Position numbers and translations under genes: made by a program. A DNA stretch of 22,650 nucleotides from a virus: the IMG/VR virus record IMGVR_UViG_3300031578_000365, positions 1-22,650 of that record, one strand, 5' to 3'. Below are positions 1 to 22,650 of this stretch, piece after piece. Each line of letters starts with the position of its first letter. Positions within the stretch are counted from its first letter, which is position 1. The notes under the pieces were generated by a model. It was not told the origin of the DNA. It ran no database searches and saw nothing but the letters and a program-made list of their open reading frames with translations.

Positions 1-86
1 GTCAACGCGATGTCCTTCTCGACCCACCCGTGGTACACGGCCCCAGGGTCGTGCCCTCCATGCCCGGCGTCAAAACACGTGATCAT
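1..86 (-). CDS. N-acetylmuramoyl-L-alanine amidase (endolysin), N-terminal fragment
   Basis: This is the first 28 codons of a gene cut by the left edge of the window. The translation begins MITCFDAGHGGHDPGAVYHG and continues with WVEKDIAL. The DAGHGGxDPGA block followed by a G-x-x-E-K-D stretch is the N-terminal signature of zinc-dependent Amidase_3 family enzymes, which cut the amide bond between muramic acid and the stem peptide. The His in AGHGG and the Glu in VEKD are expected zinc ligands of the family. The ATG overlaps the TGA of the holin-like gene by four bases (ATGA) and has an AAGGGC ribosome site seven bases upstream. The context, directly after a one-TM holin-like protein at the end of the structural operon, fits a phage endolysin. 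The catalytic remainder and any cell-wall-binding domain lie outside the window. Confidence 0.85.
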   Translation of the reverse strand, partial: MITCFDAGHGGHDPGAVYHGWVEKDIAL

Positions 87-355
87 TTGCTGCCCTTCAT
101 TTGTTCAAGCATTGTCTCGATCCTGGTGAGGCGTTTATCCAACTGGCCCATCAGCTCAATTCTGTCGCGTTCGATCTGGATCTGCTGCCTGTCCAACCTC
201 ATCTCAATCTCCCTTGTCATGGCCGGCTTGTGCGCCTCGACTTGTTTGTTGAACTGAGCCTCAAAGGCCCAACCGTACAGTGTCAACGCGGTCAGCGTAG
301 CGGCCAGGATTGGGGCAACCCAATCTTTGAGCGTGGAAGATAATTTTTCAGTCAT
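83..355 (-). CDS. Small membrane protein with coiled coil, probable holin
   Basis: A 90-residue protein with one hydrophobic segment at about residues 12-31 (WVAPILAATLTALTLYGWAF), followed by a long charged helical stretch (about 35-88) with heptad-like Leu/Ile/Met spacing, probably a coiled coil. A single N-terminal membrane span with a cytoplasmic or periplasmic helix is seen in small holins and in some inner-membrane spanin subunits. The position decides the call: its stop overlaps the start of an amidase endolysin, the usual place of a holin, which permeabilises the inner membrane at lysis. The ATG shares one base with the preceding stop (TAATG), so translation is likely coupled. The specific holin family is not recognised. 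An i-spanin-like or pinholin-like protein is the alternative. Confidence 0.6.
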   Translation of the reverse strand: MTEKLSSTLKDWVAPILAATLTALTLYGWAFEAQFNKQVEAHKPAMTREIEMRLDRQQIQIERDRIELMGQLDKRLTRIETMLEQMKGSK

Positions 356-582
356 TATGTTTTCTCGAACGGGTCAGGGTTGAACTCGGCATCGTGCACC
401 TCTCTCTCATAATTTAGCGTAAAAGCTTGCCCAAGTCGAGTGAAACACCATGCCCCGAATTCCAGTGGATTGGGGTTTGGGTCGCCGCCCATGGCGACAT
501 ACTCTCCGAGCAGCCTCGACCGGCACGCGGCCTCAAATCTCTGGGCCTGTGCGGCGGTCAGTGAAATCGTTACGTCTGGCAT
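355..582 (-). CDS. Hypothetical phage protein, 75 aa
   Basis: A 75-residue protein I do not recognise. It has an N-terminal amphipathic helix (ISLTAAQAQRFEAACRSRLL) and an acidic C-terminus (EFNPDPFEKT), with no membrane segment and no signal peptide. The start is well supported by an AGGAG site that overlaps the stop codon of the fibre gene. The gene lies between the fibre gene and the lysis genes, where chaperones of fibre assembly and small accessory lysis proteins are common, but nothing in the sequence assigns either role. Confidence 0.6.
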   Translation of the reverse strand: MPDVTISLTAAQAQRFEAACRSRLLGEYVAMGGDPNPNPLEFGAWCFTRLGQAFTLNYEREVHDAEFNPDPFEKT

Positions 583-590
583 ATTTACTC

Positions 591-3092
591 CTAGGCCCAG
601 CTAGACAGGGCTGTGTTGCTCACATCGGTGTTCAGCACATGGTAATCACACTTCGAGGAAACGAACGTTCCGCCAGCCGAAAGGTATGCCTTGATGTAGA
701 CCTGTCCCCAGTTTGTTCCGCTGCCAGTCGTCGTTGAGATAGCGCACGTCCCCGCCCCGGTGTTGACGTTGGTCGCGCCGACAATTGCGGACGTTTTGGT
801 AACCGTCCCGGCGTTGTCAACACACGTGAACATGAGCAGGCCGGTTTCGGTGAAGTAGTGGGTGGCTGCGAAAATTGTGTACCTGATTACTACATTGTAG
901 TGGATCATGAGGCCCACGGCCTCTGTGTTGGAAAGATCAACTCTGACGAGCACCTTGTTGGTGTTGTTCAACAACGCGCACGTTGCTGTGGCCCTATGTT
1001 CCCTGCTGCGAACCTCCGGTGTTTCGACTCTTGTCGCGTTTGAAATTATCCCGGTGCCGTATTGGTGGATGTCACCGTCTGTGGCAGCAAGCCAGTAATT
1101 CCCACCAGCGTAATTACCGTGATAGGTCGGGTAGCTCGCTTCCATTACGAATCTGTTGCCGGTGTCAAGCTTAACGAACGGGTAGTTAGCCGAATCAGCA
1201 AAGTTCCTCCACGAAAGGTAACTGTCACACTGGATTGGCGAAATAGTCAGGATCTTATCAAAAAGAATCGCGCAATCACCGCCACCGGTACCAAGCTGGA
1301 AGTAGCCGCTTGGGCTGTAGTTCATGAACGCAATTGGTGATGTCCCGTCGTGAAATATGAGGTCAACGTTTGTAGAGTCGCCTATCTGGAGGTCTCCGGT
1401 CAGTGTGCCCCCCGACAACGCCAGATAATCTGAGTCGTGGTCGTGCCCAAGAGGAGAGTAGTCAGCGTCATGGTCGTGCGCTGCCGTGGCGAAGCTCGTT
1501 TCGTCGTAGCCGGAGTCTGTAAGCTCACCACCGGCAGTCAGGGCAGGGAAGTTCCCAGCTACAGCCGGGTTCACGATGCTGACGTAGTCTGAATCGTGTA
1601 GGTGATCGTCAAGCGTATCTAGGGCAGCCTGAACCTCGTCGTCTGCTGCGCTGAGCACTCCCCCGAACGCAGATGTGTCAGTGCTCACTGCGTCTGCTGG
1701 GTGTTGGTTTGGGAGATCGCGGCCTGTAGTGAGCGAGTGCGAGGTCGGGGCTGTTCCTGGGCTCAGTTCCTGTTGAAGCCAGTTGATGTAGTCGTCCCCC
1801 TCGGCAGTGGCGCGGATTCGGCAGTCGTAGCTGTTTGTGTATGACGTGGCGTACTGGAAAATGACCGTGCCGAGAATCAGGAACTCAGGCATTGGCAACC
1901 CGCCAGTGTAGATGTCGCTGATCTCCTGCTCTGCCCCAGTCTGCGCCTCACCGATGGTGTTGTACTGAGCTTCACCGAGCAACGCCACTATCTTGTGGGC
2001 GTCCCGGTAGTCGTTGGTTGCGATAATGTGCATCAGGAAGAACTTGGTGTTTGCGATCGACGACAGCCCCCAGTTTGGGGCTGAGTATGAGTTGTACTGC
2101 GGAACTCCTGTGTCGAAGTATATGGGTGCTGTGGTTGCGGCCTTCTTTCTCCACACCGGGGTAGCGCCGGTCTTATAGATGATAGGGATCTCCGCAGGGG
2201 CCGCCGCACCTGGGAACTGGTGGTGGATGTCCTCATCATCAAACTCGCCTGACGCCACACTCAGCTCGGCGTGGGCGTCGAGCGCACCACTCGCATCCGA
2301 AAGAATGTCCCCAAGCGTCAGGCCGCTGCTGTGCGTCGTTCCGAACGCCTCGTGCAAATAGTAATGCACGTCAGGGTCCATGAGCCCGTGGCGCTCATCA
2401 CCAACGAGCACGGCAGTGTTGTTGTCTGCATCCCAGTAGACGATGGCGACAAGCGCGCTGCCTTGGATGAGTGTCTCCAGTGTAGCTACCTGAGTAGCTA
2501 CTAGATCGCCATCTGAATCGTAGTAGATGTACCACATCCCCTCGGTGTCGGTGATCGTTACAAAGTCTCCGGTAGAAACGAACTTGATTCCATCAACCCA
2601 AAACGAGAAGTCGGTCCCCGTTGGGTTGATCTCCAGTTTGAGTGTTCCGTCTGTCCACGTCAGCTCCGAATCATCCCTGTCCTCGAATCCAACTGTCCTC
2701 GAAGACCACGGACCAACGCCGACCTCATACCACTTCGGGTCTCCAGCGGAGTCGGCACCGTCTACAAAGAACCGCGCCTGCTCAGTTGTCACGTTGTAGT
2801 CCACATGCTGGACCCCACTCTCCGTTGCTGCCGGCATGGTCGCGGTGCCTCCGGTGATCTGGGTGCCGTCTCCAGTCTCCGTGTCAGCGTCGGTGCTGAC
2901 GGTACTCCTGTGGTAGCTCAGGATCCTAAGCACCTCAGCGAGCCTGGCCTGACTCTGATTGAGAATGGTATGGAGTTGCCTAATGTACCTCACACAGTCG
3001 TCCGCGTTCACTGGGGGGTGTGGCAGCGACAGCACTGATGGGATGGCTGTGTCGGGGTATCGCTCGGCGGCTAGCTGTGACGCGGTCGTCAT
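591..3092 (-). CDS. Tail fibre protein, probable receptor binding
   Basis: An 833-residue protein. Residues 1-65 are mostly helical and likely attach the fibre to the tail. Residues from about 80 to 260 are beta-rich (WYEVGVGPWSSRTVGFEDRD, then WYIYYDSDGDL). Around residues 540-575 two HDHD blocks (AAHDHDADYSPLGHDHDSDY) lead into LALSGGTLTGDL, the collar motif often found at shaft-head junctions of phage fibres. HxH repeats in such shafts are known to coordinate metal ions in trimeric fibres. The C-terminal roughly 230 residues are Gly/Ser/Thr/Asn/Tyr-rich and would form the receptor-binding head. The start overlaps the previous stop by four bases (ATGA) and has an AAGGGGG ribosome site. It is the last and largest fibre gene before lysis, the usual place for the host-range determinant. 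Confidence 0.8.
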   Translation of the reverse strand: MTTASQLAAERYPDTAIPSVLSLPHPPVNADDCVRYIRQLHTILNQSQARLAEVLRILSYHRSTVSTDADTETGDGTQITGGTATMPAATESGVQHVDYNVTTEQARFFVDGADSAGDPKWYEVGVGPWSSRTVGFEDRDDSELTWTDGTLKLEINPTGTDFSFWVDGIKFVSTGDFVTITDTEGMWYIYYDSDGDLVATQVATLETLIQGSALVAIVYWDADNNTAVLVGDERHGLMDPDVHYYLHEAFGTTHSSGLTLGDILSDASGALDAHAELSVASGEFDDEDIHHQFPGAAAPAEIPIIYKTGATPVWRKKAATTAPIYFDTGVPQYNSYSAPNWGLSSIANTKFFLMHIIATNDYRDAHKIVALLGEAQYNTIGEAQTGAEQEISDIYTGGLPMPEFLILGTVIFQYATSYTNSYDCRIRATAEGDDYINWLQQELSPGTAPTSHSLTTGRDLPNQHPADAVSTDTSAFGGVLSAADDEVQAALDTLDDHLHDSDYVSIVNPAVAGNFPALTAGGELTDSGYDETSFATAAHDHDADYSPLGHDHDSDYLALSGGTLTGDLQIGDSTNVDLIFHDGTSPIAFMNYSPSGYFQLGTGGGDCAILFDKILTISPIQCDSYLSWRNFADSANYPFVKLDTGNRFVMEASYPTYHGNYAGGNYWLAATDGDIHQYGTGIISNATRVETPEVRSREHRATATCALLNNTNKVLVRVDLSNTEAVGLMIHYNVVIRYTIFAATHYFTETGLLMFTCVDNAGTVTKTSAIVGATNVNTGAGTCAISTTTGSGTNWGQVYIKAYLSAGGTFVSSKCDYHVLNTDVSNTALSSWA

Positions 3093-5734
3093 CTGTTCCC
3101 CCTTCTAGAGTACAACCCCGTAGCGCCGCCCCAATGAAACACCTCGGTGACCTCACCAGACATCTCGAACCTGTGTCTCCTCCCGGTCTGCCTGTATGAC
3201 GTCTTGGCCCTACCGGTGTTATACAGCGGAGACGATTGACGCCTCGTGCTCGCTGGCCTTCCCTGCTCAGACACAAGAGTCCAATAGAGCAGGTTCTCAC
3301 CAGGCGGCGGATTCAGTGTTACCGCCCACATGATCAGGTGATGCATCTCGTGAAACGTGTCGTACGTATACAGGTCATCAAAGTCGTACCACCCCGTATG
3401 CATTTCAACGTCGATCGGCACCGTGGCATCATGTGCTGCGCTCCAGTCCTGTAGATAAATAGACGTGTTGCCCCTCATGAGGAGGAACTTCCATCTCTGG
3501 GACTCGAAGTCTCCGTACGCGACCTCAGCGAGATCCCCGTAAGACGGGCCGATGTCCTCGTCGAAGTCGCCATACACAAGGTCGATGTCGATCACGGCGT
3601 GCAAGGACGCCATCATGTCCCAGCTTTCTGGGTACCTGAATGTCCAGAACGGCCAACTCTGCCCCTGGTCAATGCTCAGCACGATTCCACTGGACATACC
3701 CCCGGCGATTGTCGGGAAAAAAATCCAAAGCAGGTTACGTTGTGTATCGACCGTGGCGTGAGCCCACTCAAGCCTGTCCTGGTCGATTGAGTTGTAGATG
3801 GCGTGTCGAATGTTGCGCCCTGCGTCAACGGGGACAGCACCATCGTAGATATAAACGCCCCCATCTCGACCCAACCAGCAAAGACGGCCATCGGGAAGGT
3901 ACACCACGCTTGCGTCAGAGCATGGACCTACGACACCGGCCTTGACAAGTTCAAACCGCATGGGGGCGGAAACGCCCATGAACTCAGCTTGTGATATGCC
4001 ATGATAGATAGCGTCCTCCTTGAGGATGGCGATCGTAATGGCATTCAGCTCACGCATGGCGACAATGTCGCCGCTCGTGTCGGTGAGTCTGTATTCCACG
4101 TCGTAACCGTTATCGAAGTCCTGTGGGTCCGAAAGGTATACCGAGCTGCCACGACCAAGAACGAGTCTGTTGTTGGCGATAGCCATGGCGTCGGCAATTG
4201 GTGCCTGTGCCTCTCCGACTCCAATCTCAAGGTCTTCGTCCTCGTCGCCTATCGGCCTGAACTCGGCCAGCGTTTCCTTCCAGGCGCACGGCGGTAGCTG
4301 CCCGTTCGTCGCGAGCACGTACTTTGAGCTGCCCTTCTCCATGACGCGGAACACCCAGTGGTTGGTGTCGGCGTCCCCGTCAATCTCGTCCGGCGTCACG
4401 GTCACCCAGTTGTACGGTGTCAGGTCCTCCCAGGCGTCACTTGCAAGGTTGAAATGCAGGAGGCGTGCCGTTGTCCCGCAGAAGATCGCGCTGGGCTCTG
4501 TCGAGAGATCCCCCTGGAACAGGCTCAAGGCGGTGCCGAGTGCCGTGTCGCCCTCTACCCCGTCAGCAATTTGACCGTTGATGAACCACGCCTCGTTCAG
4601 CCCAGCTTGATTTGTTGATTCCAAAAAGAAGTAGTTAGACCCGTCACCGTAGGACAGCATGTTGTAGATTCTCGTGCTGTCACTGGGGAAGTCCTCGAAT
4701 TCAAGCCACGTGGTCCTGGTGTCGTCAGACCTCTTGTTCTTGATCCCAACCATGCAGTCGCTCGTGCCCTCGTAGCACCACATCCTGAAGTGCGCGTCGT
4801 GATCTCTGTCAGCGAGGAACGTGAGGTCGTCTTCGTTGATGTGGTCTGAGCTGAGGTAAAACGAAGCAAGTGTGTTGGACGTAAGCCCAGTCGCAAACGG
4901 GTTTGGCACAAAATCAAACGACCACAGCCGGTAGAACCACCGGTCGGACGTGTAGGTAAGTGCCGGAGTTTCATTCAGCGGGTCTCCTGGCGATGCCACA
5001 GTCCCAGACCACTGCATGTAGAGGAACTTCGGTGAGGTAGATCTGGGGTCAACAACGTTGGCGTATGGGAACGACCCGGCCCTTGAACATCCGATGAGCT
5101 TCATCTTGACTGGGTTTGCGGCTGTTGGCCCGAACGACAGGCTGGTGACGTCAGTGGCAATCGACGCATCGACAAGACAGTTGAGCTTCGCACTTCGACC
5201 CCAGCGACCCCAGCACTGCCACCACACGACGTCATGCACGTCGTCGTAAAATACCGGGTCTGCGAAGTGAACAGACGCTGGTTGAGCCGGGTTCCTGTAG
5301 TCACCGAGTTCAGTGAATGTGAGCGTGTCAACGAACGTGCTCGTGTCTGCGATCCACAGCGAGTCCGCCTCCCACGCCAGGATGGTGCTGGTCCCGTGGA
5401 GCGCCAGTAGCTTTACGACAGTTCCTGGGCCATTCACCGTTGCGGCTGACCATGTCAGGCCGTGGTCGTCCGAGTAGAACCAGTCTCCGGCGGAGTCCTG
5501 AAAAATGAGGAACCCCTCCTCAAACGCAGAGAAGCACGAATGCCCGCTGGCGAGCAGCTTCCAGTTGTTGATCAGGTTGCCGATGTCTTCTCGATTGAGT
5601 CCAGGTCTTGGGCGCACCGTCCCGTCGTATACGAGGATGTTCTTGCCGCGCCGCATCTGGCTTGGGGTGTGAACGAGGTCATTGATGTCAGCTCTGACCC
5701 CCTCGGTGGGGACGAGGATATTGGCGCGCTCCAT
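3089..5734 (-). CDS. Tail nozzle-like beta-propeller protein
   Basis: An 881-residue beta-rich protein. Residues 28-47 (RRGKNILVYDGTVRPRPGLN) resemble the opening of podovirus tail-tube B/nozzle proteins, where a line on genes and parameters of a rigid propeller ring begins with a G-x-x-x-R-P-G motif. Two Asp-box-like elements (S-x-D-x-G-x-x-W) are visible: SDDHGLTW at 88-95 and SIDQGQSW in the C-terminal third, both typical of beta-propeller blades. The gene directly follows the adaptor and a fibre-like gene, so a role as the tail nozzle that closes the short tail is the best inference. At 881 residues it is within the range of large nozzle proteins (T7 gp12 is about 790). The alternative is a tail spike or a virion-associated propeller of unknown role. 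Confidence 0.6.
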   Translation of the reverse strand: MERANILVPTEGVRADINDLVHTPSQMRRGKNILVYDGTVRPRPGLNREDIGNLINNWKLLASGHSCFSAFEEGFLIFQDSAGDWFYSDDHGLTWSAATVNGPGTVVKLLALHGTSTILAWEADSLWIADTSTFVDTLTFTELGDYRNPAQPASVHFADPVFYDDVHDVVWWQCWGRWGRSAKLNCLVDASIATDVTSLSFGPTAANPVKMKLIGCSRAGSFPYANVVDPRSTSPKFLYMQWSGTVASPGDPLNETPALTYTSDRWFYRLWSFDFVPNPFATGLTSNTLASFYLSSDHINEDDLTFLADRDHDAHFRMWCYEGTSDCMVGIKNKRSDDTRTTWLEFEDFPSDSTRIYNMLSYGDGSNYFFLESTNQAGLNEAWFINGQIADGVEGDTALGTALSLFQGDLSTEPSAIFCGTTARLLHFNLASDAWEDLTPYNWVTVTPDEIDGDADTNHWVFRVMEKGSSKYVLATNGQLPPCAWKETLAEFRPIGDEDEDLEIGVGEAQAPIADAMAIANNRLVLGRGSSVYLSDPQDFDNGYDVEYRLTDTSGDIVAMRELNAITIAILKEDAIYHGISQAEFMGVSAPMRFELVKAGVVGPCSDASVVYLPDGRLCWLGRDGGVYIYDGAVPVDAGRNIRHAIYNSIDQDRLEWAHATVDTQRNLLWIFFPTIAGGMSSGIVLSIDQGQSWPFWTFRYPESWDMMASLHAVIDIDLVYGDFDEDIGPSYGDLAEVAYGDFESQRWKFLLMRGNTSIYLQDWSAAHDATVPIDVEMHTGWYDFDDLYTYDTFHEMHHLIMWAVTLNPPPGENLLYWTLVSEQGRPASTRRQSSPLYNTGRAKTSYRQTGRRHRFEMSGEVTEVFHWGGATGLYSRRGNR

Positions 5735-5736
5735 TG

Positions 5737-7086
5737 TCAGACCCTGTAGATGAACACTTCAGTGTATGACCAACCGTTGTTGCCGATGTTTATTCCCGAC
5801 GTAATCCCGGCGATGTTGGGGAGCTTCGCTTGAATCTTGATGATTGGTTGTGTGTTTACGGTGTTGACCAACACGCAGGTGAATGATGTCTTGACGTGGT
5901 GATGAGCAATCCACGTCGGTACTGGAATCGTTATTGGCGGGGTTAGCGGGAGACTCATGGTGCCTTGAGCTACAGGAACCGAAACCATGGAGTCTGCCTG
6001 GAGGATGTAGAAGTCTGGTCCGGTAACGGTACCAGCATTGACAACCTGCATCGAGATCCCAGTCCCGACAACATTTTTAAGGTAGAGGCTCAGCTCGATC
6101 TTGTAAACGCCGATGCGGTCTTTGGGGAGGTATATCTCAGCGGTGTTGTTTGCGATCAGCATCGACGAGGTAAACTCGCCCGCGTAGTTTGTCCAGTTGT
6201 TGCCTGACCCAGTAACGCCCCACCTCCACGTAAGATCCTGCCAGTTCGAGGTGCTGAGGAGATTGAAATCGGTGCCGTAGAGCTGGGCGAGGGCCATCGG
6301 TGGATGGACGGCTTTCGCTTTCCTGTTGGGAGAAATTATGGATCCCTGGTTGACCAATTCCAGACGACTGCCCTCTTGGGACGCAGTAATGGGATCAGAC
6401 ACCCCAGCGACGTCGGTCAGTTCAGCGAGCTTCTCCGCGCCGGAACCAGGAGCCTGCGTGACCCATGTCGTGCCGGTCCCAAGTGAGTTAACGCGCAGGA
6501 ACGAGTCTGGATTCCCAAAGTAGTCCTCGACATCTTCGAGGTCCTTGATGTACTCAACCCCGCTGACGGCAGGAGACTCAACAAGCTCAAGGTGCCCTCC
6601 GAGCGGGTCTGCTCCGTCCTCCACAACCTGAATGATGTACCCGTCTTTGTCTACGTAGTCCGACCCGATGTCAACGTCGTTGAGCCCGAGGAACGTCTCC
6701 GAGGAACTAGAAAGGCTCGCAATCTTGTCCCACTCTTCGTCCCCTGAGTCCCACGAGTACAGATTCAGTTCACTGCCGACGCAGCACAGCTTGTACCTGT
6801 CACCGGCCGAGGACTCAAACTCGACGCCGGCCGCGACCTCGGGGTCAGCAGAGCTAGCCAAGAACCGAAGAATCCCGGCGATAGTGCCGTCGGTGTTCAC
6901 GTACCCCAGCCCCGAATCACTAACCCCGGCGTCGTTTTGGTGCCTACCGAAGATGGGATTCACGAAAGTCACGTCCGTGTCGCACCCCAAGATGGCGGCT
7001 ATGTCTTCCTCCAGCGCCCTGTCCCAGTTGTCGGTCTGGCCGATCTTGGTGGCGTTGCTCGTCCTACTCGTACTCAGAATTCCCAT
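5737..7086 (-). CDS. Fibre-like virion protein with C1q/TNF-like C-terminus
   Basis: A 449-residue protein. Residues 1-35 (SNATKIGQTDNWDRALEED) may be the virion anchor. The middle contains phage fibre-type elements such as LAELTDVAGVS and an acidic linker region. The C-terminal 180 residues (SNWQDLTWRW to the end) alternate hydrophobic strands, including GVYKIELSLYLKNVVGTGIS and SYTEVFIYRV, a pattern common to C1q/TNF-like jelly-roll heads of trimeric fibres; the fold is inferred, not shown. A GGAGG site lies seven bases before the ATG, and the start directly abuts the adaptor stop (TAAATG). The location between adaptor and nozzle suggests that it is a tail-attached fibre or a protein at the head-tail junction. 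Confidence 0.55.
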   Translation of the reverse strand: MGILSTSRTSNATKIGQTDNWDRALEEDIAAILGCDTDVTFVNPIFGRHQNDAGVSDSGLGYVNTDGTIAGILRFLASSADPEVAAGVEFESSAGDRYKLCCVGSELNLYSWDSGDEEWDKIASLSSSSETFLGLNDVDIGSDYVDKDGYIIQVVEDGADPLGGHLELVESPAVSGVEYIKDLEDVEDYFGNPDSFLRVNSLGTGTTWVTQAPGSGAEKLAELTDVAGVSDPITASQEGSRLELVNQGSIISPNRKAKAVHPPMALAQLYGTDFNLLSTSNWQDLTWRWGVTGSGNNWTNYAGEFTSSMLIANNTAEIYLPKDRIGVYKIELSLYLKNVVGTGISMQVVNAGTVTGPDFYILQADSMVSVPVAQGTMSLPLTPPITIPVPTWIAHHHVKTSFTCVLVNTVNTQPIIKIQAKLPNIAGITSGINIGNNGWSYTEVFIYRV

Positions 7087-7767
7087 TTATACCTCCGACA
7101 TCGAGATCGGACCATCGGCCCTCCCGGCGTCCATGACGTTGATCGACTCAATGTGCATCGAGAATAGCTTCTCGTACACGGGCACCCTCTGCTCGTCCTC
7201 GAGCCACACGCACGCAATCTGCGCCGCCTGGTAGATGCAGGCGTACGGTGCCGTGTTCATCCAGAGGTTTTCCCCAGTACCCAGGTACTGTGGTACGGCG
7301 TCAAAAATCACACGAACGAAGATAGCGTCCTCCGTGACGGGTCTTATCTTGATGGTGTTGTTCATCGAGGCCCAGGCCAACGGCTCTCCGGGCTCAATGG
7401 AGTTGTACTTCTGAAGAAGGTCATCGTAAACCGGAGCTGGGAACAGTCGTATCCAATCAGACTGAGCCCTGTTGGACGGGTTTGGTTCATTGATGGCACT
7501 ACTGAAATCAGTACAGTAGAACAGCGCCCTCACCCGCTCGGCGGTGACAGGATACGTGTAGACTGTAGATAGGCTGGATAAGTTGAACCCCTCCTGCTCA
7601 GCGTTGAGCTGAACGTACCCCTCGTGCTCTGAGAGCCTCGTTTCGTACATTCGAGCAAACAGCAGCATCGCCTCATTGATGTGCTGGATGGCGGTTAAAA
7701 AAGGGTACCTGTTCTCATCCACTTCCAGCGTGCCTTGTAGAATCCGCGCGGCTTCTTCGATAAACAT
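7087..7767 (-). CDS. Tail adaptor protein (tail-tube A / gp4-like)
   Basis: A 226-residue, largely helical protein. The N-terminus (EEAARILQGTLEVDENRYPF then ILFA-type helices) and the C-terminal helix pair (YACIYQAAQIACVWLEDEQR followed by VPVYEKLFSMHIESINVMDA) resemble head-to-tail adaptor proteins of short-tailed phages, represented by T7 gp11 (196 aa) and P22 gp4. Such proteins form a dodecameric ring under the portal. The size and the place, between capsid genes and the nozzle-like gene, match. The start codon abuts the stop of the preceding gene (TAGATG) with GGGGGAG as ribosome site. I am fairly sure of the general role and less sure of the exact family. Confidence 0.6.
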   Translation of the reverse strand: MFIEEAARILQGTLEVDENRYPFLTAIQHINEAMLLFARMYETRLSEHEGYVQLNAEQEGFNLSSLSTVYTYPVTAERVRALFYCTDFSSAINEPNPSNRAQSDWIRLFPAPVYDDLLQKYNSIEPGEPLAWASMNNTIKIRPVTEDAIFVRVIFDAVPQYLGTGENLWMNTAPYACIYQAAQIACVWLEDEQRVPVYEKLFSMHIESINVMDAGRADGPISMSEV

Positions 7768-8091
7768 CTACTCCCCCAGCTTGACCAGCTCCTCGACCAA
7801 GTCTACAGTCTTCTTGTGGAACAGTGCAATGCCCCGGTCATTGGCCAGCGCACGCAGGTCGTTCCACTTCAGCCCCTCCACGTGCTCCCTCCAGGTGGGT
7901 GCATCTGACCCCGCGTCCTCTTGAGGTTTCTGGGATTGCTTGACCTCGGTGATGAGGCCAGCGTGGAACCGGGGATGGTTCTCGATGCGCTGCTGAAGCT
8001 GGCGGTTCGCGGTGAAGAACACGCCGCCGTGCCAATTTGGAATTCCAGCGATCCTGCCGCTGAATTTTCCGAAGTACTGTTTCATTTCCAC
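7768..8091 (-). CDS. Small virion-region protein with C-terminal HeH/SAP-like domain
   Basis: A 107-residue protein starting at GTG; AAGGGG six bases upstream supports the GTG over the ATG two codons further in. Residues 74-107 (LKWNDLRALANDRGIALFHK then KTVDLVEELVKLGE) have the pattern L-x-x-L-R-x-L-A-x-x-x-G-I ... T-x-x-x-L-V-x-x-L typical of HeH/LEM/SAP-like helix-extended loop-helix motifs, known to bind nucleic acid or proteins. Small phage proteins carrying this motif often lie between capsid and head-completion genes. The N-terminal half (KQYFGKFSGRIAGIPNWHGG) is unknown. A head-completion or accessory head role is an inference from position. Confidence 0.55.
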   Translation of the reverse strand: MEMKQYFGKFSGRIAGIPNWHGGVFFTANRQLQQRIENHPRFHAGLITEVKQSQKPQEDAGSDAPTWREHVEGLKWNDLRALANDRGIALFHKKTVDLVEELVKLGE

Positions 8092-8108
8092 GATATTCCC
8101 CTTCCAAA

Positions 8109-8134
8109 GACCTGGGGGCCGTAGCCCCCAGGTC
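8109..8134 (-). terminator. Perfect 11-bp hairpin, terminator-like
   Basis: GACCTGGGGGC and its exact complement flank a 4-base loop in the gap between two minus-strand genes. On the transcribed strand the stem is followed by TTTGG, so it is a weak intrinsic terminator or a processing/stability hairpin. The right arm can also pair with ACTGACCT at 8154-8161, which gives an alternative fold. Confidence 0.5.
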
Positions 8135-8144
8135 AGTCTTGGTG

Positions 8145-8300
8145 TCAGTCTTCACTGACCTCTGTTGGTGTTTCAATGAGCTTGATGAGTGTCTCAAGCT
8201 CCTCCAGTCTGCCGGCGACGAACCCCAGTGAGTGAATCGCCTGCACCTCGTCTGTCTTGAGTTGATCGCGACGTTCCAACAGTTGCTCGAGCAGATCCAT
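8145..8300 (-). CDS. Hypothetical 51-aa helical protein
   Basis: A 51-residue protein, MDLLEQLLERRDQLKTDEVQ followed by helix-rich sequence with regular Leu spacing, likely a short coiled coil, and an acidic tail. I chose the start at 8300 because AGGAG lies six bases upstream and it begins two bases after the stop of the decoration gene. A longer form starting at 8333 would overlap that gene. Not recognised. Its location suggests a head-associated or accessory protein. Confidence 0.55.
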   Translation of the reverse strand: MDLLEQLLERRDQLKTDEVQAIHSLGFVAGRLEELETLIKLIETPTEVSED

Positions 8301-8302
8301 CT

Positions 8303-8944
8303 CTAGCTCCTGTTCGTTGCAGCGTTGGTGCACATGACGTAGTACGCCGTCCCAGCGCTGTCAAGAATTCGGATTGAGTGGGTCATGACCTGCGTGTCGT
8401 GAGCCGCGAAGATTGTGCCGTTCCCAGCAGCGGACGGCAGCACCAGCAAGTTCGACAGTGCGACAGATCCGCTGTTGGTGAACCTGATGAAGCCATGGAT
8501 GCTCGGCATAGTGTTGTTGGCACCGATGTCCGAGTCGGCGTTGATCGCAGCCAGAGCGCCAGACAGCGTCCTGCTTGCGGCAGCAGCTCCGATGGTGGCC
8601 CTGAGACCAGCGCCAGCGCCAGTGACAGTTGCTCCGGCGTCCACACTCAACGTGGAGTGCACGCCGCACGCGTACGCGTATCCGGTTCCGCTGACCTTGG
8701 CCCACGCTCGGATGCAGTCACCGTAGCCGGCCCCAGCGGTGACGCCGGCCAGGTTGAGCCTGGCGTAGATGGTTCTGTTGTCTCCGCTTGTGGCTGTTGA
8801 TTTGTGGTAGAGAGCGATGAACTTCTGATTCGCGGTTGAATTTTCGATCTCGCTCAAGGAACTCCCATAATCAACACCACCGAACTGAGAGTTGGTGTTC
8901 CGCACTTTCATGCGTCCGTTATCGAATCTATATCTGATTCCCAT
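8303..8944 (-). CDS. Head decoration-like protein
   Basis: A 213-residue protein rich in Ala, Gly, Ser and Thr. The pattern NQKFIALYHKSTATSGDNRT, followed by ARLNLAGVTAGAGYGDCIRA and a GAGAGLRATIGAA segment, resembles a group of phage capsid-surface proteins encoded directly after the major capsid gene, in which a beta-rich fold presents long Gly/Ala loops. I recall that resemblance from memory and could not search it. The start at 8944 is preferred over upstream codons because GGGGGGA lies seven bases upstream and the longer form would consist of hairpin sequence. It is isolated from the capsid gene by a perfect hairpin. Function inferred: stabilising or decorating the head. Confidence 0.55.
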   Translation of the reverse strand: MGIRYRFDNGRMKVRNTNSQFGGVDYGSSLSEIENSTANQKFIALYHKSTATSGDNRTIYARLNLAGVTAGAGYGDCIRAWAKVSGTGYAYACGVHSTLSVDAGATVTGAGAGLRATIGAAAASRTLSGALAAINADSDIGANNTMPSIHGFIRFTNSGSVALSNLLVLPSAAGNGTIFAAHDTQVMTHSIRILDSAGTAYYVMCTNAATNRS

Positions 8945-8964
8945 TACAAGTCCCCCCAAGGGAA

Positions 8965-8990
8965 GCCGGGGAGGGGTAAGCCTCCCCGGC
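8965..8990 (-). terminator. Perfect 10-bp GC hairpin after the capsid gene
   Basis: GCCGGGGAGG and its exact complement enclose a 6-base loop just downstream of the major capsid stop codon. On the minus strand it is followed by TTCCC rather than a long U run. It may be a leaky terminator, a 3'-end stabiliser that keeps capsid mRNA abundant, or both. Confidence 0.5.
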
Positions 8991-9009
8991 GTGATTATGG
9001 CGCTCGTTC

Positions 9010-10371
9010 CTAGGCCAGCGCCGCCAGCCCTGTCCACACACTGTGGACCTCAGGGAGTGCCATCCGAAGACCGCACTCGGTCATGAAGTAGCCCTTGCGA
9101 GCGTCTTCGTCGGGAAGCTGGACGTTGTCCTTCCACGCGGTGTCCCTGCCCTTCATGTAGACGTACTCGACGTACTTGGTGTCTACAATCAGAACGTCCT
9201 GGGTCTGCACAGCCGACTCGGCGAGCAGCTTGTGGGGAACGATGTTCAACACACCGAACGGGCACCGGAGCTGGAACACCTCGAGACCGTAGGTCTGCTT
9301 TTTGGGCAGGGCCTCTGCGTTCCAGTTCCAGGTCGAGTTGTTGCGGACCATCTTGTTGAGCACGTTCAGGGCACGGTAGCCGGTGATCCCGGCCTTCTCC
9401 TTCGACCCGTAGGTGAAGGAAGATTCCATCTCGTCCTCGACAGTGTCGATGTCCACGCCAGCGCTGAAGTCCACGGACCCATGCGCCTGCTCGACAAAAT
9501 AGCGGAAGCCACCGGTCGTCCGAGAGTACTCGGAACCGTCTCCAGAGAGCACGGCGATCGAGGTGGTTTCCTCGGGCACGCCATTCAGAAGAGCCCACTC
9601 GAGCTTCATCATGTGGCGCTCAAGGCACTCGCCCTTGAACTGCGGCCAGGGCTTGTACGGCCTGGTCTTCATCTGCTCGGCGGTGCCGGTGATCTTCACC
9701 GCATCCTTGAAGATGCCGGTGTAGTTCGACACGACCGAGGCTCGCTTGGTCAGAGAGAGCGGAGACTGCGACCCCTCCTGGTAGACCGAACCGGCCCACC
9801 GGAGCACGGCCCCGGAGAGGATGGTTCCGAACACCGGAGTGGTGCTCGAAGGACCGTCCACGTTGGTTCCGCCCCAGTAGCGATACACGGTGATGGTGTC
9901 GGCATCGGTGATGGTCTTCACCACGACCAGCTCTGGGCCGGCTATGTTGGCGGTGTCGGTCGGGTTGCCAGTCTTGGACGCGGCGCTTCCGAACAGGCAG
10001 TCGTCGATGTCCTCAACTCGCAGGATGTCTCCGGGCTTGAACGAGTACGCCGGCTCAGTTCCCTCGTCGGCGTACGCGGCCCCATCGCCAGACTGGAACA
10101 GCTCGACGGTATCGACCTCAAGAAGGGCGGTACCGGCGGCAAGCTCAGTCTGCACGATGCAGGTCTGCTTGGGAAGTCTCCACTCGAAGAGCTTGAACTC
10201 GGGGTCATCGACGCTCGAGGTCGGCAGCTTCGAGAGGATATAGGTGAACGGCGAGGGGCTGTCAGGAAACAGCTCAAACGCCGCCTGTCGGTAGTTCTTC
10301 GGGCGATAGTCGGGGTGACTCCAGTTTCCGGTCCCTTCCATCCCGAAGTAGGTTGTTTCTGCGGCGGGCAT
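9010..10371 (-). CDS. Major capsid protein, SU10/DUF5309 family
   Basis: A 453-residue protein that would build the icosahedral shell. The C-terminal part carries the sequence VYMKGRDTAWKDNVQLPDED followed by ARKGYFMTECGLRM, the most recognisable block of the SU10-type/DUF5309 capsid proteins, an HK97-fold group first seen in short-tailed phages. Length (around 350-450) fits. The upstream TLSKLP-like helix (FTYILSKLPTSSVDDPEFKL) and the ERHMMKLEWALLNG segment are consistent with an N-arm and spine helix. It follows a scaffold-like gene and precedes a decoration gene. The Shine-Dalgarno GGAGG is nine bases before the ATG and forms one arm of a hairpin. I see no sign of a fused protease. Confidence 0.85.
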   Translation of the reverse strand: MPAAETTYFGMEGTGNWSHPDYRPKNYRQAAFELFPDSPSPFTYILSKLPTSSVDDPEFKLFEWRLPKQTCIVQTELAAGTALLEVDTVELFQSGDGAAYADEGTEPAYSFKPGDILRVEDIDDCLFGSAASKTGNPTDTANIAGPELVVVKTITDADTITVYRYWGGTNVDGPSSTTPVFGTILSGAVLRWAGSVYQEGSQSPLSLTKRASVVSNYTGIFKDAVKITGTAEQMKTRPYKPWPQFKGECLERHMMKLEWALLNGVPEETTSIAVLSGDGSEYSRTTGGFRYFVEQAHGSVDFSAGVDIDTVEDEMESSFTYGSKEKAGITGYRALNVLNKMVRNNSTWNWNAEALPKKQTYGLEVFQLRCPFGVLNIVPHKLLAESAVQTQDVLIVDTKYVEYVYMKGRDTAWKDNVQLPDEDARKGYFMTECGLRMALPEVHSVWTGLAALA

Positions 10372-10380
10372 TTTTCAAAT

Positions 10381-10405
10381 CCTCCAGTTTTTTTCACACT
10401 GGAGG
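10381..10405 (-). promoter_or_regulatory. Hairpin masking the capsid ribosome site
   Basis: CCTCCAGT and its exact complement ACTGGAGG flank a 9-base loop of mostly A on the transcript. The distal arm contains the capsid gene's Shine-Dalgarno GGAGG. When folded, the site would be paired, so it may regulate capsid translation, be opened by ribosomes finishing the scaffold gene (stop at 10414-10416), or stabilise a processed 5' end. Confidence 0.6.
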
Positions 10406-10413
10406 AACCAAGC

Positions 10414-11457
10414 CTAACGTCCAAAGGCAGCAGCCCGTGACTTGATCAGCTCGTCTTTCAGTTGCTCAAACTCGTTCACCGGTTCGTTGGATTTCGGGGT
10501 CCTGGCGTTACCACCGGAAGGTGCAGCCATCCTGGCGCGGGTTCGGTCTGCCGGTGCGGCAGGTGCCGTTCGCACACCAGGGTTGGCAGCGCGGTACGCG
10601 GCGTACGCGCCACTGAGGTTCTCTGGCCTGGCCAGCTCTTCCTCAATGTTCATCTTCTTCCACGGCTGTGGGTTGTTGGCGTCTTTCATCCAGTCGATGA
10701 ACGCCGTCCGCTCCCCAGGGTCTCTAAGTGACGCGTACAGATCATTGGAGGCAAGTCGCTCCATGGAGCTGTTCAGCGCCGCCATCCCTCTCTCGTACGC
10801 CGTGGTGTTCTGCTGTGTCCCCGCCCAGTCCTTCATCTCCTCGACGGCCTTGACCAGCCCCGCTCCGACCATTCGCATGGTCTCGAGCTGGTGTGCCACG
10901 TGTCCGACAAAGCGTGGGTACGCCTCAACAATGTCCGGCTCAAACGAGCCAGCATCTGCGAGCTTCTTCAGGGCAGGCACGTACGTTCGCTCTATCTCGT
11001 CGCCGAACGTGCGAGGGTCGATGGGCTCAGGCGGCTTCTCTTTTGGAGTGAGGTCCTGCCGCGTCTGCGCCAGCTCGCGCTTCAGCTCGTTGTAGAGCTT
11101 GGTGTTGTGCATTTCCTGATGGTCACGGGTGATGACCTTGTCGATCAGACCCGCTTCCTCCAACTGCGCGGCGGTTACTTTCTGACCACGCAGTGAGCCG
11201 TACACCTCGCTGTCTGGCACGGTGTACAGCCTGACCTGGGGACCTGTCTCCTCGGCCGGTGGAGTGTCTTCCTCGGCAACGACGGGCTCAGCCTCCTCGG
11301 CAGCTTCCTCCAGAGTCTTGCCGTCTTCGGTCTCTTCAACGGGTGTGACCTCGTCCGACTCCTCTGGTTCATTCTGCTGGGGCTTCTCACCGCCTACCGA
11401 GTCGAGAAACTTCTCGACCTCGTCGGCTTGATCCTGTCCAGTCTCGTCATCGGGCAT
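10414..11457 (-). CDS. Scaffolding-like head assembly protein
   Basis: A 347-residue protein. The first roughly 75 residues are highly acidic (runs of E, D, P), the middle (100-260) is predicted helical with coiled-coil-like spacing, and the C-terminus is short and basic (FEQLKDELIKSRAAAFGR), which in P22-type scaffolds binds the capsid protein. The location directly before the major capsid gene and after portal is the usual one. A GGGAGGGC ribosome site supports the start. No serine protease motif is visible, so a separate protease fused to the scaffold is unlikely. No homologous family is recognised, so the call rests on composition and position. Confidence 0.65.
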   Translation of the reverse strand: MPDDETGQDQADEVEKFLDSVGGEKPQQNEPEESDEVTPVEETEDGKTLEEAAEEAEPVVAEEDTPPAEETGPQVRLYTVPDSEVYGSLRGQKVTAAQLEEAGLIDKVITRDHQEMHNTKLYNELKRELAQTRQDLTPKEKPPEPIDPRTFGDEIERTYVPALKKLADAGSFEPDIVEAYPRFVGHVAHQLETMRMVGAGLVKAVEEMKDWAGTQQNTTAYERGMAALNSSMERLASNDLYASLRDPGERTAFIDWMKDANNPQPWKKMNIEEELARPENLSGAYAAYRAANPGVRTAPAAPADRTRARMAAPSGGNARTPKSNEPVNEFEQLKDELIKSRAAAFGR

Positions 11458-11498
11458 TTTGCCCTCCCATTGTGATCCCGCTCACCGCGTGCAGGTCG

Positions 11499-11846
11499 TC
11501 ACAGCTCGTCCATGGACTCGGGTGGGCCACCATGGCTCCCGTCATCCAGCGGTTGGAAAGTTGCGTTCAGATCATCTCTGCGCTCTTCATACTTATCTAC
11601 GAACTCAATGTCTGTCAAGACTTTTTCTAGTTTTGCTTGTAGAGCACCTAGAATAAAGGCAGCCACGTGAGGTTCATCTTCGCGCGGGTTGTAGGCCAGT
11701 GCGTTCCCTAGCTTGTCGGCAATCCCACGAAGCAGGCCCCGTACGTACGTTGGGTCTGACATGTTCTGTATGGCCTCACGGTACGTGTCCCCGTACTTAC
11801 TCAGCCACGCCTGCTCCTCCTCAATGTATCGCTCTCGGTCGTCCAT
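11499..11846 (-). CDS. Hypothetical protein after portal, 115 aa
   Basis: A 115-residue, mostly helical acidic protein (MDDRERYIEEEQAWLSKYGD). It starts at the portal stop with a one-base overlap (TAATG), so it is probably translationally coupled to portal. Not recognised. Position between portal and scaffold suggests an accessory head-assembly factor, but no sequence feature supports a specific function. Confidence 0.6.
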   Translation of the reverse strand: MDDRERYIEEEQAWLSKYGDTYREAIQNMSDPTYVRGLLRGIADKLGNALAYNPREDEPHVAAFILGALQAKLEKVLTDIEFVDKYEERRDDLNATFQPLDDGSHGGPPESMDEL

Positions 11847-13867
11847 TAAGCCCCTCCCATCGGGACAAGGTTGCCTGCTTGGACACCAGCCTGAATCTGC
11901 TCAGGACCCATGACCTGGGCCTGAGTGCTGCCTGCGACAATCGGAGGCTGCGCGGGCCGGGTCTGGAAGTAGAACTGGTCGAAGTAGTCTACGCCCAGTG
12001 CGCGGACCAGCTCATTGAAGATCGCGTGCGGGTTGAGCGCTCGCCCGTCCGGCATGGGGTTCATGAGCTGCGGTGCGGTCGAAAGCACCTGCATGATGTT
12101 CCCCCACGTTGCTGCCTGGCGCGCTGGGTCCTTGGCCATTGTGGGCGTACGGATCATGTACTCGTACTCGCCCTGGAGGTCCATCCCACGGATGGCCTCA
12201 AACGGAGCACCCATTCCCATGTTCCCCCCGAGCTGCTCGACCAGGCGTCCGGTGAGCATGACCATCTGCTCCACGTCAGCGAACTCCTTGATGTTGTCCA
12301 CGGCCGCGATCATCGCCGGCCCGATGAGCTGACCGTCCACAAGCTGTGCTGTGGTGCCAATTCTGAGTTGCGCGGCGTTCGATAGGTTCTCGATCTCGCC
12401 CAGCGTGCGCTTGGTCGGGAGCGGCATACCCGCGACGCTGTCCGGGGTGGCCGCCAACCTCTGTGCGGTCTGGACGATCATGGTGTGGGTGTCCAGGTGC
12501 TGCGCGGTGACGTTCGTCATGTTGAGCTGGGCGTACATCTGGTTGATGCCCAACCGCCCGGTCTTGTGTAGGATCTTGCCTTCCCTCGTCAGTCGGATCA
12601 TCCGGCCCGGCGATGGGTTCGCAAGGTCCGACTTGTTGATCAGGTCATCGTTGATGACCATTTGGTCGTTGACGGTCTTTTTGGTGTTGGCCACGTGCGA
12701 GTTGATGATCCAGTTGTCAAATCTCTGGAGCCCCAACAGCAACTGCCCAGTGCTCGGCACCCACGGTGAGTGCATGTCGAGATCGCCGTGCGCCGTGAAG
12801 TACGTAAACTGCTTCCCGCCGGCCTGTTCCAGCCTGTGCGCGCGAACAATCACGTCCTCGTTGACCACGCTGAACTGCCAGATCTCCTGCTCAGTGGCAT
12901 GGCTGAGCCCAAACTCCGATGGGATGAGTCTCCACTGGATGTTGGCCATCTCCAGCAGAGGGTACTGGTCGGTGGACTTGTAGCCGTAGGTCCCCTCCAT
13001 CCACCTGCCGTCGTCCTTCCTCCGGTTGTGGTCCCTGGTGGCCAGCTTCCTAGCAGCGTCTACGTTGATGTACGGACCCTGCTTGCGTTCCATGCGCGCC
13101 GAGTCCAGCTCCAACCACGACACGTACGCCACGTCGCCGATGTACTCCATGTTGTACCACTGCGCGCTCGGCACCGCTGGATCGAGGATCATGTTTCTCG
13201 GGTCCACCGTCTCAATTCGGTTGCCCTGGGTGCGAACTTGCTCAATGGGCTCCTCTGGGTCGATCCCGCGCATCACGATTTCCTGCGGATCGTACACCTG
13301 CCACGCCGGCACGATCTCGTACTCCTCGCGCCACCCGAGCTTCCACATGCAGATCCCGTAGCGCTCCACGTCGTACAGCGCTTGCCACACGTGCTGGTCG
13401 ATCCTGGAGTCGCGGCAGTCCTTGTTTAGGCGTGCCTCCATTAGGCGCGACTTCCTGAACCCATCCGACGAGTAGCTCTCGAGGTGCGCGAATGGGTCGG
13501 TGGAGGACAGGACGCTGTGGTTGTGAGCGAGGCGGGTCTGGATGATGTGATAGATCAGCGGGACCGCCACCTGGCCCTTGAACGGCATCTCCTTCTTGTC
13601 GTAGTCCTTGGACTTGTCACCGCGTGTGGCCGGCGCAGACAGATCGAGGTACAGTCGGTTGTACTTGTCCACCTCATCCCAGTCGTCGTAGCGCTGGCGG
13701 ATATGCTTGTCGGCATCACGAATGATGTCCTGGAGTGAACTCAGCAGCTTGGAGTGCAGGCCGTTGGGGTTGTCCGGGTCCAGGCGGATGTGAAGCGGAG
13801 CATCACTCCCCGTCTCCAGACCACTTTCTCTGATGACGGGGTTCTGTGTTTCTTGTTCAAAATCCAT
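11846..13867 (-). CDS. Portal protein
   Basis: A 673-residue protein that would form the dodecameric ring through which DNA enters and leaves the capsid. The N-terminal region (VPLIYHIIQTRLAHNHSVLS and WRLIPSEFG-type segments) and the long helical middle (QMYAQLNMTNVTAQHLDTHT followed by TIGPAMI-type helices) match large podovirus/siphovirus portals in length and pattern. It sits after terL and two small structural genes and before the scaffold-like gene. The start has AAAGGAG six bases upstream. The C-terminus ends in a Gln/Pro/Met-rich low-complexity tail (PEQIQAGVQAGNLVPMGGA), common in large portals. The specific family is not identified by me. Confidence 0.8.
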   Translation of the reverse strand: MDFEQETQNPVIRESGLETGSDAPLHIRLDPDNPNGLHSKLLSSLQDIIRDADKHIRQRYDDWDEVDKYNRLYLDLSAPATRGDKSKDYDKKEMPFKGQVAVPLIYHIIQTRLAHNHSVLSSTDPFAHLESYSSDGFRKSRLMEARLNKDCRDSRIDQHVWQALYDVERYGICMWKLGWREEYEIVPAWQVYDPQEIVMRGIDPEEPIEQVRTQGNRIETVDPRNMILDPAVPSAQWYNMEYIGDVAYVSWLELDSARMERKQGPYINVDAARKLATRDHNRRKDDGRWMEGTYGYKSTDQYPLLEMANIQWRLIPSEFGLSHATEQEIWQFSVVNEDVIVRAHRLEQAGGKQFTYFTAHGDLDMHSPWVPSTGQLLLGLQRFDNWIINSHVANTKKTVNDQMVINDDLINKSDLANPSPGRMIRLTREGKILHKTGRLGINQMYAQLNMTNVTAQHLDTHTMIVQTAQRLAATPDSVAGMPLPTKRTLGEIENLSNAAQLRIGTTAQLVDGQLIGPAMIAAVDNIKEFADVEQMVMLTGRLVEQLGGNMGMGAPFEAIRGMDLQGEYEYMIRTPTMAKDPARQAATWGNIMQVLSTAPQLMNPMPDGRALNPHAIFNELVRALGVDYFDQFYFQTRPAQPPIVAGSTQAQVMGPEQIQAGVQAGNLVPMGGA

Positions 13868-13883
13868 GTTTGCTCCTTTATTA

Positions 13884-14615
13884 TCACGGGGCGGTATCGA
13901 GCCAGAGTTCTGAAATGTCGTCCCACTTACAATTACCTTGTGCGGTCGTTGCCGAAGATAAAAGTCTTAGGTTGACACCAACCGGGAGGGCCTCTGTTTC
14001 TTCCTGTGTCCACGCCTCCGGCTCATCTCCGATGTCGCCGGTCCACACTTTGCACTTGACGGTTTCGTTCTCCCAGTCACACCGGAGTCGCCACCAAACC
14101 CAAGTGTTATTGGGCGGCGATCCCCAAATGGTGTCGAAGTGAAGCGTTCCACCCGTCACCATCGCAAGCTCATATCCGATTCCGCTACCTCCCGCCGCCG
14201 GGGTCTGAGTGCACATGATGCGATTCGTCAGCGTCCCGTCCGTGATCCAGACCCCGACCGCGTAGTCGCCGTTATTGTTGAGCATCCTAAAATACCAGTC
14301 ACCGACGCCGTCCGAAAATGTGTGACCGCCGTCGAATGATGCTGCTCTACCGCCGCCGCCCCCGGCTCTCATGTCTCCAACGTAGGGATTTCCTGAATTT
14401 CCGGGGATGTTCTCAACGAGAATATCGGACGAAACGCCCCAGGCGGCCAAGTCCCAGTCCGACCAGTTGGCGTCATCTTTGAGCCATGATCCATTGGCGA
14501 TATCGTTGAAATTCTCTGAGCTAGATTCCGAAGGTGGACCCTCGTCCCCACCGCCCTGGCGCAGAGCCGTGGTGACCCACGGACTTGGTGGTATGAAGTA
14601 CCCGCCCGCTCTCAT
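13884..14615 (-). CDS. Putative structural protein with lectin-like beta sandwich
   Basis: A 243-residue protein, start at 14615 chosen because it begins two bases after the previous stop; upstream in-frame starts would overlap that gene. The N-terminal roughly 30 residues are Pro/Gly/Ser-rich. The remainder (ENFNDIANGSWLKDDANWSD to the end) contains the pattern of concanavalin-A/LamG-like beta sandwiches, in particular the TWVWWRLRCDWENETVKCKV strand pair, a common W-x-x-x-R core of such domains. Such folds appear in virion proteins that bind carbohydrate. No catalytic residues are evident. It lies between terL and portal with another putative virion gene, which is an unusual position. A surface carbohydrate-binding role is an inference from fold pattern only. 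Confidence 0.5.
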   Translation of the reverse strand: MRAGGYFIPPSPWVTTALRQGGGDEGPPSESSSENFNDIANGSWLKDDANWSDWDLAAWGVSSDILVENIPGNSGNPYVGDMRAGGGGGRAASFDGGHTFSDGVGDWYFRMLNNNGDYAVGVWITDGTLTNRIMCTQTPAAGGSGIGYELAMVTGGTLHFDTIWGSPPNNTWVWWRLRCDWENETVKCKVWTGDIGDEPEAWTQEETEALPVGVNLRLLSSATTAQGNCKWDDISELWLDTAP

Positions 14616-14617
14616 GA

Positions 14618-15016
14618 TCACGACCGGAAGTCGCGGAAATAACCAGTGACCACGCACGCAGCGCCGCTCTGCGGGGTGTCGCTAATGGGCACGATGTAGC
14701 GCCACATTGCGAACTTCGATGGGTCAAAACTCTGCTTGCGGTAGGTCGAGCAATCAATCTCCACGAGCGTCCCCTCCCACGAAAGTCCGTCATCAGCCAG
14801 CGTAAGCCCGTCTGTGACCTCGGCCAGCGTGTTCGCAACACCGAAGCGCAGGTTTGTGCCGTCGAACTCGGTGTCCACCTCGAGCGCGCAGAAGTCATGC
14901 GCCTGCTTGTCGAGGGCGCTCGCAGCAACCGTCTGGCCGTCCGCGATCGTGGCGGTCTGAGTCCTCACCTGTGTCTTCCTTACCGCCTTGCTTTCCGGGT
15001 ATCCAGTCTCGCTCAT
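14618..15016 (-). CDS. Putative virion protein, 132 aa
   Basis: A 132-residue, beta-rich protein (LEVDTEFDGTNLRFGVANTL, then SWEGTLVEIDCSTYRKQSFD). Strand-like segments and a small-residue composition are like those of head-decoration or virion structural proteins. AGGAGG lies six bases before the ATG. It is separated by nine bases from terL, so likely co-transcribed. Not recognised at the family level. Confidence 0.5.
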   Translation of the reverse strand: MSETGYPESKAVRKTQVRTQTATIADGQTVAASALDKQAHDFCALEVDTEFDGTNLRFGVANTLAEVTDGLTLADDGLSWEGTLVEIDCSTYRKQSFDPSKFAMWRYIVPISDTPQSGAACVVTGYFRDFRS

Positions 15017-15025
15017 CTTGTCCTC

Positions 15026-16399
15026 CTACAACTCTAAACCGAAAAGCCCATCTGGATTTGGCTCCTCGCCTTTCAACCGCTTCATCCATGCTCTCCTACG
15101 AGCGTCTTCGCGTGGAAGCTCGACAAAGTTGTCGTCCTCCCTGGAGATATACACGGATGAAATCGGTGAGTCAATACTCGCCCAATACCGCAGCGCGTCG
15201 GTCGCGTGCGTCAGTGTGCTGCGCTCGTCGTTCAAGTCGTCGATCTTCAGTAGGTTGGTGCCCTTCGCGTCCCACTCAACGAACGCGAAGTCACGGATGA
15301 TCATGTCGCAGCTCTCGTCGATCATCAGCGGCTCCCATTCTCCGGTGCCGCGGAGCACAGCGTTCATCGAGTTGACGCTGGACCTCACAAGCGGATTCGT
15401 TTTGGGGACGCAGAGGTCGATGTGCGACGGGTATCCTCTAAACGCTTCCAGTACCGCGTCGAAGGAGTTTTGACCAGTCTGGGCAGCCAGACCAAGGCCA
15501 GAAGCGTCACCGAATATCTGAACACCTCCAGAGTGATTCGGAAACGCGAGCCTGAACTCCTGGACCATTTTTGGGATTGATGTTCTCCCAACCTGTACGA
15601 TCTCCGTAAGAACACGAGGGGTTCTCCCGTTGACCTGTATAACAGGCCAGACCATACATCGGGCGTTGAAGTCAACGGCGAGCTTGATCGGAAGTCGGTC
15701 ACGGTATTCCTCCATCATGTTGGGCCGGACGTGCAGGTTCCGGTGGAAGTCTTCGTAGGCCGGCGCGTTGACCCAGTCCACGAACTCACCCATCAGCTCC
15801 TGTTCCTTCCACGCCCCCTTGTACTTGCTCTCCAGGGAGTCGAGGAAGTACTTCGGAAGGAAGATGTTCGAGTGCGACGAGCACTGGGTCAGCGCGTAGT
15901 CTTCCCTCTTTTCCCCGACGAACAGTCGGTGCACCCAGTTCATGCCCTTCGGCGTGGTCGTGCACCAGGCGCGGCCTGGGTCAAGCCTGAGCCGACCGAG
16001 CATGATGTCCCACACCAGCTCCGGCATCATGGCCGCCTCGTCTAAGAAAAACCACCCCAGGTTCGGGCCGCGCAGCTTCTCGGGGTCGTCGCCGGACCGG
16101 AAGATGATGTCGGTGCCGTGCACCGTAGTCAACCGCATCTCGCTCTTGCTCCAGTTCTCGATGATGCCGGCTCTGTCAAAGATCTTCATCAGCGTGTCGA
16201 GCGTCGCGTCCATCAGCATCCGGTACGTCGGAGCGATGACCGCACCGCGAGTTCCCTCGGGTTGACGCAGGATCTCCAACACCCCAGCGTAGGTCTTGCC
16301 GGACCCCACCCCGCCGACGAACGCCCTGTAGCGAGCGTCCCGCAGCCAAAACTCAGTCTGTGGGACCGTCCCCTCGACCTTCAGGCGTACCTCGCTCAT
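15026..16399 (-). CDS. terL: Terminase large subunit
   Basis: A 457-residue DNA-packaging motor that cuts concatemeric DNA and pumps it into the prohead. The start at 16399 overlaps the previous stop by four bases (ATGA). Motifs: Walker A GGVGSGKT at residues 29-36, Walker B WFFLDE at 116-121 with the catalytic Glu following Asp, and the coupling motif TTTP at 147-150. The C-terminal RNase H-like nuclease shows Asp in AVDFN (243), GDASG (298) and ATDALRY (401), the three metal-binding acids. All key residues are intact and length is normal. Its neighbours are small zinc-ribbon proteins upstream and two putative virion genes downstream, with the presumed small subunit about 2 kb upstream. Confidence 0.95.
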   Translation of the reverse strand: MSEVRLKVEGTVPQTEFWLRDARYRAFVGGVGSGKTYAGVLEILRQPEGTRGAVIAPTYRMLMDATLDTLMKIFDRAGIIENWSKSEMRLTTVHGTDIIFRSGDDPEKLRGPNLGWFFLDEAAMMPELVWDIMLGRLRLDPGRAWCTTTPKGMNWVHRLFVGEKREDYALTQCSSHSNIFLPKYFLDSLESKYKGAWKEQELMGEFVDWVNAPAYEDFHRNLHVRPNMMEEYRDRLPIKLAVDFNARCMVWPVIQVNGRTPRVLTEIVQVGRTSIPKMVQEFRLAFPNHSGGVQIFGDASGLGLAAQTGQNSFDAVLEAFRGYPSHIDLCVPKTNPLVRSSVNSMNAVLRGTGEWEPLMIDESCDMIIRDFAFVEWDAKGTNLLKIDDLNDERSTLTHATDALRYWASIDSPISSVYISREDDNFVELPREDARRRAWMKRLKGEEPNPDGLFGLEL

Positions 16400-16614
16400 T
16401 GTGGGTTCGCGTCCGGCATCTGGGCCAACGCCATGTACTGGTTCCACTCCGCCACGATGCCCTGCATCTCGTCCTCCGTCACACAGTCACAGTAGTACCG
16501 CGCGTCGCCGATGGTCTTGATCGCGATGCGACCAGGGGTGGGCATATCACGCCCACACTTGGCGCAGCGCACCGGCCCCGTGTTGGAAATAAGCAGGAAC
16601 GGCTCTTCAGTCAT
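16396..16614 (-). CDS. Small zinc-binding-like protein, 72 aa
   Basis: A 72-residue protein with CAKCGRDMP (C-x-x-C) near residues 17-20 and CDC at about 41-43, a spacing consistent with a small zinc-binding knuckle. The rest is helical (TEDEMQGIVAEWNQYMALAQ). The ATG chosen at 16614 overlaps the previous gene by eight bases. Upstream starts would give a shadow of the previous gene. Not recognised; its place before terL suggests co-regulation with packaging genes. Confidence 0.6.
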   Translation of the reverse strand: MTEEPFLLISNTGPVRCAKCGRDMPTPGRIAIKTIGDARYYCDCVTEDEMQGIVAEWNQYMALAQMPDANPQ

Positions 16615-16858
16615 CCATCGCCTCCGCGAGCTTCGGGTCTTCCATCCCCCTGATGTCCCGCAGGTCGTTGACCGTGCCTGGTTTCGGCGTCCACCCGTAG
16701 CCCTTGAAGTGTACCGGGGCGCTCCCGATGATCTCAACCTTGGTGGCGCGGCTCCCACACTCGGGGCACGCCGGCCGAATCGGTAGGTCCCTGATGAACT
16801 GCCGCCAGACCTCCCAGTGGTGGCTGCATCGTTTACAGGTGCGTTCTTGAATCGCCAT
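16607..16858 (-). CDS. FmdB-like zinc ribbon protein
   Basis: An 83-residue protein. It begins MAIQERTCKRCSHHWEVWRQ and contains CPECGS at about residues 31-36 then APVHFKGYGW. Two C-x-x-C pairs followed by a hydrophobic strand and the motif F-x-G-x-G-W is the FmdB/CxxC_CXXC_SSSS zinc-ribbon layout. FmdB-type proteins are short putative regulators; their biochemical role is not known. The start overlaps the previous stop by one base (TGATG). Confidence 0.65.
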   Translation of the reverse strand: MAIQERTCKRCSHHWEVWRQFIRDLPIRPACPECGSRATKVEIIGSAPVHFKGYGWTPKPGTVNDLRDIRGMEDPKLAEAMDD

Positions 16859-17073
16859 CAGACGTCCAACCCCCACTCGTCCAGCTCACGGATGATCATG
16901 TCGCGCATCCACGTCAGCACCGCCTCGCCACCATCGCTGTTGTCGTTGTATTTCAGCTCGCCGCGTATCGACTCCAGCGCCGATCGCACCACCGACTTGT
17001 ACTTCCACACGTTGGCCGCGTCCTCGAACGCCCCGGCTTCCTCCGGCAGCTCAAACTCAAGTTTAGCTTTCAT
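16858..17073 (-). CDS. Conserved small phage protein, 71 aa
   Basis: A 71-residue protein, MKAKLEFELPEEAGAFEDAA then NVWKYKSVVRSALESIRGEL. The M-K-x-x-x-E-F-x-L-P-E-E start, the WKYKSV segment and the later LKYND element resemble a widespread small phage protein group that I recall from memory but whose function is not known. AAAGGAC lies six bases upstream. It overlaps the preceding gene by 11 bases, which argues for coupled translation. Confidence 0.6.
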   Translation of the reverse strand: MKAKLEFELPEEAGAFEDAANVWKYKSVVRSALESIRGELKYNDNSDGGEAVLTWMRDMIIRELDEWGLDV

Positions 17074-17662
17074 CGTGCGTCCTTTCGTCGAGGGGCAGGT
17101 CCTCGCTGTAGGTGGTGGTGACGTCGCGCCACACGTGCAGCCTGAATCTGACCCTGAGGGTGGTCTTCTCGGCTTCACGGTCAATGTCCATTGATTTGAT
17201 TTTCTTCCACATGTCGTTCGACCCGTGGTAGATGAGCTTCCAGTAGTACCGCTCGGTGCTACCAGCAGTGACCATCTCCTGACCCCACTTAGGGTTCATG
17301 TGAGTGCGTTCATGTATTTCCTCGACGAGGACCTGCGCCACGTTAAAAAAGAACCGCTCGTGCGCGTCTCGGTCAGCCGCTGTCTTGGCGTTTGGGGACA
17401 TTTGGGCGAGGGCCTCGGTGGACACGAGCCACTCACACTTCACCTCGCGCGCGGTGCCATAGTGGTCCGTCAGTCGCTTCTCGTCGCTCCCGTCATCCAG
17501 CGCGTAGAACAGCTTATGCGGCCCCCTGTCGTACGGCTCTGGGTCCATGTGAGCGTACACCCCGTCGTACGGGAAGACCCGCTGCCCGATGAGGGCGAGC
17601 TGCACCCACTCGCTCATGGCGTGAGCCCGCGCCCAGTGCTGCTGTCTCTCTGTGAGCCTCAT
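17063..17662 (-). CDS. Hypothetical protein, 199 aa
   Basis: A 199-residue protein, mixed alpha/beta and rich in charged and aromatic residues (GPHKLFYALDDGSDEKRLTD, then WKLIYHGSNDMWKKIKSMDI). I do not recognise it. Its start overlaps the stop of the preceding CxxC gene (ATGA). It forms part of a block of small genes between terS and terL that are probably transcribed together from the promoter at 18016-18045. Confidence 0.6.
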   Translation of the reverse strand: MRLTERQQHWARAHAMSEWVQLALIGQRVFPYDGVYAHMDPEPYDRGPHKLFYALDDGSDEKRLTDHYGTAREVKCEWLVSTEALAQMSPNAKTAADRDAHERFFFNVAQVLVEEIHERTHMNPKWGQEMVTAGSTERYYWKLIYHGSNDMWKKIKSMDIDREAEKTTLRVRFRLHVWRDVTTTYSEDLPLDERTHDES

Positions 17663-17961
17663 CGTGCGTTCCGAATCCTGTGGGCGAGCTTCGGGTCGAT
17701 GGGCACCGGCTGGTCGAGGGGTGCGTTGAGGGCCTGCGCGCGCTGCTGCCTGAGCTGCTGCGCCACCACGTCCACCGCGCCCGCCGACTTGAACCGATGA
17801 AGGAAGTCACCGTAGCCGAGGGCATGCAGACACTCGGGGCAGATCATCGCCCCAAGCACCTCGCGCGGCTGCCCGTTGGAGCTGAACAGCTTGATCTCCA
17901 GGATTTCCATTTCCTCGGCCCGTGCGGTCTTGCACAGGTCACACTCCGCAATCATTCCCAT
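17659..17961 (-). CDS. Small zinc-ribbon protein, 100 aa
   Basis: A 100-residue protein with CDLCKTA near residues 8-11 and CPECLHALG in the middle: two C-x-x-C pairs about 40 residues apart, as in treble-clef or rubredoxin-like knuckles. The C-terminal part is a basic helix (VVAQQLRQQRAQALNA). I chose 17961 because AAAGGA lies six bases upstream; longer forms lack a good site and would extend into the promoter region. It is the first gene after the promoter candidate. Role unknown. Confidence 0.6.
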   Translation of the reverse strand: MGMIAECDLCKTARAEEMEILEIKLFSSNGQPREVLGAMICPECLHALGYGDFLHRFKSAGAVDVVAQQLRQQRAQALNAPLDQPVPIDPKLAHRIRNAR

Positions 17962-18015
17962 GCTGAGTCCTTTCGTTGTGAGGCTGCCGGACATCGGCGT
18001 GCCTCGTGCGGAGAG

Positions 18016-18045
18016 ATTGTGGATCAAAGCAACTCCACATGTCAA
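18016..18045 (-). promoter_or_regulatory. Candidate minus-strand promoter
   Basis: On the minus strand TTGACA (18045-18040) is separated by 18 bases from CACAAT (18021-18016, four of six match to TATAAT). An A-tract (AAAAAA) lies a few bases upstream of the -35. The predicted start is about 50 bases before the zinc-ribbon gene at 17961 and would drive the block through terL and beyond. A perfect -35 with a weaker -10 is the weakness of this call. Confidence 0.5.
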
Positions 18046-18097
18046 GAAGGCCTTTTTTACTAGATTCTACGTATACCCGCCATTGCCTACATCATCG

Positions 18098-18134
18098 CCC
18101 CCCGCGACGACGCACCCCCCTCCCCCGGTGCCCC
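18098..18134 (-). other. G-tract cluster, G-quadruplex candidate
   Basis: On the minus strand four G runs of four to six (positions 18134-18131, 18126-18122, 18120-18115, 18103-18098) are separated by loops of 4, 1 and 11 bases. This fits a G-quadruplex-forming pattern, though one loop is long. It lies in the non-coding gap after the small terminase gene. Confidence 0.4.
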
Positions 18135-18148
18135 GCCGCCTGGCACGC

Positions 18149-18193
18149 CGCGCCCCTGCGCTAAGTGCCTGGCAGTAGGGGGCTTAGGGCGCG
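18149..18193. repeat. Imperfect inverted repeat downstream of the terminase small gene
   Basis: CGCGCC plus CTAAG (18149-18154 and 18161-18165) pairs with CTTAG plus GGCGCG (18183-18193), leaving a 6-base bulge and a 17-base loop. It may terminate the small terminase transcript or be part of a packaging-related element. Confidence 0.4.
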
Positions 18194-18200
18194 ATGGGCA

Positions 18201-18224
18201 GGGCAGCAGGGCAGCAGGGCAGCA
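18201..18224. repeat. Three tandem copies of an 8-bp repeat
   Basis: GGGCAGCA occurs three times without gap, preceded by a partial copy (GGGCA at 18196-18200). It lies in the non-coding gap next to the small terminase gene, where iterons for terminase or replication proteins may be found. Confidence 0.7.
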
Positions 18225-18240
18225 CAGGCCCACGGCGGCC

Positions 18241-18260
18241 AGGTCAACAGGTGTTGACCT
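18241..18260. promoter_or_regulatory. Perfect palindrome, candidate operator
   Basis: AGGTCAACAGGTGTTGACCT has two exact 9-bp arms around a GG centre. A near-identical palindrome occurs at 21267-21288, and GTCAAC half-sites flank the divergent promoter at 18907-18949. The repetition of the element at non-coding sites supports a specific DNA-binding protein; which protein is not known. Confidence 0.6.
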
Positions 18261-18351
18261 TCTTGGTTCTCTGAGTAGACCGAGGTTGACCCCCCGATCC
18301 ACAGCTCCGGGGATACTGGGAGTATGGGAACCCATGAGGTAGGTTTTGCCT

Positions 18352-18873
18352 CTAGTCAGGGTTCGGTTCCCCTAGGACTTCTGCGTCCATTACCATTTCA
18401 GGCCGATCACGTGGTGGAAGCAGCTCCACGACGACGCGAACCTCGGCCCGCTGTGGGCGATCCGCGTTCTGCACCGCGTCGCGGTACTTGCCTCGGTGGG
18501 CCTTCAGGTAGAAGAACCTCGCGATGGTGTTGGCGGAGCTGGGATCGAGGCATTGCCGCATCAGCACGGCCTCGATGTCGTCCACCCACGCCTCCATGAT
18601 CTCAGCCCAGCGCCACGCGAACTCGGGGTCGCGCTTCCGTGCAGCGTGTGCCGTCATGCGCGAGATGCCCACACGCCGGCACGCCGTGGCGATGTTGCCG
18701 TGCTCAATCAGCGCCGCCAGGAAGTCATCCTTCTCGTCAGAGGTAAATCCATCGAGCTGTGCCAGCACCTTCGTGCGGACGATCTCGGCCACCTCACCAT
18801 CGATCATCATGTCGCGCTTGGCGCACTCCAACGACCGTGCCTTGCTCGACGCCTCAATGTCTGCCTGTCCCAT
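18352..18873 (-). CDS. terS: Putative terminase small subunit
   Basis: A 173-residue helical protein. Residues 57-82 (EHGNIATACRRVGISRMTAH then AARKRDPEF) form a helix-turn-helix of the type found in small terminase subunits, which recognise the packaging site and load DNA onto the large subunit. The helical region after it (WRWAEIMEAWVDDIEAVLMR) may oligomerise. The ATG at 18873 has GGAGG seven bases upstream; the longer form beginning at 18915 would start inside the operator dyad. It is followed by the repeat-rich gap and then the terL block. No enzyme motifs are seen. The alternative is another DNA-binding regulator. Confidence 0.65.
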   Translation of the reverse strand: MGQADIEASSKARSLECAKRDMMIDGEVAEIVRTKVLAQLDGFTSDEKDDFLAALIEHGNIATACRRVGISRMTAHAARKRDPEFAWRWAEIMEAWVDDIEAVLMRQCLDPSSANTIARFFYLKAHRGKYRDAVQNADRPQRAEVRVVVELLPPRDRPEMVMDAEVLGEPNPD

Positions 18874-18906
18874 GTCGTGTCCTCCGGCCTCCAGCGTAAC
18901 AGACCG

Positions 18907-18949
18907 GTCAACCACTCATCGCCACGGTCAGACCGTGGTGATGGTTGAC
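18907..18949. promoter_or_regulatory. Imperfect dyad between divergent genes, candidate operator
   Basis: CCACGGTC and GACCGTGG form an exact 8-bp inverted repeat around one base at 18922-18938. Further outside, GTCAACCA (18907-18914) and TGGTTGAC (18942-18949) are again complementary. The outer right half overlaps the -35 box of the plus-strand promoter, so a bound protein would block it. It lies between the small terminase gene and the plus operon. Confidence 0.55.
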
Positions 18950-18973
18950 TCTATTGAAAGCCTATGGTAACCT
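18945..18973 (+). promoter_or_regulatory. Candidate plus-strand promoter
   Basis: TTGACT (18945-18950), a 17-base spacer, and TAACCT (18968-18973) preceded by TGG, an extended -10 pattern (TG-N-TAACCT). Transcription would start near 18980, placing the structured leader at the 5' end of the mRNA. The -35 lies inside the dyad at 18907-18949. Confidence 0.55.
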
Positions 18974-19006
18974 GGTTGCAGTAAGGAAAGGACGTCACGA
19001 TGGCTG

Positions 19007-19113
19007 CACACAAGGCACCACAAACAAACAACTTACCGGCCACAGTGGGCAAGGTGCCCGGTGGCCAACATCTCAACGCAGGCAAAACCAGGCTACCGCA
19101 GGTGCCTTGTGTG
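19007..19113 (+). ncRNA. Structured 5' leader, riboswitch-like
   Basis: CACACAAGGCACC (19007-19019) and its exact complement (19101-19113) close an 81-base loop. Inside, GGCCAC/GTGGCC (19038-19043 with 19061-19066) and GGGCA/TGCCC (19047-19051 with 19055-19059) form a nested hairpin. The direct repeat CGCAGG occurs at 19077 and 19097. The element starts about 27 bases after the predicted transcription start and ends 21 bases before the next ATG, whose AAAGGAGG follows the helix. I cannot match it to a named riboswitch. It could instead encode the N-terminus of a longer protein starting at 19000. Confidence 0.5.
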
Positions 19114-19134
19114 GAACCATCAAAGGAGGACATC

Positions 19135-19314
19135 ATGATCGACGTGTACGAGGTTGCGAGTCCGTCAATCCCTGACCTGGACCTGGAGGAGCAGATCGCC
19201 GCCGGGTGCAACGACTGGATAGCCGAAGTCGAAGGCGGCGCGGTGTTCTTTGGCCGGACCGAGGCCGAAGCCAGGGAGCAGGCCGAGCGCTGGGAGCTGG
19301 GCCGCGAAGCCTGA
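19135..19314 (+). CDS. Small acidic protein, 59 aa
   Basis: A 59-residue acidic protein (MIDVYEVASPSIPDLDLEEQ, then GGAVFFGRTEAEAREQAERW), probably alpha/beta with a C-terminal helix. AAAGGAGG lies before the ATG, the strongest site in the operon. The same frame is open from an ATG at 19000 with AAAGGAC upstream, which would give 104 residues; I prefer the short form because that extra part is occupied by a strong RNA helix starting five bases after the upstream ATG. Not recognised. First gene of the plus operon, so early expression is likely. Confidence 0.6.
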   Translation: MIDVYEVASPSIPDLDLEEQIAAGCNDWIAEVEGGAVFFGRTEAEAREQAERWELGREA

Positions 19315-19348
19315 TCAGTCAACGACCGAACCAAGAAAGGAACAGATC

Positions 19349-19735
19349 ATGTCCTCACTCACCTCGCACGGGATCGGCCTTGTGGAGATCATCACCCATC
19401 CTCCAGTCGGCAACGATCAGTTTCGCGTCGTCAAACTCTACCGGCGAGGGGTCAACGCTGTCATGGAAGTCATCATGGACGCTGCCACCAGCTCAATCAG
19501 GGATAGCGTGACCGCGGTGGACGACATCCGCAACGACGGTGAGTACCTCGACGCGCACTCTCTCCAGTCGCTGGTCATGGCCAGGGACGGCCGCGTGACC
19601 ATATATCGCGACAGGGTAGCCAACACGCTCGACGTGGTCGGAGATACCATGACCGTCTACGCGTTCCTCAATCCCGACGCCGAGGTCCACTGGTGCTACA
19701 ACACGATGGTGCCGCCATACGCCAACCTTGAGTAG
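19349..19735 (+). CDS. Hypothetical protein, 128 aa
   Basis: A 128-residue, beta-rich protein (NDQFRVVKLYRRGVNAVMEV, then DVVGDTMTVYAFLNPDAEVH). The start is supported by AAGAAAGGA seven bases upstream; the upstream in-frame extension would overlap the preceding gene. No known motif, membrane segment or signal peptide is visible. It sits between the 59-aa gene and the ParB-like gene in the same operon. Confidence 0.6.
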   Translation: MSSLTSHGIGLVEIITHPPVGNDQFRVVKLYRRGVNAVMEVIMDAATSSIRDSVTAVDDIRNDGEYLDAHSLQSLVMARDGRVTIYRDRVANTLDVVGDTMTVYAFLNPDAEVHWCYNTMVPPYANLE

Positions 19736-19748
19736 GAGGTCAGCGCGG

Positions 19749-19791
19749 GAGGCCGGGACCACACCGGCCTCACTCGCTGCCCTTCAGGGCA
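19749..19791 (+). promoter_or_regulatory. Two adjacent hairpins before the ParB-like gene
   Basis: GAGGCCGG/CCGGCCTC (19749-19756 with 19764-19771) is an exact 8-bp stem with a 7-base loop. TGCCC/GGGCA (19778-19782 with 19787-19791) is a second stem with a TTCA loop. They end about 7 bases before the AAGGAGG of the next gene. No U tract follows, so a translational or mRNA-stability role is more likely than termination. Confidence 0.5.
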
Positions 19792-19807
19792 AGCCAAGGA
19801 GGTCAAG

Positions 19808-20518
19808 ATGAAGATCGAAGAGCTGGTGCTGCTTCCCGTGCGGACGTTCCGCACACAGGCCACGGACCCGGCGACCGTCGCGGAGTATGCGGCGCTCATG
19901 GCGGCCGGGACCACCTTTCCTCCGCTGACCGTCGCCGAGGTCGGCAAGTCCAAGACACAGGTGTTGATCGGCGGCGCGCACAGGCTCGCGGCGGCCGTCA
20001 AGGCGGGGCTGAAGGACATCGAGGTCACCACGGTCGCTTGCAAGAGTGCGGCCGACGCTGAGGTGGCCACGTTCGCCGACAACGCCAGCCACGGGTTGAG
20101 CCTCACGCCGGAGGACAAGCGAAAGGCGATCCTCACCATCATCCAACTCAAGCCGTTCGCCAAGCTGTCGAACGCCGCCATCGCCAAGCGCCTGGGCGTG
20201 TCCGACATGACCGTCAAGCGCTACCGAGATGCGGTCGGCACCGTCAGTCCGAAGGCCAAGATGAGCGGCCACAAGTCCAAGATCGAGCCCAAGGTGGACA
20301 AGGGCGGCAAGGTGCAAGCGCAGACCAGCGACCCGGTGGCCTGGAAGATCGCGGGGGCGAAGATGGGTGGCGGGGCGGACAAGGTCGCTGCGGCCATCGT
20401 CGCGAAGATCACCGAGGGTGTGAGCACGAAGCAGGCCGACACGTGGCGTGAGCGGGTGCAGTACGTGTACGAGGTCTGCGAGGCCCTGGAGCGCTGGATC
20501 AGCGCTCAGAGCGTCTGA
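19808..20518 (+). CDS. ParB-like nuclease/HTH protein
   Basis: A 236-residue protein. Residues 1-80 form a ParB/Srx-type N-terminal fold with GGAHRLAAA at 55-63, the loop equivalent to the G-x-R-R/H-R box of ParB, where CTP or DNA is bound. Residues 92-142 (NASHGLSLTPEDKRKAILTI then a HTH around LSNAAIAKRLGVSDMTVKRY) carry a helix-turn-helix like that of ParB and Noc. The C-terminal roughly 90 residues are Lys/Ala-rich and unknown. Phage ParB-like proteins act as DNA-binding regulators, partition proteins or nucleases; the sequence here does not decide. AAGGAGG supports the start. A candidate binder of the GTCAAC palindromes, by inference only. Confidence 0.8.
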   Translation: MKIEELVLLPVRTFRTQATDPATVAEYAALMAAGTTFPPLTVAEVGKSKTQVLIGGAHRLAAAVKAGLKDIEVTTVACKSAADAEVATFADNASHGLSLTPEDKRKAILTIIQLKPFAKLSNAAIAKRLGVSDMTVKRYRDAVGTVSPKAKMSGHKSKIEPKVDKGGKVQAQTSDPVAWKIAGAKMGGGADKVAAAIVAKITEGVSTKQADTWRERVQYVYEVCEALERWISAQSV

Positions 20519-20814
20519 TGGACGTCACGTTTGCAGCATCGGGGATAGGACTGTGGGAGCTGTCCCACGCCGCCAGGCGAGAGATGAAACGGCTTCAGCG
20601 TCTGCTGGTCAGCATCGCGGAAGATGAGGCCTGCGTGCGCCGCCACATGATCCACTGTTCGGAGGAGGGGCTGCGTATGCTGGATGGGGTCGTCGCCGCG
20701 CGAGAAACGGCAGAGCATCACCTATCAGCCTGGTCAGCGCTGTATCGAGCCATCAACGGTGACGCGCGAGCTGACATCTTTCAACGACTGCTGAAGGAAC
20801 TGAAAGGAGAGTGA
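20518..20814 (+). CDS. Hypothetical helical protein, 98 aa
   Basis: A 98-residue, highly helical protein (ELSHAARREMKRLQRLLVSI, then LLKELKGE). Its start shares one base with the stop of the ParB-like gene (TGATG), so the two are translationally coupled and may work together. One Cys-x-x-x-x-H pair is present but no clear zinc motif. Not recognised. Confidence 0.6.
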   Translation: MDVTFAASGIGLWELSHAARREMKRLQRLLVSIAEDEACVRRHMIHCSEEGLRMLDGVVAARETAEHHLSAWSALYRAINGDARADIFQRLLKELKGE

Positions 20815-20817
20815 GCC

Positions 20818-20859
20818 ATGTACTGTGTGGAGAACTTCATGAAGGAGGTGCTGTCATGA
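20818..20859 (+). CDS. 13-codon mini-ORF before tandem zinc ribbons
   Basis: An ORF coding for MYCVENFMKEVLS, with AAAGGAG about nine bases upstream and a stop that overlaps the next ATG (ATGA). Its last residues EVLS match the C-terminus (EEVLS) of the zinc-ribbon protein at 20856. It may be a leader peptide coupling translation of the next gene, or the remnant of a third zinc-ribbon copy whose 5' part was lost. Expression is not proven. Confidence 0.4.
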   Translation: MYCVENFMKEVLS

Positions 20860-20867
20860 CATGCCCG
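20843..20867 (+). repeat. 25-bp direct repeat, copy 1
   Basis: A 25-base segment beginning AGGAGGTGCTG and ending at the start codons of the zinc-ribbon gene recurs identically at 20968-20992, 125 bases downstream. It contains ribosome site, overlapping stop/start and the first codons, which indicates tandem duplication of the gene unit. Confidence 0.75.
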
Positions 20868-20984
20868 AAGTGCGGGACGGACGGACCCATAGATCTTGGC
20901 ATCTTTGGGAATGTTCACTACTATCGGTGCAGGCACTGCGGGTGGGGGTGGGGTGAGTGGGTCGAGGAGGAGGTGCTGTCATGA
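20856..20984 (+). CDS. Zinc-ribbon protein, 42 aa
   Basis: A 42-residue protein, MTCPKCGTDGPIDLGIFGNV then HYYRCRHCGWGWGEWVEEEV-LS. CPKCG and CRHCG give two C-x-x-C pairs 20 residues apart, the zinc-ribbon arrangement. AAGGAGG with seven-base spacing supports the start, which overlaps the mini-ORF stop. It ends overlapping the next ATG. Too short for a catalytic role; a nucleic-acid or protein-binding knuckle is expected. Confidence 0.65.
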   Translation: MTCPKCGTDGPIDLGIFGNVHYYRCRHCGWGWGEWVEEEVLS

Positions 20985-20992
20985 CATGCCCG
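20968..20992 (+). repeat. 25-bp direct repeat, copy 2
   Basis: Second identical copy of the segment at 20843-20867, spanning the 3' end of the first zinc-ribbon gene and the start of the second. Confidence 0.75.
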
Positions 20993-21268
20993 GTGTGCGG
21001 AGGTCAGGGGTGCAGGCTCGACTGGTACAGGGTGGGTGAGGACAATCACATTCAGCACGACGCGCGCGAGTGGTACCGCTGCCGCCAGTGTGGCTGCGAC
21101 TTCATGCGTGAGGATTCGCCCGAGCCCGAGGACGAGCCCGAGGACGAGGAACGCGTGATGTGGTCCGAGCAGACCGCGCACGAGTGGCTGGAAGACGACA
21201 CGGACCGCAAGGAGCGCGACGTGCGGCGCAGCCGCCACGGCAGGCCAAGCTGCATTCCGGTGTACTGA
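20981..21268 (+). CDS. Zinc-ribbon protein with acidic tail, 95 aa
   Basis: A 95-residue protein that begins MTCPVCGGQGCRLDWYRVGE and has a second pair CRQCGCDF. The N-terminal half is homologous in layout to the preceding 42-residue zinc ribbon. It continues into an acidic stretch (EDSPEPEDEPEDEERV) and a basic C-terminal region (DRKERDVRRSRHGRP). The start overlaps the previous stop (ATGA). A putative nucleic-acid-binding or regulatory protein. It is the last gene of the plus operon before the terminator. Confidence 0.65.
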   Translation: MTCPVCGGQGCRLDWYRVGEDNHIQHDAREWYRCRQCGCDFMREDSPEPEDEPEDEERVMWSEQTAHEWLEDDTDRKERDVRRSRHGRPSCIPVY

Positions 21269-21288
21269 GGCCAACATCTGTTGACCTC
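21267..21288. promoter_or_regulatory. Near-perfect palindrome, second operator copy
   Basis: GAGGCCAACA and TGTTGACCTC are complementary at nine of ten positions around TC. The right arm equals that of the palindrome at 18241-18260 (TGTTGACC). It begins within the last codons of the zinc-ribbon gene and precedes the terminator, a stoperator-like position. Confidence 0.6.
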
Positions 21289-21294
21289 AAAACA

Positions 21295-21322
21295 GGCCGC
21301 CAGGGCAACCTGGCGGCCTTTT
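21295..21322 (+). terminator. Rho-independent terminator, bidirectional
   Basis: GGCCGCCAGG and its exact complement enclose the GNRA-type loop GCAA (21295-21318), followed on the plus strand by TTTT. The other strand also ends in TGTTTT. It separates the converging plus operon and the minus-strand nuclease genes and probably stops both. Confidence 0.9.
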
Positions 21323-21326
21323 CAGG

Positions 21327-21635
21327 TTAGATCAGGGCGTGTACCGAAGCGTACTCTCCCATGGCGGCCAGCAGATCCACAGCGTCCTGCTTGCACGTGG
21401 CCACGGTGCACCAGGCGAACGCCTCGGCCCACTCACCGATACGGTAGTGCTGGGCCTTGGTCAGCGTCTCACCTGGCAGCTTGCACTCGATCTGCCCCAT
21501 CAGCCCGTAGGCGCAGAAGTAGATGTCCGGGTCGCCGTTGACGTGAGCGGGGCCGGGGCCGTTGACCCGAGCGACCACATCCTGCTGACTGTTCAGGTAG
21601 CGGACAATTGACGCCTGCAGGCTAGACTCCACCAC
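21327..21635 (-). CDS. VRR-NUC domain nuclease
   Basis: A 102-residue protein, start at GTG (21635) with AAAGGAG seven bases upstream; ATG codons further upstream would overlap the preceding gene by about 80 bases. The sequence shows the VRR-NUC arrangement: Glu near residue 3 (ESSLQ), GDPDI at 34-38, IECK at 49-52 and a Gln at 62 after LTK. These fit the E, D, E-x-K and Q of this PD-(D/E)xK-type nuclease fold. Such small phage proteins act as junction or structure-specific nucleases in DNA processing. The stop lies just before the terminator. The function in this phage is inferred. Confidence 0.75.
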   Translation of the reverse strand: MVESSLQASIVRYLNSQQDVVARVNGPGPAHVNGDPDIYFCAYGLMGQIECKLPGETLTKAQHYRIGEWAEAFAWCTVATCKQDAVDLLAAMGEYASVHALI

Positions 21636-22650
21636 CGTACAACTCCTTTGCGTTGACCTGGACAGAGCCGATGCGACCCTCGTCATAGCCATAGATGAAT
21701 CCAAGACTGGCGCGTTGTTGGCCCGAGAAGGACTTCAGCTTGGCCCACTCGTTGCTGGCCACCATGCTGGGCAGGAAGCGGATGACCACTCCAAACTCAG
21801 ACATCAGCGCGGAGTCGCGGTGCTGGTCAGCACAGTGCCACTCGCGGTTCCATGTGTCGGCCCAGTCCTGTGGTCTCTCGTTTGCCATGAGGCTGGCCAG
21901 TCTGTTGGCTTTGATGGAGTGGCCGTGCTCGTAGCCGATCAGGTTGCAGCCATACCTCGCGAAGACATACGGCGAACCCTGGCAGTCCACGGTGACGTTC
22001 TCGTCACGGCTGAAGTACCTGTCGATGATGCGGCCAAGAGCGAACTCACTCTGTCGGCCATGGTTGCCAGGCACCACCGGCACATGCACAGGGGCGATGC
22101 GAGAGAGGCCCTCGATGGTCTCAAGCAGCAGCTCCTCGACCTGGAGGAACGTGTGGTGCCACGAGTCCATCTCCGGTTGGCCGGTGCCAGCCGTGGTGCT
22201 GTGCCAAATGTTGTCGGCGTGCATCAGGTCGTTGCCCATGGTGAAGATAATGTTGTCGAATCCATAGGGCTGTGCTCGTTCGAGTAGTAGCTGGATGCCA
22301 CGGTGCCACAGGTCTTGTGCCAGGTCGAAGTCGTAGTTGTCGCGAGACATCGGCGTGAACGCACGTAGACCAAAGTGTGGGTCAGCAACACTGATCTCCA
22401 GCGCTCTCCTGCCTCCCTTGAGTGGGGCGTAGGCGTACTGACGTGGCTTGATCGGGCCACTGTTGGCCAGCTCTTCGAGCAGCTCCTCGATGCCGAGGGC
22501 CTCGTGGGCCTTGCGCTTGAAGAACGCCTTTATCTGCCACATGCTGCCGTCGCCCCACTGGTTGCCGACCCAGCGTTCCACGTACCACGCGTTGAGGTCC
22601 ACGTCGAGCATGTCGAGCAGGGCCTCGAGGCTGCGGGCCTGGCAAACAGC
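21622..22650 (-). CDS. Metallophosphoesterase, N-terminus beyond the edge
   Basis: The open frame continues without a stop to the window edge, so the true start is outside; 342 residues are visible. Counting from the first internal Met (22611), the motifs are DPH at 77-79, GND at 126-128, GNH at 182-184 and GYEHGH at 226-231, the order of the calcineurin-like metallophosphoesterase family (D-x-H, G-D/N-D, G-N-H, and G-H-x-H). These place two metal ions for phosphate ester cleavage. The residues upstream of Met, ending LEALLDMLDVDLNAWYVERW, contain a D-L-x-x-W-x-V-x-x-W pattern found in phage proteins. An SbcD-like or DNA-repair role is possible. It overlaps the VRR-NUC gene by 14 bases. Confidence 0.8.
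   Translation of the reverse strand, partial: AVCQARSLEALLDMLDVDLNAWYVERWVGNQWGDGSMWQIKAFFKRKAHEALGIEELLEELANSGPIKPRQYAYAPLKGGRRALEISVADPHFGLRAFTPMSRDNYDFDLAQDLWHRGIQLLLERAQPYGFDNIIFTMGNDLMHADNIWHSTTAGTGQPEMDSWHHTFLQVEELLLETIEGLSRIAPVHVPVVPGNHGRQSEFALGRIIDRYFSRDENVTVDCQGSPYVFARYGCNLIGYEHGHSIKANRLASLMANERPQDWADTWNREWHCADQHRDSALMSEFGVVIRFLPSMVASNEWAKLKSFSGQQRASLGFIYGYDEGRIGSVQVNAKELYGGGV

Follow-up and report, generated by a model that had tools for sequence, protein, structure and literature searches.

In phage lambda, the hairpin of the N leader, a long hairpin that follows an early promoter and precedes the ribosome site of the first gene, is a target of RNase III, and the leader described in this work resembles it in layout only. 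The early mRNA of phage T7 is cut by RNase III at five sites (PMC4858673). The T7-like sites, such as R1.1, are imperfect hairpins that are located in untranslated gaps of operons, directly before ribosome sites, and they are not tied to particular genes, features that are shared by the element considered here. However, the loop of our element is 41–81 nt long and holds a nested hairpin, and the likeness drawn here is one of layout. The manA and wcaG RNAs of cyanophages are cis-regulatory leaders that were identified by comparative genomics (PMC2864571). Similar to leaders of the latter type, the structure reported here is a 5′ structure upstream of phage genes that is supported by covariation, but it has no Rfam match and no conserved loop, it was found in three lineages only and the gene that follows it varies. 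The DNA that was analysed, which will be referred to as the window, is 22,650 nucleotides long. Within it, the region 18999–19121 forms, as judged from comparison with related phages, a structured mRNA element of the small plus-strand operon, comprised of an imperfect hairpin of about 21–22 bp, whose big loop contains a smaller hairpin, directly 5′ of a Shine-Dalgarno sequence. We consider with moderate confidence that its most likely role is to have the mRNA processed and/or to insulate the ribosome site.

In this environmental virus record of 22.65 kb, the minus strand carries the terminase, portal, and structural genes, and the plus strand carries a short operon of six genes, namely those for products of 59 aa and 128 aa, the ParB-like gene and three small ones. 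The features of the leader and of the genes following it are listed below.

18945–18973, plus strand: promoter of the plus operon (TTGACT at 18945–18950, 17 nt, TAACCT at 18968–18973)
18983–18992, plus strand: ribosome-site-like sequence AAGGAAAGGA 5′ of the ATG at 19000, as read from the sequence
18999–19019, plus strand: 5′ arm of the closing helix, with its exact core at 19007–19019 and including the ATG at 19000–19002
19000–19134, plus strand: open extension of 45 codons that joins the 59-aa gene in frame and is probably noncoding
19038–19066, plus strand: nested hairpin in the loop, present in the MFE and centroid folds
19101–19121, plus strand: 3′ arm of the closing helix, with its exact core at 19101–19113
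19124–19129, plus strand: Shine-Dalgarno sequence AGGAGG of the 59-aa gene, directly 3′ of the helix, as read from the sequence
19135–19314, plus strand: 59-aa gene, coding-like (codon score 0.455), for which searches for families and homologues gave no match
19808–20518, plus strand: ParB-like gene (PHROG 1033, E 9.2e-14), 54–55% identical to its counterparts in the related phages L002 and L005

The promoter of the plus operon in the window was under the threshold of a generic promoter scan. A transcription start at about 18980 is nevertheless a reasonable prediction, because the counterpart in L002 (TTGACT-17-TACTGT) has the same TTGACT-17 spacing and in both cases it is followed by GGTTGCA, as read from the sequence. 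The divergent promoter is kept between the window and L002 as TTGACT, 17 nt, TAnnnT, and GGTTGCA. Additionally, a near-perfect palindrome, CATCGCCACGGTcagACCGTGGTGATG, is present at 18918–18944, just 5′ of the −35 element of the plus operon, and it also flanks TerS on its 5′ side. This palindrome is a candidate for an operator-like element or a TerS leader hairpin, and inspection by eye of the corresponding place in L002 and L005 showed no counterpart.

The two exact 13-base complements of the leader, CACACAAGGCACC at 19007–19019 and GGTGCCTTGTGTG at 19101–19113, are separated by 81 nt, and direct reading and folding agree with a first-pass annotation of the sequence in regard to these arms, the loop between them and the hairpin nested in it. 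A repeat finder lengthens the helix to 18999–19019 with 19101–19121, where 19 of 21 positions are paired (90% complementary); the ATG at 19000 therefore lies within the 5′ arm, instead of the helix beginning five bases past it as had been annotated. The nested hairpin occupies 19038–19066, and one more stem, at about 19077–19098, is weak. The 107-nt element has a minimum free energy of −46.4 kcal/mol (z −4.5), and none of 200 shuffles was equally stable; for the fold of 18980–19150 the z value against shuffles was −3.6. In the fold model, the ATG at 19000 has an unpaired probability of 0.00, and the predicted opening energy is 18.4 kcal/mol for its ribosome region versus 12.9 kcal/mol at the 59-aa start, with certain other starts in the phage having an opening cost as high as that at 19000. 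These values agree with the annotated view that the helix would hinder initiation at 19000. The ribosome site of the 59-aa gene is open only in part in the predicted fold. The overall picture of a structured leader that follows a promoter and ends before a strong ribosome site has thus been supported.

Taken alone, over 22,650 bases, the pairing in the leader is only moderately unusual. One perfect 13-mer pair with a loop of no more than 100 was observed in the window, versus 0.05 expected from shuffles, and stems of equal score with loops of up to 150 were present somewhere in 25 of 60 shuffles of the whole window. When the 3′ arm was held fixed and the upstream leader was shuffled 1000 times, an equally good partner never arose. 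The repeat is significant because of its place between a promoter and a ribosome site, and because of the comparison across lineages that is described below. Within the window, the 107-nt segments with the most stable folds lie, on both strands, in 18078–18230, where the interval that separates TerS from the next minus-strand gene is GC-rich and repetitive.

Among the matches listed in searches with TerL and portal, the only close relatives were the group of L002, L003, and L004, whose TerL is 79% identical to that of the window, and L005 (83%). A genome scan gave a single remote match, the leader DNA found no match when searched against phages, and protein searches gave no relatives of the 104-aa and 128-aa proteins. 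The leaders of L002 and L004 are identical, and L003 stops short of the leader; the comparison is between three independent lineages, viz. the window, L002 and L005. The order of TerS, TerL, portal, and ParB is kept in these relatives, and the gene 3′ of the helix is the 59-aa gene in the window versus a 91–94-aa gene in L002 and L005. Unequal loop lengths made MAFFT misalign the leaders and the pairing was tested arm by arm. The helices of the relatives are as follows.

L002, 6309–6288 with 6211–6190, minus strand: helix of 22 nt, 20 of 22 paired, shortly 5′ of the ribosome site
L005, 6281–6260 with 6218–6197, minus strand: helix of 22 nt, 20 of 22 paired, shortly 5′ of the ribosome site

In each of the three lineages the helix ends a short distance 5′ of a ribosome site, and this site belongs to the same operon. 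The arms of each genome pair with scores of 41 (window), 45 (L002), and 45 (L005), which were matched in none of 1000 shuffles, whereas arms swapped between genomes gave scores of 16–24, the level of shuffles. In a single register of 22 positions, 90.9% of the cells of L002 and L005 were paired, with one common mismatch and five pairs changed on both sides, a two-sequence pair count for which the shuffle control is modest (8–15 of 500); after sliding by 1–3 columns the pairing was 32–41%. On either side of the changed arm, L002 and L005 have nearly identical flanks, with GTCGGGCAACGG and GCAGGCCACAWCGGCCTAGC in common. The inner helix is CACAAG-GCACC/GGTGC-CTTGTG in the window versus CGCAAGCGCACC/GGTGCGCTTGTG in L002, where one C:G pair was lost from both arms and a G.U pair has become A-U. 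Conservation of an RNA structure would be expected to leave this pattern. The loops (81 nt in the window, 76 nt in L002, and 41 nt in L005) and their nested hairpins are not conserved, and they have no common core of the kind that forms the aptamer of a riboswitch. The L005 helix is intercistronic, 3′ of a 98-aa gene, and the structure is thus not bound to the 5′ end of a transcript. Because own arms pair and foreign arms do not, and because five pairs have changed on both sides between L002 and L005, the comparison indicates that selection acts on the pairing and that the leader helix 18999–19121 is a genuine RNA structure. It provides a case in which compensatory change alone suffices to confirm a structured RNA, with only three lineages of poorly known environmental phages to compare.

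The helix would be expected to act in cis on the mRNA whatever gene follows. It may constitute a double-stranded processing site of the RNase III type, at which the operon mRNA would be trimmed just 5′ of the ribosome site, and/or an insulator by which upstream RNA would be kept from folding over this site, and it would also bury a spurious upstream start at 19000. The structure that characterizes RNase III sites of the T7 type, an imperfect helix of about two turns in the gap before a gene, is seen in the window (19/21) and in L002 and L005 (20/22 in each). Involvement of RNase III may be proposed from the length and position of the helix only. The intercistronic location of the L005 helix and the variation in the downstream gene make a generic role in the mRNA more likely than that of a riboswitch specific to one gene. 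If the hairpins of this operon are processing or insulating elements, they provide a compact natural example of the tuning of phage genes inside one operon.

An alternative that we consider rather unlikely is a regulated switch, in which the leader would sense a ligand, a protein or an antisense RNA and open or close the ribosome site, possibly choosing between the starts at 19000 and 19135. The leader is indeed long and lies immediately 3′ of a promoter, ribosome sites are present at both starts with the ATG at 19000 buried in the fold model, GCAAGGTGCC offers the 3′ arm a second, weaker partner (score 22), and the outer helix of L002 and L005 overlaps an alternative hairpin, AGGCC-ACAWC-GGCCT. 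However, besides the lack of conservation of the loop, searches with 4227 Rfam models gave no match at gathering score in the window and none up to E=1 in 18900–19200, in accordance with the first-pass annotation, which recognized no known riboswitch. The same search of the relatives (gathering score and E ≤ 1) gave nothing useful, and the mir matches on L005 were rejected as generic long-hairpin matches far under threshold. The sensing of a ligand, suggested in that annotation, found no evidence, and the downstream genes vary by lineage. The choice it envisaged between a 104-aa and a 59-aa product is possible but unsupported, as the long frame of the window does not look like a coding one and neither L002 nor L005 has its peptide; burial of the ATG at 19000 would, according to the fold model, disfavor that start, which does not in itself speak for the use of such a switch. 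If the leader is a switch, it would represent a new RNA class.

It is very unlikely indeed that translation from 19000 produces a real 104-aa protein and that the pairing is its by-product. The frame is open and in frame with the 59-aa gene, the observation from which a coding explanation had earlier been drawn, but this openness says little, because a second frame is likewise open through the leader. The codon score of the extension is −0.01 versus a gene mean of 0.34, below 97% of the in-frame coding windows of this phage, and the neighboring frames score only a little lower (−0.08 and −0.24). The in-frame extension of L002 is open and more coding-like (0.14), but its peptide is unlike that of the window, and in L005 a TAG stop is present in the frame of the gene shortly 5′ of its start. 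Because of the poor codon score, the unconserved peptide and this stop, the pairing is unlikely to be explained by a protein. Compensatory changes in the arms, which had been named beforehand as the outcome favoring RNA over coding, were found across the lineages; the refuting outcome, a frame kept by synonymous changes with the pairing lost, was reversed, the pairing being kept and the peptide not. In L002, a 144-aa frame at 6321–5890 (minus strand) has a coding-like codon score and an ATG at the predicted transcription start; it contains CARCHADASPRDSSGNGALVAGHNGLAHRRC, a zinc-ribbon-like CxxC...HxxC pattern, and a family search with it gave no match. An inverted repeat acting at the level of DNA, as an operator, a replication origin or the remnant of a mobile element, would fit the presence nearby of divergent promoters and of a ParB-like gene, but it is very unlikely, as the arm sequences differ by lineage and therefore offer no common protein-binding sequence, and the repeat is always sited shortly 5′ of a ribosome site. 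That the repeat arose by chance and has no function is extremely improbable: stems of equal score do occur in shuffled windows, but this accounts neither for the location in a leader nor for the recurrence of the arrangement, with compensatory changes, in three lineages.

It is also conceivable, though quite doubtful, that with this leader a new class of phage RNAs has been seen for the first time, a switch in which a fast-diverging but always self-complementary helix would control entry to the ParB-like operon, perhaps recognizing a phage protein or an antisense RNA by shape and not by sequence.

The same operon contains a second family of hairpins, the members of which are as follows.

19738–19802, plus strand: two-hairpin intergenic element in the gap before the ParB-like gene, with a covarying stem 1 and GCTGCCCTTCAGGGCAAGC as stem 2, ending at the Shine-Dalgarno sequence
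L004, 4816–4879 and 5826–5886, minus strand: two-hairpin copies
L005, 4302–4362, 5239–5301, 5825–5889, and 6530–6584, minus strand: two-hairpin copies

These elements are also found in other gaps of the operon, between a stop codon and a Shine-Dalgarno sequence. A covariance model (R1) based upon six elements from the window, L002 and L005 has a consensus of 16 pairs, 8 of which are changed on both sides. It scores 71.5 bits (E 3.8e-18) on 19738–19802, which is one of the six copies used for building it, and it found one extra L005 copy (L033 1022–1076, E 9e-5). No convincing copies were detected by R1 outside the operon, apart from weak echoes that the same copies gave on their complementary strand, and a scan for the pattern of the intergenic element returned the same contigs alone. 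Membership of the leader in this family was rejected, R1 giving just 8.4 bits at 19111–19129 with filters off; because the model does not match it, the leader is, as judged from these searches, a separate structure of the same operon. One small operon hence carries two distinct kinds of hairpins before its ribosome sites.

Two other hairpins were observed in the window. One of these, CCTCCAGTG...CTGGAGG at 10372–10414 (minus strand), adjoins the start of the gene at 10371, which is probably the major capsid gene, and a similar hairpin is present in L005 before 17021. The other is a strong GC hairpin, AACAGGCCGCCAGG/CCTGGCGGCC, at 21291–21322, where the plus operon and minus-strand genes converge, and it is possibly a terminator.
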